DNA of 64,000 bases, taken from assembly GCF_001027925.1 (NCBI RefSeq), contig NZ_LECT01000023.1, forward strand, positions 62,001 to 126,000. Direction: 5' to 3'. The notes beneath the pieces were generated by a model, which was given only the letters and a program-made list of their open reading frames with translations, was not told the DNA's origin and made no database searches. Both the position numbers and the translations under genes were made by a program. Each line of letters begins with the position of its first letter. Within the stretch, counting starts at the first letter, position 1. Source of the stretch: Rhodopirellula islandica. GTDB taxonomy: Bacteria; Planctomycetota; Planctomycetia; Pirellulales; Pirellulaceae. Shown piece by piece: positions 1 through 64,000 of the stretch.

Positions 1-1
1 T

Positions 2-625
2 GGGATCATTCAGATCCCAATTGACTCCGACGCCGGGGTGACCTTTGCGTCCTGCTTGCGAGCGATTTTGCGGCAGGACCCGGACACGATCCTGGTCGGT
101 GAAATCCGTGACTTGGAGACCGCCGAGATCTCCATTCAAGCGGCGCTAACCGGTCACTTGGTGTTCAGCACCCTGCACACCAACGACTCGCCCAGCACGG
201 TCACTCGGTTGACCGACATGGGGATCCAGCCCTTCATGATTTGCGCGACCGTCGAAGCCATTTTGGCTCAGCGATTGGTCCGCCGAATCTGCACGGGCTG
301 CCGCGAAAAGACCCGTGTCAGCAGCGACTTGCTGATGGAACTCGGGATGACCCGGGAGGAGATCGAAGCGACCGACTACTTCAAAGGCGTCGGTTGCGAG
401 AAGTGCAACAACACAGGCTACAAGGGCCGGATCGCGCTGTTCGAGTTGATGATTCTCAACGACACGATTCGCGAAATGATCATGCAGAACGCCAGCACCG
501 ACGAGCTGCGAAATCAAGCCCAGAGCAATGGGATGGTGATCCTGCGAGAGTTCGGCATGAGCCTGGCTCGCGACGGAGTCACGACCCTGGACGAAATCGT
601 CCGCGAAACCGTCGTTGACGGTTAG
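2..625 (+). CDS. gspE: Type II secretion/type IV pilus assembly ATPase, C-terminal part
   Basis: The frame is open from base 2, so the gene begins outside the window and the Walker A region is not visible. The visible 207 residues carry the family signature [15 protein letters not shown] (Walker B region), then the His-box segment around FSTLHTND. Further on is a tetracysteine zinc motif (CTGC and CEKC, about 30 residues apart), typical of GspE/PilB ATPases. This cytoplasmic hexamer powers pseudopilus assembly at the inner membrane. It heads a co-directional run of secretion genes, although a 690-bp stretch with repeats and a small gene separates it from gspF. The stop TAG is followed at once by a small GC hairpin (GCGGC-GAA-GCCGC) and a heptamer array. 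GspE and PilB cannot be told apart from this fragment; the pseudopilin genes downstream favour GspE. Confidence 0.93.
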
Positions 626-639
626 CGGCGAAGCCGCGG

Positions 640-739
640 CTTCTAGCTTCTAGCTTCTAGCTTCTAGCTTCTAGCTTCTAGCTTCTAGCTTCTAGCTTCT
701 AGCTTCTAGCGACTGGCGACTGGCGACTGGCGACTGGCG
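640..739. repeat. Heptamer tandem arrays (CTTCTAG)n and (GACTGGC)n
   Basis: About ten copies of CTTCTAG (640-710) run directly into four copies of GACTGGC (711-739). The array starts just after the hairpin that follows the gspE stop codon. Unit length 7 is not a multiple of 3, so this is not a coding repeat. The same CTAGAAG unit recurs in arrays elsewhere in the window. Confidence 0.95.
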
Positions 740-761
740 TTCCACTTAAAACGACAATCAG

Positions 762-1118
762 ATGAAAGACTTTCGAGATTTGAATGTTTGGGCCAAGGCT
801 CATGAATTCACGCTCTCGTTTTACAAAATCAATCAAAGGTTTCCAGGCGACGAGAAGGATGGATTGACGTCACAACTGAGACGTTCGGCTGCTTCGATTC
901 CAACGAATCTGGCCGAAGGTTGCGGACGCGGAACCGATCGCGAACTGGCTCGCTTTTGCGACATCGCGATGGGATCCGCCAGTGAGGCGGACTATCCACT
1001 GTTGCTCGCAAAGGACCTTGGTTGCATCGAGTCATCGGCCTTTGACCTGATTTACGAACAACTCAACGAAATCCAACGCATGCTTCGCAGTTTCATCCAG
1101 CGACTTCGAAGCTCATGA
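762..1118 (+). CDS. Four-helix-bundle protein (S23/IVS-encoded family)
   Basis: This 118-residue protein starts MKDFRDLNVWAKAHEF, the usual opening of the four-helix-bundle family first described from intervening sequences in 23S rRNA genes. It also has the conserved central stretch LTSQLRRSAASIPTNLAEG followed by a small helical C-terminal half. Length matches the family (about 115-125 residues). The biochemical role of these proteins is not established; related bundles (Avd) act in diversity-generating retroelements, but no reverse transcriptase is present here. The gene lies inside the secretion cluster with heptamer arrays on both sides, so it looks like a separate cassette rather than a secretion component. 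Family assignment is firm and function is unknown. Confidence 0.85.
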   Translation: MKDFRDLNVWAKAHEFTLSFYKINQRFPGDEKDGLTSQLRRSAASIPTNLAEGCGRGTDRELARFCDIAMGSASEADYPLLLAKDLGCIESSAFDLIYEQLNEIQRMLRSFIQRLRSS

Positions 1119-1147
1119 AACAACTTGCACCACCCTTGTTCAGAAAA

Positions 1148-1252
1148 AGCTAACAGCTAACAGCTAGTCGCCTAGAACCGCGTTGCGTCCATGACCAATC
1201 AATCCAACTCCCATGAAGAAGCTAGAAGCTAGAAGCTAGTAGCTAGTAGCTA
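1148..1252. repeat. Short heptamer arrays (AGCTAAC, AAGCTAG, TAGTAGC types)
   Basis: Two short imperfect arrays (1148-1175 and 1216-1252) use AGCTAAC-, GAAGCTA- and GTAGCTA-like units. They follow the four-helix-bundle gene and mirror the array in front of it, so that gene is bracketed by related repeats. Confidence 0.8.
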
Positions 1253-1313
1253 AGAACACCCAAGCCTGTGGCCCTGTGGCTCTGCGGCCCTTTTCACTTG
1301 AAGAAACAATCCC

Positions 1314-2753
1314 ATGCCGACTTATACCTTTGAAGCGATGGACGCGACCGGACAAGAGATCCGGGACGAAATCGATGCGGCCAACGAGGACGAAGCTCAA
1401 ACCACCATCCGCCAGATGGGTTACTTCGTCACCAAGATCGCCGTCAAAAAACAGGCGGCGGGGGCCACCAAGGCTGGCGGTGGCAAGAAACGTCCCTTCG
1501 CGATGGGTGGGGCGAAGACCAAACACATCTGCGCCTTCACACGTCAGTTGTCGATCTTGCAAGACGCCGGTCTGCCGATTCTGCGCAGCCTGAAGATTCT
1601 GGAAGGCAACCAGAAACCCGGCAAGCTCAAGAACGCCTTGATGGACGTTTGCGACGAGATCGAAGGCGGTTCGACCTTGTCCGAAGCGATGGCGAAGTGC
1701 CCCAAGGTCTTCAGTCGCTTGTACGTCAACATGATCAAAGCCGGTGAGGCCGGCGGTGCGTTGGAAACGATCCTCAACCGGTTGGCCGACTTCTTGGAGT
1801 CAGCCGAATCGCTCAAGCGGAAGGTCAAAGGGGCGTTGATCTACCCGGTCATCGTGGTCTTGGTTGCTGCGTTGATTCTGACGTTCATCATGTTGTTCAT
1901 CGTCCCAACGTTCGAAAAGATGTTCGACGAGTTTGGTTTGGATCTGCCAGCCCCAACGGTGCTGTTGATCGCGATGAGCAATTACATCGCGGGTTATTGG
2001 TTCCTGTTGATCGCGATGCCGGTTTGCGCGTTGATCCTGATCAAATTGATGAGGAAGTTCAAACAGGGGCGGGTTGGGTTTGACATGTTCATCATCCGGG
2101 TGCCGATCTTTGGCACCTTGATCGAAAAGAACATTCTGGCTCGGACCACGCGGACACTGGGGACCCTGATCAGTTCCGGGGTGCCGATTTTGGAAGCGCT
2201 GAACATCACGCGAGAAACGGCGGGCAACGCCATGTTCGAGCGGATGTTCACGGGCGTCAGCAACCAGATCCGAGAAGGGGAAGTGATCAGCAAGCCGTTG
2301 AAGGAATTCTCGGTGTTGGGTTTCCACCCCATGACCGCGATCTTCTGGGCATTGTTTGGATCGTTCCCCGGGATCATGGTCCTGAGCGTCGCGTTGACGG
2401 CCAAGGGCGGCAAGCTCGATGACGGCACCATGGTCGAGATGCTGACGTTCATGTCCTTGTACATGATCGCCGGTGGATCCGTGCTGTGCGTGTTGTTTTA
2501 CCTGACCAAGATCAAAGGCCGGGTGGTCGATGACCTCGTCGTCAACATGGTCGACGTCGGGGAAGAGACCGGTGAGCTGGACACGATGCTGTACAAGGTC
2601 GCCGACACGTATGACGAAGAAGTCCGGATCATGACCGACGCTCTGACCGCGTTGATGGAGCCCTTGATGATTGTGTTCCTCGGCGTCGCGGTGGGTTTCA
2701 TCGTGATCAGTTTGTTCATGCCGTTGGTGTCGCTGATCTCCGGATTGACTTAG
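1314..2753 (+). CDS. gspF: Type II secretion inner-membrane platform protein GspF
   Basis: This 479-residue polytopic membrane protein has two T2SSF domains. The first (about residues 70-190) contains FTRQLSILQDAGLPILRSL and IKAGEAGGALE, followed by long hydrophobic segments. The second begins near LARTTRTLGTLISSGVPILEAL and ends with VDVGEETGELDTML and the final transmembrane helix. It anchors the GspE ATPase and the growing pseudopilus. GspF/PilC proteins are usually near 400 residues. The excess here is mostly one insertion of about 70 residues (roughly 335-405) within the second domain, carrying two extra hydrophobic segments. The ATG start gives the expected N-terminal MPTYTFEAMDATG. Confidence 0.93.
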   Translation: MPTYTFEAMDATGQEIRDEIDAANEDEAQTTIRQMGYFVTKIAVKKQAAGATKAGGGKKRPFAMGGAKTKHICAFTRQLSILQDAGLPILRSLKILEGNQKPGKLKNALMDVCDEIEGGSTLSEAMAKCPKVFSRLYVNMIKAGEAGGALETILNRLADFLESAESLKRKVKGALIYPVIVVLVAALILTFIMLFIVPTFEKMFDEFGLDLPAPTVLLIAMSNYIAGYWFLLIAMPVCALILIKLMRKFKQGRVGFDMFIIRVPIFGTLIEKNILARTTRTLGTLISSGVPILEALNITRETAGNAMFERMFTGVSNQIREGEVISKPLKEFSVLGFHPMTAIFWALFGSFPGIMVLSVALTAKGGKLDDGTMVEMLTFMSLYMIAGGSVLCVLFYLTKIKGRVVDDLVVNMVDVGEETGELDTMLYKVADTYDEEVRIMTDALTALMEPLMIVFLGVAVGFIVISLFMPLVSLISGLT

Positions 2754-2918
2754 AGACCCGATCTTTTGTTGTTAGTCGGATTCGCCAGGATTCGGTTCTC
2801 GCAAAATCAAAATTTTGACCCAACACACCTGTTTTACTTTCAATCGCACCGCCGTGTGCTTCGCAAGTTGCGTGAAGCGGACGACCGCCCACACCATTTC
2901 CCTGTTCCGAGAGTAGCG

Positions 2919-4076
2919 ATGAACGCTCGATCCAATCTCCTGCAGCCAGCCCCCGTGGCCCCCAAGACCCGCTCCGCCTTCACGTTGGTGGAGATGTTGG
3001 TGGTGATCAGTATCATCGGCATCTTGGCGGCGGTCCTGATCCCGGCGGTGACCAATGCGGTCCGAACGGCTCGCGTGACAAGTTTGCGTCTGGAGATCAC
3101 GGCCTTGGAAGGTGCGGTCGAGCAGTATCAACAGAAGCATGGCGATTACCCGCCAGACTTCTCGAGTTGGGCGATCGTCGAGCGGCACTACCGCAAGGCG
3201 TTCCCACGAATGTCAACGAACGACTATGAGCTTCTAGTGAATATGTTGCACTCAAGCGGGACTTATGATGCCACTCAACTCGACCGTGGCGAAGTGTTGG
3301 CTTGGACTTTGGGCGGGTACAGCGATGACACGCAACGCCCCTTCACTGGGCCAGGTGGTCCGTTGGCTTGGACAGGGGACGGCACGAATTCCTATGGCGA
3401 CGCCACGGTCACTGACCTTGATCGCCAGAACCCTGCTAATTTTCAAGTGAACATCGACCGCCCCAATGCCTTGATGGACTTTGAAACCTCACGGTTGGAC
3501 TACAGCGAGGTTAACGATGGTGCGGCGATGATTGGATCAAACCGACGGTTGTCCAGCGATGGCGACCTGTTCTTGAGTTTTCGCTCCGATTCCGAGGGAG
3601 CTCCGTTCGTGTATTTCGATTCTCGAACTTACACCTTGTATGATCCGAATGTCTCGTCGGGTGCAGGGGACTTCAATGGGTATGGTTCATCAACCTACGG
3701 TTATGTTCGCCCTTATCTTTCCACCAATGCAAACCAGAACCGTTCGGGCGCAAACTATACCGATCAAGCGGCTGCCCTTGGTGCTTGGCAGTTTGTGAAT
3801 CCAAATACTTTTCAGATCATCAGTGCCGGGTTGGATAATAACTTTGGTGCCACCGCGTCGTATGACGTGAATGGTGATTCAAACAACGAGCCAATCTATT
3901 TTCAATACGACTCGGGGGCGGCCATCGCACCTCGTGCTGGTGTTGCGACGCCTACGGACCTGATTGTCAGTAGTGTCTCGAAGTACCAAGAATCGGCCTT
4001 CGGCGATATTGAGCAGTACCCGGCTGACAACATCACCAACTTCAGCAACGGCACGGTCGTTGATGACGTTCCTTGA
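2919..4076 (+). CDS. gspG: Type II secretion pseudopilin, GspG-like (large)
   Basis: The N-terminus is a prepilin signal: about 20 residues, then FTLVEMLVVISIIGILAAV, with the conserved Glu at +5 and a 20-residue hydrophobic helix. The residue before the cut is Ala rather than the usual Gly. I chose the ATG at 2919, which gives a normal short leader; the frame is open further upstream from a TTG. The 385-residue protein is about twice the usual GspG length. The extra C-terminal part is rich in Gly, Asn, Asp and Tyr with no recognisable domain. It lies 165 bp after gspF and is followed by another pseudopilin gene, so it probably forms part of the pseudopilus fibre. Confidence 0.85.
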   Translation: MNARSNLLQPAPVAPKTRSAFTLVEMLVVISIIGILAAVLIPAVTNAVRTARVTSLRLEITALEGAVEQYQQKHGDYPPDFSSWAIVERHYRKAFPRMSTNDYELLVNMLHSSGTYDATQLDRGEVLAWTLGGYSDDTQRPFTGPGGPLAWTGDGTNSYGDATVTDLDRQNPANFQVNIDRPNALMDFETSRLDYSEVNDGAAMIGSNRRLSSDGDLFLSFRSDSEGAPFVYFDSRTYTLYDPNVSSGAGDFNGYGSSTYGYVRPYLSTNANQNRSGANYTDQAAALGAWQFVNPNTFQIISAGLDNNFGATASYDVNGDSNNEPIYFQYDSGAAIAPRAGVATPTDLIVSSVSKYQESAFGDIEQYPADNITNFSNGTVVDDVP

Positions 4077-4143
4077 TGAATGAGCGATCTGTTTATCAGT
4101 CATTCAGCGCGGTGCGTTGTGAATTCGGGCTTGAGGTTTTTCA

Positions 4144-5415
4144 ATGATTCCAAACAAACAATCGAACGCAGGCTTCACGCTGGTCGAGATTCTGGTCGTC
4201 ATGGTGGTGATCGGAATCATGGCCAGCATGGTGATGGCCGCCGTCCAAGGCGTCACCGCCAGCGCGCGAACATCTCGCACCCGCACGATCGTTGGATTGA
4301 TTGACAACGTCATTCAGGAGAAGTACGAGTCTTACAAGTACCGTTCGCTGCCAGTTGAGATTCCGACCACGGATTATCTGGCTGGTGTGACCGGATCAAC
4401 ACTCTCGTTTGAAGTGATGGGGACGGAAGCCGCGCGGGTCCGCCTGAACATGATTCGAGATCTTCAGCGAATGGAGATGCCAGATCGGTACTCTGATTTT
4501 ATGGGTGCTACCTGGGCACCTGCTTCGGTCTACGGATCGGCCAATCGTGTCATGATCGACACCGCTGACATCGACGGCGATGGCGACACCACCGAAATCA
4601 TTGGAACCCGCCAGGAACGTTCTTCACGCCTTCCATTTTCAATGTCGTGGTTCTCCAGTGGATCGGCACCTTCACTGGTTCAATCCTATCAAAACCGGGT
4701 TCCGACAACGGCGACAGAAGAGTTTCAAAGTGCCGAGTGCCTGTACCTGATTCTCGCGACCTCGTACTCGGCGGGGACTCCCGCCATTGATGCAATCCCG
4801 ACGAGCAACATCGGGGACGTCGATGGCGATGGCATGTTTGAGATTCTCGACGGATGGGGGTTTCCAATCGGATTCATCCGTTGGCCGATTGGGTACGACG
4901 ACCCTGATGGAGCTTTGGATCTCAATACCCCTGATGAATTCGATCTGTTCAAATCGGATTTTTATTACACCGTCCAAACGCCACCTGCCCCGTCCTCGGC
5001 TTCGGTCCTGCCGGCCGTCAACGTCAATGGTGGAGCTTACGGTGCACCGTGGGCGTTGCGTCCATTGATCATTTCATCTGGTGAAGACGGCGAATTTGGG
5101 ATTGCGTTCAATCCAGTCAACTCAGCCGGGAGTGCTTTGCAGGCGTATGACTACTCGGCGTCCACTTGGGCATGGCCGAAGAATGCAGCCAACATGGGAG
5201 TCGAATTCGAAGGGCGCGGCACCTCGGATTACGACTGGGTGGATCCTTATATGCGTCGATTCATTGCTGCCAATGATCCTGGGATCATTGATCGGACCAG
5301 CGCGACCTATGCCACGGACACCGATCGACGACTGCCGGGTGAAGAATTGACAGGACGTGCCAGCGATGTGTTGACTGACAACATCACCAACTTCTCTCTG
5401 CAGGTGACTCAATGA
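4144..5415 (+). CDS. Type II secretion pseudopilin, second GspG-like protein
   Basis: This 423-residue protein starts with a 10-residue leader ending in Gly, followed by FTLVEILVVMVVIGIMASM, an ideal prepilin peptidase site. The mature part contains acidic DxDGDGD stretches (around residues 140-145 and 220-225) that could bind calcium, as in GspG-type pseudopilins. It is much longer than a standard GspG. The end shares the pattern DNITNFS with the preceding gene, which suggests the two arose by duplication. The stop overlaps the next start by 4 bp (ATGA), so translation is probably coupled. Whether it is a second major pseudopilin or a minor one cannot be decided from sequence alone. Confidence 0.82.
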   Translation: MIPNKQSNAGFTLVEILVVMVVIGIMASMVMAAVQGVTASARTSRTRTIVGLIDNVIQEKYESYKYRSLPVEIPTTDYLAGVTGSTLSFEVMGTEAARVRLNMIRDLQRMEMPDRYSDFMGATWAPASVYGSANRVMIDTADIDGDGDTTEIIGTRQERSSRLPFSMSWFSSGSAPSLVQSYQNRVPTTATEEFQSAECLYLILATSYSAGTPAIDAIPTSNIGDVDGDGMFEILDGWGFPIGFIRWPIGYDDPDGALDLNTPDEFDLFKSDFYYTVQTPPAPSSASVLPAVNVNGGAYGAPWALRPLIISSGEDGEFGIAFNPVNSAGSALQAYDYSASTWAWPKNAANMGVEFEGRGTSDYDWVDPYMRRFIAANDPGIIDRTSATYATDTDRRLPGEELTGRASDVLTDNITNFSLQVTQ

Positions 5416-6584
5416 ACGCGTTGATGCCTCTCACGCGACAAGTGAGTTTGACACGGAGTTCGATTCGAACCTCCGAGCGAAGAACACCTGGGTTCACGCT
5501 GGTTGAACTGTTGATCGTGATGTCGATTTTTCTATTGGTCTCTGCCATTGCATTGCCAACTGTTCGGACGTTGATCAGCGATCAAAAGGTCAGCCAGGCG
5601 TCACGCACCATTGTTGCCTACCTGGATGAAGCTCGCAGTCGTGCCATTTCAGAAGGACGCTTTGTCGGTGTGCGGATCGAGCGAGCCAGCGGTGCTGCGA
5701 CGGTGGACTTCCGGACCGCGGCGGGAGTTCGTCTTCGCCAACTGAGAGGCGTGCCTCCATACACGGGTGAAGCGGCGGACGCGAGGGTCACTTTCAATTA
5801 CCCAACACCAGGTGCTTCGACCGCGGGTTTGGAGTTCTCGGGAGTCAAAAATCAGCTGTTATTGTTGTACACCGATCCAACGGCTTCTCTTTACGGTGAT
5901 GATCTCAATGCGCCTATCAAAGATGGCGACTTGATCGAGTTGCCAGGTGGACGCTATTTCCGCCTGGACTTGGGTGATTACACAGGCAGTTTCGCTTCAG
6001 GCGGCACCGACATCGTGCCGGCGACGATCGATTTGGATTCGCCGGTCTCCGGCATCACCGCCTCTTTTTCAAATGCCTTCCCGGTGATCCATCAGCCGAT
6101 CGACGGTGCGTCGGTGCCCTACCGCATTCACCGATCGCCGGTTGTCTCGACCAGCCAAAGTCTCACGTTTCCTCGTGGCATCGTGGTGGACATGACCTAT
6201 TCCGGCATCGGGATTGAAGGCAATCAATTTGCTGCTCAAGGCACATTGGCAAACCAACCGCTTGAGATCGTGTTTGGTCCAGACGGTCGTGTTGAAATGA
6301 CTTCCATTGATGCGGTCGGAAACCAGGGGCTTCCGACCGGTTTGATTTTCCTCTGCATCGGCGACAGCGATGGTCTTCAACCAGCAACCCCATTCAATGC
6401 TGATCCACGTACGCCAGCCAACTTGATGAATCAGGATTCGCTTTGGATTGTGATCAACCCAGCGACGGGCCGCTGCGTGGTTGCTCCCAACGCTTCGGTG
6501 AGTTCGACAGCGTCGATGCCTGCTGCCCTTCGCGACGCACGGTCGTTGGCGATCCTTTCAGACACCTTGGACGCAACCCCATGA
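5412..6584 (+). CDS. gspH: Minor pseudopilin, GspH-like
   Basis: This 390-residue protein has a leader of about 27 residues ending in Pro-Gly, then FTLVELLIVMSIFLLVSAI. After the hydrophobic helix comes QKVSQASRTIVAYLDEARSR, which fits the GspH/FimT pattern in which an N-terminal helix leads into a variable beta domain. It overlaps its neighbours by 4 bp at both ends (ATGA), so it is in the middle of a translationally coupled set. The position directly before a GspI-like and a GspK-like gene supports a minor-pseudopilin role at the fibre tip. It is about twice the usual GspH size. Confidence 0.8.
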   Translation: MNALMPLTRQVSLTRSSIRTSERRTPGFTLVELLIVMSIFLLVSAIALPTVRTLISDQKVSQASRTIVAYLDEARSRAISEGRFVGVRIERASGAATVDFRTAAGVRLRQLRGVPPYTGEAADARVTFNYPTPGASTAGLEFSGVKNQLLLLYTDPTASLYGDDLNAPIKDGDLIELPGGRYFRLDLGDYTGSFASGGTDIVPATIDLDSPVSGITASFSNAFPVIHQPIDGASVPYRIHRSPVVSTSQSLTFPRGIVVDMTYSGIGIEGNQFAAQGTLANQPLEIVFGPDGRVEMTSIDAVGNQGLPTGLIFLCIGDSDGLQPATPFNADPRTPANLMNQDSLWIVINPATGRCVVAPNASVSSTASMPAALRDARSLAILSDTLDATP

Positions 6585-7837
6585 TCTCTCGCATCTCATC
6601 CATTCCACGTGCTGCCATCACACTGATCGAAGTGATCTTCTCCATTGGAGTGATCATGATCGGCCTTCTCGGTCTGCTTTCCGTCATGCCATTGGCGGGA
6701 GGTCGCGCTCGAGACGCCGTGTCGTTGAGCGTGGGTGCTGAGATGGGGGACACGATTGCAAAGAATGTTTCGATCCGCAAATGGTTGGGCAACGGAAATC
6801 TTGCGGAAATGTCCGGCGGCAACGCGGTTGGCTACGATTTTGCCTCCAACCAATTGGAAATCACTTCCTCAGGAACAGCGCTGCCGGGAATCTGCATCGA
6901 CCCGCTTTACTACGCTGTTCAGGGTGGCAGCAGCACAGCATTCAACAGTTACGACGACAGTGTTTTTCCTTACTATGTTGCCGCTCATGACCCGCTACTG
7001 AATCCAGCTAACTCCGACTCAACCTGGGAGCCTCCGAGCATGTTCCCTTGGTCTGCCGGGGAGGCGGGAAGCGCACCGCGACTGACCCGTGTTGGTCTGT
7101 CGGGGGCGAGTGCCGAGTTGGCGCGGACGATCATTGAGAGCGTCAATGATCTGGTGGTGCAGCAACCGAAAGACACAACGATCCCTGCCAAGTTAACCGG
7201 ATTGGATTCTGGTGAGATGGATTATGGGCGGCGAATCCCAACCGGCGAATTCAGCTGGATCGCAACGCTGGTGCCGTCCGAGAACAGTCGGTTTGCTCAC
7301 CTGTCGATTGTGGTGATGCGGAACCGAGTGGCGGACATTGACTTTCCCACGGTTGCGTTGACTCCTCCGATTCTTCCCGAGATGAACGGGATGAGTGAAC
7401 GAGTCGCTCAGGTCACATTTGCGTCTGGTTTCTCAGGTGGTGCGGGAGGAGTGGTTCACTTGACCGCTTCCGCCACCACTTCGTCGGAACTCGCTCCCAA
7501 TGACTGGGTGATGTTGTCACGTCGGCTTCCCGACAGCACTCAGGTTTTTCGATGGTATCGAGTCGTTGCGGTGGACCAGGAACCCGAGGAGATCTTTGCG
7601 TATAGCAATTCCGAATTGGAAACTGGTTTGGCTGCCCTTCCGACGCCTCAAACAGGGATCAATCGCACCACGGAAGAACTTTGGCGACGACGTGTTTCCT
7701 TGGATGGTCCGGATTGGGAGTTTGATTTCACGACAGATCCAGTTTCTGACAACTCCTTTTACGACAACACCTTTGCCACGATGGTCCAGGGCGTGGTTTC
7801 GGTGACCGAACGCTTGGTCCCCTGGACCGACCTTTGA
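6581..7837 (+). CDS. gspI: Minor pseudopilin, GspI/PilV-like
   Basis: Starting at the ATG at 6581 (ATGA overlap with the preceding stop), the 418-residue product has an 11-residue leader, then AITLIEVIFSIGVIMIGLLGL with Glu at +5. This is the shape of GspI/PilV-type minor prepilins, which tend to have GLLGL in the helix. Upstream codons in the same frame exist but would give an implausible leader. The rest of the protein is a long domain without an obvious family. Order G-H-I-K-J in this operon matches a minor pseudopilin tip complex, with this protein in the I slot. Confidence 0.8.
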   Translation: MISRISSIPRAAITLIEVIFSIGVIMIGLLGLLSVMPLAGGRARDAVSLSVGAEMGDTIAKNVSIRKWLGNGNLAEMSGGNAVGYDFASNQLEITSSGTALPGICIDPLYYAVQGGSSTAFNSYDDSVFPYYVAAHDPLLNPANSDSTWEPPSMFPWSAGEAGSAPRLTRVGLSGASAELARTIIESVNDLVVQQPKDTTIPAKLTGLDSGEMDYGRRIPTGEFSWIATLVPSENSRFAHLSIVVMRNRVADIDFPTVALTPPILPEMNGMSERVAQVTFASGFSGGAGGVVHLTASATTSSELAPNDWVMLSRRLPDSTQVFRWYRVVAVDQEPEEIFAYSNSELETGLAALPTPQTGINRTTEELWRRRVSLDGPDWEFDFTTDPVSDNSFYDNTFATMVQGVVSVTERLVPWTDL

Positions 7838-7914
7838 CGCTCGTTCAATTCAGCCAGCCGAAACCACCTTCGACACTCTTCTCTCTTCTTCCTAGAAACG
7901 CGCGGACCAATGCC

Positions 7915-10900
7915 ATGAAACGGTCGCCAACGAATAAAAACAGCGGGGTCATCCTGCTCGTCGTGCTCAGCATGCTGACGTTCTTCAGCGTGTTGGTTGC
8001 TGCCTTCTTGGTTTTCAGCAACCAAGCTCGGCAAGCATCATTCGCCATCGCGTCACGAAACGTCAAGCAGAGCCATCCAACCAGCTTGCTCGACGAAGCG
8101 TTGATGACCTTGATTCGTGGGACGAACGACGGAACCAGTCCGTTCTTTGGCGAAGATTTGCTGAGTGACTACTACGGACGCACCGATTTCTCGGCGTTGC
8201 AGGTGCGAACGGGAACCGTCGCAGCGATCCTGAACAATTCGTTCTTGCGATTCTCGGTCGCCAACGACACAACGGTCACGGGCAGCAAGTTGCTCTCCAC
8301 GGCGGTCATTGACGATCTCTACACGGGCCGCGTCATCACCTTCACTTCGGGCAATTTGACCGGTCGTTCGTTTCGAATTTTACGATCCATTTCCACGGGG
8401 GCGGGATTGCATGATTTTATCGTGTCCGCGGACGCTGAATTGGGAGCCTTCGTTCCGGTTGCGGGTAACACGATCAGGATGAACGGTGTCCCACGGAATG
8501 CAGTGGGAATTGGGTTCAACGGCACGAATGTCACGGCAACTGCGCCAAGAACCACTGCTGCGTACGGAAACGTTGGGTTTTCCCTTCCCCTTGCAGTTCA
8601 GCCCAATCTGCTGGACGACAGTGTTGATAAGAGCACCTTTGTCGCTACCGCTGGGAGTGACTTCGACGAGAGTTACGACGCTGCCGATTTCAACAATTGG
8701 TTTCTCAGCTACCGCGATTCGAGCGGCGTTGTTGTCCCATCGTTTCATCGCCCCTCGGTCATCAATTACATCCTGAATGAAACCACGACTTGGGATGCTC
8801 CACCCACGAATGGGTATTCCGATGTGGTCGCAAGCATCGCGAGAGGAACGTTTCGGCCGATCCCGATTGCCGAGAATCAGTTGCGGCCACTCATGGCAGG
8901 TGGATCAGAGGCGGTTCACTCTCGTTTCAATGGTGGCAATCCTAGTTTTGCGCTTCGTGCTCCGCTTCCGATGCAGCAAACGGGAGGAGCCACTCCCAAC
9001 TACGACGCGGCTCGTGCTCGTTTGAATCAGTTGGCGAGTGCTTTGATCGAAGGCCCTTGGGACGTCGACAACGACTTTGATGGAATTCCCGACAGCATTT
9101 GGGTCGACATGGGTTTGCCTCTGGTGACTTCACCTGAAGGCAAGCTGCTCCGGCCCCTGATCGCTCCCATGATCCGCGACATGTCGGGACGTTTGAACGT
9201 CAATGCCCATGGCAATTATGCGTTGATCAATCAAGGAGCAGGTGTCAACCAAATCGTTGGCGACTGGGCGGGCACAGCCGGAGTGTCCCAGTTTGCTTTC
9301 CGCGGTCTTGGCTTTGGTCCGGCGGAGATCAATATTCCTGGCACTGCTACCCAACTCTTTCCACTGCTTCGTGGGCGATATCAAGTTGGATCCGCGACTA
9401 GCGAAATGGTGCCCGGTCGAACGGGCGTGGACGCGTTGGGAATTTTGACGGCGAGCGCCCGTCCAGCATCTCTCGTCGGTGCTGGTGTTTACGGCAATTC
9501 CGTTGATCCCTACGGACGTGGCGGTTACGCGATGTCGCTCAGCGGTGACCTTGTCCCTGCCAATGATGGTGACACCGCAGTGCTCTCTCCTGTTGATCTT
9601 GGCGAGGCACTTGGAGATGATCCGGCAACAACGAGCTTTGTTGAACCGACTTCGGACGAATTGGTCGACAACCCTTACGAGTCCGACCCAACTGGTCGTC
9701 TGAGCGGCGACCGTCGCTACACGGAAGACGAGCTCGAGGCCATTGTTCGTGCGAATGAGTTTGACAGTGAAATGCTGCCAACACGATTGACGGAGTTGGT
9801 CAGGCCGCTGGTGACAGCGGAACCAGGATTGGTCAACGCAATCACGACGACCAGTCTTTCCGATGATTCGCCCTATGCGGGCGTCAGTGCGGCGTCGGCC
9901 TACGACGAATTGCGTTCACTCATCACCGCGATCGGAGGGGCTGCTCTCACAAATGCTCAACTCAATGATTTGGTTGCCCCCGAGTTGCGTTTGGCCAAAC
10001 GCCTGGATATCAATCGCCGCATCGGAAACGGGGTGGACGACAACGCCAATGGCGTGGTGGACGAACCGCGTGAGTACAACGTGGCGGTCTACGATGACGA
10101 TGGCAACGATATCGTCGATGGCACCAGTGAAACGACCGGGGCGGAGACGGAAGCATTCCAGTCTTACGCGGGACAAACGGTGGATGCGAACTTCCTCGGG
10201 GTAGCTCCTGACTACGTCCGTGATGATTCCGATCCGGTTCCCCCACGGCAATTGCTCGCTCGTCACTTGTATGTCTTGATGATGATCATCAGCGACGATC
10301 TGCGGAACAACTATCCCGGATACGGTGATATGATTTCTCCTGCTGTTCCAACCTCGGATCCGGAGGCGTATCGAGCACGGCGACTGGCACAGTGGGCGGT
10401 GAACGTCGTGGACTATCGTGATTCCGATTCGATCATGACCCGGTTCCCCTATGACCCCAACCCGTTCGATGGCTGGGCGGTCGCCGATGATCTCGACGGT
10501 GATGGCGTGATTGATACCACATCGACACCCGATGAACGTTTTGGCACCAGCACAACCATGCCAACTGCCCAAAGTCCTGTCGTCTTCGGATGCGAACAAC
10601 CCGAGTTGTTGTTCACCGAATCCTATGCGATGCATGATGTCCGGGTGCGTGATACCGATCTCGACACGGACAACAAAAAGGGGAACATGGCGCCTGACGA
10701 GGACGAGGACACCGATCAAGTTCGCATTCCTCAGGGATCGCTGTTTTTGGAATTGTATTGTCCTCGGCGACGCGTCATTGCTCCGAATGTGGATCCCAAC
10801 ACGGCAGGAATCCCTCGTGAGCTTTACGACGTCAACACCTCTGGTACCAACGTTGCCTATTCGCTCGATCTGGACCGTACGATCACGACCTACTTCGACG

Positions 10901-13368
10901 GAACCACATGGGGTGACACTTCAACGGCGGATGTAGAAATTCCTATCTGGCGGATCGCCATCAGTGAACCGCACTTCGATACGGGAACGGCTGCCAACAA
11001 CCCTGTCGGCCAAGGGAACTCGCCAGTGGAGTTGCGAGACACACTTCCAGACACGCTCTCATTTCAACCCGAGCTTGGGAATCTCAATGCAATGGACGAG
11101 ATTGATTTGACAGCAGGGAATCTTGATCTGAATCGATTTGTGTTCTTCACGGACTACGCATCCATTGCTGATCTGCAAGACGCGATTTTACCGATTCCGG
11201 ATATCACGGAGCAGGCAAGTGTCTTTTTCAGTCGGAGCGGCACGGCAGCTTCGTTGTTCCCCGAACAGTATCTGACGATCGCTCCCCGAGTGACAACCAC
11301 ATTCGGCAGTCAAAGCTACACCGCCGGCCCAACGGCGCCGAGCCAACAGGTGTTCGAGATTCAGAACACGGCACCGGCAGTCGGGCTGATTCAGTTCGAT
11401 GCGGCCGGAACGACGTTGACTCCGGATACCACCACCAACATTCTTCCGGGACTGTCGTTGCCCATTTCTGGATTTGCTGCGGGGGATTGGACCAACACGG
11501 CTGCCACGTCACCGAACGGCATTGGTTTGAATGTTTCGGAACCTCTCGCGATCAATGCAGGGGACTACTACGCCGAACCAACCAATCGTTATATCAACGC
11601 TCCCAACTATCCTGCGGTGGATGCCTATGTCGAGATCGACAGTGGGGCCAATCTCATCGCAGGGGCCGTCCGTGACCGACCCGAAGACATGCGAGTCAAC
11701 GGCCCAATCCGACAGTTGACTGAAGCCTTTGCGGCCGATCCGGCGACGGTTGCAGACCCAATGCTCGGAACGGTGCCGAATTATCGCACCGCGTTCTTGC
11801 AGCGGCTTGCTGATCCGACACGGGGATTCCATCCGACGTTGAACCCTTATCGGACCGTGGATCAAATCGCAATCGATCTGACGATCTTCAGTGGCGAGGA
11901 CACGGCGTCAAGTGTGACGAGCGGTGGCAACGCACCTGCCACTCCAACCACGGAGCTTGCCTACGCAACGGAAAGCCGCCAGCGGGATGGGGTTGGAATG
12001 AATGGGGTTGGCAGCAACGTCCTGTATTCCTACAGCACGGAAGTTCCAGCGACCGTGGCTCCACCGATGGCTCCGGGCGGGACTGACTTCTTCAATCTTG
12101 GGGCCGCACTCGAGACAACGTTCAATTATCTGAACACCAACTTCGGTGCACCAGTGACCACCCCTGTGCGTGGGCGTCCGGCGGTCCCGTTTGCAATGCA
12201 CCCGTGGTTGAATCGTCCGTATGCCACGCCGCACGAGCTGATGTTGGTGCCGGCCTGTTCGGCGGGGCGACTGTTCGAAGAATTCAGCGTGGTGGATCCT
12301 GCGAATCCGGATCCAGAGATCCTACCGGAGACCAGCACCACGACGACGGACCCGGCCTACGCGGAGACATTTGTCTCGCCCTTCCGGCACCTGCTGAATT
12401 TCTTTCATAGTGAGAATGTGAAACACTCTGGTGCTGCCCCTGCTGCGGAGTTCAACGCCCTGTTTGACTTCGTTGGCACCCCGCCTCCGTTCCGAGGTGA
12501 ATCGGTTCCCATTCCACCTGCACTGATCAGTGCAACTCCGTTGGCACCCTTGTACTCGGCACCATTCAACTTCGTGGAAGACAATCGACGAATCGGGAAA
12601 GTCAATCTCAACACCATCGAGGAATTCTCGACTTGGAAGGGACTGATGCAGGGCCATCTGAATGCAGGTGAATACACCACTGCTGCGGGTGCTGGCACGG
12701 CAACTCAGCTGTCATACAACGAATTCGTGAAGTCTCGCCGCGGTTACGTTCCAACTGGAACTAAAACGACGGTGATGGATGCAGACGCAACGACTCCGGT
12801 GAACTACTTGCCCAATCAATTGGATCCACGCTTTCCCACGCAGTTCGCGGGCGTCTTCAAGCGATCCACATCGGGCCACCGCGCACCTGAAGTTCGCAAT
12901 TTGGGCACAACAGCCCTGGATGAATCGGAAGATCTAAGACGTCGCAGGGTCAATGTTGGTTTGCTGCGAGCGGCAGGTCGGCTAGACGAACAGGAATCGG
13001 CTGGCGGAACATCGCCGAATGAAGTTTCGTTGTTCGTTCGTGAGTCAACACAGACGCCTGCTGTGGGGGCAACGAATTTGTCGCAAGACCGGAATCGCAA
13101 TGCGTTCCTGAAATACCAGACGGTGAATCGGATGCCAAATCTGGTGTCAGATAATTCGCAAACCTTCCTCGTTCGGATGACGCTGGGCTTTTTCGAGGTC
13201 GATGCGACCAACACAAAGAACTTGGGGGCGGAGTACAACGAAGACAAAGGCGAGAACCAGCGGTATCACGCGATGTTCATCATTGATCGATCGATTCCGG
13301 TTGGCTTCATCCCTGGCCAAGATGTCAACGCGCGGGACACGGTCGTTTTCGAACGGTATTTCCAATGA
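7915..13368 (+). CDS. gspK: Giant GspK-like minor pseudopilin
   Basis: This 1817-residue protein opens NSGVILLVVLSMLTFFSVLV, a GspK-type helix lacking the +5 Glu. Two GspK-like patches are recognisable: MIRDMSGRLNVNAHG around residue 425 and GKVNLNTIEEFSTWKG near residue 1565. Ordinary GspK is about 300 residues. Several acidic loops resemble calcium sites (DNDFDGIPD, DDNANGVVDE, DDLDGDGVID). I preferred the ATG at 7915; a TTG at 7834 would overlap the previous stop but adds a leader without sense. It is followed 42 bp later by the GspJ-like gene. It probably caps the pseudopilus, with most of its mass being family-unknown extracytoplasmic insertions. Confidence 0.78.
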   Translation: MKRSPTNKNSGVILLVVLSMLTFFSVLVAAFLVFSNQARQASFAIASRNVKQSHPTSLLDEALMTLIRGTNDGTSPFFGEDLLSDYYGRTDFSALQVRTGTVAAILNNSFLRFSVANDTTVTGSKLLSTAVIDDLYTGRVITFTSGNLTGRSFRILRSISTGAGLHDFIVSADAELGAFVPVAGNTIRMNGVPRNAVGIGFNGTNVTATAPRTTAAYGNVGFSLPLAVQPNLLDDSVDKSTFVATAGSDFDESYDAADFNNWFLSYRDSSGVVVPSFHRPSVINYILNETTTWDAPPTNGYSDVVASIARGTFRPIPIAENQLRPLMAGGSEAVHSRFNGGNPSFALRAPLPMQQTGGATPNYDAARARLNQLASALIEGPWDVDNDFDGIPDSIWVDMGLPLVTSPEGKLLRPLIAPMIRDMSGRLNVNAHGNYALINQGAGVNQIVGDWAGTAGVSQFAFRGLGFGPAEINIPGTATQLFPLLRGRYQVGSATSEMVPGRTGVDALGILTASARPASLVGAGVYGNSVDPYGRGGYAMSLSGDLVPANDGDTAVLSPVDLGEALGDDPATTSFVEPTSDELVDNPYESDPTGRLSGDRRYTEDELEAIVRANEFDSEMLPTRLTELVRPLVTAEPGLVNAITTTSLSDDSPYAGVSAASAYDELRSLITAIGGAALTNAQLNDLVAPELRLAKRLDINRRIGNGVDDNANGVVDEPREYNVAVYDDDGNDIVDGTSETTGAETEAFQSYAGQTVDANFLGVAPDYVRDDSDPVPPRQLLARHLYVLMMIISDDLRNNYPGYGDMISPAVPTSDPEAYRARRLAQWAVNVVDYRDSDSIMTRFPYDPNPFDGWAVADDLDGDGVIDTTSTPDERFGTSTTMPTAQSPVVFGCEQPELLFTESYAMHDVRVRDTDLDTDNKKGNMAPDEDEDTDQVRIPQGSLFLELYCPRRRVIAPNVDPNTAGIPRELYDVNTSGTNVAYSLDLDRTITTYFDGTTWGDTSTADVEIPIWRIAISEPHFDTGTAANNPVGQGNSPVELRDTLPDTLSFQPELGNLNAMDEIDLTAGNLDLNRFVFFTDYASIADLQDAILPIPDITEQASVFFSRSGTAASLFPEQYLTIAPRVTTTFGSQSYTAGPTAPSQQVFEIQNTAPAVGLIQFDAAGTTLTPDTTTNILPGLSLPISGFAAGDWTNTAATSPNGIGLNVSEPLAINAGDYYAEPTNRYINAPNYPAVDAYVEIDSGANLIAGAVRDRPEDMRVNGPIRQLTEAFAADPATVADPMLGTVPNYRTAFLQRLADPTRGFHPTLNPYRTVDQIAIDLTIFSGEDTASSVTSGGNAPATPTTELAYATESRQRDGVGMNGVGSNVLYSYSTEVPATVAPPMAPGGTDFFNLGAALETTFNYLNTNFGAPVTTPVRGRPAVPFAMHPWLNRPYATPHELMLVPACSAGRLFEEFSVVDPANPDPEILPETSTTTTDPAYAETFVSPFRHLLNFFHSENVKHSGAAPAAEFNALFDFVGTPPPFRGESVPIPPALISATPLAPLYSAPFNFVEDNRRIGKVNLNTIEEFSTWKGLMQGHLNAGEYTTAAGAGTATQLSYNEFVKSRRGYVPTGTKTTVMDADATTPVNYLPNQLDPRFPTQFAGVFKRSTSGHRAPEVRNLGTTALDESEDLRRRRVNVGLLRAAGRLDEQESAGGTSPNEVSLFVRESTQTPAVGATNLSQDRNRNAFLKYQTVNRMPNLVSDNSQTFLVRMTLGFFEVDATNTKNLGAEYNEDKGENQRYHAMFIIDRSIPVGFIPGQDVNARDTVVFERYFQ

Positions 13369-13410
13369 GGACGCGTCCGTAGTACCGCTCCGCTTCTCGA
13401 GTGATCCATC

Positions 13411-15501
13411 ATGAAACTTTCTATCTTCGATTCCACGAATTTGCGACCTATCCAGCTCATGTCTCGCAAGCCAAACGCTCGTGCCGCTTCCTGTCAACGT
13501 TGTTGCACGACGTCGGCGAGAGGCTTCACGTTGGTGGAGATGTTGATTGCGATGACGGTCACGTTGTTGATGATGGCGGCAGTCGCGCGGGCGTTTGCCT
13601 TTGTCGGAGCGAGAATCCGAGAGAGTCGTGGCAATGTGCAATTGGCGAATGAGTTGCGTGACATCACCACGAGGCTCAATGATGAGACGACCCGTTGCAC
13701 GGTCAGTCTGACGCCAACAACCGGTGGGCCAGATCCCTCGGGTTATTTCATGTACTACGAGGGGCCGGTGACCGACGCAACTTCATCGCTGTTCCGCGCG
13801 GGGCTGAATGCGGATGGGACGGTGGATGTTCCGGACTCCCGTTACGGGGACTTCGATGACTACCTTGCCTTCACCGCAATCGCGCCCAAGGGGAGTTGGT
13901 TTTCGGGAAAGGTTCCTCGATACATCCTGGATCAACGAGCGGCGGATTTAGCGGGGACGGCTTACAGCATCCCTTCGGACAACATCTCGACGCCCGATAT
14001 CGATGAGAGTCAGGTTCCGTTTGAGCCGGTGATGATCCGGTCTCGCTATGCAGAGATTGTGTACTTCGCGAGTCCCGAGTATCCCGACGTGGCTGCGGAC
14101 GACCCGGACTATCTCCGTTATGTCGACGTGGACGGCGACACGGATTTGGGAAGCGGGACGGCGTCGGAGAATGGGCTGCCCGATCGGATGAAGATCCATC
14201 GGCGAGTCTTGCTGATTCGGCCAGATTTAAACCTCTCCACAGGGCCGCTGCCGATTCAGAGCCGAACGGTTGGCGGCACCTCGGTGCCATTCATGCGGGC
14301 GGACAATTGGCCTGACGCAACCACGGCCACCGTTCGCGGCACCGCCCCAGTTGCTTCCGGGTGGGCATACGGCATGGCAGGCGTGCATCAACAATGTGAC
14401 CTGTCGGTACGTCGGGTATTCAATGCGGCGGGCACTCCCACTGCCAATGTCGCAGCCAACTCCCTTTCAGATCTGTCCATTCCGCACAACCGCTTCGCAC
14501 ACGTTCGGGTTCCCAATTCGGTGTTGACTGGTTCGGGGGGATCTGCCCCCACTTCGATGCCGGTATTGGCGTTGTCTGGTCCTGCAACCATCTTGAACAT
14601 GCTCAATCTCTCCGCTTCCACTCCACGCTTGGCGCCACCGCTTTCCAGTGCTGGTGCGGCCGCGGTTGTCACCCCGAGCCGACTGTGTGGTTTCTTGCGA
14701 CGTGAACTTGTGCTTGGCGACGACAGCACGCATCTCAATCCGGGTAAGTATTGGGGCGCTGATCGTCGAGGAGAGGATGTGGTGGTCAACAATGCACTCA
14801 GCTTCGACGTCAAAGTCTACGACCCCGAAGTCTCTTTGTTCGAGACGAACACGGGGCTTGTTGTCAGTCCGAATGACGCTGGGTATCGCGAAACTCTGCT
14901 GGACGCAATCACCAATTCAGAGACGCCGGTTTTGACGGGAGGATTCGTTGACCTCTGTTACCCGGTGCTCGCCGGGGGATCTCTTCGAGGTTGGCAAGCC
15001 CGTTATCTGGACCGAGTGAACACGACCACAGGATCGACGATCGCAGCGACGCCAGACTATCTCACCACACCTTTCTCTGGTTTGGATTCATTCTCCAATG
15101 CCTCGCAGTCGTATTCCAATCCGCTCTACCGTTCAGGACGTCTGCTGACGTCGGCGGTCAATACGATTTCGCTCTTCCAGCCTGCCTTCGATACCTACAC
15201 TTCGTGGTACGAAAAAGACGGCTTCCTTCAGGGGCGAGTGAGCGCCACGGCTGAGGGGACTCGGTGGACCACCACGGCCGGGGCGACCGCTGACCTTGGT
15301 GCTGATGGCATGGAAGGATTGGGCATCTATCAAGCCGGAGTCGCATCCGTCATCGGACGATACGGGCCGGACGACCTGGGCGAACGAGAAACGTTGCCAC
15401 CGTTCGTCGCGACGCCCGAAGCCGTTCAGATTTCGGTTCGTTTGGAGAATCCCACCACGCGGCAAATTCGCCAGGCCAGTGTGACGGTGCGGGATGAGTG
15501 A
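13411..15501 (+). CDS. gspJ: Minor pseudopilin, GspJ-like (large)
   Basis: This 696-residue protein has a leader of about 37 residues ending SARG, then FTLVEMLIAMTVTLLMMAA and a long helix (GARIRESRGNVQLANELRD). This is typical of GspJ/PulJ-type prepilins. An acidic VDVDGDTDLGSG loop lies near residue 237. A shorter leader could start at the Met of MSRKPNAR, and the sequence does not settle which start is used. It is the last gene of the secretion run; the next gene is convergent. Usual GspJ is about 200 residues, so it shares the size inflation of its neighbours. It would join the H-I-K-J tip complex. Confidence 0.78.
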   Translation: MKLSIFDSTNLRPIQLMSRKPNARAASCQRCCTTSARGFTLVEMLIAMTVTLLMMAAVARAFAFVGARIRESRGNVQLANELRDITTRLNDETTRCTVSLTPTTGGPDPSGYFMYYEGPVTDATSSLFRAGLNADGTVDVPDSRYGDFDDYLAFTAIAPKGSWFSGKVPRYILDQRAADLAGTAYSIPSDNISTPDIDESQVPFEPVMIRSRYAEIVYFASPEYPDVAADDPDYLRYVDVDGDTDLGSGTASENGLPDRMKIHRRVLLIRPDLNLSTGPLPIQSRTVGGTSVPFMRADNWPDATTATVRGTAPVASGWAYGMAGVHQQCDLSVRRVFNAAGTPTANVAANSLSDLSIPHNRFAHVRVPNSVLTGSGGSAPTSMPVLALSGPATILNMLNLSASTPRLAPPLSSAGAAAVVTPSRLCGFLRRELVLGDDSTHLNPGKYWGADRRGEDVVVNNALSFDVKVYDPEVSLFETNTGLVVSPNDAGYRETLLDAITNSETPVLTGGFVDLCYPVLAGGSLRGWQARYLDRVNTTTGSTIAATPDYLTTPFSGLDSFSNASQSYSNPLYRSGRLLTSAVNTISLFQPAFDTYTSWYEKDGFLQGRVSATAEGTRWTTTAGATADLGADGMEGLGIYQAGVASVIGRYGPDDLGERETLPPFVATPEAVQISVRLENPTTRQIRQASVTVRDE

Positions 15502-15546
15502 GAGTCAGAGTGGGAAAGGGGCTCCGGACCACAGGGACTCCAATTC

Positions 15547-15897
15547 GTAGGCCAGGTTCCACCTGGCGCTGGTTCCGCGCGAGGGAACTCGGAGCTTGCG
15601 TCGTTGGTCGCTGGATTCACTAGGTTCCGTAGGGTCCCTCGCTGACGCGTCGGGTTGTGAAGTGTTGGTAGCTGGATTCGCCCGAATTCAAAGACGTGGG
15701 TTGGTGGGCGGTCCAAATTCTTGGCGAATTCGGCGACGAGTGGCGAGTATGAGAAGATGAGCTGCCAAGCTTGTCGACATCGCAACACGCCGGTGAGCGA
15801 GGGACCGCACCACCATCCCCCACGACGGCCCCATCCGGGGCGATGGCGGCAATCGAACGTCGGGTTTTCATTTCGAGGGGCTTAGAAGCCCATCGTA
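15547..15897. repeat. Dispersed intergenic repeat modules between gspJ and polA
   Basis: The 537-bp gap between two convergent genes holds no gene. It starts with a half copy of the GTAGGCC-type hairpin (15547-15567). Later come copies of the segment reading GCTGCCAAGC...GTCGACATCGCAAC and of GACGGCCCCATCCGGGGC (near 15825-15845), also found at 19640-19795. The hairpin GGGCTTAGAAGCCC (15879-15892) sits immediately in front of the tandem array, as at 22428. Confidence 0.8.
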
Positions 15898-16020
15898 CGG
15901 AGCACGGAGCACGGAGCACGGAGCACGAGCTAGGAGCTAGGAGCTAGGAGCTAGGAGCTAGGAGCTAGGAGCTAGGAGCTAGGAGCTAGGAGCTAGGAGC
16001 TAGGAGCTAGGAGCTAGGAG
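15898..16020. repeat. Tandem array (CGGAGCA)4 then (GAGCTAG)13
   Basis: Four CGGAGCA heptamers (15898-15927) change directly into about thirteen GAGCTAG heptamers ending at 16020. The array lies just downstream of polA (read on the minus strand), separated from its stop codon only by the GGCCGGC-TCC-GCCGGCC hairpin. Confidence 0.95.
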
Positions 16021-16038
16021 CTGGCCGGCTCCGCCGGC

Positions 16039-19000
16039 CTAACAATCGGCCCAGGTTCGGCCGTGGGCGACGTCGACTTTCAGGGGCACGTCCAGTTCCA
16101 TCACGCTGGTCATCGATTCGCGAATCAAATCGGACAGGGCGTCCAGTTCTTCGTCGGGGGATTCGAGCAGCAGTTCGTCGTGGATCTGCAGCAGCAGACG
16201 GGCTTGCAAGTCGCTCTGTTTCAATTGCTCGTGGACTCGCAGCATGGCCAGTTTGATCAGGTCCGCTGCGGTGCCTTGAATCGGCATGTTGATCGCAATG
16301 CGTTCCGGTTCCGTGAGGCTGCGGCGTTTCGATTCGGGCAGGTTGGCGAGGTCGCGAACGCCTTTGATCTCTCGCCGACGACCCAACATGGTTGTCACGT
16401 AGCCTTCGTTTCGGCAGCGGGCCAGGGTGTCCATCATGAACGCTTCGACACCCGCGTAGCGCTGGAAGTACAACTCGATGTAATCCCGTGCTTCGTCGTT
16501 GCTGATGCCGAGTGTCTTGGCCAACCCAAACGGGCTTTGCCCGTACACGATTCCGAAGTTGATGGTCTTGGCGATCCGCCGCAGGTCGCTGGTCACTTCC
16601 GATTCTTCGATGCCGTTGACTTCGGCGGCGACTCGCGTGTGGATGTCGGCGTCGTCGCGGTAGGCACTGATCAAGGCTTCGTCACCGCTGTAGTGCGCGA
16701 GGACTCGCAGTTCAATTTGCGAGTAATCGGCGCCGAGTAGCGACCAGCCTTCTTGACCGGCGGTGAACGCGGCCCGGATCGCTTTGCCTTGCTCGGTTCG
16801 AATCGGAATGTTTTGCAGGTTCGGTTCGCTGCTGCTGAGTCGGCCCGTGGCCGCGACGTCTTGCCGGAAAGACGTGTGGACGCGCCCGGTTTTTTCGCAG
16901 ATCAATTGCGGCAGGGCATCGATGTAGGTGTTCTTGAGCTTGGTCGCTTGGCGGTACTGCAGGATGTGCTGAGCGATCTCGTGGTTGACCGCCAATTGGC
17001 TGAGCACGTCGGCATCGGTGCTGACCCCGGTCTTGGTTTTCTTGATCACCGGCAGGCCGAGTTCTTCGAACAGGACCACGCCGAGTTGCTTGGGGCTGTC
17101 GAGGTTGAACTCGTGTCCGGCGGAGGAGAACACGAGTGCTCGCAGGTCCGCGATTTCCTTTTCGAATCGCTCGCTCATTTGGGCCAGCGTGCCCGCGTCG
17201 ACATGGATGCCGTTGAATTCCATTTCGGCCAGCACATCGATCAGCGGCATTTCGACTTCATCGAACAAGCCATCCAAACCGGACTCGGTCAATTCGTCGC
17301 GGAGCGTGGGGGCGACTCGAATGGGCACGTCGACGTCTTCGCAGGCATAGGGGGAAACGTCGTCGACGGGGACTTGGTCCATCGTGATTTGTTTCTTGCC
17401 CGTCCCGATCAGTTCTTTGATGGAGAGGTTGTCGTGATTGAGTTTGCGTTTGGCGAGGTCGTCCAGCCCATGGTTGCGGCCTCCGGAATTGAGCAGGTAG
17501 TCGGCGACCATCGTGTCGAGTGTGATGCCGCCGAGCTGCACGCCGGCGGAACGCAGCACGATCATGTCGAACTTCAGGTTGTGGCCGACCTTCTCGATCG
17601 TGGAGGATTCGAAGACCTCGCGGAGGGTTTCGATCACCACGGACTGCTCGATGGTTGGATCTCCGGCGGGGGCGCGGACGGGAATGTAGGCGGCTTCGCC
17701 GGATTGCCACGCGATCGAGATGCCGACCAAGTCGCAGCCTCGGGCTTGGGTGCTGGTCGTTTCCGTGTCGATGGCGAGGACGGTTTGCTTGGCGAGTTCT
17801 TGGGCCAGGGCGTTCAGTTCGCTTTCGTTGGTGATGGTTTGGTAGCGAGATTCCCAGGCCGGTGGTGGTTCTTCCACCGGGGCTTCCCCGCCGAGCAATT
17901 CTGCGGCGCGACCGCGGAGGCGACGAAAGCCGAACTCTTGCAGCAACGCGTCGACGCGTTCGAGGTCGGCGGCGGAGCGGACGCAGCGGTTCCAGGGGAT
18001 CGGTGATTCGACATCGCGTTTGAGTTCGACCAGTTCACGTGACATCATCGCCGCCTCGCGGCCGTTCATCAGGTTCTCTTTGCGTTTCTTTCCCGAGATC
18101 GACTTGGCGTTGTTAAGAATCTCTTCCAGGGTGCCATGCTTTTCCAGCAGTTGCTGGGCGATCTTGGGGCCGATCAGGGAGATGCCGGGAACGTTGTCGA
18201 CTGGGTCGCCGACGAGGGCCTGGTAATCGACGACTTGGTCGGGCCGGATGCCCCACAGTTCTTGCAGTTCGGCGGCGTCGATCTCTTGGTCCTTGCGGAT
18301 GTTGTAGATCTTGGTTTGTTCGCTGATCAGTTGCCGGCAATCTTTGTCGCTGGTGACAATCAGGCAGCGGCCGCCGGCGTCTTCGACTTTCGCAGCGACG
18401 GTGGCCAGCAGATCGTCGGCTTCGAAGCCGCCCTGTTCGATGATGCCGATGCCCATCGCGTCGATGGCTTGTCGGATCAGAGGGATTTGTTGGCGAAGTT
18501 CATCGGGCATCGAGTCCCGGTTGGCTTTGTATTCGGGATACAGCTCGTTTCGAAACGTGACCTCGCTTTTGTCGAACGCGGCGATCAAGAAGTCCGGGTT
18601 CTTGCGTGAGAGCAATTCCAGCATGTCGCCGACGAAGCCATAAACGGCGGAGACAGGCAGCCCTCCGGTGCTGGTCATCGGCGGCAAGGCGTGGAAGACC
18701 TGGTAGATCAACGAGTGAGCGTCGACGACGACGACGAGTTTGCCGGTCAGGTCGGGGACCGGATCGTCGGTGGTTTCCGGGATGGGGCGTTGCAGCACAG
18801 CGGGCAAGGCATCGTCGGCGATTCGAACCGCGTCGTGCCGTTGCTTGCGTTCCTCCTGTGTTTCGCGATCGGCTCGCGGGCCCGAGTGAGAAGCGTCCAG
18901 GGGCGCAGCTTCGGAGGAAGTCGGTGCGTGGGATTGCCGGGCGGCGTGGGTTGGCAGCGGCGTCACGCCTTTGCCCGCGACGGACGGAACGGTCTCGGCG

Positions 19001-19218
19001 TTGGGGCTGGGGGTGAACCCGCGGGTGGCGGACAGTTTGTTCGGGTCACGCTCTGCGGCGGGGGTGTCGCTCGGGCCGGGGGCCGATGCTGTCGCGTCTG
19101 GCGTGGATTCGGCGACTTGGTTGGCAGCGGAAGCGGCCGCTGCGGGGGCCTCGTCGAACCCGCTGAACAGCATTTGGTCGTCGTCGTTCTGTTTGGGGCG
19201 GGGTCGAGATTTGGCCAT
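16039..19218 (-). CDS. polA: DNA polymerase I
   Basis: This is a full three-domain Pol I. The 5'-3' exonuclease starts near residue 160 (VVVVDAHSLIYQVFHALPP). The 3'-5' exonuclease keeps its acidic motif (AIDTETTS). The polymerase has motif A DYSQIELRVLAHY and motif C QIHDELLLE near the C-terminus. The proofreading domain therefore looks active. I chose the ATG at 19218 (MAKSRPRPKQND); an upstream Met would add 54 residues that read like intergenic sequence. Even so there is a Pro/Ala/Thr-rich, probably disordered extension of about 160 residues before the nuclease domain, making 1059 residues against 928 in E. coli. The TAG stop is the first part of a GC-rich hairpin. It fills and repairs DNA gaps and removes RNA primers. 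Confidence 0.96.
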   Translation of the reverse strand: MAKSRPRPKQNDDDQMLFSGFDEAPAAAASAANQVAESTPDATASAPGPSDTPAAERDPNKLSATRGFTPSPNAETVPSVAGKGVTPLPTHAARQSHAPTSSEAAPLDASHSGPRADRETQEERKQRHDAVRIADDALPAVLQRPIPETTDDPVPDLTGKLVVVVDAHSLIYQVFHALPPMTSTGGLPVSAVYGFVGDMLELLSRKNPDFLIAAFDKSEVTFRNELYPEYKANRDSMPDELRQQIPLIRQAIDAMGIGIIEQGGFEADDLLATVAAKVEDAGGRCLIVTSDKDCRQLISEQTKIYNIRKDQEIDAAELQELWGIRPDQVVDYQALVGDPVDNVPGISLIGPKIAQQLLEKHGTLEEILNNAKSISGKKRKENLMNGREAAMMSRELVELKRDVESPIPWNRCVRSAADLERVDALLQEFGFRRLRGRAAELLGGEAPVEEPPPAWESRYQTITNESELNALAQELAKQTVLAIDTETTSTQARGCDLVGISIAWQSGEAAYIPVRAPAGDPTIEQSVVIETLREVFESSTIEKVGHNLKFDMIVLRSAGVQLGGITLDTMVADYLLNSGGRNHGLDDLAKRKLNHDNLSIKELIGTGKKQITMDQVPVDDVSPYACEDVDVPIRVAPTLRDELTESGLDGLFDEVEMPLIDVLAEMEFNGIHVDAGTLAQMSERFEKEIADLRALVFSSAGHEFNLDSPKQLGVVLFEELGLPVIKKTKTGVSTDADVLSQLAVNHEIAQHILQYRQATKLKNTYIDALPQLICEKTGRVHTSFRQDVAATGRLSSSEPNLQNIPIRTEQGKAIRAAFTAGQEGWSLLGADYSQIELRVLAHYSGDEALISAYRDDADIHTRVAAEVNGIEESEVTSDLRRIAKTINFGIVYGQSPFGLAKTLGISNDEARDYIELYFQRYAGVEAFMMDTLARCRNEGYVTTMLGRRREIKGVRDLANLPESKRRSLTEPERIAINMPIQGTAADLIKLAMLRVHEQLKQSDLQARLLLQIHDELLLESPDEELDALSDLIRESMTSVMELDVPLKVDVAHGRTWADC

Positions 19219-19408
19219 GGGAACCGTGAACAGGTGGCGAGGCGTCGAGAAGGGCAACTTGGCGTGGGGCTGGCGAGAGCATACCGCGATCGATCGAAAT
19301 CGGGCAGTTTGGATCGGCGAACTCATGGCCGCGAAAGACGAATCGGGGAGGATTGTGCTGGTGAAGTGGGAAAGGGCCACAGGAGCTCAGGGCCACAGGA
19401 CTCGATCG

Positions 19409-19495
19409 GTAGGCCTGGTTCCACCTGGCGGTGGTTCCGTGCGGGGGAACTCTGGACTCGCGTCATTGGGTAGCTGGATTCGCCAGAATTCAGAG
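19409..19495. repeat. Half copy of the GTAGGCC hairpin repeat
   Basis: The sequence GTAGGCCTGGTTCCACCTGG (from 19409) is a diverged copy of the dispersed hairpin. It is followed by GTAGCTGGATTCGCCAGAATTC-like sequence, which also follows the copy at 15547. The two loci therefore share more than the hairpin alone. Confidence 0.75.
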
Positions 19496-19634
19496 GTGGT
19501 GAGTGGTGAGTGGTGAGTGGTGAGTGGTGAGTGGTGAGTGGTGAGTGGTGAGTGGTGAGTGGTGAGTGGTGAGTGGCGAGTGGCGAGTGGCGAGTGGCGA
19601 GTGGCGAGTGGCGAGTGGCGAGTGGCGAGTGGCG
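19496..19634. repeat. Heptamer array (GTGGTGA)n then (GTGGCGA)n, about 20 copies
   Basis: About 139 bp of perfect 7-bp repetition in which the first half reads GTGGTGA and the second half GTGGCGA. A clean block boundary rather than random mixing indicates separate rounds of local expansion. The overlapping open frames with HSPLTTH- or EWRVASG-like repeats are products of the array and are not genes. Confidence 0.97.
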
Positions 19635-19639
19635 CGACG

Positions 19640-19925
<286 letters not shown>

Positions 19926-20226
19926 GAAAAACCTTCTGTTTGGGGCGGGGGGGAAGGCGTTTGGCCATGGCTTTTCAAAGCGGTTCGTCGTCAAAATCGG
20001 AGCAAACCGGTGGGGTGGCGCGATCGGGGGAACAGTTTCAGGCTGATTTCTGTGTCAAAAAGATGCGTTTCGGACCGTCACTGAATACAATCGCTGTTTG
20101 CAGAAGGGAGTGGTTCGCCATTCCCAATGGGTCGGTGGCCGCTGTTCATCGAGTCCACATGCGACCCCTGTTGGTCCGACTGCCCTCGCACGGGCACTCC
20201 ATCTCCTCCTACTCTTCACCGCCCCC

Positions 20227-21708
20227 ATGGCCGCACGCGACGATTCAGTGATCCGAGGCAGCTTGATTGCCTGCCTGATTTTCCTGGTGCTCTCTTTGGC
20301 GCTCAACTTCTTTCTGTGGAGTTGGGGCGACACGCAAGCCGAGACGGCAGCGGGGGCGAATGAACGCCTGCAGGCACGTGGCAATGAGCTGCAAACGATG
20401 CAGAGCGAAGCGACGCTGATGAAAGCGATGCTCGGCGTGGGAGGGTTGAGTCAGGCTCAATTCGACCAGCTGACGTCCAGCACCGGTGGCGATCCCGAAA
20501 TCGAAGCGATCGAGCAAAACTTCGCTCGTGACATGGCGTTGTTCGGCCCCGAAGTCGACCCGCAAAACCGCAATTACCCCGCTCTGCCGGAGTTCTTGGT
20601 CAACGCGATTCGCAACCGCAACGTCCAGTACAGCCAGGCTCGGGACGAAGCGACTCAGATTCGGTCGCAGGCCGACAGTGACATCGAAGTGGCTCGCAAA
20701 GCCCAAGAGGTGGCCGAGCAAAGTCGTGACGATGCCAATAAGAAACTGGAAACGGAGCAATCCAAGTTCGCGGAAGACCGTCAGCAAATGAAGCTGACGA
20801 CGGAGCGAACCAGCGACAGCCTGCAAAAGAAAATCACGGAATTCACGACGTATCGAAACAAGGTCACCGCCGAGATCAACGAACTGCAGCAACTCGAAAC
20901 TCGCTTGTCCAGCACGATCGAAAACCAACGGCAAGAACTGGTGCGACTTCGCAGCACCAACTTCGAAAGCACCCAAGGTTTGATCAGCTATGTCTATCGC
21001 GACGGAAACGTGGTGACGATCAATCTGGGATCGGCCGATGAGCTGACGCCTGGTGTGACGTTCGGCGTGATCGATGGTGACGAAACGCGTTTGCAAGACG
21101 CGAAGATCAAAGCCACGATCCAGGTCACCAAGCTGTTGGGCGATCACCGCGCGGAAGCTCGTGTGGTGGCATTCCCCGAGATTCGCTACCCCATCATCCC
21201 TGGCGACCAGATCTACTCCCCGTTCTGGTCACCCGGACGTCGCGTGAAAATCGCTTTGATGGACAACATCGACATCGACGACGACAGCCGCCCCGATACC
21301 ACCGAGATCTCTTCGATGATTCGGGCCGCAGGAGCCGAGGTGGCAGCGATCTTGCGAACCGATGGAACGCAAGAAGGCACGTTTGACAGCAGCGTTCGAT
21401 TCTTGGTGATTGGTGAATCGGAGCGGTTGGACGATCAAGCGGACAACGCCAGTGAGATCGAAGCGGTTGGGAAAGCGAAAGCCAAGGCAACCGAGAATGG
21501 TGTGACCATCATTCCCGCTTGGAAGCTGCAAGCTTATCTGAAGACGATCGATGATTCGCTGACGACGCCGCTGGGATCCGCCGTTCGGGGACGCGACTTT
21601 GCTCCCGAAAAATCGACGGCTCCTCAGTCGTTGCCCAACAGTCTGCCGAAGATCTTCACCGAGCAGAAAGACCGGGTGCAACGCAACAACGAGATCCTGC
21701 GACCGTAG
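20227..21708 (+). CDS. Unknown membrane-anchored coiled-coil protein
   Basis: I do not recognise this 493-residue protein. The chosen ATG at 20227 gives a short basic start, then one transmembrane segment (about residues 12-31, IACLIFLVLSLALNFFLW). A long Glu/Gln/Lys-rich coiled coil follows (about 130-255). After it comes a small beta-rich region (about 265-335, GNVVTINLGSADELTPGVTF) with a look of MreC or FlgT-C-like domains, though this is only a resemblance. A later stretch (about 340-400) includes DNIDIDDDSRPD. The topology suggests a periplasmic body anchored in the inner membrane. An upstream Met at 20098 lies in sequence that looks intergenic. Its neighbours give no clue, since both flanks are repeat-rich. 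Confidence 0.85.
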   Translation: MAARDDSVIRGSLIACLIFLVLSLALNFFLWSWGDTQAETAAGANERLQARGNELQTMQSEATLMKAMLGVGGLSQAQFDQLTSSTGGDPEIEAIEQNFARDMALFGPEVDPQNRNYPALPEFLVNAIRNRNVQYSQARDEATQIRSQADSDIEVARKAQEVAEQSRDDANKKLETEQSKFAEDRQQMKLTTERTSDSLQKKITEFTTYRNKVTAEINELQQLETRLSSTIENQRQELVRLRSTNFESTQGLISYVYRDGNVVTINLGSADELTPGVTFGVIDGDETRLQDAKIKATIQVTKLLGDHRAEARVVAFPEIRYPIIPGDQIYSPFWSPGRRVKIALMDNIDIDDDSRPDTTEISSMIRAAGAEVAAILRTDGTQEGTFDSSVRFLVIGESERLDDQADNASEIEAVGKAKAKATENGVTIIPAWKLQAYLKTIDDSLTTPLGSAVRGRDFAPEKSTAPQSLPNSLPKIFTEQKDRVQRNNEILRP

Positions 21709-21803
21709 TTCGACGCGGTCGCCGGAGGATGACTTGTGAAGCGAGCGGACCGCTCGCTTCGCTCGACCCTCCCCGGAGGAAGGAAATAGCACGAGGCGCC
21801 AAC

Positions 21804-21953
21804 AGAGTCGAACATTTGTCCCACCATGTTTGCGTGACTGGTTGGTGTGGTCGAGCGGCGTGGCGGGCACGGTTTGGCACTGAATCGCGTGCGATGTGGC
21901 TTGGTGGTTCAGGGCTGCCCGGCGGAACAGTTGAGCACAACTGTTCTACTCTG
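21804..21953. repeat. About 150-bp dispersed element with terminal inverted repeats (copy A)
   Basis: Starts AGAGTCGAACATTTGTC and ends with the near reverse complement (CACAACTGTTCTACTCT). The right end is a perfect hairpin GAACAGTTG-AGCA-CAACTGTTC. Homologous copies occur at 33468-33612 and 49764-49911, and a right half at about 39050-39150. Confidence 0.88.
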
Positions 21954-22039
21954 ATACCGACATTCGCTTCGGCCTGGATGGTGAACCGCAAGGCTCTGCG
22001 ATCCGGGTGACGCCCTGGGGGCTCGATGCCAAAGGTCAA

Positions 22040-22447
22040 ATCGACAATTTGAAATTGTACAATCGGGGTGAAAGCTGGCTTGAGGCGGACGCTGGCTGGG
22101 GACGTGACCAGTCAATTTGCAGTTTGCAATTTTCCAATCACAGCCCTGTCGGATGGTCTCTCCGCCCGTCGACAAGGATCCTCGACGCGTCAGCGAGGAA
22201 CACACCGCATCTACGACGGCCCCGTCCGGGGCGAACTTTCTGTGTTTCGTGATCCAACTCGGGGCTTCCGCCCCGAGCTAACGACGTCGGCCCCTCCGGG
22301 GCGATGGTGGTCAACCGCTCCTCTCACCGTTCCGCGGTTGCCTGATCACTCAGGCACGCACGATCAGTCGCGGAGCGACGGCAGGTGCAGTTCCTCGCTC
22401 GCGCTTCGGGTTCCTATTGATTCGACGGGCTTGGAAGCCCACCGGAC
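22040..22447. repeat. Composite hairpin-rich intergenic module
   Basis: Follows copy A of the 150-bp element. In order it holds CAATTTGAAATTG, GTCAATTTGCAGTTTGCAA, a Pro-free noncoding stretch ending GACGGCCCCGTCCGGGGCGA, the hairpin CTCGGGGC-TTCC-GCCCCGAG, and GGGCTTGGAAGCCC. The same order is seen at 33650-34075. Nothing between 21709 and 22609 looks coding. Confidence 0.85.
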
Positions 22448-22606
<159 letters not shown>

Positions 22607-22609
22607 GCC

Positions 22610-23671
22610 TCAGTTTCGGGTCAGGTCCCAGGCGTTGGACCAAGTCGTCTGGGTTGGCTGCATGCCGAATTCGTTTTCCAGGCGGTCGGCCATGTCGGGC
22701 AAGTGGCCGGCTCCGTAGAACACGGCGATGTTCTCTTTGCCGGCATCGAGTTCTTGCTTGAGAATTTCAAAGGCCTTGCGGTTGCGGCCTTTGATCAAGG
22801 TGTTCTCCCCGTTGGCGTCGTCCATGCCGGCGGTTACCAGTTCGATGTCGACCAGTTGGCGGGCCATCGCTCGCTTCATGTTCATCGGGCGGTCTTCGCC
22901 GCTGAACATTGCCATCATCAACCCAGCGTCACCGCCCGTCTTGGCTTGCGAAGCGATGCCAGCACCGAGCATCCGAGCGACCATTTTCCAGATGCTGTCG
23001 CCACGCTTTTCAAGGTCCTCGACAAACTCTTCCGGGCTCATGTCCGCATGCCGAAAGTTCTCGGCCATGTAGTCGATTTTTTCGAGTTGGTACTCCAAGT
23101 TCAACATGTCTTTCATGCCGGTCTGAACCGATGCCAAGATGGAACGGCGTTCTTCCAAGTCTTCGGGGCGGATCCGCGTTCCATCAGGGGCGACCAATTC
23201 GTAGAGCACGCAGTCGTACTTCGACAGTTGTTCCTTGAGGTCGGTGTAGTACTCGTTCTGTCCGATGTGAACGACGCCGACCAGATCCACGATCGCACCG
23301 TCATACTGTGTGCCGGGCTGGCCGACAAATTGAACCGTCGCGGTTTGCAACGCGAATGGTTTGTCGTCCACTTCGTGAACCCGAACGTAGCTGGGTTCTT
23401 CGGCTGCCTGTGCGTCGTCGACCGGGGCGGGCTCGGTGGGAGTGGTTGTCGCTGGTTTGGTTTCCGCCAGGGGTGGAGGTGGCGTGGCCGCTTCCGTTTG
23501 CACAGGCGGTTCCGCGACCGGGGTGTCTTGGGCAGAGACAGGTGCGAAACCAAACAGGGCTGCCGCGCAAACGGCCAACCCGCTGGTGCGAAGGTGACGC
23601 TGGAGAGGTTTCCAAGCGGATAGGAGGGCAACCTGCCCAGCTGAGAGTCGGGGAAGAAAATGGCGTTTCAT
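22610..23671 (-). CDS. TraB/GumN-family protein, exported
   Basis: The N-terminal 50 residues are basic, then hydrophobic (SGLAVCAAALFGFAPVSAQD), which reads as a signal peptide. A Pro/Thr/Ala-rich linker of about 45 residues follows. The remaining domain has the TraB/GumN hallmarks: IVDLVGVVHIGQNEYY near residue 130 and VFYGAGHLPDMADRL near the C-terminus. These conserve the GxxH-type motifs at both ends of the fold, which are proposed to form a metalloprotease-like site. No activity is proven for this branch. I used the ATG at 23671; a GTG three codons upstream is possible. The gene ends at a heptamer array. It is on the same strand as the OleA-like gene but separated by 193 bp, and the two need not be linked. 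Confidence 0.82.
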   Translation of the reverse strand: MKRHFLPRLSAGQVALLSAWKPLQRHLRTSGLAVCAAALFGFAPVSAQDTPVAEPPVQTEAATPPPPLAETKPATTTPTEPAPVDDAQAAEEPSYVRVHEVDDKPFALQTATVQFVGQPGTQYDGAIVDLVGVVHIGQNEYYTDLKEQLSKYDCVLYELVAPDGTRIRPEDLEERRSILASVQTGMKDMLNLEYQLEKIDYMAENFRHADMSPEEFVEDLEKRGDSIWKMVARMLGAGIASQAKTGGDAGLMMAMFSGEDRPMNMKRAMARQLVDIELVTAGMDDANGENTLIKGRNRKAFEILKQELDAGKENIAVFYGAGHLPDMADRLENEFGMQPTQTTWSNAWDLTRN

Positions 23672-23864
23672 CGAGATCACTCAGAGGTCGGTAGGAAAGA
23701 GGCGGCCTGCTTTCACCATAGCGCTAGAAACGCTTTCCGGCAAGCAAACGAAGGCATCTTGGGAAAGGATGGGCCACGGCGTCCAGTAAAGTGGGCACGT
23801 ACCAGCAGGCGAGGACGCGGCGCACCGAGGGCGCGATCGGTTTCCAGTTCCCGTGGTTCGGCGG

Positions 23865-24986
23865 TCAATGGGCGGATGCGGCCAAGCGTGAGGGGGCCAA
23901 TTCGTCGAGCAAGCCTGCCCAGTCGCCTGCGATCGCGGTTTCGCCCCACTTGGCTCCGATCATCACGCTGTTGATCCCCGATCCGATGCCGAGCATTGCG
24001 GTGTGGTCTTGGGGGGACAGATCACCGGTGGCCGCCGCGGCAGCCACTGTCAGAGGCAAGGCGACCGAACCCGTGTTCCCGAGGGCTGGGAACGTCACGC
24101 TGTCTCGATCGACGGGCAGCTGCATGGCTTCCAGCATTCCGACTCGGTGCCGGGAGCCGACCTGGTGACAGATGGAGCGGTTGATTTGGTCGCGGGACCA
24201 GCCGGATTGCTGCAGCAGATCGTCCAGGGCAGCGACGCCGGTCGCGATGCCCTCGGCCATCAAGGTTTCCGAGTCGGTTTCCATCAACGGCTGCATCCCC
24301 GCTCCCGCGGTGTCTTGGTCGCTGCGGCAGAGAGCGTGGTGGGCGGTGTGGGCGCGAGCGATCCCGTGTTCCAGGGTCGTGGCGTTGGGGTGCAGGTCGT
24401 GATGGGTCAGCAACCAGGCGCAGCTGCCCGAACCGATGGTCAGCGATGCAAACGCGGGCTTGACCGTTTTACGCGTCAGTTGAGTGTCCGCGTTCAAGGA
24501 AGCGATGGTCGCTTCCATCAGGGGGCGGCTGTTTTCGGTGCCCACCACGATGCCGGCCGAGATCATCCCCGACTGAATCATCGTGGCGATCTGGACCGCG
24601 CCATTGAGAACACCCAAGCAGGCGTTGGAAACGTCGTAGACCCAGCAGTTGGGAGACAATCCCAGTTCGTGGTGCACTCGGGAGGCGGTGGCGGGTTCGA
24701 GGAAGTCCCGGCAGACACTGGCGTGAATCAAGGCTCCGATCTGGTCGGGGGCGATGGAGGCGGCGTCGATCGCGTGCCGGCCGCTTTGGATGCTGGGGCC
24801 GCTGGGGACCGTGCCGGGCTCCCAGACTCGCCGGCTTTCGATGCCGCTCATCATCGCCAATCGGCCCTCGGGCAGCTTCAGACGGGAATACAGCGGCTGC
24901 AGATCCTTTTCGATCTGTTCGCTGGTCCACTGGGCCTGGGGGATGGTGACTCCGATGGAAGCCAACGCGACGTCAGGAAAATGCAC
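23865..24986 (-). CDS. oleA: OleA-like beta-ketoacyl synthase III family enzyme
   Basis: This 373-residue thiolase-fold enzyme has the KAS III triad: Cys123 in SNACLG, His274 in ICHQVGSRH and Asn304 in ALGNTGS. Several stretches match OleA better than FabH as I remember those sequences: LQPLYSRLKLP, SGIESRRVWE, and VCRDFLEPATAS with Glu97 at the place of the OleA catalytic Glu. It also has the LCRSDQD-type segment. OleA condenses two acyl-CoAs head to head into a beta-keto acid, the first step to long-chain olefins or ketones. No oleB, oleC or oleD is next to it, so the end product is uncertain. A generic FabH-like role is the alternative. The 820-bp gap upstream is shared with a divergent gene. 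Confidence 0.78.
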   Translation of the reverse strand: MHFPDVALASIGVTIPQAQWTSEQIEKDLQPLYSRLKLPEGRLAMMSGIESRRVWEPGTVPSGPSIQSGRHAIDAASIAPDQIGALIHASVCRDFLEPATASRVHHELGLSPNCWVYDVSNACLGVLNGAVQIATMIQSGMISAGIVVGTENSRPLMEATIASLNADTQLTRKTVKPAFASLTIGSGSCAWLLTHHDLHPNATTLEHGIARAHTAHHALCRSDQDTAGAGMQPLMETDSETLMAEGIATGVAALDDLLQQSGWSRDQINRSICHQVGSRHRVGMLEAMQLPVDRDSVTFPALGNTGSVALPLTVAAAAATGDLSPQDHTAMLGIGSGINSVMIGAKWGETAIAGDWAGLLDELAPSRLAASAH

Positions 24987-25807
24987 AGGTGCGGTCCTTC
25001 AAAACCTAAGGCTTTTCGACAAATCGGGCCCTCACTACCTCAGGCCTTCCAACAGACTGGGTTTTTTTTCCAGCCCGGGTGACCGTCCGTTCGGCCGTCC
25101 AACAGATTACCAGATTGCTTCGGTGGGACGAATCACCAGGGTGGCGAGGCGTTCAAACGGAGGGGATTCTGGCTGGGAGTCCTTGCGGCGCAGCACTGCT
25201 CAAGTTGCGAGGGATTGCCGTCAAATCGATCTGACGGAAGAATGGCCCTCACTGTGCGATTGGTCCCGGTGAAACGATCGCTGGTAGGAAGCTGGCGGAC
25301 CGTCCACCAAATTGATTTCTGAAGAGTCAATGCGGTGACAGGGGGACAGGATTGGTTCCCCCCGGTGGGGCGCGAACTTCAGTCTGGAATGCGCAGAAAC
25401 TCCCTGAAAACAGGCGGAATCGGGGGCTTTGCTAGCAAAAAAAGCATTTGCTAGCACTACCTGTAGTGTCCACGGGCGACTTTTCCACAAGATATCGTTC
25501 TTGCTTGGTGTTGTGAAACTCCGCCTCTAATCTCCCCGCACATCAGACGCGACACCGTCGCCGCGCCGCTTATCATTCACCTCATTGGAAGAGTCCGGGA
25601 AGCAAAGCGACCAGTTTGTTTCATGATGAGACAGGCTGGATTGGTCTCCCATGATTGCCCTTTTCCCTGCCAGAACAGCAGGCGGCATCATGCGGCTGAG
25701 ACCACGCGGTTTTGATTCTCGCTCGATTGGATTCAGCTTCTAACTGCTGGGTCCAATGCTTGACCAGTGCGGGCCACACCAAACGCCGATACGAAGAGGA
25801 TCTTCCC
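24987..25807. other. Divergent 820-bp intergenic region without a recognised gene
   Basis: Lies between two divergent genes. I find no convincing coding frame or tRNA in it. The only notable structure is the cluster of palindromes at 25428-25467. A single DnaA-box-like TTTTCCACA at 25481 is alone and not evidence of an origin. The long size leaves room for promoters of both genes. Confidence 0.6.
25428..25467. promoter_or_regulatory. Paired TTTGCTAGCA sites and a CACTAC/GTAGTG palindrome
   Basis: TTTGCTAGCAAA (25428-25439) is a perfect 12-bp palindrome. The ten-base core TTTGCTAGCA recurs 19 bp later (25447-25456), roughly two helical turns. It runs into CACTAC-CT-GTAGTG (25454-25467). This spacing is what a dimeric regulator binding cooperatively would use. 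It lies about 340 bp before the amidotransferase-like gene and 440 bp before the oleA-like gene. The regulator is unknown. Confidence 0.45.
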
Positions 25808-26581
25808 ATGACGCGCAAGCCCCTGATTGGTTTGAACGCCGATTTCCGTGCCGCCGCCCGCAGCACCCCCGCGTTTGCTTACATCGCCGCCGGATACTAC
25901 GAAGCAATTATCAAAGCTGGTGGTATCCCGGTCTTGGTTCCCCCACAAGCCGATGAAGAATCGGTGGCCCGAGTTTTAGACGCAGTCGAAGGATTTTTGT
26001 TCATCGGCGGTGGCGACCTGGATCCTCGCAACGACGGATTCATGCTTCACCCAAGCGTTCGTCCGATGAGTGCGGGACGCGAAGACAGCGACCGCATGTT
26101 GATGGCCGAAATCGCTGAACGCCGGATGCCTGTCTTCGGAATTGGCGTCGGCATGCAGTTGATCAACGTCCAGCAGGGCGGCAACCTGTTCTTGCACATC
26201 AAAGAAGATTTGCCGGAAGCGGTGCCTCACTTTGACGGTCAAGACGTCAATCACCGCCACACACTGAATGTCGAAAGCGATTCGTTAATCGGACGCGTTT
26301 ACGGCGACGGCGAAATTCGCGTGACCAGTCGTCACCACATGGCGATCGATGAAGTTGCCCCTGGGTTCCGCGTCACCGCACGCTGCCCCGATGGCGTGAT
26401 CGAAGCCATCGAAAGCGAAATGATCGACTGGTTCGCTTTAGGAACGCAGTTCCACCCCGAATCCGAGGCTGCTTCGGCATTGGACATTCGGATCTTCGAG
26501 GAGTTCGTCGACGCTGTTCGCGAACGCAACCAAGAGTCTCCTGCGAAAGAGGGCGACGAAGCCTACCGTTTGGTTGCTTGA
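25808..26581 (+). CDS. Class I glutamine amidotransferase-fold protein (C26/PuuD-like) lacking the nucleophile
   Basis: The 257-residue product has the peptidase C26 layout: LFIGGGDLDP (about 64-73), the nucleophile-elbow segment FGIGVGMQLINV (110-121), SRHHMAID (174-181) and the His/Glu pair in QFHPES (His216, Glu218). Gamma-glutamyl-GABA hydrolases and other class I amidotransferases have Gly-Ile-Cys-Arg-Gly at the elbow. Here it reads Gly-Ile-Gly-Val-Gly, so the catalytic Cys is Gly113. The rest of the fold looks intact, so this may be a binding or regulatory pseudoenzyme, or one using another chemistry. The ATG at 25808 gives the usual start (MTRKPLIGLNADFR). A structured RNA candidate follows. 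Confidence 0.85.
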   Translation: MTRKPLIGLNADFRAAARSTPAFAYIAAGYYEAIIKAGGIPVLVPPQADEESVARVLDAVEGFLFIGGGDLDPRNDGFMLHPSVRPMSAGREDSDRMLMAEIAERRMPVFGIGVGMQLINVQQGGNLFLHIKEDLPEAVPHFDGQDVNHRHTLNVESDSLIGRVYGDGEIRVTSRHHMAIDEVAPGFRVTARCPDGVIEAIESEMIDWFALGTQFHPESEAASALDIRIFEEFVDAVRERNQESPAKEGDEAYRLVA

Positions 26582-26599
26582 GGATCGAAACGACACTAC

Positions 26600-26895
26600 G
26601 GAGAGGACGTTGACGAATTGCACGTTTTGATCCCTTCCCACCGGGTTCGCTGCCCACGGTTGTCCCGCGAGAACCGTTTCCGCCAAAGGATTGGCGGGTT
26701 GGCAGCACGGAAGCATCGCCTGATGCGGCGAACCCGGTGAGAATGGGACTCCTTGGCGGGAGTCCCTCGCCTTCCAGGATGAAGGTGGTTGGTGGTCATG
26801 GATCGACCCGATCGAAAATCCAATTCGGCAACACAACAAGTCACGGCTGACAAGTTCAACCGGGTGCGTTCCACTGGAGCGTGCCCGGTTTTTTT
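26600..26895 (+). ncRNA. Candidate structured noncoding RNA with intrinsic terminator
   Basis: A 12-bp perfect helix (26639-26650 with 26728-26739, CACCGGGTTCGC) closes a domain. Inside it are CTGCC/GGCAG (26650-26654 with 26701-26705), ACGGTT/AACCGT (26656-26661, 26672-26677), CCGCCAA-AGGA-TTGGCGG (26680-26697) and GCATC-GCCT-GATGC (26713-26726). Outside the domain follow GGGACTCC/GGAGTCCC (26745-26766), CCTTC/GAAGG (26770-26785), GATCG-ACC-CGATC (26801-26813) and a terminator. So many short-loop helices in one direction are unlikely by chance. It shows none of the conserved sequences I know for RNase P RNA, tmRNA, SRP RNA or 6S RNA. The 5' end is a guess, and no convincing promoter was seen. 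It could also be a long 3' UTR of the preceding gene. Confidence 0.6.
26859..26895 (+). terminator. Rho-independent terminator
   Basis: The hairpin ACCGGGTGCG...TGCCCGGT, with G-T pairs in its upper part, is followed by seven T. It ends the structured RNA candidate and would also end transcription from the amidotransferase-like gene. Confidence 0.85.
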
Positions 26896-26917
26896 ATGCG
26901 CCGGGAGCTCACTTGGT

Positions 26918-27074
26918 TTAGCTTTTAGCTTTTAGCTTCTAGCTTCTAGCTTCTAGCTTCTAGCTTCTAGCTTCTAGCTTCTAGCTTCTAGCTTCTAGCT
27001 TCTAGCTTCTAGCTTCTCGTGCTCGTACTCGTGCTCGTGCTCGTACTCGTACTCGTACTCGTACTCGTACTCGC
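26918..27074. repeat. Tandem array (TTCTAGC)n then (CTCGTG/CTCGTA)n
   Basis: Three TTTAGCT-like units, about thirteen TTCTAGC heptamers, then about ten CTCGTG/CTCGTA hexamers. Read on the minus strand it is hexamers followed by heptamers, the same order as the arrays at 19796 and 22448, and it abuts CGGGCTTCCGAGCCCG, the hairpin that also precedes the array at 22448. Confidence 0.95.
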
Positions 27075-27623
27075 CCGGTGGGCTTCCGAGCCCGTCGAAT
27101 CAATAGGAACCCGAAGCGCGAGTTTTGAAGTTGCGGATTGGCAGTGGGTTTTGTTGGCCAACGGCCAACATCAACCCACGCGTTTTGGGTTGAACTTGGC
27201 CGTTGGCCATTCAACGAAAAAACGCAACTTCAAAACTCACGCATCGGGTTTCCATGTCGACGAGCTTGGAAGCCCATTGCACGGGGACGGAAAACCTGGA
27301 GATCGTTTGGCGATCGTGCGACAAGCAACTGTCGTCGCTCCGCGACTTGCGACGGATGTTTCGTCGGCGTATGCCCTTGGGTTGAAAACCCAAGGCTTTC
27401 GGCTGTCGTCGCTCCGCGACTGGTGGTGTGTGTTGGGGGATCGGGCAACCGCGGAGCGGTGACATTTGTCAGCCTCGGGTTTCCAACCCGAGGTCTCGGT
27501 TGGAAGGCTCCTCGCTCACCAGCCTGCTGAATGAATCAGCCGGAACGCGCTAGCGTCCGGTTCGTCTTCGGTCACAGGGGAGCATCGTGCTCCCGGATGG
27601 TGCCACCCACCATCTCGCGCGCT
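27075..27623. repeat. Repeat-rich noncoding region left of the insertion sequence
   Basis: No gene is apparent. It contains perfect hairpins CCTTGGGTT-GAA-AACCCAAGG (around 27370) and CCTCGGGTTTCCAACCCGAGG (around 27473), repeated CCAACGGCCAAC and TCGTCGCTCCGCGACT motifs, and GATGGTG-CCACC-CACCATC (27597-27615). The last motif recurs three times on the other side of the insertion sequence. Confidence 0.75.
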
Positions 27624-27631
27624 CCCGCGAT
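27624..27631. repeat. Target-site duplication, left copy
   Basis: CCCGCGAT directly precedes the left inverted repeat and is repeated exactly at 29285-29292 directly after the right inverted repeat. Confidence 0.85.
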
Positions 27632-27763
27632 GGGTGCAGTCGACTCAGTAGCGCGTGCTTGTGATGTTGGGGCGACAAAATCCGAGATTGCTATTGGAGA
27701 AAAAGCGACGCCCGTCCCCTAATGTGAGTTTTGGCAAACAAGCACTCTCAGGAAACGGACGTC

Positions 27764-27916
27764 ATGAACAAGTCTAACGGATTCGTTGCGTTGGCTGGAT
27801 CACTTGTGGATCAACTCGACATGCAATGCCTCAAGCAACTCACCGCCATCGCGGTATCGTTGATTGTCGCGGTACGCTCTTTTTTGGCGGGGCGATGTCA
27901 CACCTGCCTCGTTTGA
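27764..27916 (+). CDS. Short upstream frame of the insertion sequence
   Basis: This 50-residue frame starts with an ATG (MNKSNGFVALAGSL) and ends in an overlap with the transposase frame, which itself has no ATG near its beginning. The overlap contains a run of six T (27880-27885). The shift needed to join the two frames is +1 or -2, which transcript slippage on the T run could provide. It may therefore be the true N-terminus of the transposase. It may instead be a decayed start or a meaningless frame. Confidence 0.45.
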   Translation: MNKSNGFVALAGSLVDQLDMQCLKQLTAIAVSLIVAVRSFLAGRCHTCLV

Positions 27917-29255
27917 CCGGTTCGAGAGACGGATCGAAACACTCGTCCGTTCTCTGGGCCGGTTGATCATCCAGCACGCGCTCTCGAAACTCGAAAGCGA
28001 CGAGCGCCCCGGCGGCTTCCGTTTCGACAATGCGTCGTTTCGCGTCAATCGCAAGACCTTGCAAACCCTTCATACCCGTTTGGGAACGATCCGCTTTGAG
28101 CGATGGTATTTTCAAACTTCCGATGCCTGGTATCACGGACTCGCTCCGCTGGACGTTCGCTTGGGCGTAGTCGATGTTCGTCGCGGTTTCACCTCGGGAC
28201 GACTCTCTCCAGCACTGGCTGATGCGGTGGGGCGGTTGGCCGCTGAAATGCCTCAGCAAGCAGCCATCGAACAGATCGCTGAGCGGTTCGACGTCAAAAT
28301 GTCCGTCGATGCCTATCGTCGCAACGTCGATAACATTCATCGGCTCACCAGTGAGCACAGCGACGAACAGGCCATCGAGCAGCTGATCCTGTGGACTGCC
28401 GCAGCCAACCAAAGCCAAGGGGAACGGTGTGTTTTGCTGCAATTGGGGCGTGACGGGGTTCACGTGCCGCTTAGACCGGGATGGAAAGAGTCGGGCTGCG
28501 CGACGCTCAGTCTCTTTGATCGCAAAGGGCGGCGACTGGGAACGATCTACCTTGGCGAGGCACCACGCAAAGACCAGTTGTTCCTCACGCGTCGGCTCGA
28601 TCGGATTCTCAAAGCGTACTTCACGCGATTGCCGTGCGAGGTCCCGGTGCTGCGTTACGTGACGGACGCTGGAGCGCTTCCGCAGAGCTACTTCAAGAAC
28701 ACGCTTGCTCAGATGAAGCATCCGGTCAGTGGCGAGCCGCTGTCGTGGAGCTGGGGTGTCGACTTCTTTCATGCTTGCGAGTATCTGACGAAACTCGGCG
28801 ATGGTCTGTTTGGCAGCGACACCAACGAAGCTCATCGCTGGGCCGAGGAGAGTAGGCGGATTCTTCGTCATCAAGACGATGGCGTCAGCGCGGTGATTCG
28901 GCGAGCAGCTCAGCAGGAGCGGCGTCATGGTTTAAAGGGCAAACGTGCGGACTTCGACAGCGGCCTTGGTTACCTGAAGAAGTATCGCCCGCACATGGAC
29001 TACCAACAGAGGCGTGCTGCCGGCGAGCCGATCGGTAGCGGCATTACCGAGGCGGGATGCAAGGTCATTTTCAATCAACGGTTTAAGCAATCCGGGATGC
29101 GTTGGAAGCGTGACTCAATGCAAGCAATCATCGATCTTCGAGCCACCCATCGAAGTGGGTTGTGGAAAGGCGTTTGGCGGAAAATTCTATTCCCCGAGCA
29201 CCAGCTGCCACCGATAAACAGATTGCTTGGCTCAAAGAAGTCGCTGGCAGCTTAG
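27864..29255 (+). CDS. Transposase, ISKra4-like
   Basis: The 463-codon frame ends 29 bp before the right inverted repeat. The C-terminal block EPIGSGITEAGCKVIFNQRF followed by KQSGMRWKRD is the hallmark of ISKra4-group transposases, in which an Ile-Gly-Ser-Gly segment and a catalytic Glu precede a conserved Trp. The central VTDAGALPQSYF and DFFHACEYLTKLGDGLFG segments fit the other acidic catalytic positions. The first codon of the frame is TTG, and the first in-frame Met lies about 128 residues in, so the protein is likely produced by fusion with the short upstream frame. It catalyses movement of the element that contains it. Confidence 0.8.
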   Translation: MSRYALFWRGDVTPASFDRFERRIETLVRSLGRLIIQHALSKLESDERPGGFRFDNASFRVNRKTLQTLHTRLGTIRFERWYFQTSDAWYHGLAPLDVRLGVVDVRRGFTSGRLSPALADAVGRLAAEMPQQAAIEQIAERFDVKMSVDAYRRNVDNIHRLTSEHSDEQAIEQLILWTAAANQSQGERCVLLQLGRDGVHVPLRPGWKESGCATLSLFDRKGRRLGTIYLGEAPRKDQLFLTRRLDRILKAYFTRLPCEVPVLRYVTDAGALPQSYFKNTLAQMKHPVSGEPLSWSWGVDFFHACEYLTKLGDGLFGSDTNEAHRWAEESRRILRHQDDGVSAVIRRAAQQERRHGLKGKRADFDSGLGYLKKYRPHMDYQQRRAAGEPIGSGITEAGCKVIFNQRFKQSGMRWKRDSMQAIIDLRATHRSGLWKGVWRKILFPEHQLPPINRLLGSKKSLAA

Positions 29256-29284
29256 GGTCGCATGCTACTGAGCCGACTGCACCC

Positions 29285-29292
29285 CCCGCGAT
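29285..29292. repeat. Target-site duplication, right copy
   Basis: CCCGCGAT, identical to 27624-27631, follows the right inverted repeat. Removing the element and one copy rejoins a repeat-rich noncoding sequence. Confidence 0.85.
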
Positions 29293-29299
29293 CAGATCG

Positions 29300-29425
29300 A
29301 TCAGATGGTGCCACCCACCATCTGGATCGCTCCGCGACTGGTGGTGTGTGTTGGGCGTGCTCCCGAATGGTGCCATCCACCATCTGGTGCTCCCCTCCCG
29401 GATGGTGCCACCCACCATCTCGCGC
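29300..29425. repeat. Cluster of GATGGTG/CACCATC hairpins
   Basis: Three hairpins of the form GATGGTGCCACCCACCATC (near 29304, 29367 and 29400) alternate with short linkers, one of which (TCGCTCCGCGACTGGTGGTGTG, cut in two by its hairpin boundary) also occurs near 27410. The remaining 100 bases up to rplS show no gene. Confidence 0.75.
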
Positions 29426-29525
29426 GCTGTGTTCGCTCTCTCCCCCCCCCCACCGCGCAGCAAACAAGCTGCGCCGGTGAACCGGAGCAGCTTGGCGAGT
29501 GTTGGGAGGTGCCCGGAGGCAGCGA

Positions 29526-29879
29526 TCAAACGCGGCGACGTTCTTTCAAGCGAACGGCTTTGCCGACGCGATCGCGAAGGAAGTACAGTTTGGCGCGACG
29601 GGTGACACCGCTGCGTTTGACTTCGACTTTTTCGATGCGGGGGCTGTGAACCGGGAATTTACGCTCCACGCCTTCCCCAGCCACGATGCGGCGGACGGTG
29701 AACATTTCTCGGGAACCTTGGCCACTGCGGCCGATCACGACGCCGGTGAAAACTTGGACTCGCTCTTTGTTGCCTTCCAAGATCTTGGAGTGCACGTCGA
29801 CGGTGTCGCCGATTTCAAACTTGGGAGCCTCTTCTTTTTGGTTGGCCTTGTCGACCATGTCCATGATGGCGTTGTTCAT
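29526..29879 (-). CDS. rplS: Ribosomal protein L19
   Basis: The 117-residue product has the L19 core: [57 protein letters not shown] and a basic C-terminus [22 protein letters not shown] chose the ATG at 29879 ([14 protein letters not shown]); the frame is open upstream but that region is intergenic or belongs to trmD. It lies at the contact between the two ribosomal subunits. It is the last gene of the ffh-rpsP-trmD-rplS operon, 19 bp after trmD. Length is normal. Confidence 0.97.
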
Positions 29880-29898
29880 TTGGGAACCTCTGTGATGT

Positions 29899-30627
29899 TC
29901 AGGAGAGTTTGTTGGGGTGTTCGTTGTTTGGTTCGGAATGCTCGGGCAGCAAATCGCGGCGACGGTCAATCGTTTTCGCCCAGCTTTGTTCGGCTCGCCA
30001 GGCGGCGATCGCGGCATGATCGCCGCTGAGCAGAACATCGGGGACGGTGTGGCCTTCGAATTCACGGGGCCGGGTGTACTGGGGGAACTCGAGCATCCGA
30101 TTACCTCGGCTGAACGAATCATCCAGGCTGCTTTGTTCATCACCGAGCACGCCAGGCAGCAACCGGACGACAGCGTCGATGATGGTCATCGCGGCCACCT
30201 CGCCCCCGTTGAGGACAAAGTCGCCAATGCTGATCTCTTCGGGTTGGAGGATATCCAACACGCGTTGATCGAATCCTTCGTAACGACCACACATCAACAG
30301 GATGCGGTCGCTGGTGGCGAGGTCTTCGGCCAACCGTTGGTCGAGCCGTCGACCTTGCGGGGTCAACAAAATCTTTCGAGCCGGGACAGCGGCCATGGCG
30401 TCCACGTCCCGAACGCAATTCACGGTCGGTTCGACTTGCAACAGCATTCCAGGGCCGCCGCCAAAAGGGCGGTCATCGACTTTGCGATGAGGGGTGTCTT
30501 CGGCCCAATCGCGGAGGTTGTGTCGCTGAATCTCTACCAAACCACGAGCAATCGCCTTGTCCAGCAAGCTTTGGGTCAGATAACCGTCAAAGATGGCCGG
30601 AAACAGGGTGACAACGTCGAATCTCAC
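29899..30627 (-). CDS. trmD: tRNA (guanine-N1)-methyltransferase
   Basis: This 242-residue SPOUT-family enzyme methylates G37 of tRNAs using S-adenosylmethionine and so prevents frameshifting. It begins [17 protein letters not shown]. The trefoil-knot cofactor site is clear in [15 protein letters not shown] and [17 protein letters not shown], and the C-terminal DNA/tRNA-binding part has [15 protein letters not shown]. The start overlaps the end of rpsP by 4 bp (ATGA), which couples their translation. In many bacteria rimM lies between these two genes; it is absent here. Confidence 0.97.
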
Positions 30628-31064
30628 TCCGTCGTGGCTTCTGCAGCAGGAGCATCGTCGGTCGAGGCTTCAGCAGCAGGTTCTTCTGCGGGAGCTTCTT
30701 CCGCAGGGGCTTCTGCCACGGGAGCAGCCTTGGGAGCGGGAGCTTCTGGTGGTGGGGTGTAATCTTTGCGGCGTCCGAGTCGCTCGACGGCTGCCTTTTG
30801 GGCTTCCAGGTGCGAACCTTCGGTGCCGTACTTTTTGATCAGCACAGCCACTTTGTCGCTGGGTTGAGCGCCAACGCCAATCCAGTAGTCGACCCGATCG
30901 GCCTTCAGTGTGGTGCGGGCGTCGGTTTCGGGGCACATTGGATCGTAGGTGCCGAGTTCTTCGATCACACGACCATCACGTGGGTTGCGTTGATCCACTG
31001 CACAAACACGAAAGAAAGGACGGTGCGTGCGTCCCATCTTTTTCATGCGAATTCTTACTGCCAT
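30624..31064 (-). CDS. rpsP: Ribosomal protein S16 with an acidic Ala/Pro/Glu tail
   Basis: The first 85 residues are a standard S16: MAVRIRMKKMGRTHRPFFRV, then DGRVIEELGTYDP and the ADRVDYWIGVGAQPSDKV segment. S16 is usually 80-95 residues. Here it continues to 146, with about 45 residues made almost only of Ala, Pro, Glu, Asp and Thr (from about residue 100). That tail is probably disordered and would extend from the small subunit surface. A similar acidic tail is on the membrane protein at 51998. The gene is 90 bp after ffh and overlaps trmD by 4 bp. Confidence 0.95.
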   Translation of the reverse strand: MAVRIRMKKMGRTHRPFFRVCAVDQRNPRDGRVIEELGTYDPMCPETDARTTLKADRVDYWIGVGAQPSDKVAVLIKKYGTEGSHLEAQKAAVERLGRRKDYTPPPEAPAPKAAPVAEAPAEEAPAEEPAAEASTDDAPAAEATTE

Positions 31065-31153
31065 GTCGGTCGTTTCTCCAAGGAATTGAGGTTGATTTCG
31101 GGGGCTGAAGACTGAGGGCTGTACCGCTCCGGTCTTGGCCCACTTGATCTCGC

Positions 31154-32629
31154 TCAGCGTTTTTTTCGTTTGAGTTTTCGTTTCAGCTTGTCGCGTTCTT
31201 TGCGTTGCTGAGCCTTTTCGGCTGGGGAGAGTCGTTTCCCCGTGCTCTGCTTTGTTTTCAAGCCACCCAAGCGGGGGTCGCCCGACATTGCGTTGGCTTG
31301 AATTTGACGCATCATCGCCATCCGATCGCCGCTGCCCTTGCCGGACATCGCTTGCATCATCGGCTTCATCACATCGAATTGTTTGATCAATTGCGTGATG
31401 ACTGGCGATTGGACGCCAGCACCCTTCGCGATTCGCGTGCGACGAGTCGCATCGATCAGCTTAGGGTTTTTGCGTTCCGCGGGGGTCATCGAATTGATTG
31501 CCCCGATAATTTGTCGAAGTTGGCCGCCGGCCGCTTCCGATTCCATCGCTTCTTTGAATTGGCCCATGCCAGGCATCAGCCCCATCATGCGTCCCATCAG
31601 CCCGGGCTGGGCGACTTTCTGCATCATGTTCTTGAAGTCGTCGAGCGAGAAGTCGCCGCTGGCCATTTTGGCCTCCAGCTCTTCTCGTTCGTCTTCGTCC
31701 ACGATTCGGTGTGCTTCGCGAGCCGCGGCGACGATGTCGCCCATCTGCAAAATACGGCTGGCCATGCCTTCAGGGCGGAAGGGTTCCAGAGCATCGAAGT
31801 GCTCGCCCGTGCCCATGAATTTGATCGGTACGCCGGTGACTTGCTTGACGGACAGCAAGGCTCCGCCACGAGCGTCGCCGTCCAGCTTGGTCATCACGAC
31901 GCCGTCCAGTTCCAACGCGTCGTTGAACGCACCGGCACTGTTGACTGCGTCTTGACCCGTCATGCCGTCGACGACCAAGTAAACCTGATCGGGGCCGACT
32001 TTGCGGTCGATTTTCTTCAGCTCGGCCATCAGTTCGGCGTCGATCGCCAAACGTCCTGCGGTGTCCAAGATGACCACGCGATTGCCGTCGCGGCGGGCCA
32101 TTTCGACACCGGTTTGACAGACCTTGACCGGGTCTTTGTGGTCCGTTTCAGCGTGAACGGGGACGCCGAGTTGCGACCCAATGACCTTGAGTTGTTCGAT
32201 GGCGGCGGGGCGTTGCAAGTCAGCCGCGACCAGCAAGGGAGTGATGTTTTGTTCTTGCAGCAGCTTGGTCAGCTTGCCGCAGGTGGTCGTTTTCCCGCTT
32301 CCTTGCAGCCCGCACAGCATGATGATCGTGGGACCATCGGCTTTCAAATTCAGGGCGGAATCGACTGGGCCGAGGGTTTCGACCAGCTCGTCGTAGACGA
32401 TGCGAACCAGCTCTTCTTGCGGCCGCAGCGACAGGAGAACGCGTTTTCCGAGGGCTTTTTCGGAGACATGCCCCATGAAGTCCTGGACGACGCTGTAGCT
32501 GACGTCCGCCTCGAGCAGCGATTGCTCCACGATCTTGAGACCATCGCGCATATTGCCTTCGGTCAGTTTGCCTTTGCCAGACAAACTTTTGAAAGCGGAT
32601 TGCAGACCGTCGGAGAGTGAATCGAACAC
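31154..32629 (-). CDS. ffh: Signal recognition particle protein Ffh
   Basis: This 491-residue protein has the N domain, the SRP GTPase (G1 GLQGSGKTTT near residue 108, DTAGRLAID near 190, TKLDGDARGG near 247) and a Met-rich M domain (MGRMMGLMPGMGQF near 345) that binds the signal peptide and SRP RNA. The C-terminus is highly basic (KRKLKRKKR). It delivers nascent membrane and secreted proteins to the translocon. It heads the rpsP-trmD-rplS operon, an order common in bacteria. All GTPase motifs are intact and the length is typical. Confidence 0.97.
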   Translation of the reverse strand: MFDSLSDGLQSAFKSLSGKGKLTEGNMRDGLKIVEQSLLEADVSYSVVQDFMGHVSEKALGKRVLLSLRPQEELVRIVYDELVETLGPVDSALNLKADGPTIIMLCGLQGSGKTTTCGKLTKLLQEQNITPLLVAADLQRPAAIEQLKVIGSQLGVPVHAETDHKDPVKVCQTGVEMARRDGNRVVILDTAGRLAIDAELMAELKKIDRKVGPDQVYLVVDGMTGQDAVNSAGAFNDALELDGVVMTKLDGDARGGALLSVKQVTGVPIKFMGTGEHFDALEPFRPEGMASRILQMGDIVAAAREAHRIVDEDEREELEAKMASGDFSLDDFKNMMQKVAQPGLMGRMMGLMPGMGQFKEAMESEAAGGQLRQIIGAINSMTPAERKNPKLIDATRRTRIAKGAGVQSPVITQLIKQFDVMKPMMQAMSGKGSGDRMAMMRQIQANAMSGDPRLGGLKTKQSTGKRLSPAEKAQQRKERDKLKRKLKRKKR

Positions 32630-32763
32630 GCGTCGGAAGGGGCGGGCGAAAAAGCGGTTTTTCCAGGAAAGCCCGGCAGTTTATCCAGGACGCCTCCGTT
32701 TTGTAAATGGAGAGAACGCCGAATTCCGCTGGGAAACGGTTTTCAGGTCTGTTTTAGGGAGGC

Positions 32764-32790
32764 ACGAGCTAGGAGCTAGGAGCTAGGAGC
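32764..32790. repeat. Heptamer array (AGCTAGG)n, left part
   Basis: Nearly four AGCTAGG units lie here and resume at 32917-32935 (CTAGGAGCTAGAAGC). The array was split by the small element at 32793-32917. Confidence 0.85.
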
Positions 32791-32792
32791 TA

Positions 32793-32917
32793 GTGGTCTG
32801 TCAGCACTTGTTTTTAGGGTAGTGGACGAGGCCACGAGTCCTGAACTGGCGTCAAATCCAAGGACTCGTGGCCTCGTCCACTACGATCAACCCTCACTTT
32901 TAACTTTGACGGACCAC
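32793..32917. mobile_element. 125-bp MITE inserted in a heptamer array
   Basis: Terminal inverted repeats GTGGTCTGTCA and TGACGGACCAC differ at one base. CTAG stands at both borders (32790-32793 and 32917-32920), consistent with TA duplication at a CTAG target, as known for IS630/Tc1-mariner elements. Inside are perfect 24-bp inverted arms (32819-32842 and 32861-32884) around an 18-nt loop, so the element can fold into one long hairpin. No coding capacity. No transposase that would move it was found in the window. Confidence 0.8.
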
Positions 32918-33048
32918 TAGGAGCTAGAAGCTCCCTCCGGCCCCCGTGACCTAACGTGTCACGCCGGTTGCGATCCTATGTGTGTCGCCGGGAGGTTCAC
33001 TCGGCGGCGGATCCCCCCGCAACCGCCTTTTCACGGAAGATCAATCCC

Positions 33049-33459
33049 ATGGCTAAGTTTTACGTTCAATGTGGTGCCCGTTCGTTGGTCGTCGATGCGA
33101 TGGATGCCGATGCTGCTGCGATGCACAGTGTCGATCTCGCGATGCAGCCCCATCTGTGGATCTACGACGACGAAGGGTTGACGGATTCTGACCGTCACAG
33201 CCATGTGATGCTCGAGGCCCTGATGCACATGGCCACCGAGGTTCGGGTCAGTGAGCAGGGGTTCCATCGAGAGGATGCGACCCGTTTCGGCACGCCTGAC
33301 ATGGTGCACCAATGGCATCAAACCATGGTCGGGCTGGCTCGATTGATGATGGCCGCTGGGCTGGCGTCACGCCCGATGCGTCAACTGGCGACCGCCGCGG
33401 TGGGGAAATCGGTTGGCAACGCCTCCCCCGAGACCGAATCCAAGCGTTTGCCTCGCTGA
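33049..33459 (+). CDS. Hypothetical protein, 136 residues
   Basis: I do not recognise this protein. From the ATG at 33049 it reads MAKFYVQCGARSLVVDAMDA, a beta-strand-like start, then a His- and Met-rich middle (RHSHVMLEALMHMATEVRVS) and a helix MVGLARLMMAAGLASRPM. There is no signal peptide or clear transmembrane segment. An upstream in-frame codon at 32956 falls in noncoding-looking sequence. The 3' end is followed within 10 bp by a copy of the 150-bp dispersed repeat. Codon use looks normal, which supports a real gene. Confidence 0.7.
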   Translation: MAKFYVQCGARSLVVDAMDADAAAMHSVDLAMQPHLWIYDDEGLTDSDRHSHVMLEALMHMATEVRVSEQGFHREDATRFGTPDMVHQWHQTMVGLARLMMAAGLASRPMRQLATAAVGKSVGNASPETESKRLPR

Positions 33460-33467
33460 AGGCAGGG

Positions 33468-33612
33468 GCCAGCATTTGTCCCCAATGTTTGCGTGCCTGT
33501 CGGTTGTCGTCGAGCACCGTGACGCAAACGGGTTGGCAGTGACTCGGGTGCGACGAGGCTTGGCGTTGGAGGGCTGCCCGACGGAACCGTTGGGGACAAC
33601 GGTTCTACTCTG
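33468..33612. repeat. About 150-bp dispersed element (copy B)
   Basis: Same architecture as copies at 21804 and 49764. The right-end hairpin reads GAACCGTTG-GGGA-CAACGGTTC, where both arms have changed together relative to copy A (A-T pair replaced by C-G). The left hairpin is weaker (CATTTG...CAATG). Confidence 0.87.
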
Positions 33613-33639
33613 GTGACCGCACGCTTGTGTTTCGATTGA

Positions 33640-34075
33640 AGGAGTGAAATGGACAATTTGAAATTGTGAAATCAGGGCGGAAGCTGGCGAGATGTTGGAC
33701 GCCTCGCTTGGTTGCAACGCCTTGGCTTGGTGATGTGTTGGTGCCTGGTCCACCACGGGCACTGGCTGTTCAACTGGCAAGTCAATTTGCAGTTTGCAAT
33801 TGTCAATTTAACTTTTTCAATGCTCGCCCGTAGGATGGCTCTCCGCCCGTCGGCAAGGAACCCCGGCGCGTCAGTCAGGCCCCGCAGCGCATCTACGACG
33901 GCCCCGTCCGGGGCGACCTTTCTGTGTTTCGTGATCCAACTCGGGGCTTCCGCCCCGAGCTAGCAACGACGGCCCCTCCGGGGCGATGGGGGTGAACCGC
34001 CCAGTCTTCGCTCCGCGGTTGCTGGATCACCAGGCACGCACGCTCAGTCGCAGAGCGACGGCAGTTGCCCGTCTT
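33640..34075. repeat. Composite hairpin-rich intergenic module (second copy)
   Basis: Follows copy B and repeats the order found at 22040-22447: GACAATTTGAAATTGTG, GTCAATTTGCAGTTTGCAA, GACGGCCCCGTCCGGGGCGA, CTCGGGGC-TTCC-GCCCCGAG, then a CAGTCGCAGAGCGACGGCAG segment. At 34139-34163 is a CTTCGCTCGATCCTCCCGG segment also found near 21767. I see no gene between 33613 and 34234. Confidence 0.83.
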
Positions 34076-34234
34076 CCTGGACGGTGCCACCTCGGATCTC
34101 GTCAATCGCTCGGATTTTGCAATTGTCAATGCTTGCCCTTCGCTCGATCCTCCCGGAGGAAGGGTGCAGGGGAAGTTGGCAGGGAGGCGAGGGCTCGAGG
34201 GGAGCCTCGGCGGATGCTTGGGAAAGGCGGCAGT

Positions 34235-35032
34235 TCAGCTGGCGGCTCGCTTGGATTTCTCGCTGCATGGCGAGTCGGCTTGCCCGTTTTTTCCTTCGCT
34301 GGGTTGGAATCGACCTTCGCGGCACGCCAGGTCGATCGCGTCATCGAGGACTTGGTTGTAGTAATTCAGGCGGGTTTCCGCGTGATCCAGCGAACCGCCG
34401 AAGGAGCGTTCGAGATCCAAGTAGATCAGCGGGACAGGCAGTTCCGTGACCTGCAGTCCTGCCGCTGCGGCTTCGACCCACAGTTGAAGTGGCATCGCGT
34501 AGCCGTCGTCGGTGATTTTGAGCGCTCGCAGGCCTTCGGTTCGGTAAGCCTTGAAGCCGCAGAACGCGTCGGTCAGTGAGAAGCCGAGTCGGCGGTTGAT
34601 GTCCGCTGTGATCCGGCGGTTGATGAACATCCGTTCTTGGGGAGGTGCGTCGTCGCCCTCGAAAACTTTCAAGTAGCGACTGCCAGAGACAATGTCCGCA
34701 TGCTGGCCAGCCTCGATGAACTCTGGGATCCGGCAAGGTTGGTGTTGCCCGTCGCAGTCCAGCGTGACAACGCCTTCGTAGCCCTCTTGGATGGTGTGGG
34801 CGAAGACAGTTTGCAGTGCGGCGCCGTAGCCCCGGTTTTGGGGATGGTGCACGACCGCGACCGATTCAGGCAGGCGTTTGGCCCAGGCGTCCAGTCGTTC
34901 GGGAGTTCCGTCCGTGCTGCCGTCGTCGACCACCAGGATTTGGTTCGCGTGCTGGAGCACGTTTTCGAGGACTTCGTCGACGTATTGAGCTTCGTTGTAA
35001 ACGGGAAGTGCGGTCAGCCAAGGTTTCATCAT
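34235..35032 (-). CDS. Glycosyltransferase family 2, polyprenyl-phosphate type
   Basis: This 265-residue protein is a soluble GT-A fold enzyme similar to dolichyl-phosphate mannose synthases. It starts WLTALPVYNEAQYVDEVLEN, and the nucleotide-sugar site shows ILVVDDGSTDGTPERL. The metal-binding motif lies in VVTLDCDGQHQP, with ADIVSGSRYLK and TDAFCGFKAYR further on. There is no C-terminal membrane domain. It probably transfers a sugar from a nucleotide donor to a lipid carrier or a glycan on the cytoplasmic side. Two Met codons in tandem make the exact start ambiguous by one residue. It is monocistronic as far as can be seen. The exact substrate is unknown. Confidence 0.87.
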   Translation of the reverse strand: MMKPWLTALPVYNEAQYVDEVLENVLQHANQILVVDDGSTDGTPERLDAWAKRLPESVAVVHHPQNRGYGAALQTVFAHTIQEGYEGVVTLDCDGQHQPCRIPEFIEAGQHADIVSGSRYLKVFEGDDAPPQERMFINRRITADINRRLGFSLTDAFCGFKAYRTEGLRALKITDDGYAMPLQLWVEAAAAGLQVTELPVPLIYLDLERSFGGSLDHAETRLNYYNQVLDDAIDLACREGRFQPSEGKNGQADSPCSEKSKRAAS

Positions 35033-35553
35033 TCGATTTCTCTTTCGGTTCTTTCGCGTGCACTGCGAGGTGCTGGCACTGCATCGGCTTCATCAAAATG
35101 TTGCCGAGCCTTCTGGTTCCGCCATTCAGGATGGCGGTCAGGCTTGGTCGTTCGGGTGCAACAGCAGGCGAGTTCTGGGGGGGGGCGAGACCCGGTGAAA
35201 ACCATGCTCCCGCCGTGCTTCAGGGGGCATGTTAAGGTTTGCGGTCGATTGTGACAGGTTTTCCTGCATCTTCCCACGATTGCAACCGATGTGCCTCGAT
35301 GAAGGCCTCGCTTCGAAAAACCAAGAAAAAAAACCGAATTGCTTGGCCCAGTTGAGGTTGACGCTGCTGCTGGCCTTCGCCAAACTCCCCCGCTTCGATC
35401 GCAACCCAGATCTTTGAGGGTTTCGGTTGTTTAACAAGTGGGAGATTCTGCCGCCGGGCGTTCTTTCAGCCGATCGGAATGATTAGCTGGCAACAAAGAG
35501 TTCGGGCCAGCGTGGAATCGCCATACCACCCGACACAAATGAGTCGTGACTAA
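35033..35553. other. 520-bp divergent intergenic region before rplA
   Basis: No gene is convincing here. Homopolymer runs (GGGGGGGG near 35162, AAAAAAAA near 35327) and a GCCATTC-AG-GATGGC hairpin (near 35121) are present. The last 130 bases (GTGGGAGATTCTGCCGCCGGG near 35440, split by its own bulge) could form the rplA leader on which L1 might act, but I cannot show the L1 site. No rplK is found upstream of rplA in this window. Confidence 0.5.
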
Positions 35554-36231
35554 ATGGGAAAGAAATCCAAGCGGTATCGTGCCGCCCTCGAAAAACAGCC
35601 CAAGGAAATGCTTCCGTTGGGCAAGGCCGTCGAGGTATTGAAAACATACGACGCCACGAAGTTCGACCAAACCGTCGAAGTTCACATGCGTTTGGGCGTT
35701 GATCCAAACCAGGCTGACCAAATCATCCGCGGTTCGCTCGTGTTGCCACACGGCATCGGCAAGACCCAACGCGTGGTTGTGTTCGCCAAGGGCGACGCAG
35801 CCAAAGCGGCTGAAGAAGCTGGTGCGGATGAAGTCGGTCAAGAAGACATGGCCAAGAAGATCAAAGACGGCTGGACAGACTTCGACGTCTGCATCGCCGC
35901 CCCCGACATGATGGGATTGGTCGGACCTTTGGGTCGTGTGCTTGGTCCTCGTGGTTTGATGCCTAGCCCTCGTGCTGGAACCGTTACCCCTGACGTCGGT
36001 CGAGTCGTCAGCGAGTACAAGGCTGGTAAGGTCGAGTTCCGGAACGACAAGGGTGGCAATGTTCACGCGATGGTCGGCAAGATGAGCTTCGACGCCAGCA
36101 AGCTCGAAGAAAACATCACGTCGTTCGTGGACTTCATCGCTGCCATGAAGCCTCAGTCCATCAAGGGCACGTACATCAAAGGCGTGGCGATCTGTGCGAC
36201 GATGACGCCTAGCGTTCGCGTTACCACCTAG
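35554..36231 (+). CDS. rplA: Ribosomal protein L1
   Basis: The 225-residue product starts [13 protein letters not shown] and has the L1 signature [20 protein letters not shown] near residue 127, plus [16 protein letters not shown] early and [15 protein letters not shown] at the end. L1 forms the mobile stalk next to the ribosomal E site and often represses its own operon. In most bacteria rplK lies immediately upstream; here the upstream gene is an unrelated glycosyltransferase on the other strand. rplJ and rplL follow in the usual order. Length is normal. Confidence 0.97.
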
Positions 36232-36403
36232 CTGCACGGTTTGGCCTGATGATTCGCTTCATCGGGCTGCCCCGGTCAACCAACATCATGGTTGAAAGCG
36301 TTGGTTTTCAAATTGATGTTGGAGGATCAATGTTCTTGATCCTACCCCAAACGATCACATCCAACTGCGGCCAAGGTTTGGCTCTTTCGAGTGAAAAAAT
36401 CCG
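36232..36403 (+). promoter_or_regulatory. Candidate L10 leader with alternative hairpins
   Basis: The 172-nt gap before rplJ has two mutually exclusive pairings: TCAACCA/TGGTTGA (36276-36282 with 36289-36295) and CCAACATC/GATGTTGG (36280-36287 with 36315-36322). They share bases 36280-36282. A third perfect hairpin AGGATCAA-TGTTC-TTGATCCT follows at 36323-36343. Leaders of this gene are known sites where L10-L12 complex represses translation in many bacteria, so autoregulation is a reasonable inference. Confidence 0.55.
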
Positions 36404-36928
36404 ATGAGTAAATACGTCAAAGAACTGGTGACTCGCGATCTCAAGCGTCGGCTTGATGGCGTGGAGGATGCCGTGTTGGTCAATTGCTCCGGCATGGATG
36501 CAAACACGACCAACGAGCTGCGTGGCGAGCTGGGCCAAAAAGACATCCAGATGATGGTTGTCAAAAACTCACTTGCCCGTCGCGCCACTGAAGGCACGTC
36601 TCTCTTCCCCGCGTTCGATGGAATGAATGGGCAAGTCGCCGTGCTCTGGGGCTCGAGCGACTTCGTCAGTCTGGTAAAGGAAGCCGTCCGGCTGGACAAG
36701 GACAAAGAGAAGTTCGAACAGTTTGTCACCACGGGCGGCGTTCTGGACGGTGAGAAACTGGATCCAGATGCCGTCAAGGCGGTCAGCAAGTGGCCCAGCC
36801 GTGAAGAGCAAATTTCCATGTTGGTCGGTCAGATCCTTGGCCCAGGTGCAACACTCAGTGCTGCAATGCTTGGTCCGGGCAAAACGCTCAACAGCCAGAT
36901 CAAGTCCAAGGGCGAAGGCGACGAATAG
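36404..36928 (+). CDS. rplJ: Ribosomal protein L10
   Basis: This 174-residue protein matches L10: VNCSGMDANTTNELRGELGQ near residue 26, MMVVKNSLARRATEG near 50, and a helical C-terminal region ending QIKSKGEGDE that binds L12 dimers. It is the base of the stalk that recruits translation factors. It lies 172 bp after rplA with a structured leader in between, and 97 bp before rplL, with a terminator-like hairpin in that gap. Length is typical. Confidence 0.95.
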   Translation: MSKYVKELVTRDLKRRLDGVEDAVLVNCSGMDANTTNELRGELGQKDIQMMVVKNSLARRATEGTSLFPAFDGMNGQVAVLWGSSDFVSLVKEAVRLDKDKEKFEQFVTTGGVLDGEKLDPDAVKAVSKWPSREEQISMLVGQILGPGATLSAAMLGPGKTLNSQIKSKGEGDE

Positions 36929-36944
36929 TCGTCTCTGCTCAAGT

Positions 36945-36977
36945 AGCCGGGGCCTGTGTCCGTGTCCCGGCTTTTTT
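36945..36977 (+). terminator. Terminator-like hairpin between rplJ and rplL
   Basis: AGCCGGG (36945-36951) pairs perfectly with CCCGGCT (36966-36972), followed by six T (36972-36977). It has the form of an intrinsic terminator but lies inside the L10-L12 operon, so it is likely leaky or rplL has its own promoter downstream. Confidence 0.7.
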
Positions 36978-37025
36978 CCTGAACCATTTCCGAATCACCT
37001 TTTTCGTTTTTGAGGTAGTTTGACT

Positions 37026-37439
37026 ATGTCCGATGAAGCAACCGCTGTCGTTGAATTCAGCGCAGAAGCAAAAGAACTGGGCGACAAAATCGCCAACATG
37101 ACCCTGAAGCAAGCCAAAGAATTGAGCGACTACCTCAAGGATGAGCATGGCATTGAGCCAGCCGCCGGCGGTGGTGCTGTGATGATGGCTGGTCCTGCCG
37201 AAGGTGGTGCTGCCGCTGAAGTCGAGCAGACCGAATTCGATGTCGTCTTGACCAGCTTCGGTGAGAAGAAACTGAACGTCGTCAAGGTCGTCAAGAACAT
37301 CACGGGTGCATCGTTGATGGACGCCAAGAAGATGGTCGAAGGTTGCCCAGCAACCCTGAAAGAAGCTGTCTCGAAAGAAGACGCTGAAAAGGTCAAAGCC
37401 GAAGTCGAAGAAGCTGGCGGCTCCGTCGAACTCAAGTAG
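37026..37439 (+). CDS. rplL: Ribosomal protein L7/L12
   Basis: This 137-residue protein has the L12 plan: an N-terminal dimerisation helix (GDKIANMTLKQAKELSDYLK), an Ala/Gly-rich hinge (about residues 45-65), and a conserved C-terminal domain FDVVLTSFGEKKLNVVKVVK, then SLMDAKKMVEG. It binds elongation factors as multiple copies on the L10 stalk. I used the ATG at 37026; a TTG two codons earlier is also in frame. In most bacteria rpoB follows directly; here the next gene is a sugar isomerase and no rpoBC is in the remaining window. Confidence 0.96.
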   Translation: MSDEATAVVEFSAEAKELGDKIANMTLKQAKELSDYLKDEHGIEPAAGGGAVMMAGPAEGGAAAEVEQTEFDVVLTSFGEKKLNVVKVVKNITGASLMDAKKMVEGCPATLKEAVSKEDAEKVKAEVEEAGGSVELK

Positions 37440-37848
37440 TTCGAAGCCGGATTGGTTCGTTCGGAAATCGGTCAAATCAGTCAATGATCGTGGATTCATT
37501 CACTTGGATCCGCGGTCATTTTGCTGCGCCGGCAGCTGGTATCACGCGAGTGCGTGGGCGGGTTGTTCTGCGGCTGGTTTCTATGTTCGTTTGACTCGCT
37601 CGCCGCTGTGAGGGTGAGCTTTGATTCGCTTGGTTCGACCGTTCGCTTGCCTCCCGTTTGTTGGGCTCGCGACGCGTGGAGCTCGCGAATTTCTTGCGCG
37701 TTGCGACGGGTTTCCAGTTAGACTGTGAGTCGGTTTGCATTCGCTGCTGCGCTCACATTGGTGCGCTCAGGCCGAGTGATGTGAACACCCTTGAATTTCC
37801 TCTTTGAAGTCCCCACGCCCCACCTCAGAACCGTTAGGAACAGCCCGC
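37440..37848. other. Noncoding gap after rplL
   Basis: About 400 bases with no rpoB and no convincing reading frame, repeat family member or terminator with a T run. It presumably holds the promoter of the downstream sugar isomerase gene. Confidence 0.55.
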
Positions 37849-38793
37849 ATGTTGCCACGTCGTCAATTTTTGCAGTCGCTCGCCGCCACCACCGCCGTTG
37901 CCGGAATCGCTGGTTCGCGAATGTTGGCTCATGCTCACGAAGGGCATGATCATGATCACGCTCCTTTTCAAATTTCTTTGGCCGAGTGGTCGCTGCACCG
38001 CACGCTTCGGGATCAGTCGGTTGGAATCACCAACATGGACTTCCCGAAGGTTTCGAAAGAGCAGTTCGGCATTGATGCGGTCGAATACGTCAATCAATTC
38101 TTCAAGGACAAGGCTCGTGACGAGAAGTATTTGTCGGAGCTGAATTCGCGTTGCAAAGACAACGGCGTGAAGAGCCTGTTGATCATGGTCGACGGGGAAG
38201 GACGCTTGGGCGACCCTGACAAAGATGCTCGTGCGAAAGCAGTTGAGAATCATCATCAGTGGGTCGACGCGGCCAAGTTCCTCGGTTGCCACTCGATTCG
38301 TGTGAATGCAGCCAGCGGCGGTTCTTACCTTGAGCAGATCGGGTACGCAGCCGATGGGCTGAGCCAACTCAGTGAGTACGCCGCCAAGCAGGACATCAAC
38401 GTGATCGTTGAAAACCACGGTGGTCTGAGCAGCAACGGTGCTTGGTTGGCCGTCGTGATGGAGCGCGTTGGGATGGACAACTGCGGCACGCTGCCGGACT
38501 TCGGCAACTTCTTCATTTCGCGTGGCAAGAACGCAGATGAGTTCGATCGCTATCACGGCGTGCAAGCGTTGATGCCGTACGCGAAAGCTGTCAGTGCCAA
38601 GACGCACGACTTTGACGAAGAAGGCAACGAGAAGAACACCGACTACTTCAAGATGATGAAGATCGTCACCGAGTTTGGTTACAACGGCTACGTTGGGATT
38701 GAATACGAAGGTGGTGGGCTCAGCGAAGCCGAAGGCATCCTGGCCAGCAAGAAGTTGCTCGAACGCGTTCGCGACGAACTGGCCAAAGCGTAA
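37849..38793 (+). CDS. Sugar phosphate isomerase/epimerase-like TIM barrel, Tat-exported
   Basis: The protein starts [20 protein letters not shown], a twin-arginine signal (RRQFLQ), followed by a short His-rich stretch ([12 protein letters not shown]) that may bind metal. The rest is an AP-endonuclease-2/xylose-isomerase-like barrel: [31 protein letters not shown], and [17 protein letters not shown] near the end. Metal-ligand positions (Glu in VIVENHG, Asp in LPDFGNF, Glu in GIEYEG) are present. I chose the ATG at 37849; upstream codons would mask the signal. Planctomycetes carry many such exported barrels, but the substrate is unknown. A good terminator follows. Confidence 0.87.
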
Positions 38794-38821
38794 GTCGCTT
38801 TCGCATCTGATTGAAAATGCA

Positions 38822-38849
38822 AACCCGGCGCACTGCGTCGGGTTTTTTT
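38822..38849 (+). terminator. Rho-independent terminator
   Basis: ACCCGGCG-CACTG-CGTCGGGT (with one G-T pair) is followed by seven T ending at 38849. It lies 30 bp after the stop codon of the sugar isomerase gene. Confidence 0.9.
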
Positions 38850-38880
38850 GTTGGGCGGGAAGTTGGAAAGGGCGACAGGC

Positions 38881-39043
38881 GTAGGCCAGGTTCCACCTGG
38901 CGGTGGTTCTTGGCAGGCGGACGTTGGGCTTGCGAGACGAGGGGACTGGACGCCTCGCTTTGTTCCAAAGCATCGGCGTGGTTGCCAGGTGGGACCTGGC
39001 CTACAGGAGCATTGGCATGATTGCCAGGTGGAACCTGGCCTAC
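38881..39043. repeat. REPIN-like unit GTAGGCC...GGCCTAC with extra hairpin
   Basis: The unit starts GTAGGCCAGGT-TCC-ACCTGGC (38881-38901) and ends GCCAGGT-GGG-ACCTGGCCTAC (38984-39004). Two inverted hairpins thus flank a core that has TTTGTTCCAAAG. A third hairpin (GCCAGGT-GGA-ACCTGGCCTAC, to 39043) follows. The same arrangement recurs at 39248-39409. Confidence 0.88.
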
Positions 39044-39049
39044 GTTGGC

Positions 39050-39245
39050 TGGTTGCTGTCGTCGAGCGGCGTGAGGCTGGACTGAGAAGCGATGATGCCC
39101 GGCGTTGGCGGGTGGCACGACGGAACAGTTGAGGGCAACGGTTCTACTCTGATGGCGGTGATCGTCGGGGCGTCCGCCTGGATGGAGCGTGCTTCGAGTT
39201 CGATTGCAAAAGTGAATTGACAATTTGAAATTGCAAAATCGGCGT
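39050..39245. repeat. Right half of the 150-bp dispersed element (copy D) with tail
   Basis: From GTCGTCGAGCGGCGTG to GAACAGTTG-AGGG-CAACGGTTC and CTACTCTGAT near 39150 it matches copies A-C. A CAATTTGAAATTGCAAAATCG segment (39220-39240) follows, as at the other composite loci. The left end is missing. Confidence 0.75.
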
Positions 39246-39247
39246 TC

Positions 39248-39409
39248 CTAGGCCAGGTTCCACCTGGCGGTGGTTCTTGGCAGGCGGAGGTTGGGCTTGC
39301 GAGATGAGGTGACTGACGCCTCGCTTTGTTCCAAAGCATCGGCGTGGTTGCCAGGTGGGACCTGGCCTACAGGAGCATTGGCATGATTGCCAGGTGGAAC
39401 CTGGCCTAC
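39248..39409. repeat. REPIN-like unit overlapping the fmt stop codon
   Basis: Second copy of the 38881 unit, starting CTAGGCCAGGTTCCACCTGG. Its last hairpin GCCAGGT-GGA-ACCTGGCCTAC ends at 39409, and the CTA at 39406-39408 is the reverse complement of the TAG stop of fmt. Confidence 0.88.
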
Positions 39410-40401
39410 GGTTGTGCGATCAGCGGTTGGCCGGCTGTCAGGCGGTGGCCGCGTTTGAAGTCCAGGCCGGACATTTCTTTTTTGCCGGCCGGTTGAAGTC
39501 GCTCGACGATGACTTGGCCGTCGCCGCATCCGATGGCCAGCCCATCGTGCTCCATCACCCGGCCCACGTTGGCGGGGTCAGCGGCGAACGTTTCCGTGCG
39601 GACTTCGCGAATCGCGACGCGGAGCGGTGGTTTGTTTTCGTTCACGGTCGCATGGGTGAAGGCCACCGGCCACGGCTGCATGCCTCGCACCAGGCAATCG
39701 ATTTGGCGGGCCGTCGCGGACCAGTCGATCTGGGCTTCGGCCTTGGACAATCGCGGTGCCTTGGAAATCTTGGTGGGGTCCTGCGGTTGGCCAAGGGGGC
39801 CGTGAGTTTCGAGGGACTCGATTGTTCGCAACAGGCCGATGGCTTCCAGCGTGGCATCGACACCAATGGCTGACAGGCGAGTTTCCAGTTCACCGGATGT
39901 CTCGTCGTCGCGAATGGGTGTGGTGCGAGAGGATACGATTGGTCCGCCATCGAGTCGCGGGGTCATGTGGATCACCGACACGCCGGTTTCGCGATCGCCA
40001 GACAAGAGGGCTCGTTGAACCGGCGCGGCGCCTCGGTAGGCGGGCAGCAGCGAGCCATGCAAGTTGATGCCGCCCAGGCGTGCGGCTTGCAGTGCATCGG
40101 GTTTCAGGATTTGGCCGTAGTCGCAAACGACGAGCAGATCCGCGTCCATGGCGACCAGGCTGGCCACGGTTTCGGGATCGTTGATGCTGGCGGGAGCATC
40201 GACGGGAAGGTTGTGTGATTCCGCCCATTCCCGGACCGGTTGCGGTGGCGGGCCACCGCGGCTTTTGATGGGCGGCAGCGGCCGCACGAATACGCGGGCG
40301 ATTTCGTCGCCGGTGGAATCCAGTTGTTGGCAGATTGCCTCAAAGGATGGCACCGCAAAGGGGCCGGTCCCCATCAGCGCATAACGCAGGGAATCAGTCA
40401 T
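39406..40401 (-). CDS. fmt: Methionyl-tRNA formyltransferase
   Basis: The 331-residue product adds a formyl group from 10-formyl-THF to initiator Met-tRNA. Visible motifs are MGTGPFAVPSFEAI at the start, INLHGSLLPAYRGAAPVQ (catalytic His and folate-binding loop) and GVSVIHMTPRLDGGPI. The C-terminal domain begins near ISKAPRLSKAEAQIDW. Where E. coli has PVWRG/VQWAL-type residues, this protein reads PVQRAL. I chose the ATG at 40401, which overlaps the end of def by 8 bp. The frame is open far upstream only because it runs antisense-free through def. The stop codon lies in a dispersed hairpin repeat. Confidence 0.94.
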   Translation of the reverse strand: MTDSLRYALMGTGPFAVPSFEAICQQLDSTGDEIARVFVRPLPPIKSRGGPPPQPVREWAESHNLPVDAPASINDPETVASLVAMDADLLVVCDYGQILKPDALQAARLGGINLHGSLLPAYRGAAPVQRALLSGDRETGVSVIHMTPRLDGGPIVSSRTTPIRDDETSGELETRLSAIGVDATLEAIGLLRTIESLETHGPLGQPQDPTKISKAPRLSKAEAQIDWSATARQIDCLVRGMQPWPVAFTHATVNENKPPLRVAIREVRTETFAADPANVGRVMEHDGLAIGCGDGQVIVERLQPAGKKEMSGLDFKRGHRLTAGQPLIAQP

Positions 40402-40999
40402 GGGAGGAGGTCCCGCCGGTGTACATGGCTTCCCATTCGGCTCGTTGCCGAGCCAGTGTTGCTGCATCGGCGATCGACCCGGTGCCCTGCTTGGACTCGT
40501 AATCGGTTTTGAATTCTTCGAGTTGGTCTTCGAGGTCGCGGAGGCCTTCTTCGCCGATGCGGTCAAAGAACATGATGCCGTCGAGGTGGTCGACTTCGTG
40601 TTGGACCACGCGTGCCATGAAACCATCGAGGACTTGGTTGATCTCGTTGCCTTGAAGGTCAAATCCACGCAACCGCACGGTTTTGGGGCGTTTGACTTGG
40701 CCGTAAATGCCCGGCACGCTGAGGCAGCCTTCTTGGGCGGTGTCGTTGCCTTTGTGGCGGTCGATCTCGGGGTTGAGGATCACCCAGGACTCGCCCTCGT
40801 CGCGTTTTCCCGTGGGGTTGGCGACGAACATGCGGATGGGCAAGTCAACTTGGTTGGCCGCCAGGCCGACGCCGTCGAACTCGTACATCAGGTCGAGCAT
40901 CTCTTCGGCCATCGACTTCAGCTTGGCATCCACCCGCATGATGGGGCGGCTGGTGTGTCGGAGTGTCGGATGCGGAAAATGGATGATCGACAACGGCAT
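40394..40999 (-). CDS. def: Peptide deformylase
   Basis: This 201-residue metalloenzyme removes the N-formyl group from new proteins. All three motifs are present: GVGLAANQV near residue 45, EGCLSVPG near 90, and HEVDHLDG near 133, giving the Cys and two His metal ligands and the catalytic Glu. The C-terminal 40 residues extend beyond the core as a charged helix. It overlaps fmt by 8 bp, forming the usual def-fmt pair that adds and removes the formyl group. The divergent or upstream gene is oppF on the same strand, which ends 57 bp away from the def start. Confidence 0.95.
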   Translation of the reverse strand: MPLSIIHFPHPTLRHTSRPIMRVDAKLKSMAEEMLDLMYEFDGVGLAANQVDLPIRMFVANPTGKRDEGESWVILNPEIDRHKGNDTAQEGCLSVPGIYGQVKRPKTVRLRGFDLQGNEINQVLDGFMARVVQHEVDHLDGIMFFDRIGEEGLRDLEDQLEEFKTDYESKQGTGSIADAATLARQRAEWEAMYTGGTSSHD

Positions 41000-41055
41000 G
41001 ATGAAGTTGGGAAAAAGACGAAACGGCGGATGAGTTCAATCAATCCCGCAGCTTA

Positions 41056-42096
41056 TCAAACTTCCGGCGGATCATCACGCTCCCAACAAGCCGCGGCGTG
41101 CGATCGGTCTGGCAGTCCGGGCCGATCGGTTCGGCAGCGGTCCACGGCGATCGGGCAGCGGTCGGCGAACGAGCAACCGGGGTAGAACTTGTCCGGCGAG
41201 GGGACTTCGCCTTGCAGCACGATTCGCCGTCGTTCGGCCGCGAGGACTGGGTCGGGGACTGGGACGGCGGACAGCAGGGCTTCGGTGTAGGGGTGTTTGG
41301 GGTCGGCGTAGAGTTCTTCTGCTGTGCCGAGTTCCGCGATTCGGCCGAGGTACATCACTCCGACTCGAGTCGCGATGTGGCGGACGACGGCCAAGTCGTG
41401 AGCGATGAACAGGTACGCCACACCGAGTCGCTGCTGCAGGTCCATCATCAGGTTGATGATCTGTGCTTGGATCGAAACATCGAGTGCGGACACGGGTTCG
41501 TCACAGAGGATCAGGTCCGGTTGGACCGCGAGGGCGCGAGCGATGCCGATGCGTTGCCGTTGGCCGCCACTGAATTCGTGGGGGTAGCGATTCAGGAATC
41601 GAGGGTTGAGGCCCACCAATTCCATCAGTCGCAGCACTTCGAGTTGGCGGTCTTTTCCGGAGGCGAGTTTGTGAACCGTCAGCGGTTCGCCGATGATGCC
41701 ACCGACGGTCATCCGAGGGTTGAGGCTGGCAAAGGGATCTTGGAAAACCATTTGCACGCGGCGTCGGTACGGCAGCATCTCTTTGTCGGACAGTCCCGCA
41801 ATCGATTTGCCGTCAACCAGGACGTCGCCTGAGGTCGGGTGAACCAGGTTGATGATCGCGCGAGCGGTGGTCGATTTTCCGCAGCCGGATTCCCCGACCA
41901 ACCCCAGTGTTTCGCCTTTGGCAATGTCAAAGGACACGCCATCGACGGCGCGGATCAGGCCTTGCTCGGGATTGAACAGGGACCCACGTCGAAAGGGGAA
42001 GTGAACCTTCAGGTCGCGGACTTGCAGCAGCGGTGGGTCCGCGGTGGCGTTGCCTGATCCTTGGGTGGCTTCGTGTGGGGCGTTGACTGCGCTCAT
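41056..42096 (-). CDS. oppF: Oligopeptide/dipeptide ABC transporter ATPase OppF-type
   Basis: The 346-residue ATPase has Walker A GESGCGKST, Q-loop VFQDPFASLNPR, signature FSGGQRQRIGIARAL and Walker B LILCDEPVSALD. The C-terminal oligopeptide/dipeptide domain carries Cys residues in CSFADRCPIAVDRC, which in this family may hold an iron-sulfur cluster. I chose the ATG at 42096, which overlaps the stop of oppD (ATGA); a Met seven codons upstream is less likely. With OppD it forms the heterodimeric motor of the importer. It is the last gene of oppABCDF. Confidence 0.95.
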   Translation of the reverse strand: MSAVNAPHEATQGSGNATADPPLLQVRDLKVHFPFRRGSLFNPEQGLIRAVDGVSFDIAKGETLGLVGESGCGKSTTARAIINLVHPTSGDVLVDGKSIAGLSDKEMLPYRRRVQMVFQDPFASLNPRMTVGGIIGEPLTVHKLASGKDRQLEVLRLMELVGLNPRFLNRYPHEFSGGQRQRIGIARALAVQPDLILCDEPVSALDVSIQAQIINLMMDLQQRLGVAYLFIAHDLAVVRHIATRVGVMYLGRIAELGTAEELYADPKHPYTEALLSAVPVPDPVLAAERRRIVLQGEVPSPDKFYPGCSFADRCPIAVDRCRTDRPGLPDRSHAAACWERDDPPEV

Positions 42097-43178
42097 GAGG
42101 GCATCTCCACATGGCAAGCCGCGAGGTGAGGTTGCACGACGGGCAGGTTCGCACCGCCGGCAGGTTCTGTTTTCAACGCCAGCGTGGGTTCTTCACGCTC
42201 GCAAACCGGTTGCACGAAGCTGCACCTCGGCGAGAACGCGCAGCCGACGATGGGTTCGGACATGTCCGGCGGGCCACCGGGAATCGCCAGCAGTTTCTCG
42301 TGGCGATCGGTGTCAAACCGTGGCAGCGAACCGAGCAAGCCAAGTGTGTACGGGTGTTGGGGGGACGCGAAGAGGTCGTTCACGTTGGCTTTTTCAACAA
42401 TGCGTCCGGCGTACATCACCATCACGCGGTCAGCGACACCGGCCACCACGCCCAGGTCGTGCGTGATCAAGACAATCGCTGTGCCCTTGCGTTCTTGCAG
42501 GTCAGCGAGCAGATCCATGATCTGGGCTTGGATGGTCACGTCCAGTGCGGTGGTGGGCTCATCTGCAATCAGCAGTTCCGGTTCGCAGGACAACGCCATT
42601 GCGATCATCACGCGTTGTCGCATCCCACCACTGAATTGGTGCGGGTAGTCGCGGAGGCGTTTTTCGGGTGACGTGATCCCAACCATTCCCAACATGTCCA
42701 CCGCGCGTGCGGCAGCTTCTTTCTTTGTGAGTCCCAAGTGCAACCGAGTCATCTCGGTCATTTGCTGCTCGATGGTCATCAGTGGGTTCAACGCCGTCAT
42801 CGGATCTTGAAAGATCATCGAGACATGCCGGCCGCGGACGCTTTGCAGTTCTCGATCGGTCATCTTCAGGAGGTCGCGACCTTGAAACAGCGCCGTTCCG
42901 GAATCGATTTGTCCCGGCGGTTGTGGGATCAGTCCCATCATCGCCAAGTTGGTGACGCTTTTTCCGCTGCCTGACTCTCCCACGATGCCGACAGTCTCCC
43001 CTGCTCGAACATCAAAAGATATCCCGCGGACGGCTTGGACCTGCCCCTCATCTGTTTTGAAGCTGACCTTGAGATCGGCAACCTGGAGGAGTGGTTGGTC
43101 GTCCCCGCGAGGGGCGTCGATTGCGTCCGCTGTGGCGGGCATGGAGGAAGCGGTGGGCGATCCGGGAGCTGGGTTCAT
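42093..43178 (-). CDS. oppD: Oligopeptide/dipeptide ABC transporter ATPase OppD-type
   Basis: The 361-residue ATPase has Walker A GESGSGKS, IFQDPMTALNPLMT at the Q-loop, signature FSGGMRQRVMIAMAL, Walker B LLIADEPTTALD and the switch His in LITHDLGVV. The C-terminal peptide-transporter domain with Cys (CAFSPRCSFVQPVC) is present. About 25 residues precede the first strand (PLLQVADLKVSF) and are low in complexity. Starts and stops overlap both neighbours by 4 bp, which ties it firmly into the opp operon. Confidence 0.95.
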   Translation of the reverse strand: MNPAPGSPTASSMPATADAIDAPRGDDQPLLQVADLKVSFKTDEGQVQAVRGISFDVRAGETVGIVGESGSGKSVTNLAMMGLIPQPPGQIDSGTALFQGRDLLKMTDRELQSVRGRHVSMIFQDPMTALNPLMTIEQQMTEMTRLHLGLTKKEAAARAVDMLGMVGITSPEKRLRDYPHQFSGGMRQRVMIAMALSCEPELLIADEPTTALDVTIQAQIMDLLADLQERKGTAIVLITHDLGVVAGVADRVMVMYAGRIVEKANVNDLFASPQHPYTLGLLGSLPRFDTDRHEKLLAIPGGPPDMSEPIVGCAFSPRCSFVQPVCEREEPTLALKTEPAGGANLPVVQPHLAACHVEMPS

Positions 43179-44410
43179 CGGTTTTTCATCTTTGGATCCA
43201 ACGCGTCACGCAAACCGTCGCCTAAGAAGTTCAAAGCGAACAGGGTCATGGCCAGAGCCGCGCCTGGGAAAATCACCACCCACCAAAAAAGTTTGACGCT
43301 GGAAAGGGCTTCCACGCCGTCGTTGAGCAACAATCCCCAGGACACATCGGGCGGGGCAACGCCCAAACCCAGGAACGAGAGGAAAGCTTCGAACAGCATC
43401 ACGGCGGGGATGGTCAAGGTCAGGTAAACGATGACGATGCCAAGCACGTTGGGCACCAGGTGTCGAAACACGATTCGCATCGACGAGGCACCAATTGTGC
43501 GAGCCGACTCAATGAACTGTTCTTGACGAAGGGACAGCACTTGGCCGCGAACGACGCGTGACATCGTCAGCCAATAGATCGCACCGATGATGATGTAGAA
43601 GATCATGATTTGGTCGATGCCGTAGCTTTCCAGCCACGCTTTCACGCTCTCCTCGCCCAAGAACGTGACCAGGTAGATCACCACAAAAATGAACGGGATC
43701 GAATACAGCATGTCGACGATCCGCATCATCGCTGCGTCCACCCAGCCACCGAAGTAGCCTGCGATCGCGCCGTAGCTGACGCCGATCACCAAACTGACCA
43801 ACGTCGCCACCACACCCACGACCAGTGAAACGCGAGCGCCCCAGAAAACTCGAGCGAGCAGGTCGCGTCCGAGTTTGTCGGTTCCAAAAATGGATGGCAC
43901 CGCGTAGTCACCAAAGATCGCGACGCGAAGCTGCACCATCTTGAAGGAGATGCTGCCGAGTTGATTCCAGAGTTGGTTGAAGGGATGTTCGACTCGAATT
44001 CGGTCTTGGATCGACTCAAGCTGTTTGGCTTGTTCGGCCGGGTGGGTGGTTGCCAATGCCGCCGCAGATTCTTCGGCGATGTTGGCTTCGAAGAGTGCCA
44101 GTTGGCTGGTCAGTTTTCTGTCGGCGAACTTCAACCCTTCCCGCGATCCCATCGTGACCGATTCGAACGAGGGTGGGAGGAAGCGGCGGTTGTTGAGGTC
44201 TTTGTCGAGCGGGCTTTGCAGCGGCAGCATCGGCGTCAGGAACGCGACCAACCCCAAACCGATCAAGAAGACCAGCGAGGTCATGGCAGGGCGGTTGCGA
44301 CGCAATCGACGCCAAGCATCTTTCCAAAGCGAGACACCGCGAATCTTGCGGGATTCCTCCAGCAACTTCGCGAGCGCTTCTTCGTTCTTGCCTGAATCGG
44401 GAAGGTTCAT
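43175..44410 (-). CDS. oppC: Oligopeptide ABC transporter permease OppC-type with inserted domain
   Basis: The 411-residue permease is longer than the typical 300. After the first transmembrane helix (about residues 45-66) comes an insertion of roughly 100 residues, mainly helical and charged (for example LALFEANIAEESAAALATTH), before the conserved FGTDKLGRDLLARVFWGAR. The remaining five helices and the EAA loop (ARTIGASSMRIVFRHLVPN) are standard. By the family topology the insertion would face the periplasm and could contact the binding protein, which also carries an insertion. Overlaps oppB and oppD by 4 bp each. Confidence 0.93.
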   Translation of the reverse strand: MNLPDSGKNEEALAKLLEESRKIRGVSLWKDAWRRLRRNRPAMTSLVFLIGLGLVAFLTPMLPLQSPLDKDLNNRRFLPPSFESVTMGSREGLKFADRKLTSQLALFEANIAEESAAALATTHPAEQAKQLESIQDRIRVEHPFNQLWNQLGSISFKMVQLRVAIFGDYAVPSIFGTDKLGRDLLARVFWGARVSLVVGVVATLVSLVIGVSYGAIAGYFGGWVDAAMMRIVDMLYSIPFIFVVIYLVTFLGEESVKAWLESYGIDQIMIFYIIIGAIYWLTMSRVVRGQVLSLRQEQFIESARTIGASSMRIVFRHLVPNVLGIVIVYLTLTIPAVMLFEAFLSFLGLGVAPPDVSWGLLLNDGVEALSSVKLFWWVVIFPGAALAMTLFALNFLGDGLRDALDPKMKNR

Positions 44411-45336
44411 TCCAGTTCGACTCGCGGGTCAATGACAGCGTAGGCCAAGTCAACGATGGTGTTCATCACAAACAGCAGCACGGTGTAGGTCAGCACCATG
44501 CCGGTCGCCAGCGTCGTGTCACGCTGAGTCGCGGCATAGATGAAGTGGCTGCCCATCCCGGGCAAGGCAAAGATTTTTTCCAGCACCAGCGATCCGGTCA
44601 GGACGCCCGCCGTGGCTGGACCGAGGTAGCTGACCACGGGAAGCAACGCGCCGGGAAGCACGTGTTTGATGATCACGGTGCGTTTGGGCAGTCCTTTGGC
44701 GAACGCGGTGCGAACATGTTCGCGGGTGAGCGATTCCAGCATCCCGGCTCGGGTCAGGCGGGCGATGTAGGCGGCAACGGGCAGTCCCAGACAAATCGCC
44801 GGCAGGGTGACTTGTCGAAGGGTTCCCCAGCCTGCGGCCGGGAACAGAGGGATCAAGAACACGAACAGCAAAATCGCGATCGATGCCAACACAAAGTTGG
44901 GAATGGCGATGCCGAGCACCGCGGTTGCCATCATCGCCACGTCGGCGACGGTGCCGCGATAAACGGCCGAGATGACTCCGGCGGAAACACCCAGGATGAT
45001 CGCGAAAACCAAGGCGAAGATGGCCAGCGAGGCGGAGACGGGGAAGCCTTCCGCGATGACTTGGTTGACGCTGTAATCCTCCAGCTTGATCGACCAACTG
45101 AGGTCGCCGCGGCTGAGGATGCCCCACATGTAGTCCCAGTACTGCTGCAGTGGCGGTGCATCCAGGTTGTACCGGGCACGCATCTGTTGCTCGATCGCGG
45201 GAGGCATCGCGCGCTCGGCACTGAAGGGGCTGCCGGGGGCCGCACGCATCAGCACAAACGAAACGGTGTAAACCGCCCACAGTGTGATGGCCATCCAGCC
45301 GAGGCGTCGGACCAGGAATCCGAGCAAGTCTTTCAT
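44407..45336 (-). CDS. oppB: Oligopeptide ABC transporter permease OppB-type
   Basis: This 309-residue permease has the usual six helices. It starts LLGFLVRRLGWMAITLWAVY and then has FVLMRAAPGSPFSAERAMPP. The EAA loop is seen in YIARLTRAGMLESLTREHVR and TAFAKGLPKRTVIIKHVLPG, which couples to the ATPases. The end NTIVDLAYAVIDPRVELE is characteristic of DppB/OppB. It overlaps oppA and oppC by 4 bp. Length is normal, unlike oppA and oppC. Confidence 0.95.
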   Translation of the reverse strand: MKDLLGFLVRRLGWMAITLWAVYTVSFVLMRAAPGSPFSAERAMPPAIEQQMRARYNLDAPPLQQYWDYMWGILSRGDLSWSIKLEDYSVNQVIAEGFPVSASLAIFALVFAIILGVSAGVISAVYRGTVADVAMMATAVLGIAIPNFVLASIAILLFVFLIPLFPAAGWGTLRQVTLPAICLGLPVAAYIARLTRAGMLESLTREHVRTAFAKGLPKRTVIIKHVLPGALLPVVSYLGPATAGVLTGSLVLEKIFALPGMGSHFIYAATQRDTTLATGMVLTYTVLLFVMNTIVDLAYAVIDPRVELE

Positions 45337-47300
45337 GGCTTGGGTTCCAATCGAATCGTTTGAAACGGGTGCGTGTCTTGTGGTGTCGGGAACAAACCCT
45401 TGACGTGGGGTTTGATGATGTTCAGTCCGACGTAGTAATAGATTGGAATCGCAGGCAACTCATCGGCCCAGATCGTTTCGGCTTCCGCCAACAGTTCCAT
45501 GCGTTTGACTTTGTCGGATTCGGACGCCGCGGCGGCCACCAGTTCGTCGTAGCGTGGGTTGTTCCAAGCGGTGTTGTTCTGCGGGCTCTTGCTGAGGAAC
45601 AGGTCCAAGAACGTGTTGGGATCGGGGTAGTCGCCGTTCCAGGCGGCTCGCGAAATGTCGTACTTCTGTTGCTGGCGTTTGTCGAGGAAACTGCCCCATT
45701 CCATGTTCTGCAGGTCAGCTTTGACGTTCAGGTTGTTTTGCCATTGCTGTTGGATGACTTCCGCGATCGCCCGGTGGCTTTCGCTGGTGTTGTACAGAAT
45801 CGTGAACTTGGGGAAGCCGCGTCCGCCGGGGTAACCTGCTTCGACCAGCAGTTGCTTGGCTTCTTCGAGCGATCCTCGATTGCCTTTGACGTGCGTGTAA
45901 CCGGCAATCCCAGGCGGTACCAAGGCAAAGGCAGGCTGTTGGCCAGCCTTGGTGACTTCACGCACGATCTGTTCGCGATTGATCGCCATCGAAAGCGCTT
46001 TGCGGACTCGCACGTCATCCAGTGGCGGGCGTTTGGTGTTGAGTTCGTAGTAGTACACCGACAAGTACGGCGCGCCGTGGTAATCGTCGCGTTGCTTGAG
46101 TTCTTCGATCAGGGTGACGGGCGGGTCGGTGACCCAGTCCAGTTCGCCGGTCTCGTACATGTTGAGCGCTGTGTTTTGGCTCTCGATGGAAAGGGCATCG
46201 ATCGTTTCAATCCCCACGGTGTCGGCGTCGTACCATCGCTCGTCTTTGACCAAGCGGACTCGGTCGCGCAGTTTTCGAAGGCCGACTTTATAAGGGCCGC
46301 AGGTGACGATGTTCTCGGGCCGCGTCCACATCGGTTTGCCATGCTCTTCAATGCAGTGGCGAGGGACTGGGAACAGAGGGTAGTACGCGGTCAGGTACGG
46401 GAAGTACGGGAGGGGGTCGCGAAGATGGACGATCAGCGTGAATGGGTCGGGAGCTTCGACGCCACCGAGTTGATCGAAGGCGACCAGGACGGCATGGGCT
46501 CGCTGGGTGTTGTCCTTCGCCAAGGGCGTCTGCAGGTTTTTGGTGTAGGTGACCGTTTCGGTGACCTCGTCCCAGAGGATTTCATCGCCGTCTCGTTTCG
46601 CCAGATCAACGGTGTACAGCCATTCGGATTGCCAATCGGCAGTGGCCTTGGACTTTTCTTCTTTGGAGGCGTCTTCCGGAACGTTGGGCTGGGGCGGTTT
46701 GTCGAGCGCCTTCAGGGTGCCGTGAACGATGGTCCCACGGGGGAAGGTTTGGGGGGCTGGATCGCCGTCGATCGATTCACCCGGGCGGTCCCACAGTTCG
46801 ACTTCGACCTTGTCGCCGGGTTGGACTTCGCCGGTCGCGTAGGCTTCGGCGTGCTGGACGCCGAACAGTTGGAAGTTGTATTCGCAGGCGGTTTCCGGAT
46901 GCAGCATCCGTGTCCACGACCAGACAAAGTCAGCCGATGTGATCGGGACCCCGTCGCTCCAGGTGGCATCGTCCCGCAAGTGGAACGTGTAGGTCATGTT
47001 GTCCGGCGAGACTTCGTAAGACGAAGCGATGCCCGCCTGAGGAGTCATGGGTTGGACGCCGGTTTCTGGATCGGGGTCGCCCTCGGGCAACTCTTCCAGC
47101 AAACCGGTGAAGATGTTGAACAGAATCCGGCTTTCGGGTTGGCCGGTCGCTCGGTGTGGATCAAGCGTTTTGGGGTCGGTGCCGTTTTGAAAGCTGAAGT
47201 CAGCCGGCGGCATCGCATCAAATCGAGACGCCCAGATCAGGGACACCATCACCACGATGGCAGCCACAACCAAAAACGCTCGACGAAGTTCCAAAGGCAT
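45333..47300 (-). CDS. oppA: Oligopeptide-binding protein OppA-type, with insertion
   Basis: This 655-residue solute-binding protein (family 5) has one N-terminal hydrophobic segment (AFLVVAAIVVMVSLIWAS). It has no Cys lipobox, so it is either signal-anchored or cleaved by signal peptidase I. The core begins FSFQNGTDPKTLDPHRATG, with SYEVSPDNMTYTFHLRDDA and TSADFVWSWTRMLHPE. OppA proteins are near 540 residues; the extra length is mainly a 110-120 residue insertion (about residues 155-270). That insertion contains PGDKVEVELWDRPGES and a Pro/Lys-rich stretch. The remaining C-terminal domain (YYYELNTKRPPLDDVRVRKA) is typical. It captures peptides for OppBCDF and is the first gene of the operon. 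Confidence 0.94.
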   Translation of the reverse strand: MPLELRRAFLVVAAIVVMVSLIWASRFDAMPPADFSFQNGTDPKTLDPHRATGQPESRILFNIFTGLLEELPEGDPDPETGVQPMTPQAGIASSYEVSPDNMTYTFHLRDDATWSDGVPITSADFVWSWTRMLHPETACEYNFQLFGVQHAEAYATGEVQPGDKVEVELWDRPGESIDGDPAPQTFPRGTIVHGTLKALDKPPQPNVPEDASKEEKSKATADWQSEWLYTVDLAKRDGDEILWDEVTETVTYTKNLQTPLAKDNTQRAHAVLVAFDQLGGVEAPDPFTLIVHLRDPLPYFPYLTAYYPLFPVPRHCIEEHGKPMWTRPENIVTCGPYKVGLRKLRDRVRLVKDERWYDADTVGIETIDALSIESQNTALNMYETGELDWVTDPPVTLIEELKQRDDYHGAPYLSVYYYELNTKRPPLDDVRVRKALSMAINREQIVREVTKAGQQPAFALVPPGIAGYTHVKGNRGSLEEAKQLLVEAGYPGGRGFPKFTILYNTSESHRAIAEVIQQQWQNNLNVKADLQNMEWGSFLDKRQQQKYDISRAAWNGDYPDPNTFLDLFLSKSPQNNTAWNNPRYDELVAAAASESDKVKRMELLAEAETIWADELPAIPIYYYVGLNIIKPHVKGLFPTPQDTHPFQTIRLEPKP

Positions 47301-47379
47301 GGCGGAAAATCAGGAGGGAGGGAAACAGGGCGTCAGCATCATGTTTCATCTTCAATGCATTGGACAGACTGTGGCTAGT

Positions 47380-48573
47380 CTATCGCAAGACAGACGCCAC
47401 TGCGTTGCACAACCATTCCATCCGCGATTCATTCATGCCAGCGACGTTGATTCTGCCACTGCCGACCAAATAGACGCCATGTTCGCTACGCAATTGGTCG
47501 ACTTGCATCGGTGACAAACCGCTGAATGAGAACATGCCTTTCTGATTCAGCAAGAACGAGAAGTCTTGGTCGACTCCCGTCGCGGCCATGCCATCGACAA
47601 ATTGTTTTCGCAGCGAAGCGATTCGGGTTCGCATCTCGGCGAGCTCTTCGTGCCACATCTGAGTCAGCCCTTGGTCGGCCAACACGGTGGCCACGATCGC
47701 ACCGCCGTGGCGGGGTGGGTTGCTGTAGTTGGCTCGGACGACTCGCTTGAGTTGGCTGAGAGCTGCCTTGGTCGTGTCAGCGGACCCGGACACCAGGCAA
47801 GCGGTTCCGACACGTTCGCTGTACAGGCCAAAGTTCTTGCTGAATGACGAGCACACGATGGCTTCGTCGACATGCCGCAGCACGGTGCGAACGCCCGCCG
47901 CGTCTTCGTTCAGGCCAGTGCCGAAGCCTTGGTAGGCGAAGTCCAGCAGCGGGGTCAGGTTCTTTTCCGCGACGACGCTGGCGATTTGTTCCCATTGTTC
48001 CGGTGTCGGGTCGACTCCGGTTGGGTTGTGGCAACAAGCGTGCAGCAGGACCGCGTCGCCGGCCTTGGTTTTGTTCTTCAGGTCTTCGATCAAGGCGTCG
48101 AAGTCCAGCGTCTTTTTGTCCGAACCCAGGTAAGAATAGGTTTCCACGGGCAAGCCGGCAGCGGCCATGATCGCGTTGTGGTTGGCCCAGGTTGGCGTCG
48201 GCAAGAAAATCCGCAACGGTCCGCACTGAGTGGCCAGGAATTCCGCCGCCACGCGGAGGGCACCCGTGCCGCCCGGTGTCTGCACGGCAGCCACGCGTTC
48301 GGGGGCGATTTGATCGGCGAAAATCAATTGACGGGCGGCTTCGCGGTAATCCGGCAGGCCATCGATGGAGAGGTAGCCCTTGGTCGATTCGGTTTCAATG
48401 AGCCGTTTTTCGGCCTCTTTCACGCAGCGAAGCACGGGCGTGGTGCCCGAAGCGTCTTGGTACACGCCCACGGAAAGATTCATTTTGGTTTCGCGTTCAT
48501 CGGCTTTGAACGCTTCAGTCAGTCCCAAAATGGCGTCGGGAGCAGCAACAGAAATGGAATCGAATCGGTGCAC
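47380..48573 (-). CDS. Aromatic/aspartate class I aminotransferase
   Basis: This 397-residue PLP enzyme matches the AspC/TyrB group: MNLSVGVYQDASGTTPVL, the cofactor region QTPGGTGALRVAAEFL, CHNPTGVDPTPEQW, and the Schiff-base Lys in CSSFSKNFGLYSERVG. Near the C-terminus FSFSGLSPMQVDQLRSE and GRINVAGMNE supply the substrate-binding Arg/Asn context. It should exchange amino groups between glutamate and aspartate or an aromatic amino acid; which one cannot be told. It lies 79 bp upstream of oppA on the same strand and may be transcribed with it, which would join peptide import to amino-acid catabolism. Confidence 0.93.
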   Translation of the reverse strand: MHRFDSISVAAPDAILGLTEAFKADERETKMNLSVGVYQDASGTTPVLRCVKEAEKRLIETESTKGYLSIDGLPDYREAARQLIFADQIAPERVAAVQTPGGTGALRVAAEFLATQCGPLRIFLPTPTWANHNAIMAAAGLPVETYSYLGSDKKTLDFDALIEDLKNKTKAGDAVLLHACCHNPTGVDPTPEQWEQIASVVAEKNLTPLLDFAYQGFGTGLNEDAAGVRTVLRHVDEAIVCSSFSKNFGLYSERVGTACLVSGSADTTKAALSQLKRVVRANYSNPPRHGGAIVATVLADQGLTQMWHEELAEMRTRIASLRKQFVDGMAATGVDQDFSFLLNQKGMFSFSGLSPMQVDQLRSEHGVYLVGSGRINVAGMNESRMEWLCNAVASVLR

Positions 48574-48756
48574 GGGGAAACCGAAATCTGAGTGGAGGGG
48601 AGGGAGTCGACGTCACATTGGGTCGACGGAGCCACGAGAATAACTACCCAGCCGGATTTCGCCTACACGCGGGAAAGTGCTCAGCCCGGAGTCCCAGGGT
48701 GGGGAGCACGTTCTCCGCTCTCTGCAGATTGGCCCTCGGCACTCTATGCTACCGCC

Positions 48757-49770
48757 ATGCTTGTCACTCCTGAATTGGATCAAGCCAACCGTCGCTGGGC
48801 GGTTGGCATCTCGGTCGCCTTCGCCCTGCTGGTCGTTGGCGTCGCGTTCGTTCGCCCCTGGGCTCTCGCTGCGTTGCCGTTGGCGTGGGCCCTGCATTGG
48901 TGGTTCCGCCGGCGAACGGTGCGTCGATTGAAAGTCATGGCCTCGCCCTTCCCGGACGTTTGGGAAGCCGCGCTGCAAACGCATGTCGTGTACTACCGCA
49001 TGCTCGACGAGGATCAACGCGAGGGTTTCCGCAATCGCATGAAGGTCTTTTTGGACGAGGTCGCCATCACGGGAATCCGCACCGACGTCGATGAAACGAC
49101 GCGAGCCCTGGTGGGTGCCAGCGCGGTGATCCCGATCATGGGGCTGGACGACTTCGAGTACTCGGGATTGGGCGAAGTGCTGATCTACCCCGGGTCCTTT
49201 GGTGCGGATTATCAGACCGAAGGTGACAGCGACAAAAACACGTTGGGGATGATCGGCGTGAATCACCTGAGCGGGGTGATGATTTTGTCCAAGCCTTCTT
49301 TGCTGGCTGGATTCTCAAACCCGGGTGACAAACGCAACGTTGGCATTCACGAGTTCGCTCACTTGGTCGACAAAGCGGACGGCGAAGTCGATGGGATTCC
49401 CGCGTCGGCTTCGTCGGAAGTCACCGAGCCGTGGGTGAAGTGGGTGGGGGAAGAGTTGCAATCCGAGGGAACGCGTTCAGGGATCGACGATTACGCGTAC
49501 ACCAACGAGGCGGAGTACTTCGCTGTGCTGTCAGAGTACTTCTTTGAGAAACCAGCCCAGTTGCAAGCCAAGAACCCAAAGCTCTACGCGATGCTTCGCA
49601 AAATGTACCACCAGGATCCCAAGCGTCTGTTTCGCGGTCGTCGCAAACGTCGCGGGAAAGTCCACCGCAACGACCCGTGCCCTTGCGGCAGCGGAGACAA
49701 GTTCAAGCACTGCTGCCGCCGCAAGACCATGCAAGGCTTGCCACGCCCTCGGGGCACTCAAAAAGAGTAG
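48757..49770 (+). CDS. mtfA: MtfA-like zinc peptidase (M90) with SEC-C tail
   Basis: The 337-residue product has two hydrophobic segments near the N-terminus (about residues 15-45) and then the M90 domain. The zinc site is HEFAH (near residue 198), with the downstream Glu in EYFAVLSEYFFEKP. The C-terminus carries a Cys-rich SEC-C motif (NDPCPCGSGDKFKHCC) that usually binds zinc. E. coli MtfA interacts with the glucose regulator Mlc and has aminopeptidase activity; whether this holds here is unknown. I chose the ATG at 48757, since upstream codons lie in low-quality sequence. The TAG stop is inside the start of the 150-bp dispersed repeat. Confidence 0.9.
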   Translation: MLVTPELDQANRRWAVGISVAFALLVVGVAFVRPWALAALPLAWALHWWFRRRTVRRLKVMASPFPDVWEAALQTHVVYYRMLDEDQREGFRNRMKVFLDEVAITGIRTDVDETTRALVGASAVIPIMGLDDFEYSGLGEVLIYPGSFGADYQTEGDSDKNTLGMIGVNHLSGVMILSKPSLLAGFSNPGDKRNVGIHEFAHLVDKADGEVDGIPASASSEVTEPWVKWVGEELQSEGTRSGIDDYAYTNEAEYFAVLSEYFFEKPAQLQAKNPKLYAMLRKMYHQDPKRLFRGRRKRRGKVHRNDPCPCGSGDKFKHCCRRKTMQGLPRPRGTQKE

Positions 49771-49911
49771 AACATTTGTCCTCAAATGTTTGCGTGTCTG
49801 ATGAGTGTCGTCGAGCAGCGTGAAGCGAACGGTTTGGAGCTGAATCGGGTGCGACGAGGCTTGGTGGTGGAGGCCTGCTCGACGGAACAGTTGAGACAAC
49901 TGTTCTACTCT
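49764..49911. repeat. About 150-bp dispersed element (copy C, best preserved ends)
   Basis: Left end AGAGTAGAACATTTGTC and right end GACAACTGTTCTACTCT are inverted repeats with one mismatch in 17. Both ends are hairpins: AACATTTG-TCCT-CAAATGTT and GAACAGTTG-AGA-CAACTGTTC. The first seven bases overlap the TAG stop codon of the preceding gene. Confidence 0.9.
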
Positions 49912-49955
49912 GATCTGGTGCTCCCTTTGGTCCGACATGGATGCCAGGCCATTGC

Positions 49956-51122
49956 TCACATCGCGTCGTCTGAAATCGGTTCGCGGCCGCGAGGTGTCAT
50001 CAGCGATTGCCAAACACGGTGGTCGATCGTTTCCGAAATGAATCGGGTGCCGCCGTCAGCCATGGCTGCGTTGACTCCTTCGATATGTGCCGACGACGGG
50101 CGAGCCAAGTCGGCGGCGTTGGTGGAATTCATCTGCATCGTTTCAGTGAGCGCACGTTCCCCGTTGATCCGGTGAATCTCGCGGGGTTGCTTGTTGTTGC
50201 TCCAGTCCACCCCGTGCCAAACCATCGTGTTGGTGAACCGGCTGAGTGTGGGGTAAAGCACTTCGTCGGGATGGTTCTCGAAGGTCAGATCCTCATCGTT
50301 GACGAATCCCGATCGATGCCAGGAAAGCGCATGAAGCGATTCGGAGAAAAGGACCGTGTTGCCCGCTCCATCGCGAATGTCATCCAATTGAATTGGTTTC
50401 GCGATCGGAACGCGGGCCTCTGCGTCGGATCGTTCCAAGCGAGCGGAAACCTGGTTCCCAAGGGCTCCGAATTGTTTGCTCATCGATTCAGCGAACGTGA
50501 CGGTTTTGGTTGTGCCGTCGGGATGAAAGATGGCGTGTTGGCCCGAGATCATGTCGTTCGGTGGGAAGAAGACACCCGCGTTGGCGACGTAACTGTTGCG
50601 TCCGTCGTCTTCACTTTGGGTGGGATCCGTTGGGCACTGCATGATCGCCAGGTTGGGTGCCGCCAGCGGGTGAAAGCCTTGCCCGCTGAATCCGGTGGTG
50701 GAACCTTCGGCCTGAGTGAGGATCGGGAAGCGGTCCTCAGTCCAGTGTTCGTAGGTTGGTTGAGCGTCCAGCCAAGGCAGCAGGGCGACTGCCCAGGTTC
50801 CGATCTTGCGGTGAGGGGAGAGGTTTTGCGAGTTCGCTTCGGGGGAATCGGCGGAGGGATCAACCAAAGACGAAAGGACCGTTTCAGTTTCGGGATCCCA
50901 ACCAAAGTGGCCGAACTCCATCGCCCATCCCGGCAGTTGGTCCTTGGCAGCGGAGTACTGGATCGCAGCCAAGCTCAGGTTTTTGATTTGGGTGGAGCAT
51001 TGGTTTCGGCGACCACTATGTGGTCCGTTGATCGCCGGCAACAGCAGTGCCATCACAATCACGATGCAAATCAAAACCACTGCCACTTCCAGCAGCGTCA
51101 GTCCGGATCGATTGCCTGTCAT
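49956..51122 (-). CDS. DUF1559 prepilin-type protein
   Basis: The 388-residue product has a short leader MTGNRSG, then LTLLEVAVVLICIVIVMALL, a prepilin helix with Glu at +5. The end reads NAAMADGGTRFISETIDHRV, then WQSLMTPRGREP, the characteristic C-terminus of DUF1559 proteins. In between is the usual NTVLFSESLHA-type segment. These proteins are abundant in Planctomycetes, where they are thought to be pilin- or pseudopilin-like surface components; the true role is unknown. I chose the ATG at 51122, 16 residues inside the open frame, because it gives the short leader. Confidence 0.9.
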   Translation of the reverse strand: MTGNRSGLTLLEVAVVLICIVIVMALLLPAINGPHSGRRNQCSTQIKNLSLAAIQYSAAKDQLPGWAMEFGHFGWDPETETVLSSLVDPSADSPEANSQNLSPHRKIGTWAVALLPWLDAQPTYEHWTEDRFPILTQAEGSTTGFSGQGFHPLAAPNLAIMQCPTDPTQSEDDGRNSYVANAGVFFPPNDMISGQHAIFHPDGTTKTVTFAESMSKQFGALGNQVSARLERSDAEARVPIAKPIQLDDIRDGAGNTVLFSESLHALSWHRSGFVNDEDLTFENHPDEVLYPTLSRFTNTMVWHGVDWSNNKQPREIHRINGERALTETMQMNSTNAADLARPSSAHIEGVNAAMADGGTRFISETIDHRVWQSLMTPRGREPISDDAM

Positions 51123-51197
51123 CGTCGCACCTCGCAGTTCAGGGAATTGGGAACAGCGTCTCAGGTGCATTGTAAGCCAGATCAGTCACTGGCGTTC

Positions 51198-51441
51198 GTA
51201 GGCCAGGTTCCACCTGGCGTTGGACTTTGGTGAGCGGTTGTTGGCAGGTCAACACGCTCGAGCAATCGTAGGCCGGACCCAGCGAAGCGTTGTTCCGGCA
51301 ACCCAGGTCCACATCATCGCGGCCGCAACCACCACGACTGCCGGAGCGGCGTCCCTCCGGTCCTTGGTCCGGCCTACAACTGCTGGACGGCTCGCTTTGT
51401 TCCAAAGCATCGGCGCGGTTGCCATGTAAAACATGGCCTAC
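51198..51441. repeat. Nested GTAGGCC/GGCCTAC hairpin repeats
   Basis: The outer pair is GTAGGCCAGGTTCCACCTGG (51198) and GCCATGT-AAA-ACATGGCCTAC (to 51441). An inner inverted pair is GTAGGCCGGACC (51269-51280) and GGTCCGGCCTAC (51366-51377). The right outer hairpin has changed in both arms relative to the left, keeping its pairing. The core TTTGTTCCAAAG is present near 51398. No gene lies in this 370-bp gap. Confidence 0.85.
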
Positions 51442-51490
51442 GATCTGAGGCGTCGTAGCCGGATTCGCCGGGATTTGGACGCGAACCCTC

Positions 51491-51883
51491 TCAATCGGTG
51501 GCGTTTTTTGCGAGTCGTTCTTCGATGATGCTGACCAGCTGTCTGGGGCTGAAGGGTTTGCTGACCAGGGAAACCAAGCCGGGGCGTTCGACGATTTTGT
51601 CCGGGTCGATTTCAAAGCCCTTGGCCGTGCAGAGGACAATCACTGAAATCGGCGACGTTTCGACCACGCGGCCGATCAGCTCGACTCCACTCAGAGCGGG
51701 CATTTCGTGGTCGGTGACCAGAGCATCGAACTTTTCGCTGGACTGAATCATGTCCCAGGCCAGTTGCCCATCTGCGACCGCGGTCACATCCATTCCGGCG
51801 CGGTCCAAGGTGAATTGCAGCAAATGTCGCAGGACGGGGTCGTCTTCCGCGATCAAAACCCGTTTTTTTTGTGCAGCATTCAT
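51491..51883 (-). CDS. Single-domain response regulator (CheY-like)
   Basis: This 130-residue protein is a bare receiver domain. The acidic pair is in VLIAEDDPVL, the phospho-acceptor Asp in ALVTDHEMPALSG, the switch Thr in IVLCTAKG and the Lys in SLVSKPFSPRQL. No output domain is present, so it must act by binding a partner or by passing a phosphate. No histidine kinase is beside it. The gene ends near a hairpin repeat region and faces a divergent + strand operon. Confidence 0.93.
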   Translation of the reverse strand: MNAAQKKRVLIAEDDPVLRHLLQFTLDRAGMDVTAVADGQLAWDMIQSSEKFDALVTDHEMPALSGVELIGRVVETSPISVIVLCTAKGFEIDPDKIVERPGLVSLVSKPFSPRQLVSIIEERLAKNATD

Positions 51884-51997
51884 GTTTTTTTGCGTTCATT
51901 CATGGGGGTGTGCCGGCCTTGCTTGTCTTGACGTTAAGTTCCGGCGATTTCTATACTTCGGGCTCACGGATTCGAATCCCTTCACCCCTGCGAACGT

Positions 51998-53032
51998 ATG
52001 AACAGCGAGCGACGTCACCAGCTGAACGAGAATGAACTTGCCGGAGTCCTCGACAAGTTGAATCACTCGATTGAGCCTTACTCCAAGACAATCGCCTTGG
52101 GTGTCGCAGCGTTCTTCGTTGCTGTCTTGGGTTATGGAGTCTATTCCAGTACTCGATCGGACAATCGAAGCGACGCCACGTTGCAGTTGATCGATGCGTC
52201 CATCACCGGCGACACAGAGAGTCTAGCGACCATCGCCGCCCAATACCCGAAGACCTCCGCTGCGGCTTGGGCACGTCTTTACCAAGGCGGCCAGCAAATG
52301 GGACTCGGGTTCTCATCGTTGTACACCAGCCGAGATGAAGCGGAAACATTGCTCGACGATGCCGTCGACGCTTACAAGCAAGCGATGGAGCTGAGCAACG
52401 ATGCCATGATCCAATCACGTGCCCATTACGGTCTCGCGCAAATTGCGGAAGCGCGAGGCAACGTGGAAGAGGCAGTGCAGGAATACGAAGCCGCGATGGC
52501 GGTGGGCGAATCCGCCGCGATGATCGAAGAAGCCAAGACTCGCGTCGCCTCACTCTCGTCACCTCAAGCGAAGGAATTCTTGGCTTGGTTCCAAGAACAA
52601 GACTTCTCGCCAGCGGAACCGAGCATGCCACCGTCGTTGCCAGGAGCCGGTGAACTCCCCGACCTGCCAGACTTGGATTTGCCACCCTTGGATTTCCCAA
52701 TGGACGATGCGACCGAAGCGGATGCAGAAGTGACGGAGGAAGCTGAGGCAACTGAAGAGCCAGCGATGACCGAAGAAGTTGCTGAAACGGAAGCTGCCGC
52801 CGAGGAAGAGGCCGCGGAAGAGGCTGCCTCGGAAGAAGCCGCTGAGCCAGCCGAAGAAATGAAGGAAGAGGCTGCGGCCGAAGAAGCGTCCACTGAGGAA
52901 GCTGCCAAAGAAGAAGTTCCGGCAGAAGAAACGGTGGAAGCAGAAACGCCAGCTGAGGAAGCTGCCGCTGAGAAAGCTCCCGCCGCAGAAGAAGCACCCG
53001 CTGCCGATGAACCCGCCGTATCCGACGAGTGA
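51998..53032 (+). CDS. Membrane protein with TPR-like domain and acidic tail
   Basis: The 344-residue product resembles YfgM-type proteins: a short cytoplasmic start (NENELAGVLDKLNHSIEPY), one transmembrane helix (about residues 33-50, IALGVAAFFVAVLGYGVY), then alpha-helical TPR-like repeats (AWARLYQGGQQM, YGLAQIAEARGNVEEAVQEY). The last 110 residues are almost only Glu, Ala, Pro and Thr, hence highly acidic and disordered. A similar tail is seen on S16 in this window. Its stop overlaps the rluD start (TGATG). A role in membrane protein quality control is possible by analogy only. Confidence 0.8.
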   Translation: MNSERRHQLNENELAGVLDKLNHSIEPYSKTIALGVAAFFVAVLGYGVYSSTRSDNRSDATLQLIDASITGDTESLATIAAQYPKTSAAAWARLYQGGQQMGLGFSSLYTSRDEAETLLDDAVDAYKQAMELSNDAMIQSRAHYGLAQIAEARGNVEEAVQEYEAAMAVGESAAMIEEAKTRVASLSSPQAKEFLAWFQEQDFSPAEPSMPPSLPGAGELPDLPDLDLPPLDFPMDDATEADAEVTEEAEATEEPAMTEEVAETEAAAEEEAAEEAASEEAAEPAEEMKEEAAAEEASTEEAAKEEVPAEETVEAETPAEEAAAEKAPAAEEAPAADEPAVSDE

Positions 53033-54033
53033 TGCGCGAATTCGTCGTTCCTGAATCCGCTCATGGGTTTCGAATCGATTTGTTCTTGACCCAGTCCTGC
53101 GATGGCTACAGCCGATCGCAAATTCGGGACGCGGTTCAGAACGATGGTGCGGAAGTCGATGGGCGGGTCATTCGTCCCAGCTACAAAATCAAAGCTGGGC
53201 AGACGATCCGGTTTCGCGTGCCTCCGCCGGCATCCGACGACACGGTGCCGGAGAACATCCCGCTGGATATTCTCTATGAAGACGATGGTTTGGTCGTCAT
53301 CAACAAGGCGGCTGGGATGGTCGTGCACCCGGCACGTGGCCACTGGTCAGGGACGCTGACGAGCGCGCTCGCGTTTCGGTTTCAATCGCTATCCGACGTG
53401 GGTGGTCCCACTCGTCCAGGCATTGTGCATCGTCTGGATCGAGACACCAGCGGCGTGATCGTCGTTGCCAAGAACAACGCGGTGCACCTGAATTTAGCTG
53501 CCCAGTGGCACGACCGATTGGTGCAGAAGGAATACACCGCGATCACATCGGGCCGACTCGATCGAGATCGTGACTGGATTCACGCTTCGATCGGACGTCA
53601 TCCCTACCAGCGCGACAAACAAGCGATCCGTGAAGACCATTCGACCAGCAAGTCCGCGTCGACGTTCTATGAAGTCGTGGAACGCCATGGCCGCGTGACG
53701 CGAGTGGACGTGCGGCCCAAGACGGGGCGCACGCACCAAATTCGAGTTCACCTGGCGCACATCGGCTGCCCGATTCTTTGCGATCGACTGTACGGTGGGC
53801 ACTCCGAGTTGAGCCGTTCGCAGATTCGCCGGATGGCCGGCATGGAAGTCGCAACGCCTGGTGTGCAGCCGACTTCTGAAGACCAGCAGGTTTTGCTGGG
53901 GCGTCAAGCCTTGCACGCCAAAGCATTGACCTTCACCAACCCACAAACCGGGAAAGAAATGACGCTGACCGCGCCCATTCCTCCCGACATGCAAGCCGTT
54001 CTTGATCTGCTGTCTTCTGACCCTTCTCATTAA
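53032..54033 (+). CDS. rluD: Ribosomal large subunit pseudouridine synthase, RluD-type
   Basis: This 333-residue enzyme has an N-terminal S4 RNA-binding domain (FRIDLFLTQSCDGYSRSQIR) and the RluA-family catalytic domain with the essential Asp in HRLDRDTSGVIVVAK. Conserved NKAAGMVVHPARGH and KTGRTHQIRVHLAHIGCPI are intact. It isomerises uridines in helix 69 of 23S rRNA by family assignment; RluC or another RluA member is the alternative. The start codon overlaps the stop of the preceding gene (TGATG). The TerC gene follows 35 bp later. Confidence 0.93.
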   Translation: MREFVVPESAHGFRIDLFLTQSCDGYSRSQIRDAVQNDGAEVDGRVIRPSYKIKAGQTIRFRVPPPASDDTVPENIPLDILYEDDGLVVINKAAGMVVHPARGHWSGTLTSALAFRFQSLSDVGGPTRPGIVHRLDRDTSGVIVVAKNNAVHLNLAAQWHDRLVQKEYTAITSGRLDRDRDWIHASIGRHPYQRDKQAIREDHSTSKSASTFYEVVERHGRVTRVDVRPKTGRTHQIRVHLAHIGCPILCDRLYGGHSELSRSQIRRMAGMEVATPGVQPTSEDQQVLLGRQALHAKALTFTNPQTGKEMTLTAPIPPDMQAVLDLLSSDPSH

Positions 54034-54068
54034 TTCTTCTCTCTGCAATTTCCTGGAATCTCGTCGCC

Positions 54069-54875
54069 ATGGCTGAGCTCTTTTCGATCTCCGGTTTGTT
54101 CACGCTTGGGATGCTGGTGCTGTTGCAGGCGGTGTTGGGGTTCGACAACTTGCTCTACATCTCCATCGAGAGTCAGCGTGTTGCCGAGGACCAGCAGTCC
54201 AAGGTCCGAAAGATCGGCATCGGATTGGCCGTGATCTTGCGAATCGTACTGCTGTTCGTGGTCGTGAGGTTGATCGCGTTGTTAGAAGAGCCCTTTATTG
54301 AGTTCCACAATGGCTACATCGACGCTGCCATCTCCGGGCACAGTTTGATTGTTCTGTTCGGTGGTGCGTTCATTCTCTGGACCGCTCTCAAGGAAATCTA
54401 TCACTTGCTCGCTGAACCCGAACTCGGGCATTCCGAAGACTCAGCGAAGGCCAGTTTTGGCAAAACGATTGGATTGATCGTGATGATGAACTTGGTCTTT
54501 TCGTTTGATTCGATTCTCAGCGCGATGGCACTGACCAAGAGCTTTGCAATCATGGCGACCGCGATTGTGATCAGCGGAGCAATGATGATTTTCTTGGCTG
54601 ACCGGGTGGCAGATTTCTTGAAGAAGAACCGCATGTACGAAGTGCTGGGCCTGTTTGTGTTGTTCATCGTCGGGGTGATGTTGGTCAGTGAAGGCGGTCA
54701 CCTGGCTCACGTCGCGTTGTTTGGTCATGAAGTCCATGCGATGGCGAAGAGCACGTTCTACTTTGTGTTGGCGATTCTGATCGTGGTCGATGTGGTTCAG
54801 GGCAAGTACCAGAAGACGTTGCTTGCACGGCAAGAAGCCGCCAAGGCAAATCTCCCAAAGAAAGTCCAAGCCTAG
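54069..54875 (+). CDS. TerC-family integral membrane protein
   Basis: This 268-residue protein has seven or so transmembrane segments. It has the acidic family motifs VLGFDNLLYISIES near residue 23 and NLVFSFDSILSAMALTKS near 140, as expected for TerC/Alx-type metal-ion transporters. A His/Glu-containing loop (EGGHLAHVALFGHEVHAM) follows. Recent work links this family to manganese export, possibly during protein export; older names refer to tellurium resistance. No other ter genes are near. It sits in a + strand run with rluD and an SprT-like gene. Confidence 0.9.
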   Translation: MAELFSISGLFTLGMLVLLQAVLGFDNLLYISIESQRVAEDQQSKVRKIGIGLAVILRIVLLFVVVRLIALLEEPFIEFHNGYIDAAISGHSLIVLFGGAFILWTALKEIYHLLAEPELGHSEDSAKASFGKTIGLIVMMNLVFSFDSILSAMALTKSFAIMATAIVISGAMMIFLADRVADFLKKNRMYEVLGLFVLFIVGVMLVSEGGHLAHVALFGHEVHAMAKSTFYFVLAILIVVDVVQGKYQKTLLARQEAAKANLPKKVQA

Positions 54876-54884
54876 AGGGTTCGT

Positions 54885-55907
54885 ATGTCCGCGTCCCCGC
54901 ACCGGCGACCTGCTCCCAAGCGACGTCCCGTCACGGATCTGGAACCTGGCAGAGTTCCACCGCCCAAGGCTGTTCGATCGAAGTCGGCTCAGCCCCCGGT
55001 CGCTCCTTCCAGGCCGAAAGGGGCGGCGCCCTCCATTGCTGCAGCCCAGTCGTCGGCCTCGGGGAAGCACTCGTCCGAGCCGGTCGTGGATTCAGCGAAG
55101 GTTCCACCAGGAGTCGTTCCGCCTCGCGACCGAGACACATTGTTCGCATTGGCAGAGTTTCTGCAGACGCGGCGGCCGGACCCCCAGCGGATTCCCGTCG
55201 TCCAGCGTGAGATTCACGCCGAGGTGTTGGGGCTCAGTCGGACGATCGACCGGCCCAATTTCAAACGGGTTGGACGCGATGACTTGGTGCGTTTGATCCA
55301 TCTGCTCGACGAAGCTTTCTTCGAAGGCCGCGTGTTGCCAGTCGCGAAGGCGGAAGGTTTGGAGTTTGGGTTTTCGTCTCGGATGACCAGTGCCGCCGGC
55401 AAACTTGTGACGCACTATCCCGGCGGCAAACGCGATGGTCCGCGGCGTTTTGAGATGATCCTTTCGTCGACGCTTTTGTTTCAGACATTTGAGGATGTGG
55501 ATCGGCCTGTCACGGTCACGGGGCGCACGTGTCGCGATCGCTTGGAAGCGATGCAGCGAGTCGCGGAACATGAAATGACACACCTGATCGAGATGTTGAT
55601 CTGGAACGCGGGCAACTGCAATCAAAAGCGTTTTCAGTCGATCGCCCGCAGCTTCTTTGGGCACACGGATTACCAACACAATTTGATCACCCAGCGTGAG
55701 CGGGCCGCGACCAAGTTCAACATTCGCGTTGGCGACCAAGTTGCGTTTCGAGAGGGATCGCGGCGAGTGGTCGGGCGAGTCAATCGCATCACACGCCGTG
55801 CAACGGTGCTGGTGAAAGACCCGAAAGGGGAGTTGTTCAGCAACGGGGATCGCTATGTTCGTTACTATGTGCCTCTGGAAAAGTTGAGTCTCGTTTCATC
55901 GAAGTAG
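54885..55907 (+). CDS. SprT-like zinc metallopeptidase with disordered N-terminus
   Basis: The first 80 residues are rich in Pro, Ser, Arg and Ala and look disordered. From about residue 130 there is an SprT-like fold: DDLVRLIHLLDEAFFEGRVL, then the zinc motif HEMTHLIEML near residue 230 and a further His in FFGHTDYQHN. The end has a small beta domain (FNIRVGDQVAFREGSRRVVG) that could bind DNA or protein. Some SprT-like enzymes degrade DNA-protein crosslinks, but that is not shown for bacteria. The start is 9 bp after the TerC gene. Confidence 0.78.
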   Translation: MSASPHRRPAPKRRPVTDLEPGRVPPPKAVRSKSAQPPVAPSRPKGAAPSIAAAQSSASGKHSSEPVVDSAKVPPGVVPPRDRDTLFALAEFLQTRRPDPQRIPVVQREIHAEVLGLSRTIDRPNFKRVGRDDLVRLIHLLDEAFFEGRVLPVAKAEGLEFGFSSRMTSAAGKLVTHYPGGKRDGPRRFEMILSSTLLFQTFEDVDRPVTVTGRTCRDRLEAMQRVAEHEMTHLIEMLIWNAGNCNQKRFQSIARSFFGHTDYQHNLITQRERAATKFNIRVGDQVAFREGSRRVVGRVNRITRRATVLVKDPKGELFSNGDRYVRYYVPLEKLSLVSSK

Positions 55908-55916
55908 AGGTCCCTG

Positions 55917-56693
55917 ATGCCGTCTGTTCTTGCTGTTGCCGCGCACCCTGATGACATTGAGTTCTTGTTTGCCGGGACGATGCTGTTGCTGGGCCAGCGT
56001 GGCTGGGATCTGCACTACATGAATGTGGCCGATGGTTCTCGCGGCAGCACCACGATGGGACGCGAGGAGTGTGCCGCAACTCGCCTGCAAGAGGGCAAAC
56101 TCGCCGCCAAGTGTCTCGGGGCAACGTTTTATCCACCGATTTGTGCGGACATGGAAGTTGCCTACACGACCGAGAATGTTCAGAGGGTTGCCGCGGTCGT
56201 GCGTCAGTCCAAGGCGTCGATCGTGTTGACACATTCGCCCATTGATTACATGGAAGATCACGAAAACGCCTGTCGGTTGGCGGTCAGTGCCGCGTTCGCC
56301 CACGGGATGCCGAACCTGGAAAGCATTCCGCCGACGCCGGTTTACATGGATCCTGTGACGGTCTATCACGCTCAGCCGGTCGGTTGTCGTCAACCAACCG
56401 GTGAGCTGGTGACGCCGCATTTTTATGTCGACAACGGATCCGTCGTGGAGCAGAAGGCCGATGCGTTGGCATGTCACGCCAGCCAAAAGCAATGGCTCGA
56501 CGAGAGCCAAGGCATGGACAGCTACATCGAGTCGATGCGAGACCTGTCACGGATGGTCGGTAAGATGAGCGGGCAGTTTGAGCACGCCGAAGGCTGGCGT
56601 CGCCGCGAGCACTGGGGATTCTGTGGCCCCAACGATGATCCGCTGCGAGCCGCGCTGGCCGACCAGATCGCCGAAGGAACCAGGAACCTGTAG
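55917..56693 (+). CDS. PIG-L family deacetylase
   Basis: This 258-residue protein matches LmbE/PIG-L deacetylases: AAHPDDIEFLFAGT near the start (His, Asp and Asp as metal and catalytic residues), and THSPIDYMEDHENACRL giving the further His ligand near residue 118. These zinc enzymes remove acetyl groups from N-acetylglucosamine-type sugars or their conjugates; the substrate here is unknown. It starts 9 bp after the SprT-like gene and probably belongs to that operon. The TAG stop is followed directly by a short imperfect hairpin (CTCGGTGG...CCACGAG). Confidence 0.9.
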   Translation: MPSVLAVAAHPDDIEFLFAGTMLLLGQRGWDLHYMNVADGSRGSTTMGREECAATRLQEGKLAAKCLGATFYPPICADMEVAYTTENVQRVAAVVRQSKASIVLTHSPIDYMEDHENACRLAVSAAFAHGMPNLESIPPTPVYMDPVTVYHAQPVGCRQPTGELVTPHFYVDNGSVVEQKADALACHASQKQWLDESQGMDSYIESMRDLSRMVGKMSGQFEHAEGWRRREHWGFCGPNDDPLRAALADQIAEGTRNL

Positions 56694-56760
56694 CTCGGTG
56701 GTTTGCCACGAGGGCACGTGGGGTGTTTGCAATCGGCAATTGCCATTTTGCAATCACCCC

Positions 56761-56884
56761 GTAGGCCATGTTTTACATGGCAATCATGCCGATGCTTTGG
56801 AACAAAGCGAGCCGTCTCCTCGAACGCTTTCGCGAGAGCAGGGTCTGCCGGCGGAGAGCGATCGCCAGGTGGAACCTGGCCTAC
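56761..56884. repeat. REPIN-like unit with changed left hairpin
   Basis: Starts GTAGGCCATGT-TTT-ACATGGC (56761-56781) and ends GCCAGGT-GGA-ACCTGGCCTAC (to 56884). The core again has a CTTTGGAACAAAG hairpin. The left hairpin differs from the usual AGG/CCT arms by matched changes. The remaining gap to 56983 has an ACCGCGGAGCGGTGACATT segment also seen near 27450. Confidence 0.88.
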
Positions 56885-56983
56885 GCGCGCTGTTCAGTCG
56901 AGATGTCGCCAGCCAACCGCGGAGCGGTGACATTCGATCGCGTCGGGTTTCAACCGGACGTCCCCCGCGGTTGCGGAAACACG

Positions 56984-57895
56984 TTACGAGTTGATGCCGA
57001 GTCGTTGCTGAAGCGTTTTTAAATCGGTGGTCATGGCTTCGAGGTGTTGGGGGACCAAGGCTGGATCGCGGTGGTCGAGGTATTCTTCGTGCAGCGAGAT
57101 CGGGCAGTTCAAGTCGCTGGCTTTCACCGCGTCAAAGAATCTTTGGCTGACCAGTCCATCGCCCAGCGGCACGTTTTCGACGCGGCCATCGACCCACTGA
57201 TAGTCTTTGACGTATAGCATCCGAACGCGGGGCTGGATCATTCGCCAGGTCACCGGCCAGCTCATGCCGCCTTCGACTTGGGCATGCCGGATGTCATAGA
57301 CAACGCCCATGTGATCTGGCGCGATGTCCGTGAGGACTCGGTCCAGATCCCAGAGCGAGGCGCCCAGGTAGTTCTCGCCGGCATGGTTTTGATAGAGGGC
57401 CTGCACACCAAGTTTTCCGCAGTAGTCTGCCAGCTTTCCGAATCGTTGTTTCCAGTGATCCAGCTGGCTTGCGATGGGTTGTTGATGGTCGTACTTGCCG
57501 TATCGCATGCGGAATCGTGAGATGCCCAGGTCGGCTGCGGTTTCCAAGACCGTCGCTCGATGTGAATCGTCCATGTCGCCGATGTCGGTCGTGATCAGCG
57601 TGATTTCCAAGCCGTGCTTTTGCATTGCCTTTTGCATCTCGGGCAGTTTCTCAGCGGCTTCCGCGGGGGCCACGTTGCCGCCTTTGCGGACGGTGGCTTC
57701 GACACCGTCGTAACCTGCTTCGGCGAGTGCCGAGGCCATGTCGTCAAAGGACATCGAGTTCAGGGGCTTCGTGAAAACGCAGATCGGCCAGCGGTGATCC
57801 GCCTTCGGTTCGGCTGCAAGCAGGCTGCGTGTGGAAAGCGATGCCAGGGACGCGGCGGCGAGCGAGCCAGCGAGGAAATCACGGCGGTTGGGCAT
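56984..57895 (-). CDS. Sugar phosphate isomerase/epimerase-like TIM barrel, Tat-exported
   Basis: The 303-residue product starts MPNRRDFLAGSLAAASLASL, a twin-arginine signal. The barrel has AGYDGVEATVRKGG, LGVQALYQNHAGENYLG, MGVVYDIRHAQVEG and CPISLHEEYLD, in which His, Asp and Glu residues stand at the usual metal positions. It is a paralogue type of the gene at 37849 but not close to it in sequence. The substrate is unknown. The gene is alone; a 250-bp gap without features separates it from the kinase gene upstream. Confidence 0.88.
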   Translation of the reverse strand: MPNRRDFLAGSLAAASLASLSTRSLLAAEPKADHRWPICVFTKPLNSMSFDDMASALAEAGYDGVEATVRKGGNVAPAEAAEKLPEMQKAMQKHGLEITLITTDIGDMDDSHRATVLETAADLGISRFRMRYGKYDHQQPIASQLDHWKQRFGKLADYCGKLGVQALYQNHAGENYLGASLWDLDRVLTDIAPDHMGVVYDIRHAQVEGGMSWPVTWRMIQPRVRMLYVKDYQWVDGRVENVPLGDGLVSQRFFDAVKASDLNCPISLHEEYLDHRDPALVPQHLEAMTTDLKTLQQRLGINS

Positions 57896-58145
57896 GATGG
57901 ATTCCGAGAGAGCGGTGGGGCGTGAGGTGGGGGCGTCACTCTCGCCTTGCGTGCAGGCAAGGGAGGACGGGAGCCAGTTTAACCGAACCGGTGTCTGCCG
58001 TTTTCGCGAATGGTGTCATCGCGGGTTGGAAGTGGCGCAGGAGGGTTGGGCGCAGACCGGTCGTGAGGTCGGGCGAGACCAAGGTGTGCGCAGCCGAGGC
58101 TTGTGTCGCTCTTCTCGGAGGGGACACAGTGTGCCGAGCGATTCG

Positions 58146-59063
58146 TTAGCTGACGAACGCGGATTCGAGGCCGCGGGTTTGCGTCAAGAATTCTTTGATC
58201 GAAGGCAGTCGATCATCGACATTCGGTTCAATCATCCGCGTGATCACGCGAGCCACTTTGGGGTGGATGTCGTCGCGTCGTTCTAGGATCGGGGTGGAAG
58301 TTTCCGTGTCGTGTTGCAGTGCCGCACGTCCGCTGACGATCTCACCTTGCCACGGGTGTTTGAAGGTCAGCAGGCAGTAGAAGGTCACGCCGAGAGAGAA
58401 CACGTCGACGCGTTGGTCGGTCGCACGTCGACGTACAATTTCGGGGCACATGTACAATGGCGTGCCGGTGCGGTTGCCGGGTGCCATGAACGGTGGTGTG
58501 GCGGGAACGGACAATCCAAAGTCGATCAAGCGGACACCCGAGACGGTTTCTTCGCCTTCTTCCGGGGGTGTGCAAATGAAGTTGCGAGGGCAAACGTCGC
58601 GGTGGATGAAGCCTTGGTCGTGCACGTAGGCAAGTGACTCGGCCATCTCTCGCATCAACAGCATTTCCTTGCCGTCGATGACATCGCGTTTCTTGCGAAC
58701 GATGACGTCTTGGATGCCCACGCCGGCGATGTATTCCATCACCAAGATGCGTTGGTTTTTGGCCGTGATGCCGTGTTCGAATGTTTTCACGATCAGCGGA
58801 TGCTTCATCTGCATCGCGATTTCGCCTTCGGAAGGTTTGTTCAAACCTTTGAAGCGACTTTCGAACAGTTCGTACTTTTCGGGGTCCAGGATTTTAACCC
58901 CGACGTTCTCTTTGCGTTCCAGGTCGTAGGCAACAAAGAAGTTGCTCATTGTGCCGGTGGCTGCCGTTCGAGATCGCTCGAATCGTTTCTCCACATCGAT
59001 CCGCTTCAGCGAACCGCCGCCGCCTTTGGAGAACGCACCTTTGATCGAATCGAGCAGCCCCAT
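58146..59063 (-). CDS. Serine/threonine protein kinase (Hanks type)
   Basis: The 305-residue kinase has no transmembrane segment. The N-terminus has a Gly-rich stretch, then a degenerate nucleotide loop (TAATGTMSNFFVAYD). Lys57 lies in VGVKILD, the catalytic loop is HRDVCPRNF (Asp156, Asn161), the DFG is LIDFGLS (Asp181) and the activation end is GTPLYMCPEIV. Ser/Thr kinases usually have HRDLKPxN; here the Lys is Cys and an Arg stands where Tyr kinases have it. All other key residues are present, so activity is plausible. It is the third gene after ilvB and accD, only 3 bp from accD. Confidence 0.9.
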   Translation of the reverse strand: MGLLDSIKGAFSKGGGGSLKRIDVEKRFERSRTAATGTMSNFFVAYDLERKENVGVKILDPEKYELFESRFKGLNKPSEGEIAMQMKHPLIVKTFEHGITAKNQRILVMEYIAGVGIQDVIVRKKRDVIDGKEMLLMREMAESLAYVHDQGFIHRDVCPRNFICTPPEEGEETVSGVRLIDFGLSVPATPPFMAPGNRTGTPLYMCPEIVRRRATDQRVDVFSLGVTFYCLLTFKHPWQGEIVSGRAALQHDTETSTPILERRDDIHPKVARVITRMIEPNVDDRLPSIKEFLTQTRGLESAFVS

Positions 59064-59066
59064 CGG

Positions 59067-60017
59067 TTACTTCCCGCAATAGTCGATGGCGGTGGCAATT
59101 TCTGTCTTCAGAGTTTTGCGATGGACGATGCGATCGATGTAGCCGTGCTCCAGCAAGAATTCGCTGGTTTGGAACCCTTCGGGCAGTTCGATGCCGATGG
59201 TGGCTTTGATCGTTCGCGGTCCAGCAAAACCGATCAGGGCCTTGGGTTCGGCAAAGACCAGGTCACCGAGCGAGGCGAAGCTGGCGGCAACACCACCCAT
59301 GGTTGGGTTGGTCAGGACACTGATGAACAGTCCGCCTGCGGAGTGATAGCGAGAAAGAGCGGCGGAGACCTTGGCCATTTGCATCAGCGACAGGATGCCT
59401 TCGTGCATTCGGGCCCCACCACCGGAGGCGCTGATGATGATCAGCGCGAGGTTTTGTTCGGTGGCGCGTTCGATCAACCGCGTCAGACGTTCACCGACGA
59501 CGGATCCCATGCTGCCCATGATGAACGCACTGTCGGTCACCGCGAAGGCGACTCGGCGAGCGCGGATCATGCCGGTGCCGGTCAGGACCGCATCGGTCAA
59601 ACCGGTGCGTTTCTGCTCGCCGATCAGTCGTTCGGCGTAGGGACGGCGATCGCTGAATTCGAGCGGGTCCGTTGGTCGCAGATGTTCGTTCATCGGTTCG
59701 AACGTGCCATCGTCGAGCACCTGAGCGACGCGTTCCCAGGCACTCACGTAAAAGTGGTGATCGCACTGGGGGCAGACGTTCAGGCGTTGCTGGACTTCTT
59801 TGTAGAACAGCGACGCGCCGCACGAGTCGCACTTCCGCCACACGCCCTCGGGCACCCCTCGTTTCCGATTGCCGGCCGTGTTGGGCGCGGGGCGGTTGGG
59901 GGTGGGAGAGGTTGGCGCTGCGTCGGAGGTTGACGACGTCGCGGCTGAAGACGGTTGCCCGTTGCTGTTAACTGCGCTATCCACTGCGGGATTTTCCACT
60001 GCGGTATCCATTTCCAC
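59067..60017 (-). CDS. accD: Acetyl-CoA carboxylase carboxyltransferase subunit beta
   Basis: The 316-residue product has a Ser/Thr/Pro-rich N-terminal extension of about 55 residues. The zinc ribbon follows (CDSCG and CPQCD, 15-16 residues apart), then the crotonase-like carboxyltransferase domain ([50 protein letters not shown]). With AccA it moves the carboxyl group from biotin to acetyl-CoA, making malonyl-CoA for fatty acid synthesis. It lies 8 bp after ilvB and 3 bp before the kinase gene. Confidence 0.96.
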
Positions 60018-60025
60018 TTTCGGGA

Positions 60026-61819
60026 TCAGTCCAAGAGCATGTCGTCCACGGTCATTCCACCGGGGATCATGGGCAGCACGTGTTCTTGGTAGGGCACTTC
60101 GACGTCCAACAAGAAGGGGCCTTTGTGATCAATCATTTCTTGCAAGGCGCCTTCAAGGTCCGCTTTCTTTTTGACCGTGGCGGCTCCGCATCCGTAGCCT
60201 TTGGCAATTTGCACAAAGTTCGGGTAACGGTCGCTGGCGTATTCGAAGCGATCTGCGGTGCTCTTGCCCTTGGCTTCTTCGTGATCGATGGGGCCAAGGT
60301 AGGTGTGGGCGCGGTTGCGGTCCATGAATCGGTCTTCCCACTGAACCACCATTCCCAGGTGTTGATTGTTCAGCAACAGGACCTTCACCGGCAGTTTTTC
60401 GCAGAAACACGTCGCGAGTTCTTGGATGTTCATCTGGAAACTGCCGTCGCCGTCGATGTCGATGACGAGTGCGTCCGGGTGAGCGGCTTGCACACCCATG
60501 GCGGCTGGCAATCCGAATCCCATCGTGCCGAGTCCGGAGCTGCTCATCCAAGTCCGAGGCTGGCGGAACTTGAAGAACTGAGCCGCCCACATTTGGTGTT
60601 GGCCCACGCCGACGCTGACGTACGTCTCGCGATCAGCGGTGATTTTGCTGAGCGTCGCGATCGCGTGCTGTTGCAGAATTCCGTCGAACGAGTTGTCGTA
60701 CTTCAGCGGGTACTTGGCTTTCAGGTCGGTGCAGGTCTTCTGCCAAGCTTCGATCTCGGGGGCCTGGACGATTTGGTTCAGTTCCCGAAGCACATCCTTC
60801 ACGTCGCCGCGAACAGGGATGTGAGCTTGTTTGTTCTTGTTCAGTTCCGACGAATCGATGTCGACGTGAATGATCTTCGCGTCTTTCGCGAACGCTTCCA
60901 CTTTGCCGGTCACGCGGTCGTCGAAACGCACGCCCAGTGCGATCAGCAAATCGCAATCGCGAACGGCGTAGTTGGCGTAGGCGGCACCGTGCATGCCCAA
61001 CCAGTCCAGCGAGCGTGGGTCATCGGGCGAAACAGCGCCCAAGCCCATGATGGTGGTCACGGTTGGAATGCCCGTTTTCTTGATCAGTTCACGAAGTTCT
61101 TCGCTGGCTTCGCCGGAAACGATCCCGCCACCGGCGTAGATCACAGGGCGACGCGCCAACTTGATGGCCGCAGCCATTTGCTTGATCGTTTCGCTGGCAA
61201 CCTTGGGTGGTTCGGGGGTGTAACCCGGGAGATCCATTTCTGGATCCATGTCGATTGGGAAGCTTCCCAATTGAACATCTTTGGGCATGTCCACCAAAAC
61301 GGGGCCGGGACGACCGCTGGTAGCGATGTGGAAGGCTTCCTTCATGATGCGAGGCAAGTCAGCCAAGTCAGTCACGAGGTAGTGGTGTTTGGTGATTCCA
61401 CGGCAGATTTCGACCATCGGGGTTTCTTGGAACGCGTCGGTTCCGATCGATCCCGTGGGAACTTGCCCGGTGATGCACAGCATCGGGATGCTGTCCAGTT
61501 TCGCGTCCGCGATGGCGGTCACCAGGTTGGTGGCCCCAGGGCCGCTGGTCGCCATCACCACGCCGATTTTGCCGGTGCTGCGCGAGTAACCCTGCGCGGC
61601 AAACGCACCGCCTTGTTCGTGACGGGGCAGAATCGTGCGAATCGAGTCCCCGTAACGTGTCAGGGCTTGGTGCATCGGCATGCTGCAGCCGCCTGGGTAG
61701 GCGAACAAGACTTCGACACCGTGATCGACCAATGATTTGACGAGTACATCGGCTCCATTCATCGGTTGCTGATCGCCTTTCGCGGCGCTGGCGTTGGAAG
61801 AGCTCGAAGCGGTACTCAT
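60026..61819 (-). CDS. ilvB: Acetolactate synthase large subunit
   Basis: This 597-residue ThDP enzyme joins two pyruvates to acetolactate, the first shared step to valine, leucine and isoleucine. The catalytic Glu is in [17 protein letters not shown] and [18 protein letters not shown] follows. The ThDP/Mg site is [17 protein letters not shown] ending in [11 protein letters not shown]. The N-terminal 18 residues are Ser/Ala-rich. The regulatory small subunit gene (ilvH/ilvN) is not next to it. It heads the ilvB-accD-kinase operon. Confidence 0.95.
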
Positions 61820-61966
61820 CGGTGGTTGACTACTGGGGACAGAGTGGGATTCGAAAAGAGTCGAAATGGACCTTGCTCCGATCGTGAAAAACTTCCGAAG
61901 CTAGGGCCCTCCAACGTAAATTCCTCAGCCCTGACTGGCAATGGTGAAAACGAGGAACTGACCCCA

Positions 61967-62407
61967 ATGAGCTTTGTTTTAGACCTATTCGCGATCGCCC
62001 TTGGTGGCTCCATCGGGGCCGTTCTTCGCTACCTGATCGCATTGACGGTGGTTTCTGCCCCGTTAGGCGGATGGTTGACGATGCATGGCAGTGTCGGCAC
62101 GACGCTTGCAAACTTGCTCGGGTGTTTCGCCTTGGGGGGGCTGTATCAATTTTCTCAGGCGTTGGTGGCCTCCGATTGGGTCGCGACGGGTTGGGCGGCG
62201 TCTCTGGCGCAGCCTCGCACGCTCTTGGCCGTTCGGATCGGTGTTTTGGGGAGTTTAACCACCTTCAGCACCCTGATCGGCGAAACCGCTGTGTTTGCCT
62301 CGCAGGGACGTATTTTGGCCAGTTCCCTGCTTTTAGGGATCAATGTCATCGCTGGCTGGTGTCTTTTTTGGGCCGCGGTGTCGGTCGTTCGGAACTGGAC
62401 CTCATGA
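61967..62407 (+). CDS. crcB: Fluoride ion channel CrcB/Fluc
   Basis: This 146-residue protein has four transmembrane helices and the family motifs GGSIGAVLRYL, GTTLANLLGCFALG and GVLGSLTTFSTLIGE. It forms a dimeric channel that lets fluoride leave the cell. The ATG at 61967 gives the typical N-terminus; an earlier in-frame codon lies in the intergenic region. I looked for a fluoride riboswitch in the 147 bases upstream and did not see its conserved sequence. The stop overlaps the start of the next gene by 4 bp. Confidence 0.93.
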   Translation: MSFVLDLFAIALGGSIGAVLRYLIALTVVSAPLGGWLTMHGSVGTTLANLLGCFALGGLYQFSQALVASDWVATGWAASLAQPRTLLAVRIGVLGSLTTFSTLIGETAVFASQGRILASSLLLGINVIAGWCLFWAAVSVVRNWTS

Positions 62408-64000
62408 TCGCTTCGGTTGTTTCACTTCCCATTGGCAATTGGGTTCTGCGGTTGTTGCCCCTCCTGGCGGCGCTGCTGGCCGGCTGGATGGCTGCTCCTG
62501 CCAGCGGCCAAACCATGCCTGGTTTTTACAATGCGTTCGGCAAGACCGGCACGACGCGTAGTCGCCACGTGGCCTCGACGTCGGAAACGTTTGATTTGCC
62601 TGCCACCTACGTTTCGGCTTCGCAATTTGCTGATGACGCCTCGCTGCACGCGGTTTCAGTCTCGCCTGATGGCAAGGTTTTGGTTGCCGTGGGTGATTGG
62701 GGCGTGGTCGTTCGGAGTGACGATGCAGGCCAAACCTGGCGAAACTTTGCCTCGGGAGTCGACTTGGCTCTGTGTGATGTTCGGTTTTTGAATGAATCTC
62801 GCGTGGTCGCGGTCGGCGGTGGCTACGAGCCTGTCACGGGACTGAGTCGCGGGGTGGCGATTGCCAGCGACGATGCTGGGCGGACTTGGCACCGAGTCGA
62901 CGCGATGGAAGCGACGAAGTTGCACCGCATGGCCGTTCGAAACAGTTTCGATGCCGAACCGCTGCCCGCTGGTTCCCTGGAGGCAATTGGGGACGACGCG
63001 GAAGCTTCGACCGGCAATCGTTTTCACTCCTTCGATGGCGGTTTGACTTGGTTGGAAGACACCGCTCAATCGCCCGAGTCACGCAGCAAGTTGCGTGACT
63101 GGTTGCGTCAAGATGTGCTGGTGCAAGACAGCCAATCGGCTCGCCAGACCAAAGGCGAAGGGTGGCGAGTTCGCGTGGATGCTCATGGGCTCATCGAGCG
63201 ATCGACGGACGACGGACGAACTTGGAACCCTGTCCGCGGTGCCGGACGTGCGCCTGCGGTGATGTTTGTGGCGGCTTCGGAACAGACCGTGCCATGGGCG
63301 TTGATCGGTCGCGAAACATTGGAAATGAAACGACGTGTCGTCGTCGTGCTGGATTCTGCGAATCCCGCTAGCGCACAAACCGTCGGCAGGCTGGGCCGGG
63401 TGCGGCACGCCGCCATGCGACTGGGAGTTGCCAAAGCGGTTTGGTGCAGCAGTCCAACATCGGATCGGCAGCCTTCCGTGGATTTGCTGCAGCAGCATCA
63501 GCCCGCGGTGGTGGTGCTGGACGCGAATTTGCCGGAGGCGACGCGAAAGGCTTGGGTCAGTGCGACGCTGGAGGATTCCAACTTTCCATTGACTGCGTCA
63601 TTGACACGCAAGCAGCCTCGGCGTGTTTACGCCAGCGAGTTGCTGGCTGGCGCCGTCGTCAGTTCATCCCGCAGCGTTGCCCTTCGCAGCGATGCGCTGT
63701 TGTCGGGGCGAGCCGTGTTGGCGGGCGATTTGGCATTGGATGCGATGATGGTGGTTGCCCCAGGAACGGCGGTGCCCGAGAGCGTGGTGGTTTCGCCCAT
63801 GCCTGGAACCGCGACAGAGCTTCGGCGGGATCTGTCACTGACCGGCGGGTTGGTGCTGGCGGCTGGTCAACAGTTTGGCTCCGGTGTGACCGATCAAGCT
63901 TCACGGCGACGCTTGCAAATCGCGACCGCCAGGATGAGCCAGTTGTCGCGTTTGAAAGAGTTGCTCCACGACCCGGGACTCCGTTCCAAGGAACTGGCTG
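62404..64000 (+). CDS. Exported Asp-box (BNR-repeat) protein, 3' truncated
   Basis: The frame starts at the ATG overlapping the crcB stop and is still open at the end of the window (532 residues visible). A signal peptide is likely (LRLLPLLAALLAGWMAAPAS). Four Asp-box motifs follow: SDDAGQTW, SDDAGRTW, SFDGGLTW and STDDGRTW (between about residues 100 and 275). They mark beta-propeller blades as in sialidases and the photosystem assembly factor Ycf48. The later part (RRVVVVLDSANPASAQ, DLLQQHQPAVVVLDAN) resembles a separate alpha/beta domain. The function is unknown. Coupling to crcB may be positional only. Confidence 0.8.
   Translation, partial: MIASVVSLPIGNWVLRLLPLLAALLAGWMAAPASGQTMPGFYNAFGKTGTTRSRHVASTSETFDLPATYVSASQFADDASLHAVSVSPDGKVLVAVGDWGVVVRSDDAGQTWRNFASGVDLALCDVRFLNESRVVAVGGGYEPVTGLSRGVAIASDDAGRTWHRVDAMEATKLHRMAVRNSFDAEPLPAGSLEAIGDDAEASTGNRFHSFDGGLTWLEDTAQSPESRSKLRDWLRQDVLVQDSQSARQTKGEGWRVRVDAHGLIERSTDDGRTWNPVRGAGRAPAVMFVAASEQTVPWALIGRETLEMKRRVVVVLDSANPASAQTVGRLGRVRHAAMRLGVAKAVWCSSPTSDRQPSVDLLQQHQPAVVVLDANLPEATRKAWVSATLEDSNFPLTASLTRKQPRRVYASELLAGAVVSSSRSVALRSDALLSGRAVLAGDLALDAMMVVAPGTAVPESVVVSPMPGTATELRRDLSLTGGLVLAAGQQFGSGVTDQASRRRLQIATARMSQLSRLKELLHDPGLRSKELA

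Follow-up and report, generated by a model that had tools for sequence, protein, structure and literature searches.

The window analysed here is a 64-kb stretch (64,000 nt) of the Rhodopirellula islandica genome. Its forward strand carries a gene for an amidotransferase-fold protein and, starting 14 nt past the stop codon of that gene, a structured RNA of 300 nt (26596–26895, +; Table 1). An earlier sequence-only reading had described a structured RNA of about 300 nt starting at 26600, and this description withstands comparison with shuffled sequences: the segment as first delimited has a folding energy of −141.5 kcal/mol, where shuffled sequences average −108.9 (z −5.64; none of 200 shuffles as good), and the refined ends give z −5.95 (none of 100 shuffles as good). 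Conservation places the 5′ edge at 26596, 4 nt ahead of the former start, where the motif reads CTANGGAGAG in the relatives, with C, T, A or G at N. The 12-bp perfect helix around three hairpins that had been proposed was recovered, with CACCGGGTTCGC (26639–26650) pairing with GCGAACCCGGTG (26728–26739) around hairpins at 26656–26677, 26679–26698 and 26705–26714. Further hairpins (26745–26766, 26768–26787, 26794–26808 and 26840–26851) and the terminator stem (26858–26890) come after it, all in one orientation.

Table 1. Features of the amidotransferase-fold gene and its 3′ RNA, in positions of the 64-kb window.
Feature	Position	Strand	Remarks
Conserved element TTTGCTAGCA-N9-TTTGCTAGCA	25428..25456	+	About 350 nt ahead of the gene; possible control site of the unit
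Upstream gene, 257 aa, Peptidase_C26/GATase fold, Val for the nucleophile Cys	25808..26581	+	Probably same transcript as the RNA
Whole RNA	26596..26895	+	Fold z −5.95; edges conserved in relatives; 3′ end in terminator T run
5′ motif CTACGGAGAG, GGA site 1 (ACGGA, 26598–26602)	26596..26605	+	Predicted unpaired 0.74
Multibranch core, closed by 12-bp perfect helix	26639..26739	+	Helix 26639–26650 / 26728–26739
Hairpin TCCGCCA-AAGGAT-TGGCGGG, hexaloop, GGA site 2	26679..26698	+	Predicted unpaired 1.0
Hairpin GC-ACGGAA-GC, hexaloop, GGA site 3, C-G closing pair	26705..26714	+	Predicted unpaired 0.95
Hairpin without loop GGA (GGA in stem)	26745..26766	+	Both-sided changes among first-type homologues
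Hairpin CGCCTTC-CAGGAT-GAAGGTG, hexaloop, GGA site 4	26768..26787	+	Predicted unpaired 1.0
Hairpin GGTC-ATGGATC-GACC, seven-base loop, GGA site 5	26794..26808	+	Predicted unpaired 0.68
Conserved hairpin GTCACGGCTGAC ahead of the terminator, GGC here	26840..26851	+	Conserved across relatives
Intrinsic terminator, 15-bp stem 26858–26890, then T run	26858..26897	+	Same orientation as the hairpins

The sequence-only reading had also placed the RNA outside the known classes, and a search of the whole 64-kb window against Rfam agrees: no family reached its gathering score, which rules out a known Rfam class. Within 26400–27100, six matches were obtained at E up to 10, all far under the gathering score; the CsrB, CsrC, RsmX, RsmY and RsmZ families gave no match at gathering score in the 64 kb and are absent from the matches at E ≤ 10, and neither tRNA nor tmRNA was found in the window. 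A coding sequence is likewise ruled out, since one-base indels inside the conserved part disfavour a hidden frame and, by eye, no common start codon follows GGAGAG. The single match of the RNA in its own genome rules out a repeated or mobile element.

Turning to the upstream gene, the absence of the catalytic Cys noted in the sequence-only reading extends well beyond this genome. The gene is present in 57 of 60 relatives, and a scan of GTDB species genomes yielded 61 loci. The nucleophile Cys is replaced in all 60 readable loci (T 28, V 23, A 6, S 3), a count drawn from 91 relative loci of which 31 fell outside the motif and in which some genomes are counted twice. As judged from these residues, the gene product is a conserved pseudoenzyme. 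One locus, L030 (PPHI01000085.1), is titled Rhodopirellula baltica BR-MGV, and the protein encoded there is 74% identical, like those of Stieleria-type loci (72–73%), compared with 95% for R. europaea; its species name may be wrong, as judged from this one gene.

How the RNA is transcribed was approached through conservation and promoter scans. The end of the gene and the spacer (26558–26587, 30 nt) are 50% identical in the close set of homologues, and conservation climbs again at the RNA; the last 24 codons of the gene have no added silent conservation (third positions 0.575 vs 0.69). A sigma-70-like scan of 25500–27100 returned one site, far upstream at 25549–25576 and at chance level (0.5 expected). 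Between gene and RNA neither a promoter-like site nor added conservation was seen, with the proviso that planctomycete promoters are poorly known. Ahead of the gene, two copies of TTTGCTAGCA lie 19 bp apart and are followed by the inverted repeat CACTACCTGTAGTG, the whole stretch spanning 25428–25468. The exact double site was found in 12 of the 13 genus genomes, and the remaining 47 genomes searched lack it. Eleven of the 13 have it upstream of the amidotransferase-fold gene; in G011 the exact match lies elsewhere, and G010 has a second copy. Weaker matches extend to other genera. Together with the inverted repeat, the double site looks like a candidate operator of a dedicated regulator. The lack of a promoter sign between gene and RNA and this conserved upstream element favour transcription from upstream of the gene, and we infer that the RNA is probably made as the 3′ end of the pseudoenzyme mRNA. 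The sequence-only reading had credited the RNA with its own terminator and had left it undecided between a stand-alone RNA and a 3′ UTR; the predicted terminator is confirmed, but it probably belongs to the whole transcription unit, given the missing promoter sign. Of the two options, we tentatively prefer a 3′-UTR RNA that may be processed to an RNA with a promoter of its own.

The surroundings of the unit include some further features. The intergenic stretch at 25470–25640, ahead of the gene, is 74–96% identical in five close relatives and may be a 5′ leader, a promoter or another RNA. Straight after the terminator, 26917–27075 consists of tandem short units, AGCTTCT and then CTCGTA/CTCGTG, and related tandem runs also lie 3′ of the RNA in G002 (L069). 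An open frame resembling an ISKra4-like transposase occupies 27864–29255, at 152.8 of 205 bits, under the curated cut-off.

All 13 genus genomes examined have a counterpart of the RNA, placed 3′ of the same gene. By DNA search, six of the 13, own genome included, match once each. Five homologues form the close set, a sixth being left out as 98% identical; across these five the 300 nt are 83.9% identical and positions 26635–26750 94.9%, compared with 69% at third codon positions in the first 200 codons of the gene. The RNAs of the other seven genomes are diverged yet alignable. A profile built from the six close RNAs finds their 3′ part at E values of 3e-7 to 1.4e-3, a range in which wrong-strand matches to the palindromic terminator also fall (to E 2e-5); because these scores lean on the terminator they prove nothing alone, and it is the alignment that establishes the seven. 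Read and aligned, these second-type RNAs have a plan in common: CTANGGAGAG at the 5′ end, hairpins, GTCAYGG..GAC and a terminator. The loop of GGA site 4 reads ATGGAC in the L006/L073 homologue and AAGGAT in others, and the Rubripirellula-type counterpart of hairpin 26840–26851 is GTCAGGATTGAC, with GGA. In Stieleria, Roseiconus and K23_9, among others, no such RNA was found in the place 3′ of the gene.

The related genomes support the structure by covariation as well as by conservation, the two checks that had been suggested for it. In the genus alignment of the seven second-type RNAs, hairpin 1 (columns 125–142) reads ACGUCGACGGAUCGACGU, GCGUCGACGGAUCGACGC, GCGCCCAUGGAUGGGUGC, GGGUCGAUGGACCGACCU and GAACUGAAGGAUCAGUUC, among others; all six of its pairs are changed on both sides, every lettered cell pairs, and GGA is constant. 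Over the whole structure, which was taken from one of the seven and whose terminator columns are misaligned in several, covariation is 0.327 compared with 0.166 after shuffling (reached in 0 of 500), and slid partners give at most 0.145. For 13 Rubripirellula-type loci, several of them closely related and the structure again taken from one, the corresponding values are 0.277 and 0.157 (0 of 500), with slid partners at 0.089 or less. In the first type (six genomes), 12 of 101 pairs have both-sided changes that keep pairing, and the core hardly varies. The binding site of CsrA/RsmE is an ANGGAN hexaloop, according to the binding rule in the available part of PMC7652899. Compensating stem changes under a constant ANGGAN loop would thus reveal what the RNA displays, a predicted CsrA/RsmE binding site, and it is this significance of the repeated GGA loops that the sequence-only reading, sound on the structured RNA itself, had missed.

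The GGA loops also stand out in a motif-neutral test. Every hexaloop hairpin with a stem of at least 4 bp in the first 440 nt 3′ of the gene was sorted by the triplet at loop positions 3–5, using 52 loci with few common 12-mers kept from 65 with at least 400 nt past the gene. GGA ranks first of the 64 triplets, with 43 occurrences over 22 loci where dinucleotide shuffles predict 5.83; the runner-up, CTG, has 11 (4.10 expected), and GGA occurs 10 times on the reverse strand. The test put no constraint on position 1 of the loop, yet 38 of the 43 have A there; at position 2 there are 18 C, 14 A, 7 T and 4 G, and the stem closes with C-G in 23 hairpins and with G-C in 10. With stems relaxed to at least 3 bp, GGA still comes first (61 vs 17.82). 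In the same vein, 60 loci (the 61 gene loci less one without a stop) contain 51 ANGGAN hairpins of at least 4 bp in the 27.0 kb 3′ of the gene (1.89/kb) and 49 in 725 kb elsewhere (0.07/kb), and nowhere else in these loci do three such hairpins cluster within 300 nt. Twenty-five of these loci have at least one, some ten of the 25 being close kin of one another; 19 have at least two, and one has nine. The strict hairpin is absent 3′ of the gene from the other 35, Stieleria, Roseiconus and K23_9 included. Across 16 RNAs whose ends were set by the analyst, GGA comes out as the most open of the 64 triplets by mean predicted unpairedness (0.60), with AT-rich TAA close behind at 0.58 and GGC, GGG and GGT at 0.16–0.17.

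Taken without its relatives, the window copy is not significant, and the claim rests on comparison. The copy contains nine GGA, four of them ANGGA, a number reached by 20 of 300 shuffles; its two hexaloop hairpins are equalled in 9 of 200, and it does not stand out when the whole 64-kb window is scanned. Its predicted open sites are at 26600, 26688, 26709, 26777 and 26800 (0.68–1.0), with 26605 half open (0.40) and three GGA in stems. At the other extreme, the 420 nt past the gene in Candidatus Laterigemmans baculatus contain 17 ANGGA where 2.87 are expected, a count matched by none of 300 shuffles, as well as nine GGA hexaloop hairpins against an expectation of 0.58 (none of 200 shuffles), and Rubripirellula-type loci have sites near the SELEX consensus, such as ACAAGGAUGU. 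Seven distant loci (L040–L043, L046, L048 and L050) possess a compact element in which a long terminator stem encloses a hairpin of the GC-ACGGAA-GC type, together with one or more additional GGA sites. The long stem appears in six of the seven single-sequence folds, L043 being the exception, and in an alignment of six compact elements 6 of 17 stem pairs have both-sided changes that preserve pairing. The compact and long forms are presumably related by descent. A possible alternative, attenuator-like pairing of the compact form was noted by eye. Two further searches were unproductive: a pattern of three CANGGANG sites is at chance level, with hits in 15 of 60 genomes and in 11 of 60 for the reversed-pattern control, and missed the window RNA, while the Laterigemmans RNA, searched at DNA level against 199 family genomes, gave three matches, one full length at 100% and two of about 35 bases, and so yielded no useful new homologue.

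Candidate protein partners are encoded alongside the RNA. CsrA (PF02599) is found in all 60 relatives, and the own genome has five matches, four of which were read; one of these sits inside a 261-codon open frame (L145). FliW (PF02623) is found in all 20 genomes searched, and the own genome encodes both proteins, with csrA about 0.8 kb after fliW on the same strand (G000:C7:116858–118131). This CsrA retains Leu4 and Arg44, which we take to be RNA-binding residues. It matches the RNA-bound RsmE chain 2JPP at E 3.6e-13.

These features invite comparison with CsrB/CsrC and RsmX/Y/Z of Gammaproteobacteria. Likeness is seen in several GGA hairpin loops, clear over the relatives and weak in the window copy alone; in their form, mostly ANGGAN hexaloops and here typically closed by C-G; in the 3′ intrinsic terminator; in a CsrA encoded in the same genome and retaining RNA-binding residues; and in a number of sites that varies between relatives, as it does in known CsrA sponges. 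In contrast, the planctomycete RNA has no Rfam match, belongs to another phylum, shares its genome with FliW, and follows a protein gene directly, nothing promoter-like having been seen in the spacer. On paper, the likeness would be one of function rather than of Rfam membership. The UvrY/GacA box upstream of CsrB/RsmZ, TGTAAG-N6-CTTACA, is missing from the window even when two mismatches are allowed (chance expectation 0.43). To our knowledge, control by CsrA-decoy RNAs has so far come mainly from gammaproteobacteria.

As far as the available text of a 2015 survey goes (PMC4682653), BarA-UvrY-driven sRNA antagonists were proposed to be gammaproteobacterial, with FliW as the possible CsrA antagonist of Planctomycetes; FliW is a protein rather than an RNA, and would be a second, parallel antagonist here. 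The joint action of FliW and sRNAs is described as still to be determined in the accessible portion of PMC7652899, and that of PMC13287468 presents RsmZ as a sponge that takes up as many as five RsmE dimers. A sponge carried on an mRNA is not new as such, given the flaA mRNA leader of Campylobacter jejuni, which acts as a CsrA sponge beside FliW (PMC4894983, in part). In both cases GGA hairpins are carried on an mRNA and the genome encodes CsrA and FliW; the flaA leader, as outlined there, lies at the 5′ end of a CsrA target mRNA and has two GGA stem-loops, whereas the planctomycete RNA is a long 3′ element with more sites. The excerpts of PMC9029176 and PMC10729762 add nothing on planctomycete sponges, and among the open-access matches listed (a scope that leaves aside subscription papers and preprints) there was neither a planctomycete CsrA-binding RNA nor a study of CsrA control in planctomycetes.

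From the computed fold, the conservation, the stems that covary under constant GGA loops, the loop enrichment and the canonical CsrA in the genome, we consider it likely that the RNA is a CsrA-binding decoy working like CsrB/RsmZ from the 3′ end of a pseudoenzyme mRNA. In the mechanism we infer, the amidotransferase-fold gene and the RNA would be transcribed as a unit ending at the common terminator, and RNase cleavage may free the RNA from the mRNA. Its hairpins would offer ANGGAN-type hexaloops, each held by one RNA-binding face of a CsrA dimer, so that several dimers could load per RNA molecule, and transcription of the unit would draw CsrA off its mRNA targets.

The same loops could instead form a cis-acting site, with CsrA on the 3′ UTR controlling the stability, termination or translation of the amidotransferase-fold mRNA and no meaningful titration taking place. 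This we regard as unlikely, though it accounts well for an RNA that, wherever found, has the same gene ahead of it in the same orientation and nothing promoter-like separating the two, and for the compact element of distant relatives, with its few GGA sites inside the terminator stem; action in cis is conceivable even for the multi-site form. Five open sites in the window copy, and as many as 17 ANGGA in that of Ca. Laterigemmans, nevertheless exceed what a cis site needs, and the number differs between relatives, as it does among known sponges. Against the decoy itself stand the weak showing of the window copy by itself, the 35 loci of the gene without a strict ANGGAN hairpin and the missing UvrY/GacA box. 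A further point is that the core at 26635–26750 is kept more strictly, as far as identity in the five close relatives can tell, than spaced CsrA sites would need, and it would suit an RNA with another main role (a base-pairing sRNA, a decoy for another GGA-binding protein, or a catalytic or scaffold RNA) for which the GGA loops are secondary. We think such a role improbable: loops that begin with A, leave position 2 free, continue with GGA and are closed by C-G reproduce the CsrA/RsmE rule in detail, and seven other genus members have not retained the core as such but do retain the GGA loops. That the RNA is an extended terminator or mRNA-stabilising 3′ structure with no regulatory protein partner is very improbable, for although it ends in the terminator of the unit and directly follows the stop codon, a terminator requires neither 300 nt nor constant GGA loops over covarying stems.

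If the RNA is a CsrA decoy, a broader picture is quite possible, which we put forward tentatively. The Rhodopirellula group would have a two-antagonist Csr system, consisting of FliW and a dedicated RNA sponge that began as the two-site terminator element behind a pseudoenzyme gene and grew into a CsrB-like decoy with up to 17 sites, and CsrB-like RNAs would have arisen outside Gammaproteobacteria by 3′-UTR expansion. The series from two-site terminator elements to the 17-site RNA may record the growth of an RNA sponge, and a single genome with CsrA, FliW and a conserved RNA bearing CsrA-type loops makes the question of CsrA control in these bacteria directly testable.
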